From Hyphomicrobium sp. CS1GBMeth3 (GTDB lineage Bacteria > Pseudomonadota > Alphaproteobacteria > Rhizobiales > Hyphomicrobiaceae), in NCBI RefSeq assembly GCF_900117455.1, contig NZ_FPHO01000002.1:1-64000 (forward strand): a stretch of DNA of 64,000 bases, read 5' to 3'. A program made the position numbers and the translations under genes. Numbering within the stretch: position 1 is the stretch's first letter; the number at the start of each line of letters is the position of its first letter. Below, one piece after another: positions 1 through 64,000 of this stretch. The notes below the pieces were generated by a model. It was not told the DNA's origin, did no database searches, and saw nothing but the letters and a program-made list of their open reading frames with translations.

Positions 1-193
1 CCGTGTAGGGGCCTGAGGCGTCGTAGACCCTTACCGGGGCTTCGCCGCTCTCCGGTGTCAGCGTGATCTCGCGAAGCGGTACGGCGAGGTCGGGTGCGGC
101 TTCCGGTGCGACGTAAAGCTTGCGCGAGCTCGGGAGCGCGCCCGTGGTGACCTTAACGGGCGTCATGTCGGCCGTGCGTGTCGGCTTGTTCAT
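1..193 (-). CDS. thiC: Phosphomethylpyrimidine synthase ThiC, N-terminal part
   Basis: Only the first 64 codons are inside the window; the gene continues past the left edge. ThiC is the cytosolic radical-SAM enzyme that converts aminoimidazole ribotide to the HMP-phosphate half of thiamine. The N-terminus [18 protein letters not shown] and the segment [18 protein letters not shown] are typical of ThiC. The ATG follows a GGAG ribosome site at 7 bases. It lies 48 bp behind a small membrane protein gene that carries a TPP riboswitch, so both are probably co-transcribed and thiamine-repressed. Confidence 0.9.
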
Positions 194-241
194 CCAATTG
201 CTCCAAGAAAAAGGGTGCTGGGCCGGTGCGAGGGCTAGTGC

Positions 242-631
242 CTAAACGAGGGCGTAGCCCTTGGCGGTCAGAAAGGCGCCGAGTAGCAGCGCGACGAGTG
301 CCCACGCTGTGATCGCATTCTCGGTGCTCATGGCCTTGTTGCTGAAGCTAGCAACCTGTTTCGGCCAGACGATGCGGACGATGCCGCCGATGATGGCGAG
401 CCAGCCGATGACAGTGACGAGCACCGTCCACTCAGTGGACCAGACGTTGTGCGTGCGTACGATGGCAAGGCCAGCGAGCAAGGTCAGGATGCCGGCGAAG
501 AAGATGAAGCCGGGATTGTTCGAAACGTCCTTGATCGTCCCGACAATCGCCCGCCTGTTGATGAGCATGGCGGCTGCCACTGCCATCATGATGGGACCGG
601 CAAAGCCGGCAATCAGCTCAGCGTTCGTCAT
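242..631 (-). CDS. Small four-helix membrane protein under TPP riboswitch control
   Basis: 129 aa with four predicted membrane helices (about residues 7-25, 41-60, 68-88, 107-127) and short loops. I do not recognise a named family. It is the first gene behind a TPP riboswitch and just ahead of thiC, so a role in thiamine or precursor (HMP) movement or in ThiC function is inferred from context only. The riboswitch ends about 5 bases before the ATG and contains the GAAGGGA ribosome site, so control is probably on translation initiation. Confidence 0.8.
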   Translation of the reverse strand: MTNAELIAGFAGPIMMAVAAAMLINRRAIVGTIKDVSNNPGFIFFAGILTLLAGLAIVRTHNVWSTEWTVLVTVIGWLAIIGGIVRIVWPKQVASFSNKAMSTENAITAWALVALLLGAFLTAKGYALV

Positions 632-635
632 GTGT

Positions 636-757
636 CCATCCCTTCGCCGGTATGAGCCGGATCAGGTTCGAAGGGTGCTCACTGGTTTCTTTCGTCGTGC
701 GTCGGTTTCCAAACGCACTCACAGTGATCTCAGCCGGTCGTTCCGGCGCCCCTTGGA
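636..757 (-). promoter_or_regulatory. TPP (thi-box) riboswitch
   Basis: Read on the minus strand it has the thi-box parts in order: GGGGCGCC near 745-753, CGGCTGAGAT near 728-737, then ACCCTTCGAACCTGATC and CGGCTCATACCGGCGAAGGG at about 641-676. The outer stem is TCCA/TGGA. This is the conserved TPP-binding fold. It precedes the 129-aa membrane protein and thiC and should reduce their expression when thiamine pyrophosphate is plentiful. Confidence 0.95.
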
Positions 758-824
758 ACATCGTCCATTTGGTCGTGCTTCTGGAGCTTCGCGCCATCGC
801 GCATCGCGTGCAAGCCCTCGCGCA

Positions 825-856
825 CAAAAAAAGGGACCGATCTTGCGATCGGCCCC
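825..856 (-). terminator. Rho-independent terminator of the His-rich protein gene
   Basis: On the minus strand a GGGGCCGATC / GATCGGTCCC stem with a GCAA loop is followed by a run of seven to eight T. It lies 22 bp behind the stop codon of the His-rich secreted protein gene. Confidence 0.9.
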
Positions 857-877
857 CTGGTGCGATGTGGAGTAGGT

Positions 878-1129
878 TTACCAGCCGCGACGGTAGCTGT
901 TCCAACCGTAGAAGCGCGGCTTCCAGTGGCGGTGCCAGCGGCGATGGTGGTGGTGACCATAGTGCCGCTTGTACTTGTGCTTCTTGTAATGGCCGTGGCC
1001 ATAGTGGTGATGGTAACCATAGCCATGCCCGTGGTGCTTGCCGCCGCGATCTGCTAGGGCAGGCGATGAGAAAGTCAGCATGGTGGCAGCGGCCGCGATC
1101 GACAGCTTTGTGAGCAGCGAGGTCGTCAT
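878..1129 (-). CDS. His/Gly/Tyr-rich small secreted protein
   Basis: 83 aa: signal peptide (MTTSLLTKLSIAAAATMLTF, cleavage after SPALA) and then a short basic mature part made mostly of His, Lys, Arg, Gly and Tyr (KHHGHGYGYHHHYGHGHYKK), ending in WKPRFYGWNSYRRGW. The ATG at 1129 has a GGAGAC ribosome site; the longer frame upstream has no signal peptide and looks spurious. It has its own terminator, so it is monocistronic. Such proteins are common in Hyphomicrobiales envelopes. Metal binding is a guess from the His clusters. Confidence 0.8.
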   Translation of the reverse strand: MTTSLLTKLSIAAAATMLTFSSPALADRGGKHHGHGYGYHHHYGHGHYKKHKYKRHYGHHHHRRWHRHWKPRFYGWNSYRRGW

Positions 1130-1268
1130 GTTTTGTCTCCCTATTCTACTGACGGCCCGGATCACGGTCAGTTGCCGGACCTCAAGATCGATCATGTGCG
1201 CTGGCGCTTGAACCGCCTTTGAATGATCGTGACAGCTTGCGTTCATGTTCGCGCCGCGTGCGGAACAC

Positions 1269-1297
1269 AAAAAAGGGGCCGGTCTTTCGACCGGCCC
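1269..1297 (-). terminator. Rho-independent terminator of the 110-aa periplasmic protein gene
   Basis: Minus-strand stem GGGCCGGTC / GACCGGCCC with a GAAA loop, followed by CCTTTTTTG. It lies 37 bp behind the stop at 1334. Confidence 0.9.
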
Positions 1298-1333
1298 AGC
1301 GGGAGGTGCAGGGTTGGTGGGGAGTGTGGTTTC

Positions 1334-1666
1334 TTACTTGCCGACGCGGGGCAGGCCCCACAGGCGATGCCAACCATCACGCGATTCTGCGCGGATGTTC
1401 TTTGATGCCTGGTTCTGCATCTCGGCGAGCTTCGCGCGGTCGCTGCGCGTCAGATAGCCTTTGGATTCCATCGCGGCCTTCGTGCGCGCGATCCGGTTCT
1501 GCTCGGCGCGCAGCTTGATGCCCTCGGTCCAGGTGATCGAGCCGGTGTTGCGGCCGTGTTCAATCCGCTCTGCCTGACGGTCCTGGCGATCGGAGATCAC
1601 GTCGGCCGAGGCGATGGCTGGCGCCGCAATCGAAAGCATCAGGGCGAGGGGGATGGTGCGGTACAT
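1334..1666 (-). CDS. Small periplasmic helical protein
   Basis: 110 aa. Signal peptide MYRTIPLALMLSIAAPAIASA, then a charged helical domain with the repeated layout RQDRQAERIEHG...GSITWTEGIKLRAEQNRIARTKAAM...GYLTRSDRAKLAEMQNQASKNI. This family is frequent in Hyphomicrobiales and has no assigned function. The ATG at 1666 is preceded by AGGAG. Both this gene and the His-rich gene are single, terminator-bounded units for exported proteins. Confidence 0.75.
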   Translation of the reverse strand: MYRTIPLALMLSIAAPAIASADVISDRQDRQAERIEHGRNTGSITWTEGIKLRAEQNRIARTKAAMESKGYLTRSDRAKLAEMQNQASKNIRAESRDGWHRLWGLPRVGK

Positions 1667-2205
1667 GTGTCGTGCTCCTATTCCGTTCGCATCCGGCACT
1701 GGCCGGGGCGTGATGGCAGAAGGAATAGGCGAGGCGCCTTGAACCGGTACTGAATGGTGCTTTCAGTCGCGGTTCATCTTTGGGACGCCTTCGAGGCGCC
1801 CGAGAGGGTAAAAATGAGACGCGCCAAACGGACGAAGGGATGCAGGCAGAGAAACGCCCAACCCCGGGGGGAGGGGCTGGGCGCTCAAGCGCTCTCGCGC
1901 GCAAACGCCGGGAGGGAAGCCGGCGTCCCAGACGATGACCTCGGTTAGACGGGGGGAGCTACCGATTTGAATGGTCTCGCCTGTGTAGCGATGACATAAG
2001 CGCAACACGCCAGCTTTCAATAGGGGGGAGAGTGCCAGATCACGAAAAAGTGATTTACTTATCCCCAATATCCCAGGATGACCCTGATTCGGACGCCTCT
2101 CAGGGCCAAAAAATGCCTATGTTTTAAACCGTTCGGCTTGCTGCCACTATTTTGGTCAGGGCTTCCAGCAAGGGCAGAAACAGGCCGCGAGGCAGCCCAA
2201 TCCCA
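1667..2205. other. Gene-poor stretch with one hairpin
   Basis: No ORF here has a convincing start, ribosome site or recognisable product. A minus-strand TTG-started frame (1763-2068) is open but runs through a strong hairpin. At 1854-1884 there is a GC-rich stem (CGCCCAACCCC / GGGGCTGGGCG) followed on the minus strand by TTTCTCT, which may be a weak terminator. The rest shows nothing I can name. Confidence 0.5.
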
Positions 2206-3039
2206 TTAATTATGTCCTAGGGGATGGAATTTATTCAAGCTGACGGCCTCGATCTTGAAAAGCTTGGCGTCCAGCGTCTCGCCCTTCTCCAGGGCCGACA
2301 GTTCGATCCGGGTATCAAGGCCCTGAGCGTCCGTCGTAATCCATTCCTTGAGCTCGATGCTGGGCTTCGTCGACATGAAGAGCTTGATCTTGCCGGGCGC
2401 GTCCGGGCTTTTGTCCCGCAGTGCGACGATGATCTGCTCGTCGCTCTCCTGAACCTCGACGATCTTGGCGTCGCGCAGCAGGTCGACATCCTTGCGCAGC
2501 AGCAGGCGGAATGGCGTCTGGTCCAGCTCCACGCGGTCCTCGTTGTTGAGGTCGAGATCCTGGATGGCGAGGTAACTGCCGTCGGAGATGATGATCTGAC
2601 GCGAGGGGCGTGCGTAGTCGAAGCGGAAGCGGCCGGGCCGTTTGACCATGAACTTGCCGCGCATACGCTTATTGTTGGCGTCGATCTGTACGAAGTTGCC
2701 TTTCAGGTCGCCCAGATCGTTGAAGTAGGTGTTGACCTTCTTGACGACCTCCGTCTGGACGTCGTTGAGCACGAGGCCGCCCCCTGGTGTCGCGACCTCG
2801 GCGTTCCATTCTGAGCCCTGCTGCTCGGCCGCTGCCGCTGCGGCGGGCGCGGCTTCCTTGTCCTTATCGTTGTTGGCAGTGGGATTCGGGCGCGTTGCCG
2901 GAACAGGCGCTGGGACTGCGACCGCGGGCTCTCCGCCGGCAGGAGCCGTGCTGCCGCCGGCATGGGCTGGAAGCGACAGAATCGCGAGCACAACGCCGGC
3001 CGTAGCGGCCAGATCCAGTATCTTCATGTTCCGTCTCAT
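2206..3039 (-). CDS. lolA: Outer-membrane lipoprotein carrier protein LolA family
   Basis: 277 aa. N-terminal signal peptide ending at LPAHA, an Ala/Pro-rich linker, then the LolA beta-sheet domain with TYFNDLGDLKGNFVQIDANNKRMRGKFMVKRPGRFRFDY, which matches the family core. LolA takes lipoproteins released by LolCDE across the periplasm to LolB or the outer membrane. The next gene upstream on the same strand is ftsK, the usual alphaproteobacterial arrangement. The start at 3039 has a GAGGCGGGGG site; an alternative ATG is at 3027. The linker is longer than usual. Confidence 0.9.
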   Translation of the reverse strand: MRRNMKILDLAATAGVVLAILSLPAHAGGSTAPAGGEPAVAVPAPVPATRPNPTANNDKDKEAAPAAAAAAEQQGSEWNAEVATPGGGLVLNDVQTEVVKKVNTYFNDLGDLKGNFVQIDANNKRMRGKFMVKRPGRFRFDYARPSRQIIISDGSYLAIQDLDLNNEDRVELDQTPFRLLLRKDVDLLRDAKIVEVQESDEQIIVALRDKSPDAPGKIKLFMSTKPSIELKEWITTDAQGLDTRIELSALEKGETLDAKLFKIEAVSLNKFHPLGHN

Positions 3040-3248
3040 TAAGCCCCCGCCTCTGAAGCCCGAGAGGCGCCCCCTGCTGTCTGACCGGACATTGCGTCCA
3101 GAAGTGGGCAACTGCGATCCGCCCGGGATCGCGATTGAGCGCGACCCCTTGCCGGTCGCGCACGGCCTGCGCCCGCAGAATTGATAGGGGGCGCTGCTTC
3201 GTGCGTCCAGTGGCCGACAGCATCCTTAGGGGATATCCGTGGACGGCT

Positions 3249-5954
3249 TCAGGCGACGGAGCGGCTCGGCGTGTCGCCGACCAGGATCTCGCGGCGGCCG
3301 GCGTGGTTCGGCGCGCTGATCAGGCCTTCACGCTCCATGCGCTCGATGAGATCGGCGGCGCGGTTGTAGCCGATGGAAAGGCGGCGCTGCACGTAGCTGG
3401 TCGAGGCCTTGCGATCGCGCAGCACGACGGCGACGGCGCGATCGTAGAGGCTCTCGCCGCCGTCGGCGCCATCCGGGCCGTCGGCGCCGTCGTCAAGGTC
3501 GGAGGGCGGCGCCTCAATGGCGGTGACGTAGCGTGGCGCGCCTTGTGCGCGTAGGTGCGTTGCTACGGCCTCGACCTCGTCGTCGGAGACGAACGGTCCG
3601 TGCACGCGCAGGAGCTGTCCGGCACCCGAGGTCATCAGCATGTCGCCCTGACCCAGAAGCTGCTCGGCACCCTGCTCGTTGAGGATGGTGCGGCTGTCGA
3701 TCTTGGAGGCGACGCGGAAGCTGATGCGCGTCGGGAAGTTGGCCTTGATGGTGCCGGTAATGATGTCGACGGATGGGCGCTGCGTGGCCATGATCAAGTG
3801 GATGCCTGCTGCGCGCGCCTTCTGTGCCAAGCGCTGCACGGCGGTCTCGATGTCCTTGCCGGCGGTGATCATGAGGTCGGCGAACTCGTCCACGACCACG
3901 ACGATGTAGGCCATAGGGTCGAGGTCCATCTCCTCGCGCTCATAGAGCGGCTGGCCGGTCTCGGGATCGAAGCCCGTCTGCACAGTGCGGGCGAGCTTCT
4001 CGCCGCGCCCTGCTGCGGTACGGACGCGCGCGTTGAAAGCTTCGATGTTGCGCACCGAGAGCTTCGCCATGCGCTTGTAACGCTCCTCCATCTCGGAGAC
4101 GACCCAGTTCAAGGCGCCAACGGCCTTCTGCGGGTCGGTGACGACGGGCGTCAGCAGGTGCGGAATGTCGTTATAGACCGACAGCTCCAGCATCTTGGGG
4201 TCGATCATGATGAAGCGGCACGTCTCGGGCGTGTGACGGAACAGGATCGACAGGATCATGGCGTTGACGCCGACCGACTTGCCGGAGCCGGTGGTGCCGG
4301 CGACCAGAAGATGCGGCATGCGCGCAAGGTCTGCCACGATCGGCTCGCCCCCGATCGAGCGGCCGAGCGTCAGAGGCAGGATGCCCTCGGCGGCGGTGAA
4401 GGCCTGGCTCTCGAGCAACGCGCGCAGTCCGACCATGTCGCGGCGGCTGTTCGGCAGCTCGATGCCCATGACGTTGCGGCCGGGAATGACGGCGACGCGG
4501 GCGCTGGTGGCGCTCATGAGGCGCGCGATGTCGTCGGCGAGCGCGATGACGCGCGTCGCCTTGGTGCCGCGTGCAGGCTCGAACTCGTAAAGCGTCACGA
4601 CGGGGCCGGGTTTGATGTCGCGGACCTCGCCCTTGACGCCGAAGTCGGCGAGCACGTCCTCGAGCAGGCGCGCGGTGCCGCGCAGCACGGTCTGCGAGAA
4701 CTCGTTGCCTGTCTTCGACGGCGGGCTCTTCTTCAGCATGGCGGGCAGGGGGCGCTTGAAGGCGGATGCCTCGGCGCGGCGTGCGTTCACGGCGCGCAGC
4801 AGGCTCGTCTGCGCGCGACGCGGGGGCTCGGGCGGGTGCTGCTGGGCCGGCGCGGGCGGTGGCGGAGCAGGCTGAGGGGGCGGCGGCGTGGTCTCGCGCT
4901 CGCGGGCGCCCGTCAGGAAGCGCGGCAGCTCGTGCGGCTCGAGCGCAGGCTCGGGCGGTAGCGGGCGCACGTTGGCCGGCGCGAAACGCTCGGCGATGGC
5001 GCGGCTCGAGATCTCGAGCGCGCTGTCCTCGGTATTGGGGACGTCGTCTTCGTCGTCGATGGCGTCGAGGTCATGGAGTACGCGTCCGTCGTCGACGGAC
5101 CGGCGCCGTGCATAGACCGGTGCAGCGGGATGCGGGCGCGATGCGGGCGCGTGCGTAGGCTCGGGGTGGCGCGCGAAGATGCCGGGCAGCATGGGCTCGA
5201 ACGTGTCGCGGTGCGGACGCCAGGCGGGCAGGGGGCGTTGCCCCAGCGTGCGCAAGGTGCCCAAGGCAGCATTGAGGCTTCCCGGTCGCGACAGGCGAGA
5301 CGCAAGGTGATGGGCTGCGCCCACGCTCCAGGATGCGGCCTGCGCGTAATGGCGGTGAGGGAACACGTCTTCGCGCTTGAGGCCGAGGGCGCGGCTCAGG
5401 GCAGACATGCCGAGGCCTGCGAGCAGAACGGCGGAGGCTAGGTTTGCGGTGTCGGTGCTGACGACGCCCAATACCCACGAGACCGAATTGAAGGTCACGT
5501 CGCCGAGGATGCCGCCGTAGCCCGGCGAAATCGGCCAGGAGGCGCTGTGCGGCAGGGCGGACACGGCGCCAGCGATGCCGAGGACGGCGAACGGATAATA
5601 GATGGCCTTGGTGCGAAGAGTTGTGACGTGCTCGGAGTGAACGAGCGCGAAGGCCCAGATCATGAGCGGCAGGAGCGCAACGGCGGCGGCGAGGCCGAGC
5701 GTCTGAAGCATCAAGTCGGCAATGATTGCGCCCGGCGAGCCCAGGGCATTGCGCACGGCGCCATCGGTGGCGTGGGTTAGGCTCGGGTCCGTGATCGTCC
5801 ACGAGACGAGGCTCGTCCAGACGGCGGCAATGACGAGGAGAAGCGCTAGGCCAGAGCTGCGGCCGAGCGTGCCGAGCAGGCGCGCCTCGAGGGCCGCCGG
5901 AAGGAGGCGCTGGCGATCAAGCCCGGAAGCGGACGGACCCGTGACGGATGACAT
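3249..5954 (-). CDS. ftsK: DNA translocase FtsK
   Basis: 901 aa. Four N-terminal membrane helices (about residues 33-190), a Pro-rich linker (about 250-410), then the alpha/beta ATPase motor with Walker A GTTGSGKS near 553-560 and Walker B VVVVDEFADLM near 685-695, and a C-terminal winged-helix gamma domain (about 835-895) that reads polar KOPS-type sequences. It pumps chromosome termini through the division septum and activates XerCD. It sits 15 bp behind the aminotransferase gene and just before lolA. Confidence 0.97.
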   Translation of the reverse strand: MSSVTGPSASGLDRQRLLPAALEARLLGTLGRSSGLALLLVIAAVWTSLVSWTITDPSLTHATDGAVRNALGSPGAIIADLMLQTLGLAAAVALLPLMIWAFALVHSEHVTTLRTKAIYYPFAVLGIAGAVSALPHSASWPISPGYGGILGDVTFNSVSWVLGVVSTDTANLASAVLLAGLGMSALSRALGLKREDVFPHRHYAQAASWSVGAAHHLASRLSRPGSLNAALGTLRTLGQRPLPAWRPHRDTFEPMLPGIFARHPEPTHAPASRPHPAAPVYARRRSVDDGRVLHDLDAIDDEDDVPNTEDSALEISSRAIAERFAPANVRPLPPEPALEPHELPRFLTGARERETTPPPPQPAPPPPAPAQQHPPEPPRRAQTSLLRAVNARRAEASAFKRPLPAMLKKSPPSKTGNEFSQTVLRGTARLLEDVLADFGVKGEVRDIKPGPVVTLYEFEPARGTKATRVIALADDIARLMSATSARVAVIPGRNVMGIELPNSRRDMVGLRALLESQAFTAAEGILPLTLGRSIGGEPIVADLARMPHLLVAGTTGSGKSVGVNAMILSILFRHTPETCRFIMIDPKMLELSVYNDIPHLLTPVVTDPQKAVGALNWVVSEMEERYKRMAKLSVRNIEAFNARVRTAAGRGEKLARTVQTGFDPETGQPLYEREEMDLDPMAYIVVVVDEFADLMITAGKDIETAVQRLAQKARAAGIHLIMATQRPSVDIITGTIKANFPTRISFRVASKIDSRTILNEQGAEQLLGQGDMLMTSGAGQLLRVHGPFVSDDEVEAVATHLRAQGAPRYVTAIEAPPSDLDDGADGPDGADGGESLYDRAVAVVLRDRKASTSYVQRRLSIGYNRAADLIERMEREGLISAPNHAGRREILVGDTPSRSVA

Positions 5955-5969
5955 GGTGGCGAACGTCTC

Positions 5970-7202
5970 TTACGCAGATACATGGACGAACCGTTCGAGA
6001 GCCTCTCTGATCGTCGCGGCGTCGTGGACCAAGGCGACACGCACGTAGCGCGCGCCGGGATTGGTCCCGTCACATCCGTTTCGGGCCAGGTAGGCACCAG
6101 GAATGACCTTGACTCCGAAACGTTTCCATAAGGTTAGCGCAGCGTATTCACCGTCTTTAAGAACCTCCATATCTAACCACAAGAAAAAGCCTCCGGCCGG
6201 GCGGCGGTATCCGAAGCGAGTGCCGAGGACAGTATCGGCGATGTCATACTTCTGAGCATAGGCTAGGCGGTTGGCGGTGACGTGCTGCTCCTCGGCCCAG
6301 ACGGCGGCGGATGCGTGCTGGGTAGGGCCCGGCATCTGCGGGCCGATGAGGTTGCGCACCTCGAAGAGGGTATCGAGGAAATCCGCGTCGCCCGCCGAAA
6401 AGCCCGAACGCAGGCCCGGCAGGTTCGAGCGCTTGGAAAGCGAGTTAAACACGACGAGGTTGCGGAACCGTTCCGGAGTTTTTGCTGCAACTTCGAGCGC
6501 TCCGGTGGGTGGCGCGCCGCCGTAGATCTCGGAGTAGCATTCGTCGAAGAACAACATGAAGTCGTGGGCGCGGGCGAGGGCCAGCGCGCGGGCGATGTAG
6601 GCGGGGTCGGCGACGGCGCCCTGTGGGTTCGCGGGCGAGCAGAGATAGAGCGCGGCGGTGCGCGTCAGCAGCGCCGTGTCGGCTTCGAGGGCGTCGAGGT
6701 CCGGGAGGTGTCCAGTCTCTGCAGTGGCGTTGAGGAAGACCGGCTCGGCGCCGGCGGCGAGCGCTCCACCGAGGTAGGCCTGGTAGAACGGATTGCACAT
6801 CAGGACTGCAGGACGTGGCGCGAGGCCTTGCTGCTGTTTGTGGCCGACGGCCGGAAAGGCGGCGTAAAACAGCCCCTCGCGCGAGCCGTTGCAGGGCAAA
6901 ATCTCGCGCGCTGGATCGATGGCGGCTTGGCCCGTGAAGCCGAAGCGGCGGCCTATCCACTCGGCGATGGCCTGGCGCAGCTCGTCGGAGCCGCGGATGG
7001 GCGGATACTTTGCAAACAGCGCTTCGGCTTCCGCAATCTTGGCGGCGACGAACGGCGGCATCGTCTCGCGCGGCTCGCCGAGCGTCAGGTCAATCGGCCT
7101 TGAGTGGCCCGGCGGCGTGCCGTCCAGCAACTGGCGCAGGCGCGAGAACGGCGACAGGATTGTGCCATCGGCGAGGGACGCGAGGCTCAGGGTGTCGGAC
7201 AT
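5970..7202 (-). CDS. Class I/II PLP-dependent aminotransferase
   Basis: 410 aa, fold-type I. Visible motifs are LTLGEPRETMPPFV at the N-terminus, the PLP-aspartate region FFDECYSEIYG, the Schiff-base lysine in NSLSKRSNLPGLRSG and the C-terminal arginine region ARYVRVALV. It most resembles the DapC-like succinyldiaminopimelate/alanine aminotransferases found next to ftsK in Hyphomicrobiales; the exact substrate cannot be read from the sequence. It is 15 bp from ftsK and probably in one operon with it. Confidence 0.85.
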   Translation of the reverse strand: MSDTLSLASLADGTILSPFSRLRQLLDGTPPGHSRPIDLTLGEPRETMPPFVAAKIAEAEALFAKYPPIRGSDELRQAIAEWIGRRFGFTGQAAIDPAREILPCNGSREGLFYAAFPAVGHKQQQGLAPRPAVLMCNPFYQAYLGGALAAGAEPVFLNATAETGHLPDLDALEADTALLTRTAALYLCSPANPQGAVADPAYIARALALARAHDFMLFFDECYSEIYGGAPPTGALEVAAKTPERFRNLVVFNSLSKRSNLPGLRSGFSAGDADFLDTLFEVRNLIGPQMPGPTQHASAAVWAEEQHVTANRLAYAQKYDIADTVLGTRFGYRRPAGGFFLWLDMEVLKDGEYAALTLWKRFGVKVIPGAYLARNGCDGTNPGARYVRVALVHDAATIREALERFVHVSA

Positions 7203-7296
7203 CGGGGCCTTTGGAGTTCAGACGCGCGGGACGTCAGGGATGCGCGACAGGACATAGCGCTCCGAAGGTAGGGCTGTCGATGGCCGACGGTCGTGA

Positions 7297-8157
7297 TCAG
7301 GGCATGGAGGCGCGGTGGGCCAGGTTGAGATTCACAGCCTTCTCGAGGCCGATGACCTTGTCGAGGCCGCGGGCGGTTCTGAGGTTCGCCCCGTCGAGGT
7401 TGGCGCCGGTCAGATTGGCGCCGGTGAGGTCGGCGCCGGAAAAGTCGGCTCTGAGGAGATCGCACTGACTCAAATCCGCGCCTCTGAGGTCGGCGTCTAC
7501 GAAGCTGGCGTATTGCAGGGAGGTCTGCGCCAAGCGCGTGTGCTTCAGGATGGCGCGGGTGAAGTTCGTCATGATCAGACTGGCCGGCGCGTTTACGGCT
7601 GGCTCGCGCACAGCGGAGCGGCCTAAGACTGCGTCGGTGAGGTCGGCGCCTGTGAAATTTGCGCGGTCAAGCTGTCCATCTGAGCGGAAGCGAACCAGCT
7701 TGGCGCCGGCGAAATTCGGGGCCTCTTTCGCTATGACCACGAGTGATGTGAACACGGTGGGGCGAATGATGCGAGCGTCCGTCAGATCCGCATGCGAAAA
7801 GTCGGTGGCGGTGATCGTTGCCCGGTCGAGGTGCGCGCCCACCAGCGAGGCGCCGGCGAGGCGTGCGTTCGTGAGGTCGGTGCCGTAGAGGTTGGCGCCG
7901 GTCAGTAAGGCGGCCTTGAAGTCGAGGTCTGCAAGATCGAGCTTGCTGAGGTCTGATGCTTGCAAGTCGGCGCGCGCATCGGGGGGCGCTTGAAATACGC
8001 GCTGGACAACGTCGCGCGCGGTGAGGCGCTTGCCCGCGGCCTCTTTTTTCTCCGGCGCGAGATAGCTCGGAAGGTCGTTGGCCGCGGCTGTTGCCGCGAT
8101 GGCTATGGCAACGGGAACCGGCAGCAACAAGGTGGCGAGGCCGTTTGCGAAGCGCAT
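7297..8157 (-). CDS. Exported pentapeptide-repeat protein (copy A)
   Basis: 286 aa. Signal peptide (MRFANGLATLLLPVPVAIAIAATAAA), a short linker with RDVVQRVFQAPPDARADLQASDLSKLDL, then A(D/N)LXX repeats such as ADLRGADLSQCDLLRADFSGADLTGANLTGANLDGANL, which form a right-handed quadrilateral helix. The ATG at 8157 has a GGGAGA site; upstream in-frame ATGs lack one. It is a paralogue of the gene behind it (8302-9168), with the same order of signal peptide, RVFQ linker, FTSL segment and repeats. Function unknown. Confidence 0.85.
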   Translation of the reverse strand: MRFANGLATLLLPVPVAIAIAATAAANDLPSYLAPEKKEAAGKRLTARDVVQRVFQAPPDARADLQASDLSKLDLADLDFKAALLTGANLYGTDLTNARLAGASLVGAHLDRATITATDFSHADLTDARIIRPTVFTSLVVIAKEAPNFAGAKLVRFRSDGQLDRANFTGADLTDAVLGRSAVREPAVNAPASLIMTNFTRAILKHTRLAQTSLQYASFVDADLRGADLSQCDLLRADFSGADLTGANLTGANLDGANLRTARGLDKVIGLEKAVNLNLAHRASMP

Positions 8158-8301
8158 GAGCAGTTCTCCCATGCCGTGCAGCACGCGCGGACTGCAAAGG
8201 TGGTGTGCAAACGGCTTGGTTCTGTGTTGCCGGTTGCTCTCATGATTACAAGGGCAAATTTCCCGACGTTATGCGTGCGGGTTCCTGGGAGCCGTTGCAG
8301 G

Positions 8302-9168
8302 TTACGGGGAAGGGACTGTGAACCGGGCGCTTCCGACGTTCTCGGCGTGCTTGAGGCCGATGGCCTGATCGAGGCCGCGGGCGCCGCGCAAGTCCGCTTC
8401 GTCGAGGTTGGCGCCGGTGAAGTCAGCGCCGGCGAGGTTCGCGCCCCTGAAATCGGCCTGCAACAGATTTGCGCCGCGCAGGTTGGCGTCAGTGAGGTCC
8501 GCATCGTTGAAGCGGGCGTATTTCAGATGCGCGTCCGGGAACTTCGCTTGCTTCAGCGTGGCGCCGGTGAAGTTGGCACTGATCAGGCTCGCGGGAGTGA
8601 ACAGCGTCTCCTCGCGCGAGGCGCCGCCGCCGAACACGGCGCCTGTCAGGTCGGCACCCGTGAAATCGGCGCGATCGAGCCAGCCGTCGGAGCGGATGCG
8701 CACGAGTTTGGCGCCTTTGAATTTTGGCGCTTCTGCTGTGACGACCTCAAGGCTTGTGAATGTCGTCGGACGTAGGATCTGCGCGTCGGTGAGGTCGGCG
8801 CCGGAGAAATCCGCTGCGGTGATGGTCGCACGGTTGAGGCGCACGCCGATGAGAGAGCATTCCGAGAAGTTGGCGCGCGAAAGCTCGGCGCCGTAGAGGT
8901 CGGCCTTGTCGAGGCGCGCGCGCTTGAAGTCGAGCTCGGCGAGGTCCATGCGCGTCAGGTTCAGCTCCACAAGATCGGGGCGTGCGCCTGGTGCGGTCTG
9001 GAACACGCGCGCGATCACCTCGCGCGTGGTGAGCTGCCTGTCGGCCTGTGCTTCCGTGTTGCCGGCGTCCGGAGCGGTGTAGCTCGGCACATCGCCCGCG
9101 GCGGCGACTGTCGCTAGGACACCGGTGGCGATGAGGATCAGGGCCAGAGAAGCCGTCGTGCCGCGCAT
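8302..9168 (-). CDS. Exported pentapeptide-repeat protein (copy B)
   Basis: 288 aa. Signal peptide to about residue 24, linker LTTREVIARVFQTAPGARPDL, then two blocks of pentapeptide repeats separated by PTTFTSLEVVTAEAPKFKGAKLV. This interruption is also present in copy A, so the two genes come from a tandem duplication. The ATG is preceded by GGAGAC. It is 28 bp behind cimA and may be co-transcribed. The regular coil mimics B-form DNA in some family members, but an exported location argues for an envelope role. Confidence 0.85.
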   Translation of the reverse strand: MRGTTASLALILIATGVLATVAAAGDVPSYTAPDAGNTEAQADRQLTTREVIARVFQTAPGARPDLVELNLTRMDLAELDFKRARLDKADLYGAELSRANFSECSLIGVRLNRATITAADFSGADLTDAQILRPTTFTSLEVVTAEAPKFKGAKLVRIRSDGWLDRADFTGADLTGAVFGGGASREETLFTPASLISANFTGATLKQAKFPDAHLKYARFNDADLTDANLRGANLLQADFRGANLAGADFTGANLDEADLRGARGLDQAIGLKHAENVGSARFTVPSP

Positions 9169-9196
9169 GTCTCCGTTTCTCCCGATTGGTTCGATC

Positions 9197-10807
9197 TCAG
9201 GCCGCCTCGGCGCCGTCCTTTAACAGCTTGTAGTTGATGGAATCGAGCAGCGCCTCGAAGCTGGCGTCGATGATATTGGGGGAAACGCCGACGGTGATCC
9301 ATCGTTCGCCGGTTGCGTTGTCGAACGTTTCGACAAGCACGCGGGTAACGGCCTCGGTGCCCCCGGTCAGGATACGCACCTTGTAGTCGACCAGCTCGAT
9401 GGTCTCGATGTGGCGCTGGTAGGGGCCGAGGTCCTTGCGTAGCGCGCGATCGAGCGCGTTGACGGGGCCGTTGCCCTCGGCGACCGACCACAGCGGATCC
9501 TGGCCACCGTTGATGAACACTTTGACGGTCGCTTCCGAGACGGTGACCAGTTCGCCCATGGCGTTGTGGCGGCGCTCGACCATGACGCGGAAGCTGTCGA
9601 CCGAGAAATAGCGCGGCACGTTGGCGAGGTGGCGGCGCGCGAGCAGCTCGAAGGAGGCTTCCGCGGTCTCGTAGGCATAGCCTGAGGATTCGCGCGATTT
9701 CACCTCGTCGAGCAGGGTCTGCACGCGCGGATCGTCCTTGTCGACGGCGAGGCCCAGGTTCTCGAGCGACGCCATGACGTTCGAGCGGCCGGCCTGCTTC
9801 GAGACCAGGAGGCGGCGCTCGTTACCGGTCGCTTCGGGCGGCACGTGCTCGTAGGTGCCGGGATCCTTCAGGATCGCGGAGGCGTGGATGCCGGCCTTGG
9901 TAGCGAAGGCGCTCTCGCCGACGTAGGGCGCGTGGCGGTTCGGGGCTGCGTTCAGAAGCTCGTCGAGGACGCGGCTGGCGTGGGTCAGCGTGCGCAGGCG
10001 CTCGGGTGTGACGCCGGTCTCGAAGTTGTCGGCGAAGGCGGATTTCAGGAGCAGCGTCGGGATGATCGACGTCATGTTGGCGTTGCCGCAGCGCTCGCCG
10101 AGACCGTTCAGCGTGCCCTGGATCTGGCGGCAGCCCTGGCGCACGGCGGCAAGCGTGTTGGCGACGGCGTTGTCGGTATCGTTGTGTGTGTGAATGCCGA
10201 GGCGGTCACCCGGCACATGCTGCACGACGTCGGCCACGATGCGCTCGACCTCGTGGGGCAGCGTGCCGCCGTTGGTGTCGCAGAGCACGACCCAGCGGGC
10301 GCCGGCCTCGTAGGCGGTCTTGGCCACGGCGAGCGCGTAGTCGCGGTTGCCCTTCCAGCCGTCGAAGAAGTGCTCGCAATCGAGCATGGCCTCTCGGCCG
10401 GAGGCGACGACGGCGCGGATGCTCTCGCCGATCGCGGCGAGGTTTTCCTCGTTCGAGATGCCGAGGGCGACGCGCACGTGGTAGTCCCAGGACTTGGCGA
10501 CCATGCAGATGCTGTCGGCGGCGGACGCGAGGAGGGCCTGCAGGCCAGGATCGTTGGAGACAGAGCGGCCGGCGCGTTTCACCATGCCGAAGGCGGTGAA
10601 GCGGGCGCGTTTGAAAGCGGGCTTCGCCTTGAAAAACTGCGAGTCGGTGTCGTTGGCGCCCGGATAGCCGCCTTCGACGTAGTCGAGGCCGAGATCGTCG
10701 AGCAGGGCCGCGACGCGGCGCTTGTCCTCGAGCGAGAAGTCGACGCCCGTCGTCTGCGCGCCGTCGCGCAGCGTGGTGTCAAAGAGGTAGAGGCGTTCCT
10801 TAGACAT
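9197..10807 (-). CDS. cimA: Citramalate synthase CimA
   Basis: 536 aa, the normal length. It condenses pyruvate and acetyl-CoA to (R)-citramalate, the threonine-independent entry into isoleucine synthesis. The HMGL-like TIM barrel shows LFDTTLRDGAQTTGVDFS at residues 8-25 and the metal-binding HTHNDTDNAVANT near 210; the C-terminal LeuA-dimer regulatory domain starts about residue 400. The length and DGAQTTGVDFS distinguish it from LeuA. Its ATG overlaps the stop of a small upstream ORF that is a partial copy of its own 5' end. Confidence 0.95.
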   Translation of the reverse strand: MSKERLYLFDTTLRDGAQTTGVDFSLEDKRRVAALLDDLGLDYVEGGYPGANDTDSQFFKAKPAFKRARFTAFGMVKRAGRSVSNDPGLQALLASAADSICMVAKSWDYHVRVALGISNEENLAAIGESIRAVVASGREAMLDCEHFFDGWKGNRDYALAVAKTAYEAGARWVVLCDTNGGTLPHEVERIVADVVQHVPGDRLGIHTHNDTDNAVANTLAAVRQGCRQIQGTLNGLGERCGNANMTSIIPTLLLKSAFADNFETGVTPERLRTLTHASRVLDELLNAAPNRHAPYVGESAFATKAGIHASAILKDPGTYEHVPPEATGNERRLLVSKQAGRSNVMASLENLGLAVDKDDPRVQTLLDEVKSRESSGYAYETAEASFELLARRHLANVPRYFSVDSFRVMVERRHNAMGELVTVSEATVKVFINGGQDPLWSVAEGNGPVNALDRALRKDLGPYQRHIETIELVDYKVRILTGGTEAVTRVLVETFDNATGERWITVGVSPNIIDASFEALLDSINYKLLKDGAEAA

Positions 10808-10958
10808 TCGCGGCTCGCTTGTTTGCTGCGCGACAGCATTTTTCCGGTTTTATTCGTGCTCGGCGCTCCAAGATCACCACGCGCTCATGTAGCGAGACGC
10901 CTGCGCGCGAACGGGCGCGCAGCGGGGTGTCGAAGAGGTAGAGGCGTTCCGTGCTCAT
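10800..10958 (-). CDS. 52-aa upstream ORF, partial duplicate of the cimA start
   Basis: It starts MSTERLYLFDTPLRARSR; cimA starts MSKERLYLFDTTLRDGAQ. About 45 bp of cimA's 5' end is repeated with few changes, then the similarity ends. The frame ends in a TAA that overlaps the cimA ATG (ATGTCTAA), which would couple translation. cimA itself has no clear ribosome site, whereas this ORF is preceded by AAGAGA. Either a remnant of a tandem duplication or a leader that now drives cimA translation. Confidence 0.6.
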   Translation of the reverse strand: MSTERLYLFDTPLRARSRAGVSLHERVVILERRARIKPEKCCRAANKRAANV

Positions 10959-10979
10959 CGTGGATCTCTTGAGCCAGCC

Positions 10980-11474
10980 TCAAGCGTCGTTGTCGGCGCC
11001 GAGACGCTTTTTCATGGTCGTGTTCGGGAGCCAGAGGTCGTCGCGCGGGATCATACTGCGCTGGGCGGCCTCGTAGCCGCGGGCTTCGAAGAACGGCTCG
11101 GCCGTATCGCTGGCCTCAACGGTGATCTCCTTGGCGCCCCGGCCCTGGGCCAAGCGTTCGATGGCGTCCGCGAGCGCCGTACCGACGCCCTGGCCGGCGA
11201 AGTAGGGATGCACGTAAAGCATCTCGAAGACGTTGTTGCCCTTGAGCGAGGCGAAGCCCGCGTACTCGCCCTCGACCTGCACGACGAGGGTCGTCATGGC
11301 GCCGAGGCGGTCGGCGAAGGCGTTGGCGTCGGTGGCGGTCGCGGCCCAGGCAACGCGCTGATCCTCGTCGTACTCTTCGGCGGTCAGCTCCTCGATCGAC
11401 TGCGCGAACAGCTCCCGCAGCGCTATGGTGTCGGCGCGCAGGAAGGGGCGGAGCGGGTAGGACGTGGTCATCAT
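10980..11474 (-). CDS. GNAT-family N-acetyltransferase
   Basis: 164 aa single-domain GNAT. The core YVHPYFAGQGVGTALADAIERLA contains the acetyl-CoA pyrophosphate loop GQGVGT, and the fourth strand/helix is EITVEASDTAEPFFEARGYEAAQR. The substrate is unknown. The start ATGATGACC overlaps nothing but lies only 4 bp behind the stop of the small membrane protein gene, so the three genes 10980-11975 form one operon. Confidence 0.85.
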   Translation of the reverse strand: MMTTSYPLRPFLRADTIALRELFAQSIEELTAEEYDEDQRVAWAATATDANAFADRLGAMTTLVVQVEGEYAGFASLKGNNVFEMLYVHPYFAGQGVGTALADAIERLAQGRGAKEITVEASDTAEPFFEARGYEAAQRSMIPRDDLWLPNTTMKKRLGADNDA

Positions 11475-11478
11475 GGGA

Positions 11479-11604
11479 CTACTGCCAGATGAAGCCGAGC
11501 TTGAATGCGAGATAGACGGCAAACAGCACGAGCGCGATCTTGATGATCAGGTAGACCAGCCAGTGGCGCGGGAACGGGACGTCCTTTTTCCAGTCATTAC
11601 TCAT
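11479..11604 (-). CDS. 41-aa single-pass membrane protein
   Basis: MSNDWKKDVPFPRHWLVYLI and then a hydrophobic helix (about residues 17-37) ending GFIWQ. The start has an AGGAAG site and overlaps the stop of the DUF559 gene by ATGA. Similar short proteins sit in this position in related genomes (from memory). Function unknown. Confidence 0.65.
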   Translation of the reverse strand: MSNDWKKDVPFPRHWLVYLIIKIALVLFAVYLAFKLGFIWQ

Positions 11605-11975
11605 CGGGCTGCTTCCTTTTTGTCCGACGCGTGAAGACCGACGTCGCGGACGACTGTGTCCATGACCGATAACGTGTTTGTTAGAACATCGTTGTTCCAG
11701 AACCGCAGCACGCGATAGCCGTTCGCTTCCAACCAACGTGTACGCTCTTGATCAGTTTTCAGGCCCTTCGGTTCGGCATGCTGGCCTCCATCAACTTCGA
11801 TGACGATCTTGGCCGTGTGGTCAGCAAAATCGGCGATGAATGGGCCTATGGGAGCTTGTTGTCGAAAGTGAAAGCCTTGGCGATTGAGCTCTCGTAGCTC
11901 ACGCCACAATTTCTTTTCCGCTTGTGTCTTCTCTCGCCGCATCTGCCGGGCGCGCTCGCTCATGATGTTGGTCAT
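11601..11975 (-). CDS. DUF559 domain protein (Vsr-like endonuclease fold)
   Basis: 124 aa. The whole protein is the domain: ARQMRREKTQAEKKLWRELR, FHFRQQAPIGPFIADFAD, KIVIEVDGGQHAEPKG and RVLRFWNNDVLTN. The D...EVDGGQH layout is the catalytic centre of the PD-(D/E)XK/Vsr superfamily. The cellular role of these widespread solo proteins is unknown. An alternative start at 11963 is possible. ATGA overlap with the next gene. Confidence 0.85.
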   Translation of the reverse strand: MTNIMSERARQMRREKTQAEKKLWRELRELNRQGFHFRQQAPIGPFIADFADHTAKIVIEVDGGQHAEPKGLKTDQERTRWLEANGYRVLRFWNNDVLTNTLSVMDTVVRDVGLHASDKKEAAR

Positions 11976-12000
11976 GGCTGGCGCCCCGATAAGAAGCAGC

Positions 12001-12110
12001 TATTCCCCTCCCCCTGGTGGGGAGGGGTTAGGGGTGGGGGGACTCCAGAACGCAGGCGTTTGGGCGTCCCCCCCTCCCGGCCTCCCCCACAAGGGGGGAG
12101 GAGAAGTGAG
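12001..12110. repeat. G/C-rich palindromic intergenic repeat
   Basis: Two adjoining palindromes between DUF559 and cysS. The first (12004-12026) pairs CCCCTCCCC with GGGGAGGGG; the second (about 12081-12103) pairs CCTCCCCC with GGGGGAGG; the middle GGGGTGGGGGGAC can pair with GTCCCCCCCTCCC. This motif is seen in many copies in alphaproteobacterial intergenic regions. It probably also ends transcription of the convergence-free cysS operon or protects 3' ends. Confidence 0.75.
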
Positions 12111-12120
12111 GTGGGCGCGC

Positions 12121-13542
<1,422 letters not shown>

Positions 13543-13926
13543 GCATCTTCTCCTCATGCGGCGCAGGGCGATGACGTACCCGTGCGCGGACCGGTGCTCC
13601 GACCGGCGGGGCGCTTCTCTGTCTTGTCATGAGGCAAAGAACGAGGCCGCGCGCCAGCCGGGCAGGACTAGCTCGAAATCGTGATAATAATGCCGCAAAT
13701 GCTGGCGGCGAGTTTGCGCAGCGTTCCCATGGCCCGTGTTTATGCTGGTGGGCGCTTGTGGCGTCAAGCGGCGCGGCGTGATTTGAGCCCCGGTCGTGCG
13801 GATTTTCCGCATAAGCCCGAGCATGGCGAGACGCCGCATTTCTCCCGCATTGACCCCTTATGCGGGGCCTCGCATAGTATGGTGAACAAATGGCCTGATG
13901 CGGGGTACTTGGCCCCCCGATGATCG
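13543..13926. other. Intergenic stretch without a supported gene
   Basis: Lies between divergent cysS and the DUF2865 gene and must hold promoters for both. A minus-strand 70-codon frame (13627-13839) is open, but it has no ribosome site. Its end, HLRHYYHDFELVLPGWR, faintly resembles the start of DUF2093 proteins; this could be a remnant or chance. Confidence 0.4.
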
Positions 13927-15102
13927 ATGGGGTCGATGGCAGGAACGGGCAGACACGGCCTTAAGCGCCGAATTCTTGATCTGGCGCCGAAGCTCGATGC
14001 GCGGCGGGCGCTTTCTGTCGCGTTCGCGCTCCTGCTTGCTGGCAGTGCCGCCGTGCCTGCCGTGGCGCAGAGCAGCTGGTGGCCGTTTGGCGGCAATGAT
14101 GAACCGGCCCGGCCGCGCGCGCCGGTTCCGAGCGAATCTGTCTATGGCGATCCCTACGCCGATCCGAACACGCAGCCGCCCCCTGGCGCGCGTCGGCCCA
14201 ATTCCATCTGTCTCGAGCTCGAGCAGCGGCTCGTGCAGGACGGGCAGCGTGGGGGTGAATCGCGCAATCTGATTCCAATGGTCGAGAACGAGCTGAGGCA
14301 GGCCGAGCAGGCCCATCGCTCTCAGCGCCAGCAGCTCGATCGCAGCGATTGCTACGAGTATTTCCTGTTCTCGAAGACGCTGCGGCGGACACGGCGTTGC
14401 GTCGACCTCGCCAACCAGGCCGACAGCACGCGCCGGCGTATCGACGATCTCGAGGTTCAGCTTTCGCAGCTACAGGGCTCCTCGGGCCGGTCGTATCGCG
14501 ACGAGATCATCCGGGAACTCGCCCGCAATGACTGCGGTGCCAGCTACCAGCAGCAGGCGCGGCGCCAGAGCGGCGGCGGTTTGTCGGGCTTCTGGGACGA
14601 CGGCGAAAGCAGCGGCTACAGCGGGGGGGGGTCGAGCTTCGGTGCGCTGCCCTATGCAACCTATCGCACCGTCTGTGTTCGTCTCTGCGACGGCTACTAC
14701 TTCCCGGTCAGCTTCTCGACGCTGCCCAATCACTTCCAGCGCGACGAGGAGGTTTGCGCCTCGAAATGCGCGGCGCCGGCCGCACTCTATTACCATCAGA
14801 ATCCCGGTGCGGGCATGGAGCAGGCTGTCGCCGCCCGCGACAACACTCCCTACAAGCAGCTCAAGACGGCCTTCAAATATCGCAAGGAGTACATCAACGG
14901 GTGCTCCTGCAAGATGGCCGAGTATCAGCCCGCGTCCGGTGCCGTGGTGAACCAGGGAGTTGGTCAGGGCGGGGGCTGGACGGCGCAGACGCCGACCGGC
15001 TCGACGCACGAGCAGCGGGTCCAGCCGCCTCCGGCCGAGCCGCCGCAGCAGTACGACAACGGCGGCGGGAGCGAGGAGCTACCGTGGGCGACGTCGCCCT
15101 AA
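13927..15102 (+). CDS. DUF2865 domain secreted protein
   Basis: 391 aa. Long basic N-terminus with a signal segment (ALSVAFALLLAGSAAVPAVAQ), then CLELEQRLV, a coiled-coil part (about residues 110-190) and the conserved Cys-rich block YRTVCVRLCDGYYFPVSFST...EEVCASKC, followed by KYRKEYINGCSCK and a Pro/Gly tail. This matches DUF2865, a family restricted to Hyphomicrobiales and of unknown function; the six conserved cysteines suggest disulfides in the periplasm. Confidence 0.9.
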   Translation: MGSMAGTGRHGLKRRILDLAPKLDARRALSVAFALLLAGSAAVPAVAQSSWWPFGGNDEPARPRAPVPSESVYGDPYADPNTQPPPGARRPNSICLELEQRLVQDGQRGGESRNLIPMVENELRQAEQAHRSQRQQLDRSDCYEYFLFSKTLRRTRRCVDLANQADSTRRRIDDLEVQLSQLQGSSGRSYRDEIIRELARNDCGASYQQQARRQSGGGLSGFWDDGESSGYSGGGSSFGALPYATYRTVCVRLCDGYYFPVSFSTLPNHFQRDEEVCASKCAAPAALYYHQNPGAGMEQAVAARDNTPYKQLKTAFKYRKEYINGCSCKMAEYQPASGAVVNQGVGQGGGWTAQTPTGSTHEQRVQPPPAEPPQQYDNGGGSEELPWATSP

Positions 15103-15191
15103 CCCTCAGATAGCTTGTTGACTTTGCTGCGTGACAGTTGGCGACGCCGACACTCGGTCCGCCCGATGTCGCATATGCGGAGGCTCGGAAG

Positions 15192-16565
15192 TCAGCCGCG
15201 CTGGCCGCGGAGGCGGGCTTCGGTGCGCGTGCGGCCGATCAGGGGCAGCAGCGCCTTTAGCTCGGGGCCGGCCTCGCGGCCGGTCAGCGCGAGGCGCAGC
15301 GGATGGAACAGGGCGCGGCCCTTGAGACCAGTCGCCTTCGAGACTGCAGGAGTAAAAGCACTCCAGGTCGACTCGTCCCAGGGTTCGGGCGGCAGGAGGT
15401 CGGCGGCTCTTGCCGTCATATCGGGGTTCTCGATCACGGGGTCGATCTCGCTGGTCACGACGTGCCACCAGTCGCGCGCGTCGGCGAGCACTGTGACGTT
15501 GCCGCGGACGGCCTCCCAGAACGCCGGGCCACCCGTGATACCGAGGGCTTCCAGGCGCTCCGCGACGTCCTCATAGCTGCGCTTGTGCAACAGCTTGGCG
15601 TTGAGGCTGTGCAGCTCCGCCGGGTCGAAGCGGCCGGGGGCGGTCGAGATCTTGCCGAGGTCGAACAGCGCCGCCAGCTCGTCGATGTGCGCGTGGGGCT
15701 CGATGGCGTCCGAGGTGCCGAGCAGCGCCGCGTGCGAGAGCACGGCCATGGGCTCCAGACCTTCGCTGCGGAAGGTCTCGATCGAGAGCGTGCCGAGACG
15801 TTTCGAGAGCGCGTGACCGTCGGCGCCGATCAGCAAGCTGTGGTGGGCGAGGGCAGGGGGCTCGGCGCCGAGCGCTTCGAAGATCGCGAGCTGGACGCCG
15901 GAATTCGTCACATGGTCCTCGCCGCGCACGATGTGCGTGATGCCGAAGTCGGCATCATCGACCACGCTCGTGAACGTGTAGAGCGGGGTGCCGTCCTCGC
16001 GGATCAGCACCGGATCGGAGAGCGAGCCGATGTCGACGGTCTGGTCGCCGCGGATCAAATCGTTCCAGGAGACGATGGTGGGCTCCGGTCCGAAGAGGCC
16101 GTCGGCGGGGTCGGTATTCGGCAGACGAAAGCGCCAATGCGGGCGGCGGCCTTCCGCCTCGAGCTTGGCTTTGTCGAGATCCGTGAGCTTGAGCCCCGTG
16201 CGGTCGTAGATCGGCGGCAGGCCGCGGGCGAGCTGGCGCTTGCGCTTGCGGTCAAGCTCCTCCTCGCTCTCGTAGCAGGCATAAAGGCGCCCGGCGGCCT
16301 TCAGCGTCTCGGCGACCTCGGTGTAACGCCTGAGGCGGTCCGACTGGCGCTCCTCACGCTGCCATTCGAGGCCGAGCCAGCGCAGGTCGGTGCGGATGCC
16401 TTCGGCGAAGGCTTCCGTCGAGCGCTCTCGATCGGTGTCGTCGAGACGCAGAATGAACGTGCCGCCCGCCCTACGCGCCAGGAGATAGTTGAGGATGGCG
16501 GTGCGGATGTTGCCGATGTGGAGTCGGCCCGTGGGGCTCGGCGCAAAGCGGACGGTCGGTTTCAT
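15192..16565 (-). CDS. gltX: Glutamyl-tRNA synthetase
   Basis: 457 aa class I synthetase. HIGH motif is HIGN at residues 16-19 ([17 protein letters not shown]); the KMSKS loop is ALSKR at about 252-256, i.e. degenerate. Alphaproteobacteria often have two GltX proteins and make Gln-tRNA by the indirect route with GatCAB; this could be either, since the second copy is not in view. It is monocistronic here. Confidence 0.93.
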
Positions 16566-16838
16566 GCGTTGGCGGGGCTCGGCAGATCGGGCGTGGGTGA
16601 CTGGGTTGGTAAACGCCGGGGCGAAGGGGCTCGGCGATTCGGCGCCACCCTATAGACGAGAGGCGCGGATTGCAGCTCTTTCCAGTTCTGCGTGGCGGAC
16701 CGGCGTACGGGGCCCGTTCGCAACATGTTGGTCCGCCGGGATCTTCTCCGTGTTCGTTGTGGGGCAGATATTAGGCTCTTGGTAAGAATGCTTGCCTAGC
16801 TTCGTCGGCAGGGCAGTCTGCGGGGGCGGGGAAGTTGC

Positions 16839-17837
16839 ATGCGGGTGGTCAAGTCGGTTCCGGTCGAAGATTTCGAGTTCCGCGGCAGCATCAAGGACAG
16901 TGACGTCAGCCGGCTGAGAAGGGCCTTCGCGGAAGACCCTCATATTCACGAGACCGAGGCGGAGACACTGCTCAGGCTCAACCGATCGTGCCCGATCCAG
17001 GCGCCGAGCTGGAATGGCTTCCTGATCGATGCGATCGCCGATTACCTCCTCAATCACAGTGGCCCCGAGGGCTACATCACGTCCGAGAAGAGCCGCTGGC
17101 TCGTCGGCAAGCTCGCGAGCGATGGGTGGATCGCCAATCGCACGGAGTTCGATCTCCTGGTCGCGATCCTCGGTCGCGCGCGCTGGTTCCCGCTCAGCCT
17201 CGCGACGTTCGCGCTTGCGCAGGTGGCGGGTGCCGTGGTGCACGGCTTCGGGCCGCTGCGTCTCGGACAGGGCCCGCTGCAGATGCCGGGCAGCATCGGA
17301 GATTCGGAAGTCGTGCTGATGCGCGTGATCCTCAACGCGTTCGGTGGCGACAGCGCGCTGCCGCTCACGCGGCCGGAGATCGAGATCCTGATCGGCGTGA
17401 ACAAAGTTGTGGGCGCGCGCTCGATGACGCCGGCCTGGGCCGATCTCTTCGCCAAGGCGATGGCGAACGCTCTTCTGGCGGAGCACGGGTTCGCGGTTCC
17501 CCCGCGCGTGGTTGCCCTGCGGCCGGCGGCCCCGATTGCCGAGGAGATGCCGCTCACCGATCAGATCGATGCGATGCTCGGCAACCTGCGTCTCGACTAT
17601 CACCTCCAGACCGTCGAGGAGCGGGCGCTGGCCAGGCTCGAGCGGCAGCGCATCGAGATCGTGACCGGTGAGGAAATCGTCGCCGACGACACGGACTGGC
17701 TGACCCAGAGGCTGCGCGAGAGCCGGCAGCCGTCGGCGGTCGAGGCCGCGGTCCTGGCTCACCTCGAGCGGGACTGCCTGATCGGTGATCACGGGCTGGC
17801 GCTCGCCGGGATCGGCTGGAGCGGCTATGCCGCCTGA
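16839..17837 (+). CDS. Conserved hypothetical protein, 332 aa
   Basis: Mostly helical soluble protein with no signal peptide or recognised domain. Notable parts are CPIQAPSWNGFLIDAIADYLLN, GPEGYITSEKSRWLVGKLASDGWI and NRTEFDLLVAILGRARWFP, which have the look of a repeated TerB/calcium-dependent-like helical fold, and a charged C-terminus. A GGGGAAG site precedes the ATG. It stands alone between gltX and the carboxylase gene. Function unknown. Confidence 0.75.
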   Translation: MRVVKSVPVEDFEFRGSIKDSDVSRLRRAFAEDPHIHETEAETLLRLNRSCPIQAPSWNGFLIDAIADYLLNHSGPEGYITSEKSRWLVGKLASDGWIANRTEFDLLVAILGRARWFPLSLATFALAQVAGAVVHGFGPLRLGQGPLQMPGSIGDSEVVLMRVILNAFGGDSALPLTRPEIEILIGVNKVVGARSMTPAWADLFAKAMANALLAEHGFAVPPRVVALRPAAPIAEEMPLTDQIDAMLGNLRLDYHLQTVEERALARLERQRIEIVTGEEIVADDTDWLTQRLRESRQPSAVEAAVLAHLERDCLIGDHGLALAGIGWSGYAA

Positions 17838-18019
17838 GGGCGGCTTCGGCGGCCTCTGAAGGCCCCGCGATGGCGCGGGGCCGATACAATTCCGTAGAAC
17901 TTCCGTCATACGGGCCCTTACCGGCGCCGTTTTATCGCGGTTTACGGGCTCGCCGGGTTTAGTCTAGAAGAGCCCCACCAACCGCTTCCCCGCGACATCC
18001 AGACAGGGCGCCAGGGCTA

Positions 18020-20038
18020 ATGTTCAAGAAAATTCTAATTGCCAATCGCGGCGAGATCGCCTGCCGCGTGATCAAGACCGCGCGCAAGATGGGCATCAAG
18101 ACCGTGGCCGTCTATTCGGACGCCGACCGCGATGCGCTGCATGTCGATATGGCCGACGAGGCGGTGTACATCGGCCCGCCGGCGGCTGCCGAATCCTACC
18201 TGATCATCGACAAGATCGTTGAGGCCTGTAAGCAGACGGGTGCCGAGGCGGTCCATCCGGGCTACGGCTTCCTCTCGGAGCGGGAGGCGTTTCCGCTGGC
18301 GCTTGAGAAGGCCGGGATCGTGTTCATCGGCCCCAATCCCAAGGCGATCGCCGCCATGGGTGACAAGATCGAGAGCAAGAAGGCGGCGGCGAAGGCGAAG
18401 GTCTCGACGGTGCCTGGCTACGTCGGCGAGATCGCAGACGCCAAGCATGCGGTGAAGATCGCCGAGGAAATCGGCTATCCGGTCATGATGAAGGCCTCTG
18501 CCGGCGGTGGCGGCAAGGGCATGCGCATCGCCTATACGCGCCGCGAGGTCGAGGAGGGCTTCCCGCTGGCCCGCTCGGAGGCCAAGGCGTCGTTCGGTGA
18601 CGACCGCATGTTCATCGAGAAGTTCATCGTCGACCCGCGCCACATCGAGATCCAGCTCGTGGGCGATAAGCACGGCAACGTCCTCTACTTCGGCGAGCGC
18701 GAGTGCTCTATCCAGAGGCGCAACCAAAAGGTCATCGAGGAGGCCCCGTCGCCGCTTCTCGACGAGAAGACGCGCCGCGCCATGGGCGAGCAGGCCGTCG
18801 CGTTGGCCAAGGCGGTCGGCTACGATTCGGCCGGCACGGTGGAGTTCGTCGCCGGCCAGGATCGCAGCTTCTACTTCCTCGAGATGAACACGCGGCTCCA
18901 GGTTGAGCATCCGGTGACGGAGCTCGTGACCGGCATCGATCTCGTCGAGCTGATGATCCGCGTCGCGGCGGGCGAGAAGCTGCCGATGAAGCAGTCGGAC
19001 ATCAAGCTCAACGGCTGGGCTATCGAAAGCCGCGTCTATGCCGAGGATCCGTTCCGCAACTTCCTGCCCTCGATCGGCCGGCTCGTGAAGTACCGCCCGC
19101 CCGAGGAGGGGACGAGCGACGGCATCACGGTGCGCAACGACACCGGTGTCGAGGAAGGCGGCGAGATCTCGATGTTCTACGATCCGATGATCGCCAAGCT
19201 CGTGACGCATGGGCCGTCGCGGATCGCGGCCATCGACGCGCAGGCCGAGGCCCTGGACGCGTTCTATATCGACGGGATTCAGCACAACATCCCGTTCGTG
19301 ACGGCGCTGATGCACCACCCGCGCTGGCGCGAGGGACACCTCTCCACCGGCTTCATCGCGGAAGAGTATCCGGAAGGCTTCAAGAGCCGGCGGGCCGAGG
19401 GCGAGGAGCTTTCCGTGCTCGTTGCCGTGGCGGCTGCCATCGATCACCTCCATAACGTGCGGCGCCGTCAGATCAGCCACCAGATGGCCAATGGCACGGT
19501 CGAGTTTGCCAAGCGCCGCGTGGTCGACGTCGGCGGGCAGCGTCAGACGATCGAAGTCGGCGGCACGGACGGCAGTCTGCTGCACGTGAGCTTCATCGGC
19601 GCCGATGGGGCCGTGTCGCAGTCGGTATCGGTCGGCTCCGACTGGTCGGCGGGTGAGCCAGTGTGGCGCGGCGAGGTCGGCGGCAAGACGGTTGCCGTGC
19701 AGGTGCGCCCGATCTTGAACGGTGCGACGCTCTCCTATCGGGGTATCCAGAGCCCGGTCTACGTCTACACCGAGCGCGAGGCCGAGCTTGCGGCGCTGAT
19801 GCCGGTGAAGGCCGCGGCCGACATGTCGAAGTTCCTGCTGTGCCCGATGCCCGGTCTCGTCAAGGCGATCCACACCAGCGAAGGCCAGGACGTGAAGGCC
19901 GGCGACGCGCTGGCCGTGGTCGAGGCCATGAAGATGGAGAACATCCTCAGGGCCGAGCGCGACGGCAAGGTGAAGAAGGTCAACGCCAAGCCGGGGGACA
20001 GCCTGGCGGTGGATGCCGTGATCCTCGAGTTTGCGTGA
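18020..20038 (+). CDS. pccA: Propionyl/acetyl-CoA carboxylase alpha subunit (biotin carboxylase plus BCCP)
   Basis: 672 aa. Biotin carboxylase domain at the N-terminus (FKKILIANRGEIACRVI; VHPGYGFLSE), ATP-grasp glycine loop SAGGGGKGMRIAY near 160-172, a BT linker domain, and the biotinyl domain at the C-terminus with biotin acceptor Lys about 638 in EAMKMEN. This layout fits the PccA alpha chain; the beta chain is not in the window. It carboxylates propionyl-CoA towards methylmalonyl-CoA, used in propionate and ethylmalonyl-CoA metabolism. An acylphosphatase gene follows 30 bp later. Confidence 0.93.
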   Translation: MFKKILIANRGEIACRVIKTARKMGIKTVAVYSDADRDALHVDMADEAVYIGPPAAAESYLIIDKIVEACKQTGAEAVHPGYGFLSEREAFPLALEKAGIVFIGPNPKAIAAMGDKIESKKAAAKAKVSTVPGYVGEIADAKHAVKIAEEIGYPVMMKASAGGGGKGMRIAYTRREVEEGFPLARSEAKASFGDDRMFIEKFIVDPRHIEIQLVGDKHGNVLYFGERECSIQRRNQKVIEEAPSPLLDEKTRRAMGEQAVALAKAVGYDSAGTVEFVAGQDRSFYFLEMNTRLQVEHPVTELVTGIDLVELMIRVAAGEKLPMKQSDIKLNGWAIESRVYAEDPFRNFLPSIGRLVKYRPPEEGTSDGITVRNDTGVEEGGEISMFYDPMIAKLVTHGPSRIAAIDAQAEALDAFYIDGIQHNIPFVTALMHHPRWREGHLSTGFIAEEYPEGFKSRRAEGEELSVLVAVAAAIDHLHNVRRRQISHQMANGTVEFAKRRVVDVGGQRQTIEVGGTDGSLLHVSFIGADGAVSQSVSVGSDWSAGEPVWRGEVGGKTVAVQVRPILNGATLSYRGIQSPVYVYTEREAELAALMPVKAAADMSKFLLCPMPGLVKAIHTSEGQDVKAGDALAVVEAMKMENILRAERDGKVKKVNAKPGDSLAVDAVILEFA

Positions 20039-20068
20039 GGCGCGGCCTGTAGCCTATCGAAGGATGCG

Positions 20069-20356
20069 ATGACGGGCTCCGCTCGTACGGCCCATGTCCG
20101 GATCGAAGGTCGCGTGCAGGGCGTGGGCTACCGGCTGTGGACACAGCGGACCGCCGTGGCGCTCGGGCTCGGGGGCTTCGTGCGCAACCGGCGCGACGGG
20201 TCGGTCGAGGCGGTGTTCCATGGGCCGGACGAGGCCGTCGCCGATATGCTCAAGCGCTGCCTTGCGGGGCCGAGTGGCGCCGCCGTGACGAAGGTCGAAA
20301 CGCTTGCGGAGGTCGACGAGTCCTTCGTCGGCTTCGAGGTGCGCGACACGGCGTAA
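20069..20356 (+). CDS. acyP: Acylphosphatase
   Basis: 95 aa, full length for the family. The signature HVRIEGRVQGVGYRLWTQRTA holds the catalytic Arg of GRVQGVGYR, and GGFVRNRRDGSVEAVFHG holds the catalytic Asn. It hydrolyses acyl phosphates and may limit acetyl/propionyl phosphate next to the carboxylase gene it follows. Confidence 0.95.
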   Translation: MTGSARTAHVRIEGRVQGVGYRLWTQRTAVALGLGGFVRNRRDGSVEAVFHGPDEAVADMLKRCLAGPSGAAVTKVETLAEVDESFVGFEVRDTA

Positions 20357-20401
20357 GGTTTTTTCAAGCGCTCGCTGTGCCGTATTGGATCGTAGTGGGC
20401 G

Positions 20402-21256
20402 TTAGGCCGAGCCGACGCGGGCGGCTGCCGACCTCAGGCCGTAAATCACCGGCTCGTAGGTCTCCTCGTCGCGATCCTCCGGATAGACGACGTACACCGG
20501 ATAGACGAAGCGCCGGGCTCGCTTGGGCTGGCGCAGGCGTCCGCGCGCCACATAGGGCTTCACGATGCGGACCGGGAAGTAGGCCGAGGCCTCGTTGGCG
20601 AGCAGGTATTCGATGCTGATCGAGCCGAGGTCGAGGTGCAGGCCGGGGTTGGTGAGCTCGGGATAGGCGGCCGCGTGATCCTGATGAAAGTCCGGCCCCC
20701 AATCGACGAAGATGTAGTCGCTGACGGCGCGGCGGCCCGTTAGCTTGGCGCTGGTCACGAGCACGAACTCCTCGTCGAACAGATGCTCGACGACGTGCCC
20801 CGGCGGCTGAATGGGGCGATACATGACCGCGAGGTCGAGCGTGCCCTCGATCAGGCGCTGGGTGAGCACGGTCGAAGGCGCCGAGACGGCCGAGACGGCG
20901 ATGTCGGGGCTGTCCGCGCGCAGGCGCGCCACCCATTTCAACAGGAATCCTTGCCAGAGACCGAGCGGTGCCCCGACTGCCAGATGGTCGCGGTGCTGGT
21001 CCGAGAGGCTCACTTCGAGCTGCGCGCGCTGCCATACGCGGACGAGGGCGAGGGCATGTTTGCGGAACTGCTCGCCCGCTGCAGTGAGGTCTGCACCCGA
21101 CTTCGAACGCTCGAACACGGGCCGCCCGAGCAGCTCCTCGAGCCCCTTAATGCGCGCAGATACGGTGGATTGCGTGATGTTGAGCTTCTCGGCCGCTTCG
21201 ATGAAGCTGCCTGTCTCGGCGACCATCAGGAACGTTCGTGCGAGATTGATGTCCAT
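20402..21256 (-). CDS. LysR-family transcriptional regulator
   Basis: 284 aa. N-terminal winged HTH (about residues 1-60, with TGSFIEAAEKLNITQSTVS) and a periplasmic-binding-protein-type effector domain. A 19-bp palindrome with the LysR T-N11-A layout lies 39 bp upstream of the start, between it and the divergent lysine-rich mini-gene, suggesting autoregulation. The effector is not known. Confidence 0.92.
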   Translation of the reverse strand: MDINLARTFLMVAETGSFIEAAEKLNITQSTVSARIKGLEELLGRPVFERSKSGADLTAAGEQFRKHALALVRVWQRAQLEVSLSDQHRDHLAVGAPLGLWQGFLLKWVARLRADSPDIAVSAVSAPSTVLTQRLIEGTLDLAVMYRPIQPPGHVVEHLFDEEFVLVTSAKLTGRRAVSDYIFVDWGPDFHQDHAAAYPELTNPGLHLDLGSISIEYLLANEASAYFPVRIVKPYVARGRLRQPKRARRFVYPVYVVYPEDRDEETYEPVIYGLRSAAARVGSA

Positions 21257-21294
21257 ACGCAGCTCGCGACGCCTCGAAACGCAGTGAGCGCTAT

Positions 21295-21313
21295 CTATCG
21301 AAATCTTCGATAG
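21295..21313. promoter_or_regulatory. Probable LysR operator
   Basis: CTATCGAAATCTTCGATAG is a perfect palindrome (7-bp arms, 5-bp centre) and contains ATC-N9-GAT, the usual LysR recognition box. It sits in the promoter region of the lysR gene and upstream of the divergent 21438 gene. Confidence 0.7.
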
Positions 21314-21437
21314 TCGTCACCGGAAATTTCCGTTTGAAGGGCTCATTGATTCTGACCACATTGAATTCCGGCTCGACGTGAGTCGGGTCAGATTCGGCTC
21401 AGCGCATGCTGGGCGTTCAATGGAAGGACTAACGAAG

Positions 21438-21509
21438 ATGGCTAAAGCTGCTAAGAAGCCTGCCGCAAAGAAGGCTGCTAAGAAACCCGCGGCGAAGAAG
21501 AAGAAGTAA
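21438..21509 (+). CDS. 23-aa lysine/alanine/proline mini-protein (histone H1-like)
   Basis: MAKAAKKPAAKKAAKKPAAK plus KKK: only Met, Ala, Lys and Pro. An AAGGA ribosome site lies 11 bases ahead. The composition is that of the C-terminal tail of histone H1 and of bacterial AKP-repeat proteins, which bind DNA or RNA without sequence preference. Too short for normal gene finders, but the strict Lys/Ala coding over 23 codons is unlikely by chance. It is divergent from the LysR gene. Confidence 0.7.
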   Translation: MAKAAKKPAAKKAAKKPAAKKKK

Positions 21510-21541
21510 CGAGTTTCTACCTCGGTTTCTCGGAGCTGACC

Positions 21542-21907
21542 GTGCTTTCCGATCGCGTCGCCCCGGGGTTCCTGATCGCAGTCCTGCTCTCACCCTCGGC
21601 CGTTTCGGCGGCCTCGATCACAAATCGGGATGCACGGGACCACAAGGTCACCGTCATCGAGGGATCCTCCCGAAAGGACCATGTTCTCAAGCCGAACGCG
21701 GTTCTGGATGGGATTTGCGAGCAAAGGTGCTTGATCAGGCTCGGAGACAATCAAGACGACCCGTACGAGCTCGAAGGCTCGGACGTTACGTCGATCGAGG
21801 AAGGGCAGCTCTACGACGATGGATCGGGGGTGCCGTTGGAGCCCGGCTCAGGTTCGCCTAGCCAAGGCCCCGACGCCCAGCCTTCTCAATCCGGTCCGCG
21901 GCCGTAG
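21542..21907 (+). CDS. Small secreted hypothetical protein
   Basis: 121 aa from a GTG start. Signal peptide VAPGFLIAVLLSPSAVSAAS, then ITNRDARDHKVTVIEGSSRKDHVLKPNAVLDGICEQRCLIRLGDNQDDPYELEGSD, and a Pro/Ser/Gly tail. The domain resembles small periplasmic beta proteins found in Hyphomicrobiales; no function is known. It follows the mini-gene by 32 bp and is closed by a strong terminator. Confidence 0.75.
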   Translation: MLSDRVAPGFLIAVLLSPSAVSAASITNRDARDHKVTVIEGSSRKDHVLKPNAVLDGICEQRCLIRLGDNQDDPYELEGSDVTSIEEGQLYDDGSGVPLEPGSGSPSQGPDAQPSQSGPRP

Positions 21908-21929
21908 CCGAGGCCGATGTAGTGCATAA

Positions 21930-21970
21930 AGACCCGGCCCCGTTCATCGCGGGCCGGGTTTTGCTTTTTA
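21930..21970 (+). terminator. Rho-independent terminator
   Basis: Stem ACCCGGCCC / GGGCCGGGT with a 10-base loop, then TTTGCTTTTT. Ends the 21438-21907 unit. The A-rich left flank (AAAG) gives only a weak signal for lipB coming from the right. Confidence 0.88.
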
Positions 21971-21989
21971 AGGCGGCGCGTGTTGCCGT

Positions 21990-22688
21990 CTATGCGGCTT
22001 CGAGGCCCGCCGCAGCGGGTGTGATGAGGCGCGTTTCGGCGCCGAATGCGTGCTCGAAGGACTGCCTCAAGCACATATCCACATCTTTCATCGATGCCAG
22101 GCGCCCGAGGGCTGCGAGACTGGTGACACCGCGATCGGCGATACCGCAAGGCACGATGCCATCATACTGTGTGAGATCGGGGTCCACGTTCAGGCTCACG
22201 CCGTGAAAGCTCACGCCGTGGCGGATGCGGATGCCGATGGCGGCGATCTTGCGCTCGGGCTCCGCCGGATCGGGATGCACCCAGACGCCGACGCGGCCGG
22301 GCCTCACCTCGCCAGCAAGGCCGAAGCTCGCCAGGCTCTCGATGATCCAGCCTTCGAGGGTTGCCACGAAAGCGCGGACGTCGGTGCCAAAGCGGCGCTG
22401 AACATCGAGCATCACGTACGCGATACGCTGGCCGGGCCCATGGTAGGTGTACTGGCCGCCGCGCCCGGCCGAATAGACGGGCAGTCGATCCGGCTCGGTC
22501 AGGTCGGCGGGGCGGGCGCTCGTGCCCGCTGTGTAGAGGGGCGGATGCTCGAGCAGCCAGACCAGCTCCGGGGCGCTCGCATGGCGGATCGCGGCGGCGC
22601 GCCGTTCCATGATGGCCACCGCGCGCGGGTAGTCCACGAGGCCGGGACTGACGCTCCATTCCACGGGGCTTCTATCGAATTTCGTCAT
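21990..22688 (-). CDS. lipB: Octanoyltransferase LipB
   Basis: 232 aa. Transfers octanoyl from acyl carrier protein to lipoyl domains, the first step of lipoate synthesis. The signature [13 protein letters not shown] is at about 75-87, catalytic Lys 147 in RKIAAIG and catalytic Cys 181 in GIVPCGI. Last host gene before the tRNA and prophage. Confidence 0.96.
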
Positions 22689-22856
22689 AGATAGAGACTA
22701 TGCCGCTTGCGGAACGTCGCAAAGGTGGGAATGGGGCGGTTTCGCCGCGCAGGCTTGCGCTTGCCTTTGGCGGCGCGCCCTGGTAGTTCGGCGGCCTCCG
22801 GTGCCCCTTGTTCCGCCCGCGCGGGTTGGTTATATGGGGGCGCTTCGAGCCATGAT

Positions 22857-22943
22857 GCGGTCGTGGCGGAATTGGTAGACGCACTACCTTGAGGTGGTAG
22901 CGCTGGAAACGGCGTGGAAGTTCGAGTCTTCTCGACCGCACCA
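22857..22943 (+). tRNA. tRNA-Leu (anticodon GAG), prophage attachment site
   Basis: 87 nt including an encoded CCA. Acceptor stem GCGGTCG / CGACCGC, D arm GGCGGAATTGGTAGACGC, anticodon stem CTACC / GGTAG around loop TTGAGGT, a long variable arm (type II, as expected for Leu) and T arm GGAAG TTCGAGT CTTCT. The tyrosine integrase gene ends 10 bp downstream, so the tRNA 3' end is the likely attL core. Confidence 0.95.
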
Positions 22944-22952
22944 TAACTTAGC

Positions 22953-24158
22953 TCATATCGAGCGGTCTTCGGTTTTGTCCATAGGGGACAATCGGCGCTT
23001 TTTTGGCCTCTTGGTGTCCTGCGCAACTCGTGCAGATGCGTCCCTTTGAGGTAGTGGGCCTATCGCTCCCCCGATGATCTCGACGGCTGGCTTCAGCACG
23101 TCTGATCCGGCGTGCGTGTAAACGATCTCGGTCGTCTTCGTGTCGGCATGCCCGAGAAGCTGCGCCCGGTCTTCGACCTTCACGCCGCGCTCCCGGAGCC
23201 AGGTGCTTACGGAGTGGCGGATGGTGTGCGGGGTGGCATTAGTCTTGAAGACCTTCTCCCCGGTCAGGGGGTGCGTTCGCCACGCCCCGAGCCCGGCCCG
23301 CTGTGCGGCATTCGCGAAGCCGTCCTTGATATCCTTCAGTCGCCTCCCGCCGTGCTCGATAACATGATCGGTCTGGCGAGCTCGATGTGCCCTATTAAGT
23401 TCGCGCATCAGCACGGCACCCATCGGAACGGTGGCGCGGCCCTTTCGCCACCGTTTTGACATCGGGTCGCGATCCTCATCCTCGTCATACTGAATGGTGC
23501 CGCGCTCGAAATCGACGCGATCCCAGGTCAGATCAAGGATGGCCATCTTACGGGCGCCAGTCATGATCGCGAGCAGGATGAAGAGGTAAACGTGAAAATC
23601 GCCGGCCCCCCTGACGAGGGCCTCTGCCTCTTCGAACGTCAGCACGCGCTTGCGGCCCTTGCCCCGGCTCGGCATCCAAATCTTGGGCTTGTCGATCGAT
23701 TGGATGTGCCGGGCCTCGACCGCCCAGGAAAGGCATGCATTGAGCCGCGACAGCTCGGTATTGACCGTCCAGGGCGAGCGGCCGAGCGCGAACCGCGCTT
23801 TTGAGTAATCTCGACAGTCGTCGGCCGTGATCAAGGCCGGCGCTCGGCTTCCAAAATGGGGGTCGAGAGCCTTCCAATTGGCTTCATAGATTTTGTTTGA
23901 CAGCCCGTCCTTCTCGCGATCAGCCAGCCAGAGGCGCCAGAGGTCGCGCACGAGATACGTGGCCTGCTGCTTTTTGACGGCGGATCGCGCCTCGGCGAAG
24001 ACGTCGAGGGCGGCGCGAGCGGCAGCCTCGCCAAGGACTCCTAGCTTCCGACGGCGGCGCTGACCGCTCTCATCGCGATAGTCTGCGACTGCAACCTTTC
24101 CTCTCCATCCGAGAGTGACGTCGCCTCTTCGATAGACGTCACGTGCTCGTTTTCGCAT
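22953..24158 (-). CDS. int: Tyrosine-type site-specific integrase
   Basis: 401 aa. SAM-like core-binding domain about residues 65-155 and catalytic domain from about 170. Catalytic set: Arg 203 (MTGARKMAILDL), His 311 and Arg 314 (TPHTIRHSVSTWL), His 337 (LLGHADTKTTEIVYTH) and Tyr 347. The start has a GAGGA site and lies inside the 3' part of the HTH gene, a 118-nt overlap. The gene points at the tRNA attachment site. Confidence 0.95.
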   Translation of the reverse strand: MRKRARDVYRRGDVTLGWRGKVAVADYRDESGQRRRRKLGVLGEAAARAALDVFAEARSAVKKQQATYLVRDLWRLWLADREKDGLSNKIYEANWKALDPHFGSRAPALITADDCRDYSKARFALGRSPWTVNTELSRLNACLSWAVEARHIQSIDKPKIWMPSRGKGRKRVLTFEEAEALVRGAGDFHVYLFILLAIMTGARKMAILDLTWDRVDFERGTIQYDEDEDRDPMSKRWRKGRATVPMGAVLMRELNRAHRARQTDHVIEHGGRRLKDIKDGFANAAQRAGLGAWRTHPLTGEKVFKTNATPHTIRHSVSTWLRERGVKVEDRAQLLGHADTKTTEIVYTHAGSDVLKPAVEIIGGAIGPLPQRDASARVAQDTKRPKKRRLSPMDKTEDRSI

Positions 24159-24316
24159 CTGCGTTTTTCCTCGTCGGTTATTCTCATGGTGCGCGGGCCG
24201 ATGGCGAATGCCTTGATCCGGCCCTCATCGATCAGGTCGTAGATGTGGCGCGTAGAGCAGTCCCATGCCTCGGCGAGGCGTTTGACGCTCCAGGCTCGCG
24301 CCGGTTGCTCGCTCAT
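24041..24316 (-). CDS. xis: Helix-turn-helix protein, probable excisionase
   Basis: 91 aa with a MerR/excisionase-type winged helix: ARAWSVKRLAEAWDCSTRHIYDLIDEGRIKAFAIGPRTMRIT, then a charged tail. Position directly before int, overlapping it by 118 nt, is typical of recombination directionality factors. Whether it drives excision or only regulates int is inference. Confidence 0.75.
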   Translation of the reverse strand: MSEQPARAWSVKRLAEAWDCSTRHIYDLIDEGRIKAFAIGPRTMRITDEEKRRCENEHVTSIEEATSLSDGEERLQSQTIAMRAVSAAVGS

Positions 24317-24448
24317 GTCCGGATGCCTCCGTTTCTCGTGTGAGCGGGCTCGTTTGCAGCGGCTAGAAGGGCGTGGCGCGCCCGGTCGGAACGGTGAGTG
24401 TCTGCGGCGTGGATCTCGGCGAAACGCCGAGCCGCTTCAATGCTCGTT

Positions 24449-24652
24449 TTAGATCGGCGCGGATGCGGTCCACGCCTCGTGCACGCTGGCGAACTTGCCG
24501 CCCGGCTTGTGCCAATGGCCTCCGACGTCAGGCCACTCGTCGAAGTCGGTAACTGTGTCTGGGCCGCCAACTTCATCCTCATCCCAAATATCCGGCGCCT
24601 TAGCTTCTTCCACGCGTTTCAGCAGTGCTTCTAGTGTTGAGAGGTCAGCCAT
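24449..24652 (-). CDS. Small acidic phage protein
   Basis: 67 aa: MADLSTLEALLKRVEEAKAP then an acidic, Trp-containing part DIWDEDEVGGPDTVTDFDEWPDVGGHWHKPGG. No family recognised. Its start overlaps the end of the first C5-methyltransferase gene and lies next to a 33-bp repeat. About 130 bp of unassigned sequence separate it from the HTH gene. Confidence 0.6.
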   Translation of the reverse strand: MADLSTLEALLKRVEEAKAPDIWDEDEVGGPDTVTDFDEWPDVGGHWHKPGGKFASVHEAWTASAPI

Positions 24653-25319
24653 TACCGGACCCTCCTTGAGAGCCTAGAGAGGCGCGCTCAGTTTCTCGGA
24701 TAGCTGTTCCGATAAGCTCTGCGATTTGCGGTACTACAGCGTTTCCTAACTGCTTACGTCGGTCCACCCAGCCGGGAAGCCCATCATCCGCTCCCAATCC
24801 TCTGGGTGCAAAATCTTGAGACTGTGCAAGCTGTGCCGCCACTTCCCGACCCGGCCCATGCCACCACCGCGACAGCTTCCGTAGGAGCTCGCTGTCGGCG
24901 TGGGCAATAACGAAGACGCGGGCGCGTTCATGGTGCGCTCCCACGTTTGAGGCTCGCACTCTAAGCGGCAGAGAGGCATACCATCTGGCCCACAGCTCGC
25001 GCCGCAGCTCGGGCACCCATCGGCGCCACGTATGGCCTGTGTTCTCGATAACAATCCAAGTAGGTCGTAGAGCAGGCCGCTCCGCGCGCCGCTCAGCCCT
25101 GATCGCTTCCCCGCCACCGACAAGTCCTGACAAGGGAAGCCCCCGCAGAGCACGAACGTCTCCGTGGATTGGAACGTCTGGCCAGTGTTTGCGGAGGACG
25201 GATCGGCAGCGCTCGTCGATCTCGCAGAAGGCGACGGTTTCGCAACCGGCTCTTTCAAGTCCAAGGCTAAATCCCCCAATACCGCTGAAGAGGTCGAGAA
25301 CTCGAAGCCGGTCACCCAT
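24645..25319 (-). CDS. C5-cytosine methyltransferase with catalytic motif IV out of frame
   Basis: 224-codon open frame. In frame are motif I (VLDLFSGIGGFSLGLERAG), FCEID, the ENTG version of motif VI near 92, the RxR motif VIII region (HHERARVFVIAH) and motif X (RRKQLGNAVVPQIAELIG). The catalytic PCQ is missing: the segment between GDV (54) and TWIV (87) reads nonsense, while the +1 frame there encodes LCGGFPCQDLSVAGKRSG (PCQ codons at 25127-25135). Two short deletions that together keep the frame would explain this. Probably inactive unless frame changes occur. Confidence 0.75.
   Translation of the reverse strand: MGDRLRVLDLFSGIGGFSLGLERAGCETVAFCEIDERCRSVLRKHWPDVPIHGDVRALRGLPLSGLVGGGEAIRAERRAERPALRPTWIVIENTGHTWRRWVPELRRELWARWYASLPLRVRASNVGAHHERARVFVIAHADSELLRKLSRWWHGPGREVAAQLAQSQDFAPRGLGADDGLPGWVDRRKQLGNAVVPQIAELIGTAIRETERASLGSQGGSGNG
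24655..24687. repeat. 33-bp direct repeat, copy 1
   Basis: Identical over 33 bp to 25322-25354; begins CCGGACCCTCCTTGAGAGCC. It codes for the last residues of the first methyltransferase (RASLGSQGG) and the ribosome site of the next gene. The two copies bracket the first methyltransferase gene. Confidence 0.9.
24746..25315 (-). other. Overlapping +1-frame ORF inside the first methyltransferase gene
   Basis: 189 codons from a GTG 4 nt inside the main start. It carries FVLCGGFPCQDLSVAGKRSG, then SSLLPTPTASSYGSCRGGG and HPEDWERMMGFPAGWTDV. These last two are familiar from prophage proteins annotated as methyltransferase-associated (from memory), and the second methyltransferase gene has the same pair of motifs in the same relative frame. 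Its first 50 residues look like ordinary out-of-frame sequence. Confidence 0.5.
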
Positions 25320-26070
25320 TCCCGGACCCTCCTTGAGAGCCTAGAGAGGCGCGCCCGATCATTTCCGGGATCGTCGGATGGAACGCGTTACCGCAGGCCC
25401 TAAGTCGGTCCAGAACTCCGGGAATCCCATAATCCACTCGGATAGGTTCGGGGAGGGCAGACCACGTCCCGTTCTCTGCCAGATCCAATCCGTCAACGTG
25501 GTGCCGCCGTGGTGGCGAGATCCCGGCTTGCGCGAAGACGTTGCGTTGCGTGATCCGCTTCCGTCCTTCGCTGTCGGGCTCGGCAACAATGACAAGCCGG
25601 TCACGCAAGCAAGGGGCACCAACGGCAGCCGCTGGTATGCAATCCCATTCCGCATCATACCCGCTCTCGGCCAAGGATCCGAGTACGGTGCCCATCCCCC
25701 GGTTAAGCAGAGCTGCCACGTTTTCCAGCAGAACTCCGATCGGTCGTACCACGCGAATGGCACGCACCACCTCCCGGAACAATCCCGTACGGGCGCCGGC
25801 AATTCCGGCGCGCTCCGAACGATTGCCAGCGCTGCTCGCGTCCTGACATGGGAATCCTGCGGTGATGAAGTCGGCTTCTCCTTCGACGAACTCGCGCGTC
25901 GTGATGTCATGGCTGATCGGAACCTCAGGCCAGTGCGTGGCCAATACGCGTTGGCAGAAGGGATCGATTTCGCAGAACGAAACAGTTCTGAAGCCGCCCG
26001 TGCGCTTGAGGCCCAGGCTCATTCCGCCTATGCCGCTGAAGAGGTCGAGAACTTTGATCCGCTCACCCAT
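25312..26070 (-). CDS. C5-cytosine DNA methyltransferase
   Basis: 252 aa, with all catalytic motifs in frame: motif I VLDLFSGIGGMSLGL (7-21), motif IV GFPCQDASSAG (catalytic Cys 75), motif VI LLENV (115-118), motif VIII LRDRLVIVAE (155-164) and motif X RACGNAFHPTIPEMIG (224-239). The space between VIII and X is only about 60 residues, so the target-recognition region is very short. It probably modifies phage DNA against host restriction. The +1 frame holds a second long ORF. Confidence 0.88.
   Translation of the reverse strand: MGERIKVLDLFSGIGGMSLGLKRTGGFRTVSFCEIDPFCQRVLATHWPEVPISHDITTREFVEGEADFITAGFPCQDASSAGNRSERAGIAGARTGLFREVVRAIRVVRPIGVLLENVAALLNRGMGTVLGSLAESGYDAEWDCIPAAAVGAPCLRDRLVIVAEPDSEGRKRITQRNVFAQAGISPPRRHHVDGLDLAENGTWSALPEPIRVDYGIPGVLDRLRACGNAFHPTIPEMIGRASLGSQGGSGNG
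25322..25354. repeat. 33-bp direct repeat, copy 2
   Basis: Second copy; codes for the same C-terminal residues in the second methyltransferase (RASLGSQGGSGNG) and supplies the ribosome site of the first. Consistent with gain of a methyltransferase cassette by recombination. Confidence 0.9.
25359..25910 (-). other. Overlapping +1-frame ORF inside the second methyltransferase gene
   Basis: 183 codons. Reads FCWKTWQLCLTGGWAPYSD, PWPRAGMMRNGIAYQRLPLV, SLLPSPTAKDGSGS and NLSEWIMGFPEFWTDL. This series resembles a protein type common in phages (WKT...RSGM.RNG...LPTPTA...EWLMGFP.GWTD, recalled, not searched). It is exactly the +1 reading of the methyltransferase motif VI to X DNA. Whether it is translated cannot be told from sequence alone. 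Confidence 0.45.
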
Positions 26071-27208
26071 TCCCGCCTCCTGCCTTTAAGCTGCGCAGGG
26101 CGGCGAACACAGCCCAGCCATCCGTCACCCACTGAGGTATTGTGCCGGGGCCTACCTGTTGCAGCTCTCCGCGATGGTCCTCGTGCCATTGCAGGGCGTT
26201 TCGGATCACTGCTTGCAAGAAGTGGATTTGATCCCGCTCTGCGGATGAGGTGGAGGTGAGGGCGTCTCGGGACGAGATCCACTCTGCCATTGCCTCGAAA
26301 CAGCGAACGGCTTCGTCAAACTCCCAACAGTTCACTAGCTTGCCCGCTTCACATTCGAAATCGTAGTGCGCGACCACGCGTTGCAGAAGCACACGACCAT
26401 TCTCGATGGCGCCCGTTGGCGGCTCCCCACTGCTTACAGTCGTCTGCGGTGCTGCCAGCTCAAATGCGGTGGTAACAATCCGCTTGATTTCAGCCTTTAC
26501 CGCCTGCGCACATTGAACCCCGTCATCGCATGTCTCCGGGGCCGCGATCCAGCATTCGAGTTCGCAAAGCAGTTCCTCTGCCCATACCGACAACTGCTCG
26601 TCGTGACACACTTGCTCGGCTGAATGTTGCGTCTGCGGTGCTGCCGCTCCGGGTGGGGCGGGATGCACCAGCTTGCATTCGACGCAACGCTTATCGTGCC
26701 CCGGAGCGAACACTCCGTTAGGTTGCCGCTCATCGACGATGGCGTAGCTACGGCATCCGCATTCGCTGCACTGCCATCCCGAAGCAACGGGTGGGGCGGG
26801 AGAGGCGGAGAGCGCCTTATCCGCATAGTCGCGCCCTGCCTTGGCGACGTATTCGAATGTCGGATCATCCTTGTTGATGACGCCGTTTTCGATGCACCAC
26901 TCGCAACCACGACGATACGCGGCAACAAGCATGTCCTCCGGCACCGCCTGTAAGGAGCGGAGGCGGTCGATCTCATCGGCTACGTCATGCGTTTGGCAGG
27001 CGAGAGCGGCAGAAAACCACATCCGCAACGGCATCACGATTACATGTCCGCCTACGTTAATTCCGATCCCGCCATCTTTCGTAACGTGGATGCTGTCTGC
27101 ATCGGCGTGCTCTGAAACATCAGGCCACAGGTGGCGATCTGTGTTCATTGCCGCGTCGTGGATCTCGGGCGCCACCACGCCTCCGTTATCTGCTGCTTCT
27201 GTGTGCAT
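26063..27208 (-). CDS. Phage protein with CxxC zinc-ribbon-like pair
   Basis: 381 aa. Residues about 140-190 hold WQCSECGCRSYAI...DKRCVECKLVHP, two CxxC pairs that suggest a zinc ribbon. The flanks carry AYRRGCEWCIENGVI and several helical stretches; the C-terminus ends LKAGGGNG, similar to the methyltransferase ends. The start at 27208 has the GAGGGGACT site also used by the DUF6745 gene. No known family. Confidence 0.65.
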   Translation of the reverse strand: MHTEAADNGGVVAPEIHDAAMNTDRHLWPDVSEHADADSIHVTKDGGIGINVGGHVIVMPLRMWFSAALACQTHDVADEIDRLRSLQAVPEDMLVAAYRRGCEWCIENGVINKDDPTFEYVAKAGRDYADKALSASPAPPVASGWQCSECGCRSYAIVDERQPNGVFAPGHDKRCVECKLVHPAPPGAAAPQTQHSAEQVCHDEQLSVWAEELLCELECWIAAPETCDDGVQCAQAVKAEIKRIVTTAFELAAPQTTVSSGEPPTGAIENGRVLLQRVVAHYDFECEAGKLVNCWEFDEAVRCFEAMAEWISSRDALTSTSSAERDQIHFLQAVIRNALQWHEDHRGELQQVGPGTIPQWVTDGWAVFAALRSLKAGGGNG

Positions 27209-27215
27209 AGTCCCC

Positions 27216-27587
27216 TCAATCGGCAACTTGGCGCGCGAGCTTCTCGTAAGGGTCGTATTCGCGCGCGATCCGAAGTTCGTACTCGCCCGGCTCCAGCATC
27301 AAAGGCTGATGCGTGTCGGTATCGCGCAGGTGCGTGAGCGGCGTCTGGTCAGTGATGATGGCGCGCAGAATGCGCATGCCTTCGGGAGGCCGATCCATAA
27401 CCGCGACGCTCCCGTGGGATGCGTCAATGACGTGGTGATGGCCCGTCTCAGAATGGCCAACAATGAGTAGGCCTTGCTCGGGCGCGAGAGCCGTGTAGCC
27501 TTCGGGCAGTGCTGCGTCCGAGGGGACGTCGCCGACGCGGCGGATCATGATCTCACCCTGAGCGGCGTACTTTACGAAAGTCATCAT
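27216..27587 (-). CDS. DUF6745-partner conserved protein
   Basis: 123 aa beta-rich protein: AAQGEIMIRRVGDVPSDA, LLIVGHSETGHHHVIDA and LEPGEYELRIAREYDP. The GHSETGHHHV and GEYELR..REY motifs recur in a small family that I recall next to DUF6745 genes in many bacteria and prophages. Its start overlaps the stop of the DUF6745 gene, so the pair is translationally coupled. Function unknown. Confidence 0.7.
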   Translation of the reverse strand: MMTFVKYAAQGEIMIRRVGDVPSDAALPEGYTALAPEQGLLIVGHSETGHHHVIDASHGSVAVMDRPPEGMRILRAIITDQTPLTHLRDTDTHQPLMLEPGEYELRIAREYDPYEKLARQVAD

Positions 27588-28501
27588 GTGCGTATCTCCG
27601 GTGCTTTGAAGGATTTCGTGTTAAGTCCAACCATCCACGCCTGGGCGGCGAGTGCCGTCCTGGTTGATGGCGGTACGCAGATTGCAAACTCACGACCGGT
27701 GCCGCAGGTAACGCGCAGGAACCGGGCCTTAACATCGGGCAAATCAACCTCGACGAGCGTTCCGATCAACGGATCACTGTCAGCGTCAATGGCGCGCGCG
27801 TTGAGGTCGCGCAGGATCGTCGCCCAGCCCAGCATTTCGCAGGCCGCGCGTCGCAGTTCGACGTTGCTCTGTGAGAGAGCGACTGCTGCCGTCAGCGTGC
27901 TAGGATCTGTGATCCACTCAGCGGGGATTGCGACGCCGTGCCAATGGTAGAGCGCCCAGCCGTCTCGATAAGCGATGGATGGCCCATGCTGGTTGTGGAG
28001 CCGACCTTGCTCGTCACGATTGATCTCACTGGGCCTGTCCGAAATTGCCAGCACGTCTTCGTGCCACCAGACCCACCCGCATGATTTGATCAACGCTTCG
28101 TCGATTTCGAATTTGTCGAGCGTGTCGCCTCGCCACCCGAGCACGTCCCGCATGAATGAAATATATGCGCCCCAACCAGCCCAGAACGCACCCCCACGAT
28201 AATTGGATAGGCCCGACCTGACCTGCGACCCGACCAGCGACCCGACCTGCGACCTGACCTGCGACCCTGCTTCGCGAAGCAATGCCCACGCGAGAGCACC
28301 GCCAACCGTCGCTCCATACGGGGACGACATGCGCAGGATGATCGTTGGCCGCTCCAAATTGCACAGCGCATAGGCTTTGAGAGCGGCATCTGTCGCGCGG
28401 TCGAAATCAGCGGGGGCAGTAGATAGACCAATTTCAATCCACTGCTTGGCCCACGCTCCGCACTTTTCTGCCTGCTCGGCCGTGATGCTGGTTATTTTCA
28501 T
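27584..28501 (-). CDS. DUF6745-like protein
   Basis: 305 aa. The core GWVWWHEDVLAISDRPSEINRDEQGRLHNQHGPSIAYRDGWALYHWHGVAIPAEWI matches my memory of DUF6745, whose partner gene follows here too. Residues about 85-115 contain a short repeated part, SQVRSQVGSLVGSQVRSG, made by a 12-bp-type tandem DNA repeat. The ATG at 28501 has GAGAGGGGACT before it. Function unknown. Confidence 0.7.
   Translation of the reverse strand: MKITSITAEQAEKCGAWAKQWIEIGLSTAPADFDRATDAALKAYALCNLERPTIILRMSSPYGATVGGALAWALLREAGSQVRSQVGSLVGSQVRSGLSNYRGGAFWAGWGAYISFMRDVLGWRGDTLDKFEIDEALIKSCGWVWWHEDVLAISDRPSEINRDEQGRLHNQHGPSIAYRDGWALYHWHGVAIPAEWITDPSTLTAAVALSQSNVELRRAACEMLGWATILRDLNARAIDADSDPLIGTLVEVDLPDVKARFLRVTCGTGREFAICVPPSTRTALAAQAWMVGLNTKSFKAPEIRT
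28212..28268. repeat. Short tandem repeats within the DUF6745-like gene
   Basis: Iterations of GACCTGCGACC / GACCAGCGACC in steps of 12 bp, coding for (V/L)(R/G)SQ units. Length variation by slippage is expected and keeps the frame. Confidence 0.85.
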
Positions 28502-28524
28502 AGTCCCCTCTCCGGTAGATTTGG

Positions 28525-28785
28525 TCATGACTGACCTCCGCGGCGCGCTTCGAGCATCGCGTTGGCAAATAGGTAGCAAGCAGCCGCAACCTCTCTTTCG
28601 TCCAGATGTGATGGACCGGTCGCCTCAGGATGCGATGTTGATGCGATGTATCCTGCGAGCGCGTGCGCAGCGAAGTAGTCTCGAAGCGTCATGCCCCCCA
28701 CTACGGAGACGGATACCTCCCCGCCGAAGCATTCTGGCATCGTGTGCGGGAATGCCGGCCCGCCATCACCCAAAATCTTCTTCAT
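28525..28785 (-). CDS. Small conserved phage protein (GGPAFP/MTLRDYFAA type)
   Basis: 86 aa: DGGPAFPHT...GGMTLRDYFAAHALAGYIAST...EREVAAACYLFANAMLEAR. This is a common prophage early protein whose function is unknown. The chosen ATG has a GGGGGCGAAG site; it overlaps the end of the upstream gene by 20 nt. Confidence 0.75.
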   Translation of the reverse strand: MKKILGDGGPAFPHTMPECFGGEVSVSVVGGMTLRDYFAAHALAGYIASTSHPEATGPSHLDEREVAAACYLFANAMLEARRGGQS

Positions 28786-29047
28786 CGTCTTCGCCCCCTT
28801 CAAGCTTGGTGAGTAGGCCGCCACGAGAAGCAGGATCAGCTCGGCTAACGCGCGTCGCATCGGCCTCTTGATCGTCGCTCTCAACGTTTCGGCTCCATCG
28901 GTTGAACGCGGACACGAATTGCTTTGCGCTGATCGTCCCATCGGGCGCGGCGACGCGCAGGATGGCGTCATAGAGGCTTGCAGGTACGATGATCGCGGCC
29001 CGCTCGCGGTTTGCATCAAGCTCGACATCGATCTCACCCCAGGCCAT
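28766..29047 (-). CDS. Hypothetical phage protein
   Basis: 93 aa starting MAWGEIDVELDANRERAAIIVPASLYDAILRVAAPDG; the end is acidic (GGEDDEEDFG). No family recognised. It overlaps both neighbours slightly, as usual in this operon. Confidence 0.6.
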   Translation of the reverse strand: MAWGEIDVELDANRERAAIIVPASLYDAILRVAAPDGTISAKQFVSAFNRWSRNVESDDQEADATRVSRADPASRGGLLTKLEGGEDDEEDFG

Positions 29048-29477
29048 GCGGCGCTCCGTTTCGATGTGCGATGATGATCCGCTCCATCTGCTCAAGGTTC
29101 GGACTGGCTGCGTAGAGGGCAGCGGCAAGTCCGTGCGGATCTGCAATGCCGTTTGTGCGGAACCATTCGAGCTCGCGGCGCGATCCGAGCTTCTCGACGC
29201 CGCGGATGTGGGCCTCTTCGCTAAGGGGGAGGCCCCACTTGTCGGTTGCGCGCATGCCGGCACCGCGTTCAGCCCGCGCGGGGCCGGATTTCAAATGGTG
29301 AACCTGACCGGCAGGTCTCTGGCCGGTGACAACACAGGGAAGCTGCCGCAGCACCTCGAGGTGACGCTCGGAGTTGCCGTCTCGACGCTGGTAGGCTGTC
29401 GGCTTGCGCTTTCCGCGAGCTGCTACCGGAGCCTTGAAGTTTCCGAGCACGCGTTCCCGATAGATCTGTTGGCTCAT
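29034..29477 (-). CDS. HNH-like (DUF968/Ref-type) putative nuclease
   Basis: 147 aa. RQLPCVVTGQRPAGQVHHLKSGPARAERGAGMRATDKWGLPLSEEAHIRGVEKLGSRRELEW gives a zinc Cys, a catalytic-type HH and the later H of a treble-clef HNH fold, as in DUF968 phage nucleases. Probably acts in recombination beside the annealase and exonuclease of the same operon; the pairing CxxT with a single Cys is weaker than classic HNH. Confidence 0.7.
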   Translation of the reverse strand: MSQQIYRERVLGNFKAPVAARGKRKPTAYQRRDGNSERHLEVLRQLPCVVTGQRPAGQVHHLKSGPARAERGAGMRATDKWGLPLSEEAHIRGVEKLGSRRELEWFRTNGIADPHGLAAALYAASPNLEQMERIIIAHRNGAPHGLG

Positions 29478-31213
29478 AACGCATCCTCGAAGCTGAACAT
29501 CGGTTGCGGGGCTTCCTTGGGCTCCGCAGCGACAGGCGCGGCCTCGATCGAGCGGCCGGCAAGGTAGAGCTCTGCAAGGCGCTGAATACGGGTTGCGTCA
29601 GAGTGCTGATCGGACGGCGCCGAGAGCGGGTCGACGATGCCCTGAGATTGGCTCGCCTTGAGCCCGAGCACTGAGATCACTGTCGGATCCGAGCCATCGT
29701 CGGCGTGGAGATAGATCGCGTCGACCTGCTCCGTCTGTCCCGGCCTGCGGAGGCGCCCGCAGCACTGCGCATGCACCTGAGGCGACCAGTCGAGCTCGCC
29801 GAAGACGATCGTGCGGCAACGTTGCTGCAGGCCATCAAGGCCTGCGCCCGAGCGCAGCGACATGATGAAGAGGTTCGTCTCGCCCGAACAGAAGGCCTGC
29901 TTGGCCTTCTCCTTTTGTGCTGCCGTCTCGCTGCCCGTGAACATCACCGGGCGATAGCGGGAAAGGTCGCGCAGCCAGATCTCGTAGACTTCGCGGTGCC
30001 AGCCGCAAAGCAGCACCGGCTGGCCGGCGTCGAGCAGGATGCGGACGAACGCGGCCACATGGGGGGCCTTGGCGACGCCCGTGATCTTGCGCAGCATCAT
30101 ATCGAACTCGCGCGCTGCCTTGCCCTTCTCGTGGAAGGTCTCGGCATTGAGCACGCGGCGCGCCAGCGTGCGGATCAGTGCGTCGTCGGCCTGCATCACC
30201 GTATCGTCAAACGGCACGGTGTGCGTGATGACGTTGAGCGGCGGGCGCTGGTTGCCGATGTCGTCGTCGGTGCGCCGAAGCGAAATGTGGCGCTCGCGAA
30301 GATAGGTACCGAGGGCCTGAGGCTCGTCGACAATCCAATGGTTGCCCGGACCCATCGAGCACCATTCGCGCTTGAAGTCGTCGAAGGATCCGAGCGCGCC
30401 AGGCTCGAGGACATTGACGATCTCGAAGATCTCGGAGCCGTAATTATAGATGGGGGTTGCGCTGAGCCCGAGAGCGACCAGGGCCCGTTGCCGGAAGGCG
30501 AGGGCGGCCCGGCCTTTGGCTGTGTTTTCCCCGTGACGCAGCTCCTGCACCTCGTCGAAGACGATGCTCTTGAAGGGCGCCTGCTCGGCGAAGTCGATCC
30601 AGCCGGCGAGCTTCGTGTATGTGCAGAGGTAGACGTCCGCCTTCGGGAGTTCGTAGGGCCTCGTCGACTTGATCTCATGCGTCGTCAGCGTCGTGAACTC
30701 GTAGACCTTGGCGGCCCACTGGCGCACAAGGTGCGTGTTGGCGATAATCAGCGCGGGCAGATATTCGCGGTCGGAGATCGTTGCGAGGGCGGATACCGTC
30801 TTACCGAGGCCGAGGTCGTCCATCAGCAGCAGTCGGCCTTTGCGTCGGCACAGTTCGGCGGCTTGCGCCTGATAGGGATAGGGGCTTTCGCCGTCTCGGA
30901 ACCCGGCATTGCCCGAGGGGGACCACTCGCCCGAAAGAATGCTGGTAAGCTCTGCCTGCCCCTGCTCAAAGAGGGTTTTGCGCGCGTGGAGGTGGTGCAG
31001 ATCGGCTAGGGAGATGTCGAGCGGGTAGCGCTCCATAAACCAAGCGAGATCGGCGTCCGTCTGCGCGTCGCCTTCAATGCGGAAGGGTGAGCGCGCCGTG
31101 CGCGGGACGCTGCGAAACAGCTCCTTGAGCCTCAGGGCGACGTGCGGCTCCACATCGAGCCACCATCCGCCGTTCTCGTGCCAGGCCCGGCCGTAGGTGC
31201 GCTTTAGAGCCAT
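29474..31213 (-). CDS. SNF2-type superfamily 2 helicase
   Basis: 579 aa. Q-like region YPYQAQAAELC, Walker A MDDLGLGKTVSAL near 140-152, DEAH-like motif II FDEVQEL, motif III LGLSATPIYN, and the second RecA domain with SLRSGAGLDGLQQRC and QCCGRLRRPGQ (motif VI). It translocates on DNA in phage replication or recombination. Start ATG at 31213 overlaps the stop of the nuclease-like gene, implying coupled expression. Confidence 0.9.
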   Translation of the reverse strand: MALKRTYGRAWHENGGWWLDVEPHVALRLKELFRSVPRTARSPFRIEGDAQTDADLAWFMERYPLDISLADLHHLHARKTLFEQGQAELTSILSGEWSPSGNAGFRDGESPYPYQAQAAELCRRKGRLLLMDDLGLGKTVSALATISDREYLPALIIANTHLVRQWAAKVYEFTTLTTHEIKSTRPYELPKADVYLCTYTKLAGWIDFAEQAPFKSIVFDEVQELRHGENTAKGRAALAFRQRALVALGLSATPIYNYGSEIFEIVNVLEPGALGSFDDFKREWCSMGPGNHWIVDEPQALGTYLRERHISLRRTDDDIGNQRPPLNVITHTVPFDDTVMQADDALIRTLARRVLNAETFHEKGKAAREFDMMLRKITGVAKAPHVAAFVRILLDAGQPVLLCGWHREVYEIWLRDLSRYRPVMFTGSETAAQKEKAKQAFCSGETNLFIMSLRSGAGLDGLQQRCRTIVFGELDWSPQVHAQCCGRLRRPGQTEQVDAIYLHADDGSDPTVISVLGLKASQSQGIVDPLSAPSDQHSDATRIQRLAELYLAGRSIEAAPVAAEPKEAPQPMFSFEDAL

Positions 31214-31569
31214 GCCGCACCCATATTCAGGACGCGGCACGGCTTGCCGAGGATGGTGGATGGTAGATCGATCGCCTTGGATGTGATCAGGATGAGGCCG
31301 CCCAGGTCCGAAGCCTGAGCGTAGCGGCAGAACTGCCGGAAGATCGCGCCCGTCGAGCCCTTGATTTTGACCTCTATTCCGATGTCGGCGACTTTGAAAT
31401 CGATGCGTCCGCCCGGCGCCATTGCCTCGCGCTCGACGAGCGCGCCAAACTTCGCGCGCAGGGCGGTAGAGATCGCCGCCTGCGTCCGGATCTCGTCTTC
31501 AAGAGGGAAGCGCTTGCCGGCCAGAACGGCCGTCACGGCGTCAATGTCGAGCTTGCAGAGGGTGTTCAT
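31204..31569 (-). CDS. Putative PD-(D/E)XK nuclease
   Basis: 121 aa. LVEREAMAPGGRIDFKVADIGIEVKIKGSTGAIFRQFCRYAQ has the D...EVK layout of the PD-(D/E)XK core (RIDF then EVKIK), followed by LGGLILITSK as the next strand. It is translationally coupled to the SNF2 helicase, so the two may act as a pair. The call rests on motif reading only. Confidence 0.6.
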   Translation of the reverse strand: MNTLCKLDIDAVTAVLAGKRFPLEDEIRTQAAISTALRAKFGALVEREAMAPGGRIDFKVADIGIEVKIKGSTGAIFRQFCRYAQASDLGGLILITSKAIDLPSTILGKPCRVLNMGAAWL

Positions 31570-32087
31570 TCTGCGGCCCCCGGTTCGACGGAGAGTGTAT
31601 GTGAGAGAATTAGACTGCTCTCAGCATTCCACAGTGCTTGGGCGCGTTTTCGCTTGAGGTCTGCGCAGCTGTCGCACGCTTCAGGAATGCGCTCGCTTCG
31701 AGTGCAGATCTCAACCGATCGGGATTCTCCGCAATCGCAGCACACCACCTGACGGTGTAGCGGGCCTATTACGGTCATCATCCTTTGAGGATTGCTCCAT
31801 TTCATCAGGGCGAACGCTAGCTTTTGAGCGCCGGGCGCGGCTCTCGGTCCAAGCCAGTACATAAACCTGACGAATGCTATTCGAAGGGGGCCGTCAGCAA
31901 TCTCTCCTGCCGCGACAGCGCTGTCATTCAGCGAGGCTATTAGTGCTGAGCGCTTGTCGCGGTATGCTTCGTCGAGAGATCTGAGTTCATCCGAAAGAGC
32001 CAGAGCGTTTCTCACCAACAAAGCATCGCTGTCGCCGGCCTTTGCCATGGCCTCGGCGAGTGCTTCGTTTATTTGTGCTTCGTTCAT
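31566..32087 (-). CDS. Phage protein with C-terminal CxxC zinc motif
   Basis: 173 aa. Helical N-terminal half (ALAEAMAKAGDSDALLVRNALALSDELRSLDEAY) and a zinc-finger-like end CCDCGESRSVEICTRSERIPEACDSCADLKRKR with two CxxC pairs. Unknown role, maybe nucleic-acid binding. Confidence 0.65.
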   Translation of the reverse strand: MNEAQINEALAEAMAKAGDSDALLVRNALALSDELRSLDEAYRDKRSALIASLNDSAVAAGEIADGPLRIAFVRFMYWLGPRAAPGAQKLAFALMKWSNPQRMMTVIGPLHRQVVCCDCGESRSVEICTRSERIPEACDSCADLKRKRAQALWNAESSLILSHTLSVEPGAAE

Positions 32088-32266
32088 TCTGCGGCCTCCC
32101 GAGCGGCGTTGATCCGGTTGCGGCGAACGGATTCGGCGAGTTGCTTCCGAAGCGCGAGGATCTGTTCTTGCTGGCGTGCAACCGTTGCCGTAAGTGAGGC
32201 CAGTTGGCGTTCTCGGAGAGCTTCTCGCTCAGCGGCCAGCGCGGCGACTGTGTATCTGCGTTTCAC
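32084..32266 (-). CDS. 60-aa coiled-coil protein
   Basis: Nearly all one helix: AALAAEREALRERQLASLTATVARQQEQILALRKQL, with heptad spacing of leucines. ATGA overlaps on both sides. Unknown function. Confidence 0.6.
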   Translation of the reverse strand: MKRRYTVAALAAEREALRERQLASLTATVARQQEQILALRKQLAESVRRNRINAAREAAE

Positions 32267-32811
32267 GCTGCTGCCTCCGTCTCGCGTGCCAAATCCTCGG
32301 GCTCGGCGCCAACGATTGCTTTAATGTCGTCGTAGATGTGCTGGCGGATCGGGATGAACCCCGCTTCATCGAGGTGGTCGTAGTCCATCGATTTCGAGAT
32401 GAAGACGCGGACCACGGGGCAGCCCTTAACTTCGCCCGTTCTGATAAACGGATACTGCCCAGCGGCCCGCAGGCGGTTCACGAGATCGCTGACCGACGCT
32501 ATGACCATCTGCCGTGAGCGCTCATCATCCGGGAACGGGAAGTCGATGCGGTCGCAATGACCGGCGCGCACGAGCAACCAGGCGCGCAACAGTTCGGCGT
32601 CGCCATCCGGCTCGGGATCGGCGCCATGGGGCCAGTGCACGGCCGCCGCAGCGATCACAGCGAAGAACATGCGATGCGCCGGCGACGACCGAGGCAGTTT
32701 CACGTTGTTCTTGAGCGGCCGACCCTCGGGCAGCTTCATCATCCGGCTCTCGGCCTCGGCGTTCGCCGGGAGAAGGGCGCGACCGACGCGGCGCATCAAC
32801 ATCTCAGGCAT
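32263..32811 (-). CDS. DUF1367-like phage protein
   Basis: 182 aa. VKLPRSSPAHRMFFAVIAAAAVHWPHG...ELLRAWLLVRAGHCDRIDF resembles the core of DUF1367 phage proteins (RP...HRKFF....W....AGY). A basic N-terminus precedes. Function unknown; it sits in a run of small early genes. Confidence 0.55.
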   Translation of the reverse strand: MPEMLMRRVGRALLPANAEAESRMMKLPEGRPLKNNVKLPRSSPAHRMFFAVIAAAAVHWPHGADPEPDGDAELLRAWLLVRAGHCDRIDFPFPDDERSRQMVIASVSDLVNRLRAAGQYPFIRTGEVKGCPVVRVFISKSMDYDHLDEAGFIPIRQHIYDDIKAIVGAEPEDLARETEAAA

Positions 32812-33052
32812 GGGCGCCCTCCATCTCTTCGGCTGAGAACGTCAGCACGCGAGCGGCGTGCACACGAAACGAACGCGCTGGGCCGCCTCCTTCGGGCCAC
32901 GCGGCAAGGTCGGCTTCCTCAAGCAAGGGATCCCGCTCGCAGAGGTATTTGAAATGCGCGACGACGGCACCGTGCGCGTCCTGGGCGTAGGACGTCGCCC
33001 AGCTGTCGGGGTCATGTATTTCGTCGACGTAGGCGACCTTCCAGAATTTCAT
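32804..33052 (-). CDS. Hypothetical phage protein
   Basis: 82 aa: MKFWKVAYVDEIHDPDSWATSYAQDAHGAVVAHFKYLCERDP with an acidic end. A small alpha/beta protein of unknown function; overlaps both neighbours by a few bases. Confidence 0.6.
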   Translation of the reverse strand: MKFWKVAYVDEIHDPDSWATSYAQDAHGAVVAHFKYLCERDPLLEEADLAAWPEGGGPARSFRVHAARVLTFSAEEMEGAHA

Positions 33053-33348
33053 GGCGCCGCCCCCATCATGGCCATGACCACCTTGCGAGCGGCGGCGTTG
33101 CGCTGCTTGGCAGCATCCGACAAGCGGCATTTGTCGCCATCCCGAAGCGCCGTGAGCACAATCGTGAGGGGCAGCGTGCCGACTTCCTCGGGTGGCAGAA
33201 GACGCGCCAGGCGGGCGCGAAGCTGGGCTTCAAGCCCGTTGTCTTTCAGGCTCTCGACCAGCACGTCGAAGGCGGTAAGCAGCGAATTGCGCGGATTCTC
33301 GGGCTCGCTGCGCTCGATGGCGGCGTGAGCGTGGGCTGCGGGTGTCAT
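33049..33348 (-). CDS. Hypothetical phage protein
   Basis: 99 aa helical protein: NSLLTAFDVLVESLKDNGLEAQLRARLARLLPPEEVGTLPLTIVLTALRDGD. No known family. The ATG at 33348 overlaps the next stop by ATGA. Confidence 0.6.
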   Translation of the reverse strand: MTPAAHAHAAIERSEPENPRNSLLTAFDVLVESLKDNGLEAQLRARLARLLPPEEVGTLPLTIVLTALRDGDKCRLSDAAKQRNAAARKVVMAMMGAAP

Positions 33349-33635
33349 TGGCGTGTGCCCTTCGCAAGAAACTCGGTGCGCCGCGCGCGGGCGTGAAGAA
33401 GGCCATCGATCGCCTTTTGCCGGGCCATCGCCAAGCCGTAGTGCGGCCGGTTCTCCTGACCCGGCCATGGGCAATTCCATCCGGTGGCCATCAAGCCTTC
33501 ATCGTCTTCAGCGATGACGAGCGTCATGCGCTTGTAGGTGATGGCGAGCAGGCCGACGATACCGAGCCGCTCTTCTGTTTCGCTCACGCCGAGATCATTC
33601 GTCTCGGCCCCATTTCTGATGTCCATTACGGTCAT
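33345..33635 (-). CDS. Hypothetical phage protein
   Basis: 96 aa: GIVGLLAITYKRMTLVIAEDDEGLMATGWNCPWPGQENRPHYGLAMARQKAIDGLLHA. A compact alpha/beta domain of unknown role; start overlaps the methyltransferase stop by ATGA. Confidence 0.6.
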   Translation of the reverse strand: MTVMDIRNGAETNDLGVSETEERLGIVGLLAITYKRMTLVIAEDDEGLMATGWNCPWPGQENRPHYGLAMARQKAIDGLLHARARRTEFLAKGTRQ

Positions 33636-34519
33636 GCGATTGCTCCGAAGAGGGTGCCGACGCTTGCCTGCGCCTCGGCGTCGACGAGGTACTTCACCGC
33701 TTGGCGGAAGTAGGATTCCTTTAGCTCGACGCCGACATACTTGCGGCCGGTCTTGAGCGCCGTGACGCCCTCCGATCCGATGCCCATGAACGGGGAGAGC
33801 ACGACGTCGCCGGGGTTGGACCAGAGGCGGATCGCACGCTCGATCAGATCCAATTGGAGAGGGCAAAGATGGCGCTCGTCCTCGCCCTCGCGCGCCATGC
33901 GGACGTTGAGCACGTTGCCTTGCCGGATATCCATCCAGACCGGCGACGCCCATTGCTGCCACTGGTCGACGGGGAACTCGTGCTCGTCGTGCCCGACGCG
34001 CTCCGGGTTGTCGCCCGGCTTACGGAACACGAGCAGATAATCCGGCAGCCCCGTGCGGGACATGCAGCTATCCTTCTTGATTTGCTTGTAGAGGAGGCCG
34101 AGTGCCTTGGTGCGCTGCATCTCGACGACGGGATCGCGCCAGACTGTCACCCGGCAATGAAAGATGAACCCTGCCTCGATGTGCGCGCGCACGATATCGT
34201 CGGAGAACGGCTTCACGCCGATAAAGCCATCCTTACCCTTGCGGCTAGGCAGATCGGTGCAGTGCACGGCCGTCAGGCGGCCCGGCTTCAGCACGCGCAG
34301 CATGTGGCGGATCACGTGGCAATACTGCTCGAAGAATTGGGCATCACCCGAGACGTTGCCCATGTCGGCGGCGCTGTCCGAGTATACGAACAGATCTCCG
34401 AAGGGCGGCGAGTAGACCGAGAATCCGACGCTCGCGTCCGGAAGATCGCTGAGTGCGTGCACGCAGTCGCCGTGGATCGCCAGGAACCCGTCGCCTGTGT
34501 GCTGGTCGAGAATGGTCAT
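33632..34519 (-). CDS. N4-cytosine/N6-adenine DNA methyltransferase
   Basis: 295 aa, beta-class order: catalytic motif IV SPPFGDLF near 40-47 comes before the SAM-binding motif I (VLSPFMGIGSEGVTALK near 245-260), followed by YVGVELKESYFRQA. SPPF is compatible with either N4-cytosine or N6-adenine. It overlaps the second helicase gene by ATGA. Probably protects phage DNA; no cognate restriction gene is next to it, apart from the nuclease-like proteins at 29-31.5 kb. Confidence 0.88.
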   Translation of the reverse strand: MTILDQHTGDGFLAIHGDCVHALSDLPDASVGFSVYSPPFGDLFVYSDSAADMGNVSGDAQFFEQYCHVIRHMLRVLKPGRLTAVHCTDLPSRKGKDGFIGVKPFSDDIVRAHIEAGFIFHCRVTVWRDPVVEMQRTKALGLLYKQIKKDSCMSRTGLPDYLLVFRKPGDNPERVGHDEHEFPVDQWQQWASPVWMDIRQGNVLNVRMAREGEDERHLCPLQLDLIERAIRLWSNPGDVVLSPFMGIGSEGVTALKTGRKYVGVELKESYFRQAVKYLVDAEAQASVGTLFGAIA

Positions 34520-35916
34520 GCCGCCAGCCATGCGGGGGCCTCCAAGCGCTTGCGGGGTTGATAGGTAACCTTGGCGTCGGCCGACTGGTGCGCGCGGCGC
34601 ATAGCCGAAACCATTTCGGCCTTCATCATCTCGTGAGCCTTCGCCTTGAGGCGCACGGCATCAAATATCGGCCGTTCCGTATCGGCGAGCGCGATGTGCA
34701 CTTCGACGGGTCGCGTCTGGCCGAAGCGCCAGCACCTGCGCACCGCTTGGTAATAGGCTTCGTAGGAATAGCTCATGCCCACGAAGGCCATCCGAGCGCA
34801 GTGCTGCCAGTTCAGGCCGTAGCCGCAGATCCGCGGCTTGCTCACAAGCACGCGGATATCGCCATTGGCGAAGGCAACGAGGCGCTCTTCCTTCTGCTCG
34901 GGCTTCATGGAGCCGCGAACCTCGACTGCGCCACCGATGCGCTCGATCAGTGCCTCGGCTTCTGCATCGGTGTCGCACCAGATTACCCACGGCTCGCCGG
35001 CATCGGCGGCAACGGCCTCGGCGATCGCGTCTGCCCTGACGTCGACGGTGAGTTTCTTCTCTCGGTGAATGCTTGTCGCGCTGGCCTCAACGGACCGGAA
35101 CATGAGCGATTGCCCGTCGCGGTCTTCGCCGGCTCCATCGGTCAGATCGACACCGACGCGATGCACCGTTTCCTCGAGATCCGGCAGGATGAAGCCGGCA
35201 TCCGAGTAGCCGAGGTCCGAAGGTCTGGAAACGCAGCGCGCCCATGAGGCAACCCAATCCCAAAACGACGCCACGGCGTGCCCCTTGAGGCGCCAGGCCT
35301 GCGAGGCCTCGGAGGTATCGTTGATGAACCACCGCGAGAGCATTTCCCGGCTCTCCATGGCGCCGAGGAATTGCGAATGGTTGCCGAGCTCCATGTGATC
35401 GTTCGGCGCCGGCGTCGCGGTGCACGCCAGCCGATACGGCGTGCGTTTAAACGTCTCGATCAGCTTGCGCGTGGTGGCGCCCGTAAAGCTTTTCAGGATC
35501 GAGCTTTCGTCGAGGACGACGCCAGCAAAGGCGTCGGGATCGAACTTGTCGACGCGCTCGTAATTGGTGATGACGATCGGAACGCGGCGGCCGGGCTCGC
35601 GTTGGTATTCGGCCTCGATGCCGAACTTCTCCGCCTCTCTCTGATGTTGCGGCCCGACCGCGAGCGGCGCCAGCATCAACACCGGCTTGCCGGCATACTC
35701 GGCAATGACGCGGCCCCACTCAAGCGCGACCAGGGATTTGCCCAAGCCGGTATCGAGAAAGGCCGCGCCACACCCCGACCGCAGGAGGAACTCGGTTGTC
35801 TGCGCCTGATGCGGGAACATCGCGGCGTTGAGGGTTGGGATCGAGGCGAGGCCGCGGGGCTCGAAGGCCACGCGCTTGCGCGCCAAGAGTTCCTGATAGG
35901 AGGCGAGGGCGGTCAT
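34516..35916 (-). CDS. DEAD/SNF2-type phage helicase
   Basis: 466 aa. Walker A LDTGLGKSLVALEW near 54-67, motif II VVLDESSILKSF, motif III CTATPAPNDHMELG, and motifs V-VI SKPRICGYGLNWQHC and YQAVRRCWRFGQTRPVEVH. This type is common in siphovirus replication modules next to a DNA methyltransferase. The start overlaps the upstream stop as TGATG. Confidence 0.9.
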   Translation of the reverse strand: MTALASYQELLARKRVAFEPRGLASIPTLNAAMFPHQAQTTEFLLRSGCGAAFLDTGLGKSLVALEWGRVIAEYAGKPVLMLAPLAVGPQHQREAEKFGIEAEYQREPGRRVPIVITNYERVDKFDPDAFAGVVLDESSILKSFTGATTRKLIETFKRTPYRLACTATPAPNDHMELGNHSQFLGAMESREMLSRWFINDTSEASQAWRLKGHAVASFWDWVASWARCVSRPSDLGYSDAGFILPDLEETVHRVGVDLTDGAGEDRDGQSLMFRSVEASATSIHREKKLTVDVRADAIAEAVAADAGEPWVIWCDTDAEAEALIERIGGAVEVRGSMKPEQKEERLVAFANGDIRVLVSKPRICGYGLNWQHCARMAFVGMSYSYEAYYQAVRRCWRFGQTRPVEVHIALADTERPIFDAVRLKAKAHEMMKAEMVSAMRRAHQSADAKVTYQPRKRLEAPAWLAA

Positions 35917-36365
35917 CAATAAAGCTCCAACTGACCGACGTTGCATCCTCCGCAGCGCCACGATGGCGACACGCGGTTCAGGAGGATGTCGAGATCTTCG
36001 CGAGCGATGGCTGCATCGCCACGGAAAAGCTTCTCCCGGATCTGTATGAGGTTGAGGATGTCGTCACCCTGTAGAGCGACAGACTCTTCAAGTTCATTGA
36101 CGCGATCGCGGAGCTGGTTCACTTCGTCCGGCTCGTATTCGTCCTCTAGGGTTTCAAGCTTTTGGCGAAGCTCGGCGATGGTCGATTGGCTGCTGTCGCG
36201 CTGCTCAGTCAGCGTTTCGACAGTCTTCTTGAGCAGTTTGTTGCTCTTCCGCTCGGCTGCGAGTTCCGCCTGCGTCTGCGCGAGCATCTGCTGAAGGTCG
36301 CTGACGTCCTGCGGATTGCCGGGGTCGCCGGCGAGGTCGTGCAATGGCTTGACTTTCTTGCTCAT
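35916..36365 (-). CDS. Coiled-coil phage protein with CxxC
   Basis: 149 aa. Long coiled coil from about 20 to 105 (LQQMLAQTQAELAAERKSNK...LRQKLETLEDEY...LRDRVNELEESV) and a C-terminal SWRCGGCNVGQLELY. Sits between the clamp and the helicase genes. Function unknown. Confidence 0.65.
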   Translation of the reverse strand: MSKKVKPLHDLAGDPGNPQDVSDLQQMLAQTQAELAAERKSNKLLKKTVETLTEQRDSSQSTIAELRQKLETLEDEYEPDEVNQLRDRVNELEESVALQGDDILNLIQIREKLFRGDAAIAREDLDILLNRVSPSWRCGGCNVGQLELY

Positions 36366-36374
36366 CGGTTCCCC

Positions 36375-37478
36375 CTAACGCCTCATCGGCATGATCATGT
36401 AGAGCTGCTCGGGTAGGGCTTTACTCGTGAACACAATCGCGTCGCCGGGTCCGCCAATGTGAATTTCGATCGGGGCGTTTCCCCAAACCTTCGTCATGGC
36501 GGAAATGTACTTAGCGTTAGCAGTGGCCTCGCCTGAGGCGTGGTACTCGGCATCGATATGCTCGATCGCGGTCTCGTGGCCGCGCGGGCCGACCTCAATC
36601 AGAAGGCCGTCCTCTTTGGGAGAGATGCTTGCGCTCACGACCTTGGCTTCGGGCAGCGTTGCGGCGGCGCGGTCAACGGCAGCGCAAAGTTCGGTGCCGG
36701 AAAAAACGGCGGACGCGCCATTAAACTGCGGGATCGCGTTTTGGTAGTTGGGGAACTGCCCGTTGATGAGGGCAGTTGAAAACTTGATCTGCGCCGTTTC
36801 GAGCCACAATCTGCTCTTTGTGATCCAGAGCGATACGTCGCCATCCGCGGCGTCAAGAAGCGACACGATCGTTGTCACGCTCTTGGTGGAGATGATGACG
36901 CCGGGCATGGCCTCAGCGCCCGCCGGTAGGTCCATGCTGCGCAGAGCGAACCGATGATAGTCGGTTGCCACGGCGGCAAGCGCGCCATCCCGAATGTGAA
37001 GATAGACGCCGCACAGGTGCCATCGCGTCTCCTCGGTCGAGGCCGCGCCAACGGTCGAACTTAGGATCGCAGCGAATTTCTTCGCATCGATTTTGAACGG
37101 CTCACCTTCTTGCGGCTTGGCCTCTGGAAAGTCCTCTGCCGGCAGCATCGACATTGCGAAGCGGCTGCGGCTAGAGGAAAGCTGGATGCGTCCGTCCTTT
37201 ATGGCAGAGACAGTTAGGGTTGACGCCTTGGGGAGAGCGCTAACGACTGACTTCAGGATCCCGGCAGGCAGCGCCCATGAGCCGATTTCGTCCACCTCAG
37301 CCGGAACATCAGCAATGCATTCGCGCTCAAGGTCCGTGCCCGTGATTGATACTCGGCTGTCAGGCGTCGCCTTGATCAAGGCGTGCGAAAGTATAGGTAT
37401 GGTGGTGCGGACCTCGATCACACTCGATACGAGATTCATAGCTCGAGCAAATTCGCCAACGGTGACACTGAATTTCAC
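36375..37478 (-). CDS. dnaN: Phage-encoded DNA polymerase III beta clamp (DnaN-like)
   Basis: 367 aa, full three-domain length. N-terminus KFSVTVGEFARAMNLVSSVIEVRTTIPILSHALI, middle FPEAKP / WHLCGVYLHIRDGALAAVATDYHRFALRS and the C-terminal EQLYMIMPMRR match DnaN. It starts with GTG, overlapping the stop of the 35-aa ORF by GTGA. Phages seldom carry a full bacterial-type clamp; it could tether a host or phage polymerase to phage DNA. Confidence 0.92.
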   Translation of the reverse strand: MKFSVTVGEFARAMNLVSSVIEVRTTIPILSHALIKATPDSRVSITGTDLERECIADVPAEVDEIGSWALPAGILKSVVSALPKASTLTVSAIKDGRIQLSSSRSRFAMSMLPAEDFPEAKPQEGEPFKIDAKKFAAILSSTVGAASTEETRWHLCGVYLHIRDGALAAVATDYHRFALRSMDLPAGAEAMPGVIISTKSVTTIVSLLDAADGDVSLWITKSRLWLETAQIKFSTALINGQFPNYQNAIPQFNGASAVFSGTELCAAVDRAAATLPEAKVVSASISPKEDGLLIEVGPRGHETAIEHIDAEYHASGEATANAKYISAMTKVWGNAPIEIHIGGPGDAIVFTSKALPEQLYMIMPMRR

Positions 37479-37582
37479 GAGCGGCCTCCATCGGTGTCAC
37501 GGTTGCGATAGTTGCGGACTTCAAGGACGCCACCGGTGGCAAAGGCCACGATCAGTGCGACGCCTGCGATCAGGTCGAGCAT
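37475..37582 (-). CDS. 35-aa membrane peptide upstream of the clamp gene
   Basis: MLDLIAGVALIVAFATGGVL then EVRNYRNRDTDGGRS: one hydrophobic helix and a charged tail. A perfect AGGAGG lies 6 bases ahead, the best ribosome site in this operon, and its TGA overlaps the GTG of the clamp gene. It may feed ribosomes to the weak-start clamp gene. Confidence 0.7.
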   Translation of the reverse strand: MLDLIAGVALIVAFATGGVLEVRNYRNRDTDGGRS

Positions 37583-37591
37583 TGGCGCCTC

Positions 37592-38071
37592 CTAAAATGG
37601 GATCTCGTCGTCGTAGGGTTGATTGGGGTCGGTACTGCGCCCGCGCGGGGCGCCTGCGCCGAAACCGCCGCCGTTCGAAGCTGGGCGGCTATCCCGTCCG
37701 CTGTCGCGATCGTCGCTGTTGCGCGTGTCGAGCATCGTCAGCGTGCCGTTGAAGCCCTGCAGCACGATCTCGGTCGAGTAGCGGTCGTTGCCCTGTTGGT
37801 CCTGCCACTTGCGCGTCTGCAACTGGCCTTCGATGTAGACCTTGGCGCCCTTGCGCAGGTATTGCTCGGCGACGCGCGCGAGGTTCTCGTTGAAGATGAC
37901 GACCGAGTGCCACTCGGTCTTTTCGCGTCGCTCGCCGCTGTTGCGGTCTTTCCAGCTCTCGGTTGTTGCGATACGCAGGTTGGCGATCGGGCGGCCGTCC
38001 TGTGTGCGGCGGATCTCAGGGTCACGCCCGAGATTTCCCACGAGTATTGCCTTGTTGACGCTGCCGGCCAT
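37592..38071 (-). CDS. ssb: Single-stranded DNA-binding protein
   Basis: 159 aa. OB fold: [37 protein letters not shown] and [23 protein letters not shown]; Gly-rich linker; acidic tip DDEIPF, the docking site for SSB partners. Works with the ERF annealase and exonuclease next to it. Confidence 0.95.
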
Positions 38072-38073
38072 GA

Positions 38074-38709
38074 CTATGCGGCCTCCTGCATGGCGCGGAT
38101 GCGCGCCGTGAGTTCATCAAGCTCGACGAGGAATTGCTTCGTCGCGTTGGCCAGCTCGGCGATGTAGATCGGGTCGCGTTCGATGCGGGAGATAAACGGC
38201 GGAAGGCCAGGACAGTAGCTCATGAAGTCGACCCACTTCCGGCCGCTGATCCAGAGCTGCCCCTGCACCTGGGCCTTGTGCTCCGGCGGCATCACGCCGG
38301 CTTCGAGCATCTCGACCTGCAGATGAGGCGCGCGGGTTTTGATCTCGAGCAGCCCCTCTTCGCCGACGAGGCTGTCAGGGCTGCACCCGACAGGGCCGCG
38401 GCGCAGGAACCCGACCTGCACCGGCGCGGCGTCGCGCAGGAAGTCGTAGAGATTGCGGGCTTCCGGCTCCTGTTCGTGGCCGCGGCGCGTGTCCGCGTTG
38501 CCGTCCCAGGTCTGAACGACGAGGCCCGTGATCCGCTCTGCGGCGAGCTTGCGAAGGTAAGTCTTCCGCGTCTTGCTCTCAGCGCCGCCGCGGCCCTTTG
38601 CGAGCACAGTGGCGAACTCGGATGCGGTCGGTATTCCTGCCCGAGCGGCATGCCACTCGGGCGTCCCCTGTTCGCAATCGACGACCTCTAGTTTAAATCC
38701 CTCGATCAT
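38074..38709 (-). CDS. YqaJ/lambda-type exonuclease
   Basis: 211 aa. [58 protein letters not shown] and [24 protein letters not shown] are the four motifs of the YqaJ viral recombinase family; D and E-x-K in PDSL...LEIKT are catalytic. It resects double-strand ends to feed the ERF annealase 1 kb upstream. Confidence 0.93.
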
Positions 38710-38723
38710 TGATCGGTGCCCCC

Positions 38724-39773
38724 TCAGTATGTGATCCGGATCGCAGGGACTTGGCCCTGCGCGATGAGTGTGATGACTTGCTTGCCGATCTCTTCGGAGA
38801 TGCAGGCGGCCGTGAGGGCTTCGAGGGCGGCGCGATGAACGGTGGCGCGGCGCGTGCGGTCCTGCTCGCGGCGGCGCTGCTCGGCTGCTTCGGCTTCCTG
38901 CCGGCGCGCAGCCTCGGCCTCCGCGTCCTCCCGTGCGCGGCGTGCGGCTTCGACGGCATGTTTCTCGGCCGCCTCCTTGGCGCGCTTGGCCTCTTCGGCC
39001 TCGCGGATGAGACGCGCTTCGCGCTCGCTGGCTTCGCGCTGCGCATCAGCCTTGGCCTTCGCGGCAGCTTCCTCGGCGATCTTTGCCTCGCGGTCTTTGC
39101 GCTCGCGCTCGGCGGCCTCGGCGCGCAGGCGTTCCAGCTCGGCGGCTTCTGCTTCGCGCTTCTCGGCTGTTGATATGCGCGTCGCGAGCGACGCCACTGC
39201 GTTGAACTTCAGCTCGGCGGCGGCAGGGGCGTATTCGCCAAAGCGGGCCTCGCTCACGTCCGCAAAATCCGCCTCGATCTCCCTGAGGCGGTCGCGCATC
39301 GCCTCGGCCGTTCTCGTTGGCCAGTGCGGGTCCTCAATTGTGCCTTGCAGCTCGGCGAGGGCGTCCTTGATGCGATTGACGCGCTCTTCCTCGGCCGCTT
39401 CCCACTCGGTGACCGGCTTCAGCAACGCGTCCTTGATCGCGTCAAGCGCGTCGCGGATGTGCCTGCGGTTGGCGTCCACCCGCTTCGGAAGATCCTTCAG
39501 CTCGTCGACGATCTTCTTGCCTTCGCCGTCGAGCAGCGTCTTCGATCGCGTGATCTTGTAGGCGAACGACTTCACCTCTTTGCGGCCAGCCGCCGTCGAG
39601 ATGTCGGGCATGCCGTCGGCGAACGCTTCGACGATCGTGCGGACCATGCCGACGATGCGATCAGCCTCGGTGGTGTCGGTTGCGGTGAAGAGGGTGTAAG
39701 CGTCCCGACCCTGGGGAACAGGAACGAGGGCGACGTCGGCGGCCTCGCGTTCAATCGTATCGGTGGCGCTCAT
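38724..39773 (-). CDS. Coiled-coil phage protein of the recombination operon
   Basis: 349 aa. The N-terminal 150 residues (EVKSFAYKITRSKTLLDGEGKKIVDELKDLPKRVDANRR) are followed by a very long Ala/Glu/Arg-rich coiled coil from about 185 to 305. It lies between exonuclease and annealase with ATGA overlap to the latter. Proteins of this shape are common at this place in siphoviruses; the role is not known. Confidence 0.75.
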   Translation of the reverse strand: MSATDTIEREAADVALVPVPQGRDAYTLFTATDTTEADRIVGMVRTIVEAFADGMPDISTAAGRKEVKSFAYKITRSKTLLDGEGKKIVDELKDLPKRVDANRRHIRDALDAIKDALLKPVTEWEAAEEERVNRIKDALAELQGTIEDPHWPTRTAEAMRDRLREIEADFADVSEARFGEYAPAAAELKFNAVASLATRISTAEKREAEAAELERLRAEAAERERKDREAKIAEEAAAKAKADAQREASEREARLIREAEEAKRAKEAAEKHAVEAARRAREDAEAEAARRQEAEAAEQRRREQDRTRRATVHRAALEALTAACISEEIGKQVITLIAQGQVPAIRITY

Positions 39774-40618
39774 TTGGCACCTCCGACGGGCTTCTGCTTC
39801 ATCAGAAGCGTTTTCTTGGCGCGCTCGAAGTTCGCGATGGTGATGTGCGCGAGGCTCTCGACCTTGCCGTACTTGCAGAAGCGTTCAACGTCGGCGTTAA
39901 CGTCCTTCGCGATCTTCTCGAGCTCGGCCACCTGAGCCGGTGAGATGAAGTTCGTGCCGGCGTCGGTTTTGCCGCTAGCGGCGTTGCCGTCGTCGTCCGC
40001 CTCGGTGGCGATGTTGAAGCCGTTGCCGAGCGTATAGCGCTTGCCGTAGCTCATCGCAGAACCCATGGCGTGCGTCTTCGTCATGACGTCGCCGCCCTTC
40101 GCGCCCTTGCCGTCGCACGGCATGTCGGCGGTGTGCACCCGCTCGTGTCCGTCTCGGTGCGTGATGAAGCACAGGACGCGAACGTGATCAGGCAATGGGC
40201 TCGGCACGGTGTCGTGCGTGACGCAGAAGCTGTGCCTCGTGTAGATTGGGCGAATGGCCCGGTCTAAGGCCGCATAGGTCGCGTATTTGCTTTTGGTCTG
40301 CTTGTTTTCCGCGTCCCTCCGGATCGGCTCCATCTCAGCCTGACAGTCGATCATCGCGGCCGTGAAGGCCTTCTTGGCCTGCTCGGCCTGTACCTTCTGC
40401 CAAAAGCCGAATGCTTGCTCGGCGCGCTCGATCGGAACGTTGGTATCGAGCGTGAGGCGCTCGATCATGCTGAAGATCTGCGCGGTTTGATTGCTGGTCG
40501 CCGGTGGTTCCGCTTCCGAACGCGTGGCGACTGCGGTGTTGGTGGAACTATCGGCCTGCGCAGGCGCTGTTACGGCCTCAGAGGGCGGGTCAAATTCGAC
40601 GGTTTGGGCTTCGATCAT
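39770..40618 (-). CDS. erf: ERF-family single-strand annealing protein
   Basis: 282 aa. The ERF core is SKYATYAALDRAIRPIYTRHSFCVTHDT, followed by CFITHRDGHERVHTADMPCDGKG and KTHAMGSAMSYGKRYTLGNGFNIATEADDDGN. Anneals ssDNA made by the YqaJ exonuclease. The ATG at 40618 has an AGGGGAT site; the upstream extension to 40846 has non-phage-like composition and was left out. Confidence 0.92.
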   Translation of the reverse strand: MIEAQTVEFDPPSEAVTAPAQADSSTNTAVATRSEAEPPATSNQTAQIFSMIERLTLDTNVPIERAEQAFGFWQKVQAEQAKKAFTAAMIDCQAEMEPIRRDAENKQTKSKYATYAALDRAIRPIYTRHSFCVTHDTVPSPLPDHVRVLCFITHRDGHERVHTADMPCDGKGAKGGDVMTKTHAMGSAMSYGKRYTLGNGFNIATEADDDGNAASGKTDAGTNFISPAQVAELEKIAKDVNADVERFCKYGKVESLAHITIANFERAKKTLLMKQKPVGGAK

Positions 40619-40947
40619 TGAGAAAAATCCCCTCAAAATTGTTGCTCGTCTCTCCGAGCCGCCACGCCGTTTCGCCGACGTTCCGAGTGTTCTCTCCGCG
40701 TGACTAAGGCGCTGCAGATCCCACCAAACCCCGCCCACCTTCTCGGACGCCCTTGCGGGCGAAATCGGTGACCGTCTCTCCGGTCTGTCAATCCGCGCCC
40801 GGCTGCTCTCCGGGCTCACGTTGGATTTCACGGGTGGCGAGGCCACCGGCCATCTGCCGGATCAGACACGAGCTGCACCCGTTAGGGCCGCTCTGCTCCA
40901 CGCTCTCGGTCAATTCCGGTGTCCCGCATGCGTGGATCTCGAAATAC
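40619..40947. other. Gap with a possible small CxxC peptide
   Basis: No gene with a good start. One minus-strand frame (about 40785-40980) reads EYFEIHACGTPELTESVEQS then GPNGCSSCLIRQMAGG and ends at a TGA; it has only a TTG within it as a start, giving some 40 codons. It may be a real zinc-type peptide. Nothing else seen. Confidence 0.35.
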
Positions 40948-41178
40948 TCACTCCGGGTCGAGCCCGTGATACCGACGCGACGCCGCTTCCCTCGACGCCG
41001 CGAACTGGTGTTCTTCGGCGGCCTTGTCGAATGCGAGGGCGATGAGAAGCCCGCTGCCTTTCGACCGGTCGCCGTAGGTCATCAGCTTTTCGAGCCACCA
41101 ATCTGCGCGCGCCTTGGCGTGCCGAAGCGGCTCGCCGAACGCGGCGTCATGCTGTGCTCGCTTGGCTGCGTCGCTCAT
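40948..41178 (-). CDS. Hypothetical phage protein
   Basis: 76 aa: MSDAAKRAQHDAAFGEPLRH...WWLEKLMTYGDRSKGSGLLIALAFDKAAEEH. Helical, unknown; start overlaps the preceding gene's stop by ATGA. Confidence 0.6.
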   Translation of the reverse strand: MSDAAKRAQHDAAFGEPLRHAKARADWWLEKLMTYGDRSKGSGLLIALAFDKAAEEHQFAASREAASRRYHGLDPE

Positions 41179-41576
41179 CGGATGCCCGCCGCGTCGAGAG
41201 CTGTTGCGATCCGCGTGCGAACGCGCGCGTTCTCGGCGTGGCCAGGGATCAGGCTCAAGGCTTCCTTGAGCCTTTCACCGAGCATGGCGATGATGAGATC
41301 CGACGTAGCAGCCTGGACGACACGGCTGCAGGCATGGCCGCTGCCGTTCTGAGCCTCGGTGATGAGGTCCAGCAGCATGCCGATGGAGGCCCGGAGCTTG
41401 ATGTCCCGCAGCCGGCGCTCGCGCTCTTCACCGGTCAGGATTTGCGTGGCCTGAGCCGCGAAGTCGTTACGAGGCGTTGCGTCGGTGAAATGCTCGGGCG
41501 TGTCGTGCTGAGGGAAGAGCGGGATGATCTCGCCGCTGACGGCATCGCGGCCGTCGCGATAGTCGACGCTGCTCAT
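41175..41576 (-). CDS. Hypothetical phage protein
   Basis: 133 aa. The C-terminal two-thirds is helical (LRASIGMLLDLITEAQNGSGHACSRVVQAATSDLIIAMLGERLKEAL). Second gene of the early operon; ATGA overlap with both neighbours. Function unknown. Confidence 0.6.
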   Translation of the reverse strand: MSSVDYRDGRDAVSGEIIPLFPQHDTPEHFTDATPRNDFAAQATQILTGEERERRLRDIKLRASIGMLLDLITEAQNGSGHACSRVVQAATSDLIIAMLGERLKEALSLIPGHAENARVRTRIATALDAAGIR

Positions 41577-41791
41577 GCCGCCACCCCCGTCTTGAAGTCG
41601 GCGCGTGGCGCGGATGGGTTGACCATGCGACGTCCGTCGAGCCAAGAGCGGTAGCCCTCGAGCCAGGCGGTGCGCAGAGGCGTGCGATAAGGGTGAGGGC
41701 AGGACCGGTAGCACTCACCGCGACGGGCGGCTTGGTAGCCCTCAAAGCGAGCCTGATCGGTGTCAGGCGAATAGATCATTGAATTAGACAC
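41573..41791 (-). CDS. Rmf/CrpP-like small protein
   Basis: 72 aa from a GTG with GAGG 5 bases upstream. ARFEGYQAARRGECYRSCPHPYRTPLRTAWLEGYRSWLDG keeps the GYQA...CP......W..G.R pattern of ribosome modulation factor (PF04957-type) and CrpP-like proteins. First gene of the early leftward operon, about 120 nt behind its promoter. By analogy it might bind host ribosomes, but this is inference; many prophages carry such genes near the recombination module. Confidence 0.7.
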   Translation of the reverse strand: MSNSMIYSPDTDQARFEGYQAARRGECYRSCPHPYRTPLRTAWLEGYRSWLDGRRMVNPSAPRADFKTGVAA

Positions 41792-41913
41792 GGCGACCTC
41801 ATCGGGCCTGACGCGCGCACAAAATTGGATGCTTACGGGGAAGCCGCCTTGGAACCCCGCACGATGCTGGCGGCTCCCCCTCGTCTGCCGGCTGCGTGTC
41901 CGCCGCCGATGCA

Positions 41914-41930
41914 GTGGAAGAATATTCCAG
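41914..41930. promoter_or_regulatory. Repressor operator 1
   Basis: GTGGAAGAATATTCCAG: arms TGGAA / TTCCA around a 5-bp centre. Same layout as the sites at 41954 and 42721. Confidence 0.75.
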
Positions 41931-41946
41931 TTAGAATTGGCGTCAA
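41919..41946 (-). promoter_or_regulatory. Early leftward promoter (PL-like)
   Basis: Minus strand: -35 TTGACG at 41941-41946, 16-bp spacer, -10 TATTCT at 41919-41924. Predicted start about 41912. Operator 1 covers the -10 box, operator 2 lies just upstream of the -35. It would drive the operon from 41791 down to the integrase. Confidence 0.75.
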
Positions 41947-41953
41947 GAGAAAA

Positions 41954-41970
41954 CTGGAAAAATGTTCCAG
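41954..41970. promoter_or_regulatory. Repressor operator 2
   Basis: CTGGAAAAATGTTCCAG, a perfect palindrome with CTGGAA / TTCCAG arms. Centre-to-centre distance to operator 1 is 40 bp, about four helical turns, which suits cooperative binding on one DNA face. Confidence 0.8.
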
Positions 41971-42019
41971 ATAATTTTCGCGCGCGTGGCTTCCCCTATT
42001 GGAGGAAGCTGCCGGAGCC

Positions 42020-42673
42020 TTACAGGTCGCGGATGAGCTTAGTTGCGCGTCCCAGCACAAAGCCGGGGTTTGCCTCGGAAATTTCTACGTCAGGAAAATC
42101 AGGGTTCGGCACGCGAATGGAGAAATCGTCTGTCGCGCCCAATCTCGATGGTTTGAAGCTGCCGAAGATCACGCTCTTGATATTTTCGACGACCGCAAAA
42201 ACGTAGCTTCCGGGAACGGGCGGCTTTTGCGGTTCCACGACGATGATGTCGCCGACGTGAAACTCTGTGTCACCTTCCGGCCGACCCAGTATCCCGTCCT
42301 CGTTGTCGAGGCGGATGGCGACCGCGTCGGAGCTAACTGTTACCGGCACTTGAGCCACAGACCCACCGTCCCAGCGGGCGCGAATATCTTGGCTGCGCTC
42401 TAGGCCCTTCAAGTTCTTCAGCAAAAGCAAAGGAACCTCGCGGATAGAGGGTTCACCTACCGCCGACGCATCGAAGAAGAGCTCGATCCTTTTCCTGTTT
42501 ATAACCTGTAAGAACCGATCAAGGTCCTCCGGGTTGCGCGGGTTCTTAACCTTGCCCTGCAACCATTTATAAACCGTCTCTTCATTGACGCCCGCCGCAC
42601 GCGCGAGTTCAGGCACCGACCGCCCGTCGTGCTGAACCCACGCCCCGAGGCGCTTATGCCATTCTAATAGCAT
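42020..42673 (-). CDS. cI: CI/LexA-like phage repressor
   Basis: 217 aa. N-terminal XRE HTH (VPELARAAGVNEETVYKWLQGKVKNPRNPEDLDRFL) and a C-terminal S24-like beta domain with FHVGDIIVVEPQKPPVPGSYVFAVVENIKSVIFGSF. The usual Ser-Met nucleophile site is not evident (the aligned part reads AIRLDNEDGIL), so self-cleavage may be lost. The ATG at 42673 has GGGAGAGG; an upstream TTG is less likely. Keeps the lysogenic state through the three operators. Confidence 0.9.
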   Translation of the reverse strand: MLLEWHKRLGAWVQHDGRSVPELARAAGVNEETVYKWLQGKVKNPRNPEDLDRFLQVINRKRIELFFDASAVGEPSIREVPLLLLKNLKGLERSQDIRARWDGGSVAQVPVTVSSDAVAIRLDNEDGILGRPEGDTEFHVGDIIVVEPQKPPVPGSYVFAVVENIKSVIFGSFKPSRLGATDDFSIRVPNPDFPDVEISEANPGFVLGRATKLIRDL

Positions 42674-42713
42674 AGGCAACCTCTCCCCCTTCCATAGCCT
42701 GGAACGTTCGCCC

Positions 42714-42742
42714 TAGACAAGTGGAAAAATGATCCATATGAT
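42714..42742 (+). promoter_or_regulatory. Rightward promoter (PR-like) with operator 3
   Basis: -35 TAGACA at 42714-42719, exactly 17-bp spacer, -10 TATGAT at 42737-42742. Operator 3 (42721-42737, GTGGAAAAATGATCCAT) fills the spacer. Predicted start about 42749, at the ATG of the Cro-like gene. On the other strand TTGTCT near 42714 may serve the repressor promoter. Confidence 0.75.
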
Positions 42743-42749
42743 GCGGGGC

Positions 42750-43052
42750 ATGGTTCAAACGATGACCAGCCATCCCCGCGATCTCACGGCTGACCCTAGT
42801 TCGGTCGAGGACCTTATCAGATTGGCGGGCGGGCCAACGGGAATTGAGCGAGCCAGCGCCAAGTTCGCGACCGTGAGTCAGCATTATCGGCCGGTCAGTC
42901 ATTGGGCGGTCCAGAAGTGGAGGCGGAACGGAATTCCCGATGAGCATTGGTCGGTGATTATCGGCCTGACGGGGGTTGGTCCGGACGTGATCTATCGGGC
43001 GAACGAAGCGCTTCGTTTGAACTCTGCGGGCACGCATCGCGTAGCGTCATAG
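42750..43052 (+). CDS. cro: Cro-like DNA-binding protein
   Basis: 100 aa from 42750. Core SVEDLIRLAGGPTGIERASAKF...HWAVQKWRRNGIPDEHWSVIIGLTGVGPDVIYRANEALR fits a YdaS/Cro-type HTH where the recognition region is AVQKWRRNGIP. The predicted mRNA start coincides with this ATG, so it may be leaderless; ATG 42762 is an alternative. Divergent from the repressor. Confidence 0.8.
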   Translation: MVQTMTSHPRDLTADPSSVEDLIRLAGGPTGIERASAKFATVSQHYRPVSHWAVQKWRRNGIPDEHWSVIIGLTGVGPDVIYRANEALRLNSAGTHRVAS

Positions 43053-43302
43053 TTTCACGTCGCCCAAGCGTCTAGCCGTTTTTGCGCCCCTGCGCACGAG
43101 TTGATGGCTCTCAGTTGAGTTTAAGTCTCAGTGCGTAGCGCTCGACGTCATCGCCGAGCGAAGGGGGATTGTCGGGGGTCGATTGGGCTCACCTGCCGAC
43201 AAGGTGCGTGGCGCGCATCTGCAGCGTCTTCCTTCGCTTCGCGATGACGTCGGAGAGATCCGGCGTTGTCGAGCCCTCCTTGGGCGTTTCCTCCCTAGAC
43301 TT

Positions 43303-43328
43303 GGCCGGGCCTCGTGCCCGGCCTCTTT
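43303..43328 (+). terminator. Terminator after cro (tR-like)
   Basis: Stem GGCCGGGC / GCCCGGCC with loop CTCGT, then TCTTT. It lies between cro and the next rightward gene, like lambda tR1. The 250 bp before it (43053-43302) show no gene. Confidence 0.7.
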
Positions 43329-43350
43329 AACCGCGCGGGGGCGCGATGCG

Positions 43351-43896
43351 ATGCTAAAGACGACCTTGATCCTTGGCCTGGTAGCGCCGTTCCTGTTCAA
43401 GCCCCGCCCGCCGGTTGCCGACAACGACGCCGGTTTCCAATCCGTGGCGCCCGAGTTGCCACCGATGCCCGTGTTGCCGGGTCTCGATCCGTCACCGGTG
43501 GCAACCGTTGCCACGGTCGACGGCACCGATGAGATCCCGTGGCCCGAGTTGCCTCAGATGCTCACCCCAGAAGAGGCGGTACGCGCATTCCTCGATGACA
43601 TGATCGAGTTCTGCGGCGGTGAATCGATCCGCTTCCGCCGGCTCGCATGGTCTTACGACGCCATGCGCCGCGGGCGCGCCAAGTCTGACGAGTGTGAAGG
43701 CTATGCGCCGCGCCCGTGGCCGCCGATCAAGGACAAGACGCTCTCGCAATTGCTGTGCGCGCTCGGCTGCGTGAGCGAGAAGCGCGACATGCGTTCGAAG
43801 GGTGAAGGCCGGCCGACGTTCGTGAGTATCCCGGTTGCCGCTGACGTCGCCGATGATGAAGAGATCCAGGCCGAGCCGATGCCGCTCGCCGCATAA
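43351..43896 (+). CDS. Phage protein with winged-helix-like C-terminus
   Basis: 181 aa. Hydrophobic start LKTTLILGLVAPFLF, Pro-rich linker, then LTPEEAVRAFLDDMIEFCGGESIRFRRLAWSYDAMRRGR and KDKTLSQLLCALGCVSEKRDMRSKGEGRPTFVSIP. The second half looks like the small winged helix found at the end of phage primases and regulators (inference). Bounded by terminators on both sides. Confidence 0.6.
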   Translation: MLKTTLILGLVAPFLFKPRPPVADNDAGFQSVAPELPPMPVLPGLDPSPVATVATVDGTDEIPWPELPQMLTPEEAVRAFLDDMIEFCGGESIRFRRLAWSYDAMRRGRAKSDECEGYAPRPWPPIKDKTLSQLLCALGCVSEKRDMRSKGEGRPTFVSIPVAADVADDEEIQAEPMPLAA

Positions 43897-43902
43897 CGCG
43901 AA

Positions 43903-43935
43903 AGGCCCCTGTTGGAAGCAGGGGCCTTTTTATCG
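43903..43935 (+). terminator. Rho-independent terminator
   Basis: Stem AGGCCCCTG / CAGGGGCCT with a TTGGAAG loop followed by TTTTTAT, 7 bp behind the stop at 43896. Confidence 0.92.
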
Positions 43936-43994
43936 GAAGGGCGTCGGGCTCGTTGGAAGCGAGCGGGACGCAAGATGCTGTAGGAGCAGCGACG

Positions 43995-44270
43995 ATGACA
44001 CTACTAGATCAGCGCCGTTCTTGCAATGTCCCGAACGCGCAAAAACCCTCAATAACTTCTGATCCCGAATGGGTGCTGCTCGTGCAGCGCGGCGCCATCC
44101 AGCGCGGCGCCATCCAGCGCGGCGCCATCCAGCGCGTGCCATTCGGTGGATGGGCAGGCCTGCTCGCGGCTGCTGATGCGCTCGAGTGCATTCTGCGTCG
44201 CGAGGGGACTGTCCTTGTCGCCGTCGTTGTTGAGCCGTGGCAGGCCGCTGAGTTCTGGGGGCAGGCATGA
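43995..44270 (+). CDS. Hypothetical phage protein with RGAIQ repeats
   Basis: 91 aa with a good AGGAG site. The middle reads VQRGAIQRGAIQRGAIQRVPFGGW, made by three copies of a 15-bp DNA repeat (44092-44136); the end is hydrophobic/mixed (VLVAVVVEPWQAAEFWG). No family. Stop overlaps the next ATG as ATGA. Confidence 0.65.
   Translation: MTLLDQRRSCNVPNAQKPSITSDPEWVLLVQRGAIQRGAIQRGAIQRVPFGGWAGLLAAADALECILRREGTVLVAVVVEPWQAAEFWGQA
44092..44136 (+). repeat. 15-bp tandem repeat, three copies
   Basis: CAGCGCGGCGCCATC three times in a row, in frame (QRGAI). Confidence 0.95.
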
Positions 44271-44419
44271 GTGGTATCGACACGAAAGCCATCGATGGCA
44301 AGCTGATCAGCATTTGCCGCGAGGCTGCGGACCTGGCGCGGGAACGGCTCCCTGAATATTTCCTCGCCTATTGCGAGAGCCCGATCGAACAATTGTTTCA
44401 TGAGGGTGCATCTTCATGA
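44267..44419 (+). CDS. 50-aa phage protein
   Basis: MSGIDTKAIDGKLISICREA...ADLARERLPEYFLAYCESPIE: a small helical protein, ATGA overlap with the gene before and ATGA overlap with the initiator gene after it. Too short to classify; context supports coding. Confidence 0.6.
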   Translation: MSGIDTKAIDGKLISICREAADLARERLPEYFLAYCESPIEQLFHEGASS

Positions 44420-45354
44420 TTGGTCACAACGGTCCTCCGCCCGATGAGAAGCTGACGCCGGCAGGAAAGGTCGAGCGCATCAAGGCATTACTCGATCGTG
44501 CTGATCTGACTGCGCAGCAAAAGTGCGTGGGCGCGAAAATAATTGCCGAGGCCGACCGCGATGGTGTCGCAGAGGTCCGCACGCCTGAGCTCCAGCGCGC
44601 CGCGAGTGTGCGCGACAGAGAGACGATATTTAAAGCCACTAGGGCGCTGAAGGTCGCCGACATCACCAAGCAGAGTGGGCTGGGTCAGTCTGGAAAGTTC
44701 TCGGTGCTGCCGCAGCATGTCGTCGACGAGATCGTTCACGCCCTTGACGCCGCGCGAACTGGTCGGGCCGGGACCGACCGGTCACAGAATGAGAGTGGTC
44801 GGGCCGGGCCCGACCGGTCCACATACCGCCAACCGGTCGGGTCTGACCCGACTGGTCCGACTGAACCCGACCAGTTGCTCGCGTCTCGTGCGCCCGCGCG
44901 CGTAAATAGACTTCCTTCGGAAGTAGTTATTTCTAAGTTAGAATCTCCCCCAACCCCCTCACACGTCCAGCCTGTAACCGACTGGCGCAGCGCCTTCGGC
45001 GCGGATGATGATCCCGATGTTCGCTTCGTCGGGGGCAAGCTGACCCTTCTCAACGGAACCCGTTTAGCTTGGATCGAGCGGTTTGGTGGCGACGAGGTTG
45101 CGCTAGATCTGGCGCTCATCGAGGCGGCCGGAAGCATTCAGCGGAGCAGTAATTCCGGTCTCAAATTACAGGTTGAGCGCAAGCTTGCCGGCATCGTTCG
45201 TGACGCGCGAGATCGCGACCGGAGATACAACGCTGCCGTCGAGCGAAATTCTCGAGGCAACTCACAAGGTGGAACGAAAGAGGGCAGCACTGCGCGCACG
45301 ATGCGGCTTGCGCGTGAGGCGGCTGAGCGTTCGAATGCAGGGGGGCGCCAATGA
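44416..45354 (+). CDS. Phage replication initiator-like protein with embedded origin
   Basis: 312 aa. N-terminal winged-helix part (LTAQQKCVGAKIIAEADRDGVAEVRTPELQRAASVRDRETIFKATRALKV), a low-complexity linker (about 115-160) coded by palindromic DNA repeats, and a basic helical C-terminus. The position after cro and the origin-like DNA in its middle match the lambda O gene layout. No sequence identity to O is claimed. Confidence 0.7.
   Translation: MIGHNGPPPDEKLTPAGKVERIKALLDRADLTAQQKCVGAKIIAEADRDGVAEVRTPELQRAASVRDRETIFKATRALKVADITKQSGLGQSGKFSVLPQHVVDEIVHALDAARTGRAGTDRSQNESGRAGPDRSTYRQPVGSDPTGPTEPDQLLASRAPARVNRLPSEVVISKLESPPTPSHVQPVTDWRSAFGADDDPDVRFVGGKLTLLNGTRLAWIERFGGDEVALDLALIEAAGSIQRSSNSGLKLQVERKLAGIVRDARDRDRRYNAAVERNSRGNSQGGTKEGSTARTMRLAREAAERSNAGGRQ
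44758..44945. other. Candidate replication origin: palindromic iterons plus AT-rich tract
   Basis: Three inverted-repeat iterons of about 24 bp, 44760-44783, 44797-44820 and 44833-44856, of form GGTCGGGCC...CGACCGGT, and a half site at 44861-44874 (CTGAACCCGACCAG). Directly after comes an AT-rich tract (44902-44945, with TAAATAGACTTCC and AGTTATTTCTAAGTTAGAAT) in an otherwise GC-rich gene. Iterons followed by an AT-rich unwinding zone inside the initiator gene is the lambda ori arrangement. Confidence 0.7.
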
Positions 45355-45950
45355 GCGACGCGGTGGGCAAATTCATCTCCATCGTCGCGCTGTGCTTTCC
45401 CAAGCCGCGTTTCGAGGATGAGGGCGACGAGGCGCTCTGGACCGGCTTGATGGTGCGCCAGCTCGGGCACTACGCGCCAGACGTGCTCTCGCGAGCTGCC
45501 GACACCGTGGTCAGAACGCGCAGCAAGAAAAAGGATGGCGCCTACTTCCCCGAGCCCTCGGAATGCATTGCAGCCTGCGAGAGCGCCAAGCGCGTCATCG
45601 AGGCTGAGCGCACGCCGATGCTGACGGTCAACAAGCAACCTTCCGGCTTCTCACCGGAACGGCATCGGCTGGCCTTGGATCTCCTGGGCTCGCCGATGGG
45701 CATCGAGGCCATCAAGGGCCAATGGCACGCCCAGCTTTACGATTTCATCTACCGGAACGCCCGCATGCCGGCCGGCACAGAGATCGGCGCGCTGAAGAGC
45801 GCGGCTGCGAGCCTCGTTCGAGAGGTTGAAGCGATCGAGCGCGGCGACATCAACGCGCATCCGGATCTGAACCACAAAAAGCTGGCCGAGCTCGGCCGAC
45901 ACGTTCTTGGCCGTCGCGAGAAGATCGCGGCTGCTGTCTCGACCAAGTGA
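45351..45950 (+). CDS. Phage replication-module protein, possible helicase loader
   Basis: 199 aa: VGKFISIVALCFPKPRFEDEGDEALWTGLMVRQLGHYAPDVLSRAADTVVRTRSKKKDGAYFPEPSECIAACE then a helical half. It overlaps the initiator gene by ATGA, the place of lambda P. That it loads helicase is inference from position only. Confidence 0.6.
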   Translation: MSDAVGKFISIVALCFPKPRFEDEGDEALWTGLMVRQLGHYAPDVLSRAADTVVRTRSKKKDGAYFPEPSECIAACESAKRVIEAERTPMLTVNKQPSGFSPERHRLALDLLGSPMGIEAIKGQWHAQLYDFIYRNARMPAGTEIGALKSAAASLVREVEAIERGDINAHPDLNHKKLAELGRHVLGRREKIAAAVSTK

Positions 45951-45976
45951 GCGTCTGCCTTTTGAGGGGAAAGCGG

Positions 45977-46441
45977 ATGACGACCAGAATCCTGATCAAC
46001 CACGTGAAGCGTGCAACGTGCGCCGTCTACGGCGTATCGAACGGGGACCTTGAGGCTCGCGACCGTCATCAACGGTTTGTTGAGCCGCGTCAGATGGCGA
46101 TGGCCGTTGCGAAGCAATTGACCGAGCAGCCTTGGGCTCAGATCGGCCGCGCCTTTGGCCGCAACGATAATACCGTGATCTACGCCTCGCGCGTGATCAA
46201 TGAGCGCGTTCTTGTATCAGCCAAGGATTACGAGACCTATTTCGAGATCGCCCGTCTGGCGCGCGCCTACGCGGCCGGTGACGACCCGTCGCCGAAGTTC
46301 AGCCGCAGCGCCGACCTTGGCTTCGTCCCTGATGAGCAGATCCGCGCCTTGCACGTCGAGGAAACGCCTCCGTGGATTATCGCGCAGCGTCTCAACGTGC
46401 CCGTTACCGAAGTCGCTCGCGTCATCGAGAAGGCTGTCTGA
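45977..46441 (+). CDS. Stand-alone DnaA domain-IV-like protein
   Basis: 154 aa. ILINHVKRATCAVYGVSNGDLEARDRHQRFVEPRQMAMAVAKQLTEQPWAQIGRAFGRNDNTVIYASRVI matches the DnaA-box-binding domain (family signature around RxxxxxxPRQxAMxLA and IGxxFGxRDHTTV), but no AAA+ domain is present. The end has a second HTH-like stretch, DEQIRALHVEETPPWIIAQRLNVPVTEVARVI. The ATG at 45977 has AGGGGAAAG. May guide or block host DnaA near the phage origin. Confidence 0.85.
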   Translation: MTTRILINHVKRATCAVYGVSNGDLEARDRHQRFVEPRQMAMAVAKQLTEQPWAQIGRAFGRNDNTVIYASRVINERVLVSAKDYETYFEIARLARAYAAGDDPSPKFSRSADLGFVPDEQIRALHVEETPPWIIAQRLNVPVTEVARVIEKAV

Positions 46442-47421
46442 TGGCGGATGCGAACCAAAAGGAGCGTCGGCGCGCCGCGGCCGTTCAGCGGCGCACGTTC
46501 AAGGCCCTGCAGCAGCTCGGCGTCGATCTCGAGACCGTGCCAGCGTCCGACCGGGACGCTATCGCCATCGGAGAGCGCAACATCGCCGCGCTCAACGCCG
46601 CTGCGGCCCGGATGCGGCAGGTCACGCACCCTACAGCGCCAACGCCGGAGCGCGTCGCGCACGCCATCTCGGCGCCCCAGGAGATCGAGGTGACGCCCGG
46701 GCAGCCGAAGGCGCACCGCTTCGCTTGGGCGCTTGAAGACATGCGAGACCGCCTGTCGGCGCGGCAGTACGAGTCTGCCCTGTGGTTGCGCATGACCTAT
46801 CTGGCAACCCGGCCGGCAAGCCGCGTTGCCGATCCGACGGCAGTCGGCGGGTCCTCGGACCCGTCGAAGCGCCTGCCGCTCACTGAACGGCAAGAGATCG
46901 CCGGTCGGGATCTGGACTGGGTTATGGACCGGATCGAGCAGCCGTTCCGATCCTGCATCCGCAACTTCGTGCTGGAAGAGATCAAGCAGGGTTCCGAGCG
47001 GTGTTTGACGGTGGCCGAGTGGGGCGCGCGCACGACCGGGTTGATCGGCGAGAAGGCGAGCCGAGCCGCTGGAACCGCAGCGATCATCCTTGCGTGTGCG
47101 CATCTGGCCAATGTGAAGGATGCCTATGATCAGTGGCAGAGCGAGCAGTGCTCGAAAACCGACCGCATGATGCGGTCGGGCATCGGGCATCGGGCGGCCC
47201 ATGGCGGATGGATCGTCGCGCTGTGGGATTTCTGCCACCGGCACGGCCGCCTGCCTAAAACTCAGGGCGAGATGGACGAGATCCGTGCCAGTCATGACAC
47301 CGATGCCGTCCGGCTTCGCACTGCGCCACCGATCGAGCGTGATCGGTGGCAGAAAAGGTCGGACAGATTGACATCGGTGGCATTGCGCGAGAGCGACGAG
47401 CGCCGTGTGAGGGTGGCCTGA
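46441..47421 (+). CDS. Phage protein at the late-regulator position
   Basis: 326 aa basic, helical. Parts such as AHRFAWALEDMRDRLSARQYESALWLRMTYLATRP and CLTVAEWGARTTGLIGEKASRAAGTAAIILACAHLANV. Its ATG overlaps the TGA of the DnaA-like gene. It occupies the place where lambdoid phages have a late regulator such as Q, but no motif proves this. Confidence 0.65.
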   Translation: MADANQKERRRAAAVQRRTFKALQQLGVDLETVPASDRDAIAIGERNIAALNAAAARMRQVTHPTAPTPERVAHAISAPQEIEVTPGQPKAHRFAWALEDMRDRLSARQYESALWLRMTYLATRPASRVADPTAVGGSSDPSKRLPLTERQEIAGRDLDWVMDRIEQPFRSCIRNFVLEEIKQGSERCLTVAEWGARTTGLIGEKASRAAGTAAIILACAHLANVKDAYDQWQSEQCSKTDRMMRSGIGHRAAHGGWIVALWDFCHRHGRLPKTQGEMDEIRASHDTDAVRLRTAPPIERDRWQKRSDRLTSVALRESDERRVRVA

Positions 47422-47422
47422 T

Positions 47423-47974
47423 ATGGGCGCGCGGCGGACATATCAGGCAGATATGCGTCAAAAATGCGGGAATTGGCGCATGTCGGAGGTCTTGCGGGTC
47501 GTGGGTGCCATCGGTGCCGTTGCGGCGCTGGGGTTGAGCGCGGCCATCCTGCTCGCCGTCGGGACGTCGACGATCGAACGGCTTTCCGAAGATCTCGATG
47601 CTGCGGATGACAAACTCGAGACGTGCCGGGCGGACTTGGCCGGCGCACAGCATCGGATCCGCTACGTCGAGCAGGTCAAGGCAGGGTTGTTGCGTCGGGC
47701 TGAGGCCGCGGAAGAATTGGTCCGCCGCTACAGTGCAGACGTCCTGAAACAGCACAGCGCTCGAGCGAGGGAAGCCGCGAGCGCCAAGGCCCTGAGCGTC
47801 GAAACGGCGAAGCTCAGGGCCTCCATAGTAGCCCTCAAGGCGGCTGCGATCGAGACGGGATCTATCGGCAAGATCTCTCCCGAGAAACCGGCCAGAAAGC
47901 GCCTGAAGCGGCGGAAGCCCGCAGTAAAGTCGGACCCGCATGAGTGGCTCTGGCGGGCAGTGGGGCCGCAATGA
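47423..47974 (+). CDS. Single-pass membrane protein with coiled coil
   Basis: 183 aa: a membrane helix (about residues 21-46, VLRVVGAIGAVAALGLSAAILLAVG), a periplasmic-type coiled coil (IERLSEDLDAADDKLETCRADLAGAQHRIRYVEQ) and a basic tail. The shape recalls an i-spanin, but the location in the middle of the phage is unusual for lysis genes. A start at 47480 is an alternative. Confidence 0.6.
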   Translation: MGARRTYQADMRQKCGNWRMSEVLRVVGAIGAVAALGLSAAILLAVGTSTIERLSEDLDAADDKLETCRADLAGAQHRIRYVEQVKAGLLRRAEAAEELVRRYSADVLKQHSARAREAASAKALSVETAKLRASIVALKAAAIETGSIGKISPEKPARKRLKRRKPAVKSDPHEWLWRAVGPQ

Positions 47975-48096
47975 GCGATCTATCTGATTTTCATCGCCGT
48001 GTCGCGGTGCGGGTCGCTTATCATCGGCGGCAGTTCGAGGGCTGGTGGGGGTATCTTATCGAGCGTCTGGACGAAAACCGGGCAAGGATTAATTGA
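47971..48096 (+). CDS. 41-aa phage protein
   Basis: MSDLSDFHRRVAVRVAYHRR then QFEGWWGYLIERLDENRARIN. ATGA overlap with the previous gene supports it. Basic helical peptide of unknown use. Confidence 0.55.
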   Translation: MSDLSDFHRRVAVRVAYHRRQFEGWWGYLIERLDENRARIN

Positions 48097-48102
48097 AGTG
48101 CG

Positions 48103-48288
48103 ATGAGCAAGAAGCAGATCAGCGAAATCGAGGACTACCTGCTCGGCCGCATCGCCTGGCTCGAGGAGACGATCCAAGCCTACGCCGGCAGCAAGGACGA
48201 CCTGCCGAGCTGGCGATCCGCGCTGGCGGAGGCCCGGCGGACGCTCAAGAAGGTGCGGGAGATCGTGAAAGGGGAGAAAGCACGATGA
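48103..48288 (+). CDS. 61-aa coiled-coil phage protein
   Basis: MSKKQISEIEDYLLGRIAWLEETIQAYAGSKDDLPSWRSALAEARRTLKKVREIV, mostly helix. ATGA overlap with the next gene. Unknown function. Confidence 0.6.
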   Translation: MSKKQISEIEDYLLGRIAWLEETIQAYAGSKDDLPSWRSALAEARRTLKKVREIVKGEKAR

Positions 48289-48656
48289 CGGCCTACGTGA
48301 TCACTGCCGACCGCGTTGAGATCAAGGACGCGGCCGGCAACATCGTCGCTCATTCGAACATGACGCTGGCTGAAGCCAGGGCAGCAATGGAGCGTGAAGC
48401 CGCTGGCCCCGCCGCGTATTGGCTGGGAGAGCTCATCTCATCGCTAGAGCGGGTTGATCGCGTTGCCATCGCCCTCCGCGACGCGGCTGACAAATTTCAA
48501 AGCCCCGTCGAATACTATGTTCAACCTGAAGCCCGGCTTCGTTGGGAAGAAGCGCATCCAGGGCAGGATTTCTATGGCGACGCGGCTATTGATGATCTGG
48601 AAAGCTGGCGAATCCTTGCCCGCGCCGCGATAGAGGCAATGGAGAAGGCGCGATGA
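48285..48656 (+). CDS. Hypothetical phage protein
   Basis: 123 aa. Begins with a short beta part (TAYVITADRVEIKDAAGNIVAHSNMTLAEARAAME) and is helical after that. Unknown; overlaps both neighbours by ATGA. Confidence 0.6.
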   Translation: MTAYVITADRVEIKDAAGNIVAHSNMTLAEARAAMEREAAGPAAYWLGELISSLERVDRVAIALRDAADKFQSPVEYYVQPEARLRWEEAHPGQDFYGDAAIDDLESWRILARAAIEAMEKAR

Positions 48657-49021
48657 CGCTCACGAAGGAGCACATCGATGCGCTGGTCTGGACCATTGGA
48701 GGATGCAGGATTTCCTGCACCCAGGACCGCGCAAAGGTCTACGTAGGCCTTCGTGATCTGGGCCTCATCGAGATGGGGACGAGCGTGCGTCTCGATCTGG
48801 CCCATCTGAGCGGCGCTGGGCGGGTAGACTTCACGGCAAGGTGTACAGCCGAAGGCCTGCGGGTGCTGAATGAGATTTCAGACAAACATAGGGAATCGGC
48901 GGAGCGGGCCGAGTTCAAACGCTTGCGTTTGAAATACGGCTACGAGACGGACCCTGTGTCGGCTGATGAGGCCAACGAGATGCTGGCAAACGCTCTGCAA
49001 AAGAAAACCCCGGAAGCCTGA
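48653..49021 (+). CDS. Hypothetical phage protein
   Basis: 122 aa: KEHIDALVWTIGGCRISCTQDRAKVYVGLRDLGLIEMGTSVRLDLAHLSGAGRVDFTARCTAEGLRVL has a winged-helix look. Its last codons (KTPEA) lie within the stem of a terminator serving the convergent gene. Confidence 0.6.
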   Translation: MTLTKEHIDALVWTIGGCRISCTQDRAKVYVGLRDLGLIEMGTSVRLDLAHLSGAGRVDFTARCTAEGLRVLNEISDKHRESAERAEFKRLRLKYGYETDPVSADEANEMLANALQKKTPEA

Positions 49022-49032
49022 GCCTCCGGGGT
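49006..49032 (-). terminator. Terminator of the 49037-49572 unit (27-bp repeat, copy 1)
   Basis: Minus strand: CCCCGGAGGCT / AGGCTTCCGGGG type stem followed by TTTTCTTTT. The 27 bp are identical to 49690-49716. Confidence 0.85.
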
Positions 49033-49036
49033 GAGT

Positions 49037-49240
49037 TTACGCGGGCCAGTCCTTCGGACGGTATCCCGCTAGGTATGCCTCTACTAGACGACGCTGCGGC
49101 TCCCGGATGTCCCGGCGACCTGTTTCCAGGTCATACTGCATTTGCCGTCGCTGCACTCCTGAATAGCCTAACATCGTGGCCATCTGCTCAAGAGTAAGCC
49201 CGAGACGCTCTCGCGCTCGGGCCATCTGTTGTGGGGTCAC
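49037..49240 (-). CDS. XRE-type HTH protein
   Basis: 67 aa: MTPQQMARARERLGLTLEQMATMLGYSG...RRQMQYDLETGRRDIREPQRRLVEAYLAGYRP, a minimal lambda-repressor-like HTH. Coupled (ATGA) to the 111-aa gene before it. Likely controls the palindrome-bearing promoter upstream of that gene. Confidence 0.8.
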   Translation of the reverse strand: MTPQQMARARERLGLTLEQMATMLGYSGVQRRQMQYDLETGRRDIREPQRRLVEAYLAGYRPKDWPA

Positions 49241-49572
49241 TCTTCGTTTCTTGTCTTGATTGTCGCGACGCGCTGGCAGTGGCGCTCGACAGCGCTGATC
49301 ATCTCCTGATCCTGCCCGTCCTCCACGACGCCGACAGCCTCAGACCCATTCACGTCTACGCGGTATACGTGATATCCGGTTTCGTTGGATGCGAGACCAT
49401 ACGCGCGCTCATATGTGCGCCCATACACGTGGAGATCTTCGTCGGTCAGTTTACAGGCCTCCTCCGGCCCGCCATTGCCGTCGGTCCACTCCGAGTTTGA
49501 CCAGCCGTTGAGATCGCGGGTGTCCGACCAGATGTAGCCAGAGTGATTGTCGATGAGGATGTAGTGTGCCAT
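49237..49572 (-). CDS. Hypothetical phage protein
   Basis: 111 aa: MAHYILIDNHSGYIWSDTRDLNGWSNSEWTDGNGGPEEACKLTDEDLHVYGRTYERAY...GYHVYRVDVNGSEAVGVVEDGQD. A soluble alpha/beta protein known to me only as a phage hypothetical. Has an AAGGACGAG site and its own promoter at 49616-49643; followed by the HTH gene, like a toxin-antitoxin or cargo-regulator pair. Confidence 0.65.
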   Translation of the reverse strand: MAHYILIDNHSGYIWSDTRDLNGWSNSEWTDGNGGPEEACKLTDEDLHVYGRTYERAYGLASNETGYHVYRVDVNGSEAVGVVEDGQDQEMISAVERHCQRVATIKTRNEE

Positions 49573-49615
49573 TTCTCGTCCTTTCGGGTTGGCCCATTGC
49601 CTTGCTAACAACACT

Positions 49616-49643
49616 AATTTAGCAGATTGACGCTGTATGTCAA
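49616..49643 (-). promoter_or_regulatory. Promoter and palindromes of the 49237-49572 unit
   Basis: Minus strand -35 TTGACA at 49638-49643, 16-bp spacer, -10 TAAATT at 49616-49621. Two inverted repeats overlap it: TTGAC-N7-GTCAA (49627-49643) and TGTATG-N8-CATACA (49635-49654), likely operators of the HTH protein. Confidence 0.7.
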
Positions 49644-49689
49644 GCGCCATACATAATATTTAGATCACGAATTGTTACAACCAGGAAAA

Positions 49690-49716
49690 AACCCCGGAAG
49701 CCTGAGCCTCCGGGGT
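49690..49716 (-). terminator. Terminator of the membrane HTH gene (27-bp repeat, copy 2)
   Basis: Same 27-bp stem as at 49006-49032, followed on the minus strand by TTTTTTCC; 32 bp behind the stop at 49749. Confidence 0.88.
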
Positions 49717-49748
49717 TCGACCATTTTACTGAACTCGATAAAATGGTT

Positions 49749-50840
49749 TTAGTCTGCGGCAACAAGGCGATGGCACCGGCCGACGCGCTGGGCAGCGGGA
49801 ATGAGATCCCGGCGCCGCATGTCCTTCAGCCACTTCGACACCGTGCCCTTGTTGACGCCGTGCGCCAGGGCGAGATCGTCCTGGCACTCGATCGTCTGGC
49901 CAAGGGCGAGGCGGGTCAGAACGTCCGCCTCGAAGGCCTGACGGTTGCCGCCACCGTTGCCACCCTTGGGGCGGCTCGGGTTGCCTGAGTTGCCACCGTT
50001 TCCGGCATCGGTGTCGTCTTGGTCGTCACCGATGATGGTTGACCGGGTTGCCTCGATGTCGTCGGCGTAGAAATCGGTCTGCGCCGTCTCGATCGGCAAC
50101 GGTTGCCGGGGTTGCGTAGTCACAGTTTCCCCGGTTGCCTTCGCCTTGCGGGTTGCCGGACGATGGCGGAACGCGAAACCGAGGCACCAGATGCCGCCGA
50201 GCTCGAACAGGATGGTCTGCACGAACGGGACGACGAGCAGCGAGCCTGCCTTGATCTTCGCCTTGTCGGCGCCAAACACGGCGGCGAGCGCGGCGAAGTT
50301 CTCGGCTTCCGGGGCCACAGGCTTCGGAGCGCCGAGGCGATCCAGATCGGCCTTGTGGCCCTTCACCGCGGCGTCGTAGACGGTCAGCGTGGCGCGCAGG
50401 CCGTCGCAGTGGCCCTTTCCCCGCTTGCCGTTCACACAGTCGTCGGCGAGCTTCTTGGCCGTCCCAGAATGCATGGCCTCGGCTTGTGCGAGCAGCGGCT
50501 TGATGCGCGCCCGTTCCTCGGCGGCAAAATCGGCCTCGGCTTGGCTCTGGAACGTGTGCTCGGCCTGTCGGCCCGTGCTCTTGTAGACCACGAGCGCCGT
50601 CCCGGTGAGGAACAGCACGGCAAAGCCGAGGGCGCCGAGGAAGTGGCGCGAGCGCCAAGCCTCGACGACGAGATGGCCGGTCAGCATGGTGCCCGACACG
50701 ATAACGACGGTCAGGCCATGCTTGAGGGCGAAGTCAGCGCTGCCGAGAACGACTTCCTCGAGCAGGATGGCCAGCGCCCCGGCCGTGAAGATGACGCCCG
50801 CCACTAGCGCGACGGCGCGTCCGATGATAGATGTAGGCAT
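49749..50840 (-). CDS. Membrane protein with C-terminal helix-turn-helix
   Basis: 363 aa. Three or four membrane helices at the N-terminus (about 5-90), a coiled-coil/extracytoplasmic part (EADFAAEERARIKPLLAQAEAM), another hydrophobic helix near 205-230 (GSLLVVPFVQTILFELGGIWCLGFAF), a Gly/Asn-rich linker, and an HTH end: RQAFEADVLTRLALGQTIECQDDLALAHGVNKGTVSKWLKDM. The ATG at 50840 has AAAGGATC. A membrane-tied DNA-binding protein; similar layouts exist in alphaproteobacterial phages, function unknown. Confidence 0.75.
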   Translation of the reverse strand: MPTSIIGRAVALVAGVIFTAGALAILLEEVVLGSADFALKHGLTVVIVSGTMLTGHLVVEAWRSRHFLGALGFAVLFLTGTALVVYKSTGRQAEHTFQSQAEADFAAEERARIKPLLAQAEAMHSGTAKKLADDCVNGKRGKGHCDGLRATLTVYDAAVKGHKADLDRLGAPKPVAPEAENFAALAAVFGADKAKIKAGSLLVVPFVQTILFELGGIWCLGFAFRHRPATRKAKATGETVTTQPRQPLPIETAQTDFYADDIEATRSTIIGDDQDDTDAGNGGNSGNPSRPKGGNGGGNRQAFEADVLTRLALGQTIECQDDLALAHGVNKGTVSKWLKDMRRRDLIPAAQRVGRCHRLVAAD

Positions 50841-50980
50841 GTCAAAGATCCTTTCCGTGAGAGGTTTGGGTTGAGACACGGCCCGGAGCGGTGACAGCCG
50901 CTGCCGGGCTTTTCGTTTTCCTGCTGGCGCAGGGCGCTGAACTCATCGGGATTGCCGATAAGTTCAGAACGCTGCGTCAT
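50804..50980 (-). CDS. Possible 58-aa phage protein
   Basis: MTQRSELIGNPDEFSALRQQ then ENEKPGSGCHRSGPCLNPNL. The ATG overlaps the stop of the 69-aa gene by ATGA, and the end runs 37 nt into the next gene. A hairpin (GCCCGGCAGCGG / CCGCTCCGGGC) lies inside. Coding is likely only for the first part by appearance. Confidence 0.35.
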   Translation of the reverse strand: MTQRSELIGNPDEFSALRQQENEKPGSGCHRSGPCLNPNLSRKGSLTCLHLSSDAPSR

Positions 50981-51186
50981 TGGGCGAAGTACACGGCGAC
51001 CTCAGGCGTCGCGCCCCCGCCGAGGACCAGGCCGCCGTCGCAGAGGTGGCGAAAGGCCTTCTCCTGAGATCCGTAGCGCTCGACGATGGCGTCGGCGTTC
51101 GCGAGAGCGAATTCCTCCCAAGCGCCCATGTCGTCGAGGGTGACGGCGATGCTGCCGTCCGTGAGCGTTTCAGTCGTGATGCCCAT
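50977..51186 (-). CDS. Small phage protein divergent from the second HTH gene
   Basis: 69 aa: MGITTETLTDGSIAVTLDDMGAWEEFALANADAIVERYGSQEKAFRHLCDGGLVLGGGATPEVAVYF. No family known. Its promoter region holds two ATGCA-N5-TGCAT palindromes shared with the divergent HTH gene. Confidence 0.65.
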   Translation of the reverse strand: MGITTETLTDGSIAVTLDDMGAWEEFALANADAIVERYGSQEKAFRHLCDGGLVLGGGATPEVAVYFAQ

Positions 51187-51240
51187 TTGAAATCTCCGCA
51201 GCTTCAGGGGCGTGCATCGCTTGCCTGATGATTTAATATA

Positions 51241-51287
51241 ATGCAGCCGCTGCATCTTTGTCCAGGGTTTAAATGCAGCCATTGCAT
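51241..51287. promoter_or_regulatory. Two operators of a second regulatory switch
   Basis: ATGCAGCCGCTGCAT at 51241-51255 and ATGCAGCCATTGCAT at 51273-51287, 32 bp apart, between divergent genes. The first overlaps a minus-strand promoter-like set (TGGACA, then TATATT near 51232-51237). Probably bound by the HTH protein at 51317. Confidence 0.75.
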
Positions 51288-51316
51288 CTTTTTCTGATGT
51301 GTGCTACGCGAGCCAC

Positions 51317-51532
51317 ATGAAAGATACGGCCTTCAAGCGCTGGCGCATGCAATTGGGGTACACGCAAGACGCGGCTGCTGAGGCGCTTGGATGCTCAAAA
51401 AGCCAAGTGGCAAATTGGGATGCGGGTAGAGACCGGGCACGCGGCACGCCTTCGGCGCCGCCGAAGGCGGTTCGGGTGTTGATGACGCTACAAGCTCAGG
51501 GGCAGAGCATCACGCCGTGGCCTGAAAAATAA
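51317..51532 (+). CDS. XRE-family HTH regulator
   Basis: 71 aa: FKRWRMQLGYTQDAAAEALGCSKSQVANWDAGRDRARGTPSAPPKAVRVLMTLQAQG, a standard small Cro/CI-type domain with recognition helix CSKSQVANWD. Divergent from 50977-51186, sharing the ATGCA operators, so it likely regulates itself and that gene. Confidence 0.85.
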   Translation: MKDTAFKRWRMQLGYTQDAAAEALGCSKSQVANWDAGRDRARGTPSAPPKAVRVLMTLQAQGQSITPWPEK

Positions 51533-51580
51533 GGCTTCGGGGGGTCGGATCATGAAACACTTGTTTCACGGGGGTGGCCG

Positions 51581-52054
51581 ATGAAAAAAGGGATCGTAGC
51601 ATTTTTGCTCTTCGGGGCCGTGGTCATGTGGCTGGCGGACGTGCGACAACCCGAGCCGCAGGCGCATGGCTACATGACCGGGTGGGACGGTGGCGACGGT
51701 CCGACGGGCCGGTTGCAGGATCCGCGCGCGACCGCCAACGCCAAGCTAGACGCGGAAATCCGCCACGCGATAGCGACCAAGGGCGTCTATGAGCCGCCGA
51801 ACGCCTTGCGGATCGATTACAAGAGTCGCGCGCTGACCCTCTGCTCCCGTTACGCAAAGAGCGCGGCTCGGCATCCATCTACGGTGAGCTTCTCGGGGTG
51901 GGGGTCCAGGGTCACTGTCAATGCGGATAACAGCGCCGACGTGACGGCGAGCTTCACCGCAAAGAACTCGTTCGGGTTGGAACTTGAGCACCGCATCGCA
52001 TGTCGCGTGACGCCATCGGGTGAGGTGACGGCAGCAATTACCGAGGCGGGATGA
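51581..52054 (+). CDS. Secreted or membrane-anchored phage protein
   Basis: 157 aa. N-terminal hydrophobic segment KKGIVAFLLFGAVVMWLADV, then a soluble domain with LTLCSRYAKSAARHPSTVSFSGWGSRVTVNADNSADVTASFTAKNSFGLELEHRIACRVTPSGEV, two Cys that may pair. Expressed just ahead of a terminator; could be a lysogenic conversion (moron) gene. No family recognised. Confidence 0.65.
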   Translation: MKKGIVAFLLFGAVVMWLADVRQPEPQAHGYMTGWDGGDGPTGRLQDPRATANAKLDAEIRHAIATKGVYEPPNALRIDYKSRALTLCSRYAKSAARHPSTVSFSGWGSRVTVNADNSADVTASFTAKNSFGLELEHRIACRVTPSGEVTAAITEAG

Positions 52055-52151
52055 TTGCGGCGCTCGCGTGTCAAAATCCGCGATAACTTTTGACGGCCTC
52101 TTGCCGGGGTCCAGGCAAATCACCTACTTCGTATATCGTTCCGAGTTTCTA

Positions 52152-52182
52152 TGAGCCGCTCTCACCGAGGCGGCTCTTTTCA
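52152..52182 (+). terminator. Rho-independent terminator before the late region
   Basis: Stem GAGCCGC / GCGGCTC with a 9-base loop, then TTTTC. Closes the 51317-52054 transcript. Confidence 0.88.
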
Positions 52183-52187
52183 TTTCC

Positions 52188-52354
52188 GGTCGCAGTGCCG
52201 GGAAGAGACGACCCCAAGCTATAGGGCAGGCGCGGATCCGCACCGCCGCTCACGCGATGTTCCCTAAGCTTGGCGCGGGACAACCGCCTCCTGATCCGAG
52301 GCCGCTGCCGGGTTTGATCACCGGCTGATGTCGTCTCTTCCCGGCACTGCGACC
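52188..52354. repeat. Perfect 25-bp inverted repeat enclosing a structured 117-bp core
   Basis: Arms 52188-52212 (begins GGTCGCAGTGCCGGGAAGAG) and 52330-52354 are exact reverse complements. The core has a second stem, CCAAGCT (52214-52220) with AGCTTGG (52267-52273) extended by TAGGG / CCCTA. No ORF of note. It may be a structured RNA, a packaging (cos/pac) region, or a MITE-like element with terminal inverted repeats. Confidence 0.85.
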
Positions 52355-52359
52355 GTTTC

Positions 52360-52440
52360 GGTAGCGCGAGATCGGTGCCTTGCCGGTGCTAAAGGCGATC
52401 GATGGGGACTGATCTCGAATAGGGGACCGGCCCCGCTACC
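52360..52440 (+). ncRNA. Candidate three-way-junction RNA before terminase
   Basis: GGTAGCG (52360-52366) pairs with CGCTACC (52434-52440); inside, CGAGATC (52367-52373) pairs with GATCTCG (52411-52417), and GGGG..CCCC closes a small hairpin (52422-52434). It follows the 25-bp inverted repeat directly. Not a tRNA: there is no T loop. The fold is read by eye; the function is unknown. Confidence 0.5.
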
Positions 52441-52560
52441 TTTCGAACCGCCCGGCCTCGCCGAAAAGACGACGAGCCGAACACCCATGACAAGCTCCGA
52501 GCTTTCATCTTCGCGGCCTCACCTGATCGCGGGGCCGGGCGGCTATCTCAAGAGGCGCAC

Positions 52561-52713
52561 ATGACCGTTGCCGACCTCGAGGCCATCGTCGAGCGCCTGA
52601 GCGACATCAAGCGCGAGGTCATGGGCCAGCTCAGGGACGTCGAAGCCGATCTCTGTGAAGCCAAGCTCGCTCTGGCCCAGGTAAGGGCCCATCAACCTAA
52701 GCAGGCCCGCTGA
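52561..52713 (+). CDS. 50-aa coiled-coil phage protein
   Basis: MTVADLEAIVERLSDIKREV then MGQLRDVEADLCEAKLALAQ: one amphipathic helix. TGATG overlap with the following ORF. First gene of the packaging/morphogenesis run. Confidence 0.6.
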   Translation: MTVADLEAIVERLSDIKREVMGQLRDVEADLCEAKLALAQVRAHQPKQAR

Positions 52714-52892
52714 TGCGCATCCTCGCCCTCGCCATCGTTGCCTTGATCGGTGCCACCTCGGCCGCCATCGGTGGCCTTCATGAGGTGCCCGAGCACCCTA
52801 TGCCGCGCATGCCTGTCATCGGCTGGCCTCCGCTGCTCACCGATGCCGACGGCGCCCCGGTCAGCATCTCCGAGATCGAGCACTACGAATGA
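52713..52892 (+). CDS. 59-aa exported phage protein
   Basis: Signal/anchor segment MRILALAIVALIGATSAAIG, then a Pro-rich, acidic tail (HEVPEHPMPRMPVIGWPPLL). Start overlaps the previous stop; stop overlaps the terminase small subunit ATG (ATGA). Unknown; could be a small lipoprotein-like or lysis accessory. Confidence 0.55.
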   Translation: MRILALAIVALIGATSAAIGGLHEVPEHPMPRMPVIGWPPLLTDADGAPVSISEIEHYE

Positions 52893-53524
52893 CGAAACCG
52901 GCAGCAAAGACCAAGCCCGAGATCGATTGGGAAGGTATCGAGCGCGAATATCGCGCTGGGCAGCTTTCCGTCGTGGAGATCGGTCGCCAATTCGGGGTGA
53001 GCCATACCGCGATCAACAAGCGGGCGAAGAAAAACGGCTGGACCCGCGACCTCACCGAGAAGGTTCGGAAAGAGGTTTCAGCTCGCCTGGTTTCAGACGA
53101 GGTTTCAGCAACCAACGCGCGGGAGGCTGTCACCCTTGCCGCCGAGCGTGGTGTGCAGGTCGTCCGGAGCCATAGGAACGACATCTCTCAGGGTCGCGAG
53201 CGCGTCACCGAACTCATCGACGAGCTAAAGGAAGCGACGACCCATCGCGCGGAGATCGAGGCCGCCATTGAGGAAGAGACGGCGGGCGACAAGAATAGCG
53301 AGCGGCGCAACCGCATGCTGCGCGCCGTGGGGTTGCCGGCGCGAGCTGGCGTGATCCGAGAGTTGGCTACGGCGCTGAAGGCTCTGATCCCGCTCGAACG
53401 CCAAGCTTTCAACCTCGATGAGAAGGGTGAGCCGCCCAAGCTGACGCCGCGCGAGATCACTGCAGACATGACGCCCCAGGACGCAGCCGACGCCTATCAG
53501 GCATCACTGCACGATGGGGACTGA
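52889..53524 (+). CDS. terS: Terminase small subunit
   Basis: 211 aa. N-terminal HTH (GIEREYRAGQLSVVEIGRQFGVSHTAINKRAKKNGWTRDL) that recognises the packaging site, a central coiled-coil oligomerisation part and a C-terminal tail for the large subunit. Overlaps the large subunit gene by 11 nt. Confidence 0.88.
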   Translation: MTKPAAKTKPEIDWEGIEREYRAGQLSVVEIGRQFGVSHTAINKRAKKNGWTRDLTEKVRKEVSARLVSDEVSATNAREAVTLAAERGVQVVRSHRNDISQGRERVTELIDELKEATTHRAEIEAAIEEETAGDKNSERRNRMLRAVGLPARAGVIRELATALKALIPLERQAFNLDEKGEPPKLTPREITADMTPQDAADAYQASLHDGD

Positions 53525-55166
53525 GGTCTGGCCGCCCGACTATGTGTCGGCGCTCAGTAAGCGGCAGAAGCAACTCATAAGGGTCCGCTCGGACCCGAAG
53601 ATGCTTTACGGTGCCCGCGAGTTCTACCGCACTCATCCGGTGGAGTTCGTCGAGCACTGGATTGACACTTACGATCCCCGCAACGCCGGCAGCGACATGC
53701 CGACGCGACTGCCGTTCATCCCGTTTAAACGGCAACGCGATCTCGTCGAGTTCCTCCTGGCCTGCCTTGATGGCGAGGCCTCTGGTCTCGTCGAGAAGTG
53801 TCGCGACATGGGCGCGACGTGGATTTGCTGCGCGTTCTCTGTCTGGCTGTGGCTCTTCTGGCCGGGCGTGTCGATCGGGTGGGGGTCCCGCAAAGAGCAG
53901 CTTGTCGACAAGATCGGGGTTCCCGACAGCATCTTCCAAAAGATGCGCATGATCGTCATGGGTTTGCCGCGCGAGTTCTGGCCGGCCGGGTTCAGTCCAA
54001 AAGACCACATGACCTATATGAAGTTCGTCAACCCGGAGACGGGCGCGACGATCACCGGCGAGGCTGGCGATAACATCGGACGCGGCGGCAGAACCCGCAT
54101 CTACTTCAAGGACGAGAGCGCCCACTATGAGCGGCCGGAACTGATCGAGGCAGCGCTTGCCGACAACACCCGCGTGCAGATCGACATCTCGTCGGTCAAC
54201 GGCGTGGGCAACGTGTTTCATCGCCGGCGGATGAGCGGCAAGCTCTGGACGCCCGGCAAGCCCGTCGACCGCACCGTCGCGAACGTCTTCGTGATGGACT
54301 GGTCGGACCACCCGGCCAAAAATCAGGCGTGGTTCGATGAGCGCGAGGCGAAGGCTAAGGCCGACGGCCTGATGCACGTCTTCGAGCAGGAGGTGAAGCG
54401 CAACTACTCGGCCGCCGTCGCCGATATCGTCATCCCCGGCAAGTGGGTCGAGGCTGCGATCGATGCCCACAAAGCGATCGGCTTCGATGATAGCGGCGGA
54501 TGGATGGCTTCCCTCGATGTCGCCGACGAGGGCGGAGATCGCAATGCCTTTGCCAAGCGCAAGGGCGTGGTTTTGAAGTACCTCGAGGAGTGGGGCGAGC
54601 AGGATACCGGGCAGACCACGCGGCGGGCCATTGCCGGCTGCGAAGGGCATGGCCGCATCGACCTGCAATACGACTGCATCGGCGTCGGTGCTGGCGTAAA
54701 AGGCGAGGCTAACCGTCTGGCGCGAGACTCTGAGACGGCACGGAAGATCAAGAACGTCCGCTTTGTGCAGTGGAACGCAGGCGCGGCTGTGCAGGATCCC
54801 GAGGGATACGTCCTCGCCCGTCACGAAAAGCCCGACCGGGACACGCCGAAGAATGAGGACTTCTTCGCCAACCTAAAGGCTCAGGGATGGTGGGCGCTTC
54901 GCCGACGCTTTGAGAAGACGTATCGCGCTCGAACTGAGGGCATTCGCTTCGATCCGTCCGAACTGATCAGCTTGCCGTCAGACTTGCCGATGCTGCGGCA
55001 ACTCCAACAAGAGCTGAGCCAGCCGACAGTTAGCAAGGGCTCGCGGCTCAAGCTGGTGATCGACAAGAACCCGCCCGGTACCAGATCGCCAAACCTCGGC
55101 GACGCGGTGATGATGCTCTACTTCCCCTGCAAAGGTCAGGGTCGTCCGCTGGAGGATTGGCTTTGA
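53514..55166 (+). CDS. terL: Terminase large subunit
   Basis: 550 aa. Walker A variant EKCRDMGATW near 94-103, Walker B RIYFKDESAH near 195-204, C-terminal RNase H-like nuclease with ASLDVADEGGDRNAF (first catalytic Asp) and a late acidic GDAVMMLYFP. It cuts and pumps phage DNA into proheads. Standard position before the portal gene. Confidence 0.95.
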   Translation: MGTEVWPPDYVSALSKRQKQLIRVRSDPKMLYGAREFYRTHPVEFVEHWIDTYDPRNAGSDMPTRLPFIPFKRQRDLVEFLLACLDGEASGLVEKCRDMGATWICCAFSVWLWLFWPGVSIGWGSRKEQLVDKIGVPDSIFQKMRMIVMGLPREFWPAGFSPKDHMTYMKFVNPETGATITGEAGDNIGRGGRTRIYFKDESAHYERPELIEAALADNTRVQIDISSVNGVGNVFHRRRMSGKLWTPGKPVDRTVANVFVMDWSDHPAKNQAWFDEREAKAKADGLMHVFEQEVKRNYSAAVADIVIPGKWVEAAIDAHKAIGFDDSGGWMASLDVADEGGDRNAFAKRKGVVLKYLEEWGEQDTGQTTRRAIAGCEGHGRIDLQYDCIGVGAGVKGEANRLARDSETARKIKNVRFVQWNAGAAVQDPEGYVLARHEKPDRDTPKNEDFFANLKAQGWWALRRRFEKTYRARTEGIRFDPSELISLPSDLPMLRQLQQELSQPTVSKGSRLKLVIDKNPPGTRSPNLGDAVMMLYFPCKGQGRPLEDWL

Positions 55167-56617
55167 AGATCATCGACGGCTTGATCAACATGGTTGCGAA
55201 CCTCGCGGCCGGCAACTCCAAGCGCGTCTTCGATCAGTTCGTCGCCTCAGAGGTGCCGCCTCAGCAACTCAACGCCATGTATCGCGGCGACTGGCTGTCC
55301 CGAAAGGTCGTCGACCTGCCGGTGAAAGACATTATGCGGCCGTGGCGCGGGTGGCAGGCCGAGGCCGATCAGATCTCGGCTATCGAAGAGACCGAGAAGC
55401 GGCACAACATCCGCGTCAAGATAGCGACCGCGCTCATCTATGATCGCCTTTACGGTGGCGCCGCCATTGTCATCGGTGGCGGGCGACTAGTGTCACCAAT
55501 GACGGAATTGAAGCCCGAGCATGTCACCCGTGGCGGGCTTCGGCACATCACCCCGCTTCGCCGCATTGATATTCAGCCGGCCGAGGCCGAGACCGATCCC
55601 CTCTCTGAGAACTTTGGGCTGCCGAAGTATTACACCCTCAAGAGCGACCGCGGATCCGTCGACATTCACCCCTCGCGCGTTATCCGCATCGTCGGCACAC
55701 CACGGCACGACATCGAGACCAATCCGGAGTGCTGGGGCGACAGCATACTGCAAGTCATCAGCGATGCCCTTAAGAACGCCGGCCTTGCGATGACAGGCGT
55801 TGCCGAGTTGATCCACGAGGCTAAGGTCGACGTCGTGAAGATGCACGACATGATGGAGATGTTGGCTACCAACGAGGGCACGGCTCAGCTCGTCAAGCGC
55901 TTCCAGAATGCCAGCCTTCTGAAGAGCATCAACAACACTTTGCTGCTCGACAAGAACGACGACTGGGACCGGAAGCAGACGAGCTTCGCTGGCCTGCCGG
56001 ATCTGATCCAGGCCTATCTGCAGATCGTCGCCGGCGCGTCCGACATTCCCGTCACGCGCTTGCTCGGCACTTCTCCGAAGGGTCTCAACTCGACGGGCGA
56101 GCACGACACTCGCAATTATTACGACTTCCTCGATGGCCTGCGCGTCGACGTTCTGCAGCCGATCCTTGACCGTCTCGACCCCTTCCTCTGGTGTGATGCC
56201 ATCGGCTCTGTGCCCCCCGATGCCTTCTTCGAGTTCAATCCGCTCTGGCAGATGACCGAGAAGGAAAAGGCCGACATCTCCAAGCTGAAGTCGGAGACGA
56301 CCAAGAACTACGCCAGTCTTGGCCTCATGCCCGAAGAGCCCTTCGCGCGTGCACTCATCAACCAGTTGATCGAGGACGGCACCTATCCCGGTCTTGAGGC
56401 CGAAATAGGCGACCTTCTCGAATCCGACGAGCCAATCGTCCCGGAGGACGTGCCCGATGATGACGTTCGACCTTCCGGCAATGGTCCGCGCAAGGCTGAA
56501 GCGTCGGGTGGTTCTGCGCGAGATCGGGCCATTGATTGGGGTCGAGCTCGATCTGAGGCGTTCGCTGGGCTTGATGATCTCTTCGATCCTGAAGGAAGCC
56601 CGCGGACCACTCACTGA
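55163..56617 (+). CDS. Phage portal protein (DUF1073-like)
   Basis: 484 aa. FDQFVASEVPPQQLNAMYRGDWLSRKVVDLPVKDIMRPWRGW and DIPVTRLLGTSPKGLNSTGEHDTRNYYDFLDGLR are core motifs of this portal class. Start taken as TTG 55163 because GGAGG lies 7 bases ahead and TTTGA couples it to terL; TTG 55157 and ATG 55190 are alternatives. The last 53 codons overlap the MuF gene by 161 nt. Confidence 0.92.
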   Translation: MKIIDGLINMVANLAAGNSKRVFDQFVASEVPPQQLNAMYRGDWLSRKVVDLPVKDIMRPWRGWQAEADQISAIEETEKRHNIRVKIATALIYDRLYGGAAIVIGGGRLVSPMTELKPEHVTRGGLRHITPLRRIDIQPAEAETDPLSENFGLPKYYTLKSDRGSVDIHPSRVIRIVGTPRHDIETNPECWGDSILQVISDALKNAGLAMTGVAELIHEAKVDVVKMHDMMEMLATNEGTAQLVKRFQNASLLKSINNTLLLDKNDDWDRKQTSFAGLPDLIQAYLQIVAGASDIPVTRLLGTSPKGLNSTGEHDTRNYYDFLDGLRVDVLQPILDRLDPFLWCDAIGSVPPDAFFEFNPLWQMTEKEKADISKLKSETTKNYASLGLMPEEPFARALINQLIEDGTYPGLEAEIGDLLESDEPIVPEDVPDDDVRPSGNGPRKAEASGGSARDRAIDWGRARSEAFAGLDDLFDPEGSPRTTH

Positions 56618-57284
56618 GGTTATCCGCCAAGAGCGGGAGGCCTACGCCGCGGCGAACGCTGGCGTGCCGATCCAAATCGGCGACGACATCGGCGGGCGCA
56701 TCCGGGCGATCCTCGAGGGGTTGCGTGAGACCGCTGAGCGTGCCGCTGCGGCGGCCGAGGATGCCGTTCGCCGCACGATGCGCCGCGAGAGTGTTCGGCA
56801 CATGCGCCGGTGGGTCGGATCGATCCGCACGTCGACCAGTATCGACGTCGGGGCGTTGGTCTCTGAAGCCGATATGGTCGAATTGCTCTCGGTTCGTAGC
56901 GAAGAGTTCGCCCGGCTGATCCGCAACGTGTCCGAGGATGTGCGAACCCGCATCGCGCAGGAAACGATCCGGGCCATCACTGAAGGCCGGACAAACGAGA
57001 ACATCGCTCGATCGCTCACCCAGATCGAGGGCATCGGGCGGGGCAGGGCAAAGCTCATCGCGCGCGACCAGGCGTCAAAGCTCAACGCAGCGATGAACGA
57101 GTTCCGTCAGCGGCAGGCTGGCATCACGAAATACAAGTGGCGTTCGATGATGGACCCTCCCCGGGCTCGCGAGAACCATATGGACCGCAACGACAAGATC
57201 TTTGAGTGGTCGAAGCCGCCTTCTGACGGGCATCCGGGTCACGCGATCAATTGCCGGTGCCGTGCTTTGGCAGTGCTCGAATGA
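56457..57284 (+). CDS. Phage head morphogenesis protein (Mu gpF-like)
   Basis: 275 aa. Helical N-terminus and the MuF C-terminal domain GRAKLIARDQASKLNAAMNEFRQRQAGITKYKWRSMMDPPRARENHMDRND with the end GHAINCRCRA. The ATG has GGAGGA at good spacing, inside the portal gene. Connects portal and capsid assembly. Confidence 0.92.
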   Translation: MMTFDLPAMVRARLKRRVVLREIGPLIGVELDLRRSLGLMISSILKEARGPLTEVIRQEREAYAAANAGVPIQIGDDIGGRIRAILEGLRETAERAAAAAEDAVRRTMRRESVRHMRRWVGSIRTSTSIDVGALVSEADMVELLSVRSEEFARLIRNVSEDVRTRIAQETIRAITEGRTNENIARSLTQIEGIGRGRAKLIARDQASKLNAAMNEFRQRQAGITKYKWRSMMDPPRARENHMDRNDKIFEWSKPPSDGHPGHAINCRCRALAVLE

Positions 57285-57484
57285 TACGCGCTGCCGAGGT
57301 CGAAAGGCTTGCCCTTGAGCTCTGGCGCGAGCGCGAGATGCAATTCCCCGCCTTCTGCCGACGCATGACGCCCGACGCCCTCGACCGCTCGACGGGAGCT
57401 TGGGAAGGCATGATGAACCGGGCGGCAAAGCTCATCGCGGCGAACAGCGCTGCACCATCAACAGTGACGCCGCTTCACCGCTGA
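57281..57484 (+). CDS. Small phage protein
   Basis: 67 aa helical: MIRAAEVERLALELWREREMQFPAFCRRMTPDALDRSTGAWEG. ATGA overlap with the MuF gene. Unknown. Confidence 0.6.
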   Translation: MIRAAEVERLALELWREREMQFPAFCRRMTPDALDRSTGAWEGMMNRAAKLIAANSAAPSTVTPLHR

Positions 57485-57493
57485 GGTCCTGAC

Positions 57494-59146
57494 ATGCTCG
57501 ACCGCACGCAGACCGTCTCGAAAGGGCGGCGCATCGTCATGCTTCGGGCAACGCCCGATACGCAGCATGCGCTCCGCGAGTGGGCGATCGCTCAGGGCTT
57601 CGATCTGGCCTGGAGCCACAGCGGATGGCCGCAGACGAATTGGGACTTTGATTTCCACGTAACCCTGCTCGCCACCGAGAATGCAGTCTCTATTCCGGAG
57701 GGCGCGCGATGGATCGAGCCGGTGACTGTCGAGGCCTCGGGCTTCGATGTGTTCGGTGTCGATGACCGCGTGCCGGTATTGCGTCTCGCGGATCACCAGA
57801 CGCTCACCGCCATGCGGGAGTTCTTCATCACCTCTTACGGCGCGAAGCCGACCTTCGCGGATTTCAAGCCGCACGTCTCGCTTTCCTACAAATGGCCCGG
57901 CGAGCCTGCCGTGGACAGCCTTGCGCCACCTCCATTCCCGCTCGTCTTCGACTTCCTCGTCGTCGGCCTCTTCGCCCCGAAGGCAAAAGTAAAGGATGGC
58001 GCCATGCCCGATTTCAGAACCGTCGTGATGCTCGACAAGGCCGAGATCTCGGGCACGCGCATCACGCGCGATGGTTACATGGTGGCCGATGTCCGCGCCG
58101 CCCGCTCGGGAATTCAGCAGTACGCAGGTCACGAGGTCGGGCGTCCCGATCTTGAAACCGTCAACGTCTATCGGCCGGAAGAAGAGGTGTTCAACAAGGA
58201 CAGCCTCGCCAGCTACGCGTTCAAACCGGTCACGATCAATCACCCGACGTCGGCCGTCACGGCGGACAACTGGAAGCAACTCAGCGTCGGCAACGTCGGC
58301 GGCGAGGTGGCCCGCGATGGTGGCTTCGTTCGGGTGCCGCTCGTGCTCATGGACGCTCAGGCCATCGAGGCCGTTAAAAGCGGCGTGCGTGAGATCTCGA
58401 TGGGCTACGATGTTCGCCTCGAGTTTGCCGACGGCGTAACGCCTAACGGCCAGAAGTACCAAGCCATTCAGCGAGACATTCGGATCAACCATGCGGCGCT
58501 CGTCGAGCGCGGGCGCGCTGGTCCGGCATGTCGCATCGGGGACAAGGGCACTCCCGATGCGAAGAGTGAGCGTGAGCCCGCCACCATTGGAGACCAGACC
58601 ATGACCACTCGCAACATTACGGTGGACGGGATCACGATCGCCGTCACCGATCAGGGTGCCCAGGCCATCGAGAAGCTGCAGAAGCAGCTCGGTGACAGCA
58701 CGAAGCTTCTCGCCGACGCCAACGCCGCGCTCGACACGCTGAAGGCCGACAAGGCAAAGCTGGTCGAGGATCACGCCAAGGCGCTCAAGGACGTCGAGGC
58801 CAAGATCCCGACCGCAGATCAGATGGAGGCCATGCTCGACAAGCGCTCGGCGCTCATCGACCAGGCGAAGACCCTCGCTCCGAGCCTTGCCGACAGCTTC
58901 AAGGGCAAGTCGGCTGCCGAAGTCCGCAAGGCAGTCGTCACGTCCAAGCTCGGCGACGACGCCGTGAAGGGCAAGGACGACGCGTTCATCTCGGCACAGT
59001 TCGATACCCTCGTTCTGATCGGTGGCGCCACCGATGGCGCTGATCAGATCCGCGATGCGCTCAAGGGCGGCATCGTTGCCACCAATGACGCAGATCGTCT
59101 GCGCGACGAGACGCTGAAGAAGCAGCGCGAGGCCTGGGCGTCGTAA
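57494..59146 (+). CDS. Acb1-like 2H phosphodiesterase fused to DUF2213 prohead protease and scaffold
   Basis: 550 aa with three parts. Residues 1-165 form a 2H phosphoesterase: HVT at 55-57 (DFDFHVTLLATE) and HVS at 127-129 (FKPHVSLSYKW), as in the anti-CBASS Acb1 family that destroys cyclic nucleotide signals. Residues about 171-360 are the DUF2213 prohead protease (GTRITRDGYMVADVRAARSGIQQYAGHEVG; VKSGVREISMGY). Residues 370-550 are a coiled-coil scaffold. Internal starts exist for the second (58004) and third (58601) parts. Confidence 0.85.
   Translation: MLDRTQTVSKGRRIVMLRATPDTQHALREWAIAQGFDLAWSHSGWPQTNWDFDFHVTLLATENAVSIPEGARWIEPVTVEASGFDVFGVDDRVPVLRLADHQTLTAMREFFITSYGAKPTFADFKPHVSLSYKWPGEPAVDSLAPPPFPLVFDFLVVGLFAPKAKVKDGAMPDFRTVVMLDKAEISGTRITRDGYMVADVRAARSGIQQYAGHEVGRPDLETVNVYRPEEEVFNKDSLASYAFKPVTINHPTSAVTADNWKQLSVGNVGGEVARDGGFVRVPLVLMDAQAIEAVKSGVREISMGYDVRLEFADGVTPNGQKYQAIQRDIRINHAALVERGRAGPACRIGDKGTPDAKSEREPATIGDQTMTTRNITVDGITIAVTDQGAQAIEKLQKQLGDSTKLLADANAALDTLKADKAKLVEDHAKALKDVEAKIPTADQMEAMLDKRSALIDQAKTLAPSLADSFKGKSAAEVRKAVVTSKLGDDAVKGKDDAFISAQFDTLVLIGGATDGADQIRDALKGGIVATNDADRLRDETLKKQREAWAS
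58004..59146 (+). CDS. Nested start: prohead protease plus scaffold without the 2H domain
   Basis: In-frame ATG (codon 171) with AAAGGA about 8 bases ahead; starts MPDFRTVVMLDKAEISGTRI, where DUF2213 proteins normally begin. 380 aa. It would let the phage make protease separately from the 2H fusion. Confidence 0.55.
   Translation: MPDFRTVVMLDKAEISGTRITRDGYMVADVRAARSGIQQYAGHEVGRPDLETVNVYRPEEEVFNKDSLASYAFKPVTINHPTSAVTADNWKQLSVGNVGGEVARDGGFVRVPLVLMDAQAIEAVKSGVREISMGYDVRLEFADGVTPNGQKYQAIQRDIRINHAALVERGRAGPACRIGDKGTPDAKSEREPATIGDQTMTTRNITVDGITIAVTDQGAQAIEKLQKQLGDSTKLLADANAALDTLKADKAKLVEDHAKALKDVEAKIPTADQMEAMLDKRSALIDQAKTLAPSLADSFKGKSAAEVRKAVVTSKLGDDAVKGKDDAFISAQFDTLVLIGGATDGADQIRDALKGGIVATNDADRLRDETLKKQREAWAS
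58601..59146 (+). CDS. Nested start: scaffold protein
   Basis: In-frame ATG (codon 370) with GGAGA 8 bases ahead, MTTRNITVDGITIAVTDQGA, then a coiled coil AIEKLQKQLGDSTKLLADANAALDTLKADKAKLVEDHAKAL. 181 aa. Same trick as lambda C/Nu3, where the scaffold is the 3' part of the protease gene. Confidence 0.65.
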   Translation: MTTRNITVDGITIAVTDQGAQAIEKLQKQLGDSTKLLADANAALDTLKADKAKLVEDHAKALKDVEAKIPTADQMEAMLDKRSALIDQAKTLAPSLADSFKGKSAAEVRKAVVTSKLGDDAVKGKDDAFISAQFDTLVLIGGATDGADQIRDALKGGIVATNDADRLRDETLKKQREAWAS

Positions 59147-59190
59147 GGCGCCCCGTTTCCCACAACCTCGGCACATAGGAGACAGGAACC

Positions 59191-59628
59191 ATGGGTAACG
59201 TTCAGCCCAACTACAACGCTGCGCCCGATATTGGCTACGAGGGTCAGATTGCTGACATGCGGTCCTACGAGGCCGTGTCGCGCATCTGCGAGGACGCCAC
59301 TCTCGCGTTCGGTCGCGCCGTCATCCGCGGCACGGCTGACAATCAGGTGAAAGTCGGCGCCGCTGGCAAGTTCGTCGGCATCACCATGCGCGACATCACC
59401 CTGCCGGCAGCGAACAACGACGCCTACAAGCAGGGCAACACTGTCGCGGTGATGACCCGCGGCACGATGTTCGCCATCCCGGGCGCGAACGTCGCTGACG
59501 GCGATGCCGTCTACTACACGGCGACCGGTGCTCTCACGAACGTCGCGACCGACAACACGCTCATCCCGAACGCGGTCTGGGAGCGGACCACATCCTCGGG
59601 CAACCTCGGCCTCATCCGTCTGCAGTAA
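59191..59628 (+). CDS. Capsid decoration/structural cement protein (Gp24/DUF2190-like)
   Basis: 145 aa: NYNAAPDIGYEGQIADM...AFGRAVIRGTADNQVKVGAAGKFVGITMRDITLPAANND and a beta-rich end. This is the small cement protein usually found right before the DUF2184 capsid gene. GGAGACAGGAACC precedes the ATG. Confidence 0.88.
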   Translation: MGNVQPNYNAAPDIGYEGQIADMRSYEAVSRICEDATLAFGRAVIRGTADNQVKVGAAGKFVGITMRDITLPAANNDAYKQGNTVAVMTRGTMFAIPGANVADGDAVYYTATGALTNVATDNTLIPNAVWERTTSSGNLGLIRLQ

Positions 59629-59672
59629 CGGGCCGCCGCCTCCATCCCCGCTCAAGCGAAAGGAACTTCGCA

Positions 59673-60605
59673 ATGAAAATGCTCGACGCCCAGGCGGCGC
59701 TCAGCTTCGTCATCTCGCAGACGTCGCACGTTGAGAGCCAGGTCTGGAAGAAGCTCTATCCGGATATCACCTATCCGGAGTTCGTGCCGATCGACGAGAG
59801 CGCTCATCCCTGGGCGACGACCGTCACCTACTTCTCGGCCGACTACACCGGCAAGGCTGCGTGGATTCACAGCTTCGCGCAGGACTTCCCGATGGTGAAC
59901 GGGAACCGCACCAAGCACGAGACCGAAGTCGCCATGGGCGGCATCGGCTACGGCTACAACCTGCAGGAGATCAGCCAGGCTGCGATGCTCGGCATCCCCC
60001 TGACGGCAGACCTCGCCATCGCCTCGCGCGACGCTTACGAGCGTCATTGCGAGGAAGTCGCCTACGTCGGCGATACGCAGAAGGGCTATTCCGGCCTTCT
60101 GAACACCTCGGCCGTCGATACGGCGGACGTGGCGGACGGCGCGAGCACGGATCCCGAGTGGAACACCAAGACGCCCGACGAGATCCTCGCCGACATCAAC
60201 GAGGCGCTGCTCGACGTCTACCTCGACAGCAACACCATCGAGTTGGCGGACACGCTCCTGCTGCCGCCCTCGCGCTACAGCTACATCGCGACGACCCGCC
60301 TCGATGCCACGATGACGACGACGATCCTTGAGCACGTCATGCGCGTCAACGCCTACACGGCGCAGACGGGCCGGCAGCTCAAGATCCGAGCGCTTCGTCA
60401 GCTCGAGACGGCCGGCGCTGGCGGAACGAAGCGCATGGTGGCTTATCGGCGCGATCCGCTCGTGCTGAAGCTGCATCGCCCGATGCCGCTCCGCTTCTTC
60501 CCGGTCCAGCAGATCATGCTGGATTACAAGGTGCCGGCTGCCTACCGCATCGGCGGCACTGACATCCGCCGCCCCGGCGCCGTTCGCTATCGCGACGGCA
60601 TCTAA
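59673..60605 (+). CDS. Major capsid protein (DUF2184)
   Basis: 310 aa. HVESQVWKKLYPDITYPEFVPIDESAHPWATTVTYFSADYTGKAAWI and LPPSRYSYIATTRLDATMTTTILEHVMRVN match the DUF2184 capsid family (HK97-like fold). Forms the icosahedral shell; assembled by the scaffold and protease just upstream. Confidence 0.93.
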   Translation: MKMLDAQAALSFVISQTSHVESQVWKKLYPDITYPEFVPIDESAHPWATTVTYFSADYTGKAAWIHSFAQDFPMVNGNRTKHETEVAMGGIGYGYNLQEISQAAMLGIPLTADLAIASRDAYERHCEEVAYVGDTQKGYSGLLNTSAVDTADVADGASTDPEWNTKTPDEILADINEALLDVYLDSNTIELADTLLLPPSRYSYIATTRLDATMTTTILEHVMRVNAYTAQTGRQLKIRALRQLETAGAGGTKRMVAYRRDPLVLKLHRPMPLRFFPVQQIMLDYKVPAAYRIGGTDIRRPGAVRYRDGI

Positions 60606-60671
60606 GGCGCACCGCGCGGGGGCAAACGCTCCCGCGCGTCCACGGCTCCACAGAACACAGGGAAACCAGAC

Positions 60672-60911
60672 ATGATCATCATGAACGCGGCCGACGGCCC
60701 GCGCGGCATCCTCTCGCTCAAGCTCAAGCTGAAGCCCGGCGAGGTTGCCACCGTCGACGACGCAGCTTGGAAGAAGCTGCGCAAGAAGCCGAACATCGCC
60801 GCTTGGCTCGACCGCGGCGAGTTGAAGGAAGTCACCGCCTCCGAGGCCAACAAGGCCAAAGAAGCGAAGGACAAGGGCGGCGACGGCAAGCCCGACACGC
60901 CGAAGAAGTAA
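60672..60911 (+). CDS. Small lysine-rich head protein
   Basis: 79 aa: MIIMNAADGPRGILSLKLKLKPGEVATVDDAAWKKLRKKPNIAAWLDRGELKEV then a Lys/Ala/Asp tail. Such a short protein typically follows the capsid gene in related phages. Confidence 0.65.
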   Translation: MIIMNAADGPRGILSLKLKLKPGEVATVDDAAWKKLRKKPNIAAWLDRGELKEVTASEANKAKEAKDKGGDGKPDTPKK

Positions 60912-60943
60912 CGTTTTCGATCTCGATCGAAGGACTATCCAGC

Positions 60944-61321
60944 ATGGCCTACGCGCTCCCGACCCCGGCCGATTTCAAAGCTCGGCATCCGAAGTTCACT
61001 TTGGTGGCGGATGCGGTGGTGACGGCCATGCTGGCTGAGGCCGCACGCTCCGTTTCGCAGTGCTGGCCCGAAGGCGACTACAAGGACGGCGTGATGTATC
61101 TCGCCGCGCACCTGATCGCCGAAGAGAGTTCCGCTGGCGGCGTGTCGGCCGCCTCGAAAGCGGGCGCTATCAAGCGGGTGAAAGCCGACACCGTTGAAAT
61201 CGAATACGAAGGTCAGAAGTCGTCCGGTGGCGCGTTCGACGCAGCCTATGGGACGACGATCTACGGCAAACGCTATCTGACGCTCCTGCGCCGCAACTCG
61301 CCTCGGGTGCTCGTCGTATGA
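60944..61321 (+). CDS. Head-tail connector (DUF4054-like)
   Basis: 125 aa: LPTPADFKARHPKFTLVADAVVTAMLAEAARSVSQCWPEGDYKDGVMYLAAHLIAEE and DAAYGTTIYGKRYLTLLRRNSP, the DUF4054 pattern. First adaptor ring under the portal. Confidence 0.85.
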   Translation: MAYALPTPADFKARHPKFTLVADAVVTAMLAEAARSVSQCWPEGDYKDGVMYLAAHLIAEESSAGGVSAASKAGAIKRVKADTVEIEYEGQKSSGGAFDAAYGTTIYGKRYLTLLRRNSPRVLVV

Positions 61322-61689
61322 GCCTGCTCGCTGAAATCGGCAGCGCCCTGCGCGACGCGCTCGGTGCCGAGGCCGACGTATTCCCGGCCGCGACGCTGCA
61401 TAAGGCGTCGATGACCCTTAATACAGACGGTGCGGCCGTCCGCACGTTCGCGGATCACGCCGGTCGCGGCTTTGTCTCTCGGTGGGATCATAAGATCATG
61501 GCCGCGAAGGGCTACGATCCGAAGACAGCCAAGATCGTCATCGTCCAGGGCGAGACGCCCAAGCCCGAGCTCGGCGATGAGATTAGCGCGACACGGCCGC
61601 TCAATGAGACCGTCGAGCGCTATACCGTGGTCGACGTCACATCCGATCCTGCCGATGCAACGTGGCAGGTGGCAGGGATGCCCGTCTAA
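61318..61689 (+). CDS. Head closure/stopper-like protein
   Basis: 123 aa, beta-rich: AGRGFVSRWDHKIMAAKGYDPKTAKIVIVQGETPKPELGDEISA...ERYTVVDVTSDPADATWQVAGMPV. Place and size fit a head-closure protein; ATGA overlap with the connector gene. Confidence 0.7.
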   Translation: MSLLAEIGSALRDALGAEADVFPAATLHKASMTLNTDGAAVRTFADHAGRGFVSRWDHKIMAAKGYDPKTAKIVIVQGETPKPELGDEISATRPLNETVERYTVVDVTSDPADATWQVAGMPV

Positions 61690-61691
61690 CC

Positions 61692-62156
61692 GTGGCCGTC
61701 ATCCGCAACCGACGTCAGGTCGGCATCAAGTTGGACCGCATCAGGCGGAACAGCCAGGCGGGCGTGCGCCAGGTGCTCTTGCGCGGTGCTCAGGCCATTC
61801 AGAACACGGCCGTCGAGGGCATCATCAACCCGCCTAAGACGGGTCGGATCTATCGATCGCGCGGTCGTCGGGGTGCGCGGCATCAAGCGTCGGCCCCGGG
61901 TGAGTATCCAGCCGCCGACACGGGCCGCCTGCACCAGTCGATCACGGCGACGGTGGCCGAGCGCCCCGACGTACTCACGGTGCAGGTCAGCGCCAACGTC
62001 GAATACGCAAGCTACCTCGAGCACGGCACATCGAAGATGGCGCCGCGCCCGTTTCTCTCGCGCGCCTACGCGGAAAACATCGGTGAAATCCGCCGGCGCG
62101 CGCGACGTGCCGTCAAGCTCGGCTTCCTCGGCCGGGTCGGAAGGTGGTTCACATGA
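61692..62156 (+). CDS. HK97 gp10-type tail-neck protein
   Basis: 154 aa from GTG. PPKTGRIYRSRGRRGARHQASAPGEYPAADTGRLHQSITATV...YASYLEHGTSKMAPRPFLSRAY is the gp10 signature (YA.YLE.GT..M..RPFL). Confidence 0.92.
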   Translation: MAVIRNRRQVGIKLDRIRRNSQAGVRQVLLRGAQAIQNTAVEGIINPPKTGRIYRSRGRRGARHQASAPGEYPAADTGRLHQSITATVAERPDVLTVQVSANVEYASYLEHGTSKMAPRPFLSRAYAENIGEIRRRARRAVKLGFLGRVGRWFT

Positions 62157-62332
62157 GCAAGGTGCTCTTCGAGTTTACCGGCGAGTTCTGGCATTGGGCG
62201 CGCGGCAAGTGCGTGCTGTGCAAGGCGCTGGCGCTCTTCGTCTACAAGCCGGGCGTGCTGCCCGTGTCTGAGGATGTTGCCGCTCAGGCGGAAGCCGAGG
62301 GCAAGGGCCGCCGCGTCGAGGCGGGCCAATGA
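62153..62332 (+). CDS. Small neck-region protein with CxxC
   Basis: 59 aa: SKVLFEFTGEFWHWARGKCVLCKALALFVYKPGVLPVSEDVAAQ. Overlaps both neighbours (ATGA). Unknown. Confidence 0.6.
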   Translation: MSKVLFEFTGEFWHWARGKCVLCKALALFVYKPGVLPVSEDVAAQAEAEGKGRRVEAGQ

Positions 62333-62739
62333 GCGCCGACCCGACCGACAAGCTCTTCGCGGCCGTGCGGACCAAGCTGCTCGCTGACGCGCAGATTGCA
62401 TCGGCCGTGGCTGATCGCGTCGTCTCAGATTGGGGTGTGCCGCTTGATGCACCTTTCATTCGGCTCTCCGTGCCGCGCGCGCTGCCCTACGACGACGAGT
62501 GTGGTGAGGGGGCGCAGATCACGCTTCGCGTTCACGTCTTCGCCGAGCACGCGGGGCCGATCCAGTGCGCCACAATCGCTGGACGGGTCCGCTCGGTCCT
62601 CGACAATGCCGCGTTCCCAATCGACGGGCACGATCTCGACGAGATCACATATGAGCGCACCGACTACTTGGGCGACGCCGACAATCCGCGTCTGAGGATG
62701 GGCATCGCCGTCTTCAACGTCCTCACCACCGCCATCTAA
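62329..62739 (+). CDS. Tail terminator (DUF3168-like)
   Basis: 136 aa: DKLFAAVRTKLLADAQIASAVADRVVSDWGVPLDAPFIRLSVP and ITLRVHVFAEHAGPIQCATIAGRVRSVLDNAAF fit the DUF3168/lambda gpU-type tail terminator. Confidence 0.85.
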   Translation: MSADPTDKLFAAVRTKLLADAQIASAVADRVVSDWGVPLDAPFIRLSVPRALPYDDECGEGAQITLRVHVFAEHAGPIQCATIAGRVRSVLDNAAFPIDGHDLDEITYERTDYLGDADNPRLRMGIAVFNVLTTAI

Positions 62740-62754
62740 CGGGAGATCTCAGCC

Positions 62755-63204
62755 ATGGCGCGCGCTATTACGGAAACCTTTGGTCAGTTCCAGGTCCTCG
62801 TCGGCGACGGCGAGGACCCTGAGGTGTTCTCGGTCATCTGCGGCCTGACGTCGAAAGGCGTGCAGCGCACGGCCTCGACGAATACGACCGTCGTGCCCGA
62901 TTGCGCCAACGAAGACCTGCCCGGCTACGAAGAGGCCGACGTCGCGAGCATCGCGGTCAGCATTTCGGGCTCCGGCGTCTGGGCTCAGCAGAACCACGAG
63001 ATGCTGCTCGATTGGTTCTATTCGGCGGCGCCGAAGAACGTCAAAATCCGCAACGTCAACGCTGCGACCGGTGACACCGAATACGAGAACGGCCCGGCCA
63101 TCCTGACGACGCTGAGCCAGACCGGTGAGCGTGGTCAGAAGGTGCAGGGTGAGATCGCCATTCTGTTCACGCAGCAGCCGACCCGCGTTGCGAAGCCCGC
63201 CTGA
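62755..63204 (+). CDS. Major tail tube protein
   Basis: 149 aa: ICGLTSKGVQRTASTNTTVVPDCANEDLPGYEEADVASIAVSISGSGVWAQQNHEMLLDWFYS, the usual tail tube motif of alphaproteobacterial siphoviruses and gene transfer agents. Followed by the chaperones and the tape measure. Confidence 0.88.
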   Translation: MARAITETFGQFQVLVGDGEDPEVFSVICGLTSKGVQRTASTNTTVVPDCANEDLPGYEEADVASIAVSISGSGVWAQQNHEMLLDWFYSAAPKNVKIRNVNAATGDTEYENGPAILTTLSQTGERGQKVQGEIAILFTQQPTRVAKPA

Positions 63205-63665
63205 TGAGTAACCTGAAGGCTGAGATCAGCATCGACTGGGCAGACGGGACTTATCTGTTCCGTCTGCCCGTCAATCAGCTCCTTGAGCTGGAGCAGAAGT
63301 GCGACGCCCCGTTCGCCACCGTTTACCGACGCCTTGCTACCGGTGCCTACTCCGTCACCGATCTGCGCGAGACGCTCCGCCTTGGCCTCATCGGTGGCGG
63401 CGCCGAGCCCGTCAAGGCCCTCCAGCTCCTGAGGAACTACTTCGACGACCGGCCGAAGGCGGAGGCGTTGCCCGTGGCTCGCGCGGTGCTCGGCGCCGCC
63501 CTGTTCGGCTTCGAGGTTGATGACCTGGGAAATCAGGAAGCGGCGATGGAGGAGAGCCAAAGCGCCTCGTCGCCGCCGACTTCTACGCCTCCGCCGCGAC
63601 CGTCAGCGGGCTCTCCGTTGCGGACCTCGACCGCCTCTCGCTTTGGCAATGGGCAGCAGCCGTAA
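63204..63665 (+). CDS. Tail assembly chaperone, short form (GTA gp10-like)
   Basis: 153 aa: EISIDWADGTYLFRLPVNQLLELEQKCDAPFATVYRRLATGAYSVTDLRETLRLGLIGGG matches the gene-transfer-agent family. The codons after residue about 112 are low in family likeness because ribosomes are expected to shift frame at 63527-63533; the zero frame then ends at 63665 with a Pro/Ser tail. Confidence 0.9.
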   Translation: MSNLKAEISIDWADGTYLFRLPVNQLLELEQKCDAPFATVYRRLATGAYSVTDLRETLRLGLIGGGAEPVKALQLLRNYFDDRPKAEALPVARAVLGAALFGFEVDDLGNQEAAMEESQSASSPPTSTPPPRPSAGSPLRTSTASRFGNGQQP

Positions 63666-63766
63666 AAGGCTGGAACGACGCGCATAAGCGCGAAGACGAC
63701 AAGCCGCCGCCGATGTCTGAGGCGGACGAAAACCGGCTCTTGGGATGGAATAGCGATGGCCGTTGA
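63204..63766 (+). CDS. Tail assembly chaperone, frameshifted long form (G-T type)
   Basis: Zero frame to GGGAAAT, then -1 frame: after DDLGN it reads SGSGDGGEPKRLVAADFYASAATVSGLSVADLDRLSLWQWAAAVKGWNDAHKR, a normal alphaproteobacterial phage tail-chaperone domain that has no start of its own. Total 187 aa. Recruits tail tube protein onto the tape measure. Confidence 0.82.
63527..63533 (+). promoter_or_regulatory. -1 ribosomal frameshift site GGGAAAT
   Basis: Zero-frame codons CTG GGA AAT give the canonical X XXY YYZ heptamer G GGA AAT, as in lambda G/GT (GGGAAAG). The -1 frame opens just before it (after TGA 63522) and continues to 63766. Confidence 0.85.
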
Positions 63767-64000
63767 CCTCGATCGGTACATTCTCGAACTGCAGGCTCGC
63801 ATGGATCGCTACGACCGCGATCTGTTGCGCGCTCAGCGGGCGACCGATCGCAGTCTCGGGACGATCGAGCGCCGGTTCGCGACCACCAATCGCAGCGTTC
63901 GCACGAATGTGCTTGGCATGGGCACGGCGCTCGGCGGGCTTGGTGCCTACCTCGGTGCCAAGCAAATTCGAGAGTACGCCGATAGCTGGAACAGCGTGTC
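63756..64000 (+). CDS. Tail tape measure protein, N-terminal part
   Basis: Open to the window edge: AVDLDRYILELQARMDRYDRDLLRAQRATDRSLGTIERRF then NVLGMGTALGGLGAYLGAKQIREYADSWN. This is the usual beginning of a tape measure, which sets tail length. The ATG overlaps the end of the frameshifted chaperone by 11 nt. Confidence 0.85.
   Translation, partial: MAVDLDRYILELQARMDRYDRDLLRAQRATDRSLGTIERRFATTNRSVRTNVLGMGTALGGLGAYLGAKQIREYADSWNSV

Follow-up and report, generated by a model that had tools for sequence, protein, structure and literature searches.

An Acb1-like 2H phosphoesterase domain fused to the DUF2213 capsid protease of a Hyphomicrobium prophage, and its possible role against nucleotide-based host immunity

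Here, we examined a head gene in a 64,000-nucleotide stretch of the genome of Hyphomicrobium sp. CS1GBMeth3 (contig NZ_FPHO01000002.1, positions 1 to 64,000; hereafter, the window). The gene lies within a prophage of about 54.5 kb, placed there by a 33-base repeat of the tRNA-Leu 3′ end. The integration site is tRNA-Leu(gag), the integrase adjoins it (window 22857-24158), and a 53.5 kb viral contig encoding an identical protein starts, by coordinate arithmetic, at 22953. Within the head block, the MuF-like gene is followed by the fusion gene and then by genes for an E217/Pam3-family cement protein and a major capsid protein. The features are as follows.

22913..22945, + strand: attachment-site copy, tRNA-Leu 3′ end (33-base repeat, again at C2:77408-77440)
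55157..56617, + strand: portal (Phage_portal_3), without a C-terminal Acb1 domain
56457..57284, + strand: MuF-like minor head protein
57483..57487, + strand: Shine-Dalgarno-like GAGGT upstream of the main start
57494..59146, + strand: 550-aa fusion of an Acb1-like 2H domain, a DUF2213 capsid protease and a helical scaffold
57494..58006, + strand: N-terminal 2H phosphoesterase domain, residues 1-171
57656..57664, + strand: first catalytic motif HVT, residues 55-57
57872..57880, + strand: second catalytic motif HVS, residues 127-129
57992..57996, + strand: Shine-Dalgarno-like AAGGA before the nested ATG 58004, spacing 7
58004..59146, + strand: 380-aa product predicted from the nested start (protease and scaffold, 2H domain absent)
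58055..58546, + strand: DUF2213 capsid maturation protease domain, about residues 188-351, with conserved H250, E300 and S302
58589..58592, + strand: Shine-Dalgarno-like GGAG before the nested scaffold ATG 58601, spacing 8
58601..59146, + strand: 181-aa scaffold predicted from the nested start at residue 370

An earlier, sequence-only reading of this DNA had placed the two 2H motifs ahead of a DUF2213 protease in one frame, and this is what we find: 57494-59146 is a single uninterrupted frame of 550 aa, with an ATG start preceded by GAGGT, that contains HVT (55-57), HVS (127-129) and then DUF2213 (Pfam, residues 189-351, 2.7e-55). The C-terminal part is named head maturation protease in PHROGs, H250 and S302 are conserved in sequence comparison, and a gp21-like fold was found for the protease part, on the basis of a second look rather than of Foldseek's own scores. 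The protease and scaffold are thus joined to the 2H domain in a true fusion, as had been claimed, given that the ORF is uninterrupted and the arrangement recurs. The portal, said to lack an Acb1 domain, matches Phage_portal_3 alone in Pfam. Its frame and that of the MuF-like protein share 161 bases (window 56457-56617), and the related locus L017 has a comparable overlap, in which the MuF start is alike too.

The sequence-only reading had staked itself on a structural match of the N-terminal domain to 2H/Acb1 enzymes. Structural comparison provides that match: the closest 2H fold is Acb1, with 136 residues, nearly the whole domain, aligned. In the alignment of homologues, H55 is present in all 49 rows that reach this position and T57 in 48 of them, P0040 being the single homologue with an alanine in its place; H127 is present in 50/50 rows, and S129 in 48, with T in the other 2. 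The catalytic tetrad of T4 Acb1 is given as HxT/HxT in PMC9117128. This strict pattern is absent here, the second motif being HxS in 48/50 rows, as it also is in portal-borne domains that pass PF23474 (L071, L076, L082). The Acb1 model PF23474, assigned to 10 of 33 proteins in the first protein search, stays under its gathering score in the fusion protein (23.9 vs 27). Hence, the Acb1 identity stood as regards the fold and both catalytic histidines and fell short on the tetrad and the PF23474 cut-off, and we therefore name the domain Acb1-like rather than Acb1. Among the five base-contact residues of T4 Acb1 (Y12, W74, F107, E141, W147), sequence alignment yields a conserved counterpart for F107 only, an aromatic F or Y at position 121 in 49/50 rows; Y12, E141 and the lid residue W147 have no conserved counterpart in this alignment, and W74 is replaced by F in the window protein and by L in 39/50 rows. 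PADLOC gave no match for either half of the fusion. By computation, then, the protein is a 2H phosphodiesterase with an Acb1-like fold and an intact catalytic pair, joined N-terminally to a T4-gp21-type protease with its own scaffold.

The substrate of such an enzyme is open to more than one reading. We favor a cyclic-nucleotide immune signal of the host, against which several of these observations nonetheless count, namely, PF23474 below and 2_5_RNA_ligase2 (PF13563, 2′-5′ RNA ligase) above the cut-off (30 vs 27 bits), and the changed or missing counterparts of Y12, W74, E141 and W147. The same facts suit an RNA end-processing 2H enzyme, a 2′,3′-cyclic phosphodiesterase or LigT-like protein that would assist in mending RNA that host toxins have cut and whose placement on a head protease would be incidental: no 2H Pfam model but PF13563 passes its cut-off in the fusion protein, PHROG 755 carries the name RNA ligase, and the base pocket of T4 Acb1 is not conserved in sequence alignment. 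LigT is not the best structural match of the domain. We consider the RNA end-processing explanation unlikely.

The statement, in the sequence-only reading, that the Acb1 domain sits at the end of the portal in other phages proved accurate, with PF23474 on the portal in 8 of the 13 fetched head blocks of named related phages (Pam3, Ssp-JY39, Erebus, RHph_TM3_3_3, phiPSA1, RHph_I72, RHEph06 and HMSP1-Susan); the PF23474 scan took in those 8 portals and two of the 5 short portals, and the local profile all 13. The portal-borne domains are distantly related to the 2H domain of the window (profile-to-profile probability 99.1). Among the 26 head blocks with both genes, counted by hand and including some close relatives (L003/L004, L072/L073), the domain resides on the portal in 10, on the protease in 3 (window, L017 and L018), on both in none and on neither in 13. 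This count leaves out blocks with the portal or protease missing or cut (L002, L005, L008, L062, L063, L068) as well as further copies of contigs already in the count and brief pieces of the locus that the window holds (L001, L009, L013, L014, L016, L057, L058, L067, L069, L070, L084, L085, L107); the contigs of L018 and L064 end within the protease. A mutual exclusion between portal and protease was considered, but the numbers are too small for it: the lack of double carriers arises by chance with p = 0.215 and so provides no evidence. A different portal family shows the same add-on: the Mu-type portal (Portal_Mu) at L056:4462-6585 carries PF23474 at 484-632.

A portal-borne domain would belong to the virion, and the Pam3 portal (PDB entry 8hds, a weak match, E 0.17) has PF23474 at its end; moreover, packaging and injection have been proposed for 2H fusions to MuF and portal proteins (PMC5512222, PMC9503650). 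By extension, the scaffold could pack the 2H domain of the window into the head as cargo, to be ejected with the DNA and to act at the start of the next infection instead of in the cell that made it, with an activity that may be the very one we favor. However, by the time DNA is packaged, scaffolds and head proteases have usually been removed, and we regard the cargo explanation, too, as improbable.

The distribution of the fusion was assessed among relatives from two protein searches, one with 33 matches (33/33 listed) and one with 411 (best 120 of 411). The 138 collected proteins with DUF2213, from which P0033, P0034 and P0035, lacking the protease, were set apart, comprise 43 with an N-terminal 2H domain (among them P0032, which is shortened, and the protein of the window itself), 4 with the domain between protease and scaffold (P0028-P0031) and 91 without it, all with the second search represented by its best 120 of 411. 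Because the first search selected for the 2H domain, these shares are not prevalences, and the unfused labels are database gene calls, some of which may conceal a wrongly placed start. A quick tree was built from 106 rows, after near-copies had been thinned and named and viral-contig rows added. It requires 9 changes of the N-terminal fusion label, with well-supported branches behind at least 4, and unites the internal fusions in a single group; several long branches, including that of P0028, come together in it, and the NUDIX row is surely misplaced. The 2H-protease fusion is a recurrent type. It is also rare in the genomes searched, given that the 397 order, 385 class and 103 family genomes yielded only the window's copy and one free distant protein (G172), around which no portal or DUF2213 was seen; scans of genome contigs (35 and 29 stretches) returned no fusion relatives in either set.

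Some relatives depart from this layout. Two free 2H proteins, P0034 and P0035, are close to the 2H family of the window, and in P0033 (468 aa) the same subfamily precedes a different protein part without DUF2213. At L065:11149-13071 (641 aa between stops), a DUF2213 head protease bears a NUDIX domain (57-167) at its N-terminus, so that another enzyme that cleaves nucleotides occupies the position of the 2H domain. At L060:15707-17380, two protease domains, first Peptidase_S78 and then DUF2213, share one frame, and the portal of that block carries an Acb1-like domain.

Within the 2H domain of L058, a close metagenomic relative whose shortened protein is P0032, there is an in-frame stop (L058:11200-11620), with the protease and scaffold frame left open. 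Like the alanine at position 57 in one homologue, this stop speaks against our favored reading, and, together with the absence of the domain from 91/138 collected proteins (best 120 of 411 included), it would fit a dead or purely structural appendage; nevertheless, neither catalytic histidine varies in any row that covers its position, which makes such an appendage highly improbable. An assembly or gene-calling artefact, in favor of which we found no point, can be dismissed with near certainty in view of the 43 N-terminal and 4 internal fusions among the 138 collected proteins (best 120 of 411 included) and of the uninterrupted DNA that the window shows, as does L018, a separate contig, as far as it extends.

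Unless a sequencing error explains the stop in L058, this phage would have to use an internal start. The two nested starts proposed for the window do possess the claimed ribosome sites, AAGGA at a spacing of 7 for ATG 58004 and GGAG at a spacing of 8 for ATG 58601. The former site, at the junction, is found with the same motif and spacing in L058 and is just AAGG with a spacing of 4 in L018; a Met lies near the junction of 2H domain and protease in 36/43 N-fused proteins, against a background of 0.32. Downstream of the protease domain, a Met is present in 136/138 collected proteins (second search: best 120 of 411). At the nucleotide level, an ATG whose Shine-Dalgarno match spans at least 4 bases, the length in the window itself, occurs just after the protease in 22/27 ORFs vs 6.5 expected, and one with at least 5 bases in 16/27 vs 1.4 expected, although these ORFs, taken from fetched loci, include several near relatives, so that the counts are not independent; 5 of the 27 (L002-L005, L007) have no such site there. 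Because this signal is strong across ORFs, the nested scaffold start at 58601 is likely real, and its proposal in the sequence-only reading is supported by the comparison. From 58004, we infer a nested protease product. The layout recalls lambda C/Nu3, where the scaffold is made from an in-frame internal start in a nested pattern, and the window shares with it an in-frame internal start with a ribosome site ahead of the scaffold.

We propose, with a probability of roughly 0.5, that the 2H enzyme acts by cleaving a host immune signal that is a cyclic nucleotide, most likely of the CBASS type. As the fusion is a head protein, presumably a late one, the antidote would be present wherever and whenever the head protease is, and in equal amount; proteins of that kind have been reported to trigger CBASS. 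Through its scaffold part, the fusion would be recruited to the prohead, in which proteolysis by its own protease may release the enzyme. Protease and scaffold lacking the enzyme would come from the internal starts, leaving the bulk of the scaffold without this burden. For the domain, an anti-signalling role is the most likely, and the coupling of an antidote to its trigger is possible. According to PMC12409349, citing Richmond-Buccola 2024, the Bas13 prohead protease interacts with a CBASS sensor, causing growth arrest, and the title of a 2026 preprint cited in PMC13424991 has phage proteases activating CBASS. Against our reading, such triggering is reported for the Bas13 prohead protease and for phage proteases and would extend to DUF2213 proteases in particular by analogy, and no SMODS cyclase was found in the host genome; in the host's family, SMODS cyclases exceed the cut-off in 11/102 genomes. 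A SAVED search of the host genome was uninformative, as no control gave a signal.

Among known systems, Acb1 (T4 gp57B, FBB1; PF23474; PDB 7t26, 7t27) shares with the window domain the 2H fold, catalytic histidines at matching places, an aromatic counterpart of F107 and a phage origin. Unlike the free T4 protein, the window domain is fused to a head protease, has HxS as its second motif, scores below the PF23474 cut-off and, by sequence alignment, has not kept the other base-contact residues. Portals with a C-terminal Acb1 domain (Pam3, RHEph06 and phiPSA1, among others; PF06381 plus PF23474) come from a related head-gene block and bear an enzyme of the same superfamily but differ in the carrier gene, the carrier end and the distant domain subfamily. 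Stand-alone 2H proteins of the rhizobial T4-like phages phiM7, phiN3 and phiM19, of Rhizobium phage RHph_I1_18 and of Ochrobactrum phage OC (31-35% identity over the domain, 7 records) are free, with no head gene annotated alongside in the 3 of these 7 records that were examined. The protease fold, in turn, is shared with the T4 prohead protease gp21 (5jbl) and herpesvirus assemblin. We know of no N-terminal enzyme domain in either.

The kind of arrangement described here is already known, since 2H domains on MuF and portal proteins and Nudix domains on MuF, portal and capsid peptidase have been described, with the idea that they counter nucleotide signals (PMC5512222, PMC9503650). In particular, PMC9503650 reports a Nudix domain fused to a capsid-processing serine peptidase, a nucleotide-cleaving enzyme on a head peptidase, as here, albeit of a different fold, and its section 21 names MuF and portal as the head carriers of 2H domains. 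As far as our searches of the open-access full-text literature reach, the head protease is a new 2H carrier.

A broader scenario, which we consider doubtful, is that cyclic-nucleotide cleavers were welded more than once onto the head protease because proteases of this kind alarm CBASS themselves; the trigger would take its antidote along into the procapsid, where self-cleavage would free the enzyme, the head block being a swap slot (portal end, protease front or middle) for anti-signal enzymes such as Acb1-like 2H and Nudix. How phages place and time their counter-defence enzymes is poorly known. If the antidote is indeed joined to a CBASS-triggering kind of protein, the connection of capsid assembly with CBASS sensing could be tested directly, and the scheme, if true, would help account for the occurrence of Acb1-like domains on phage head proteins.
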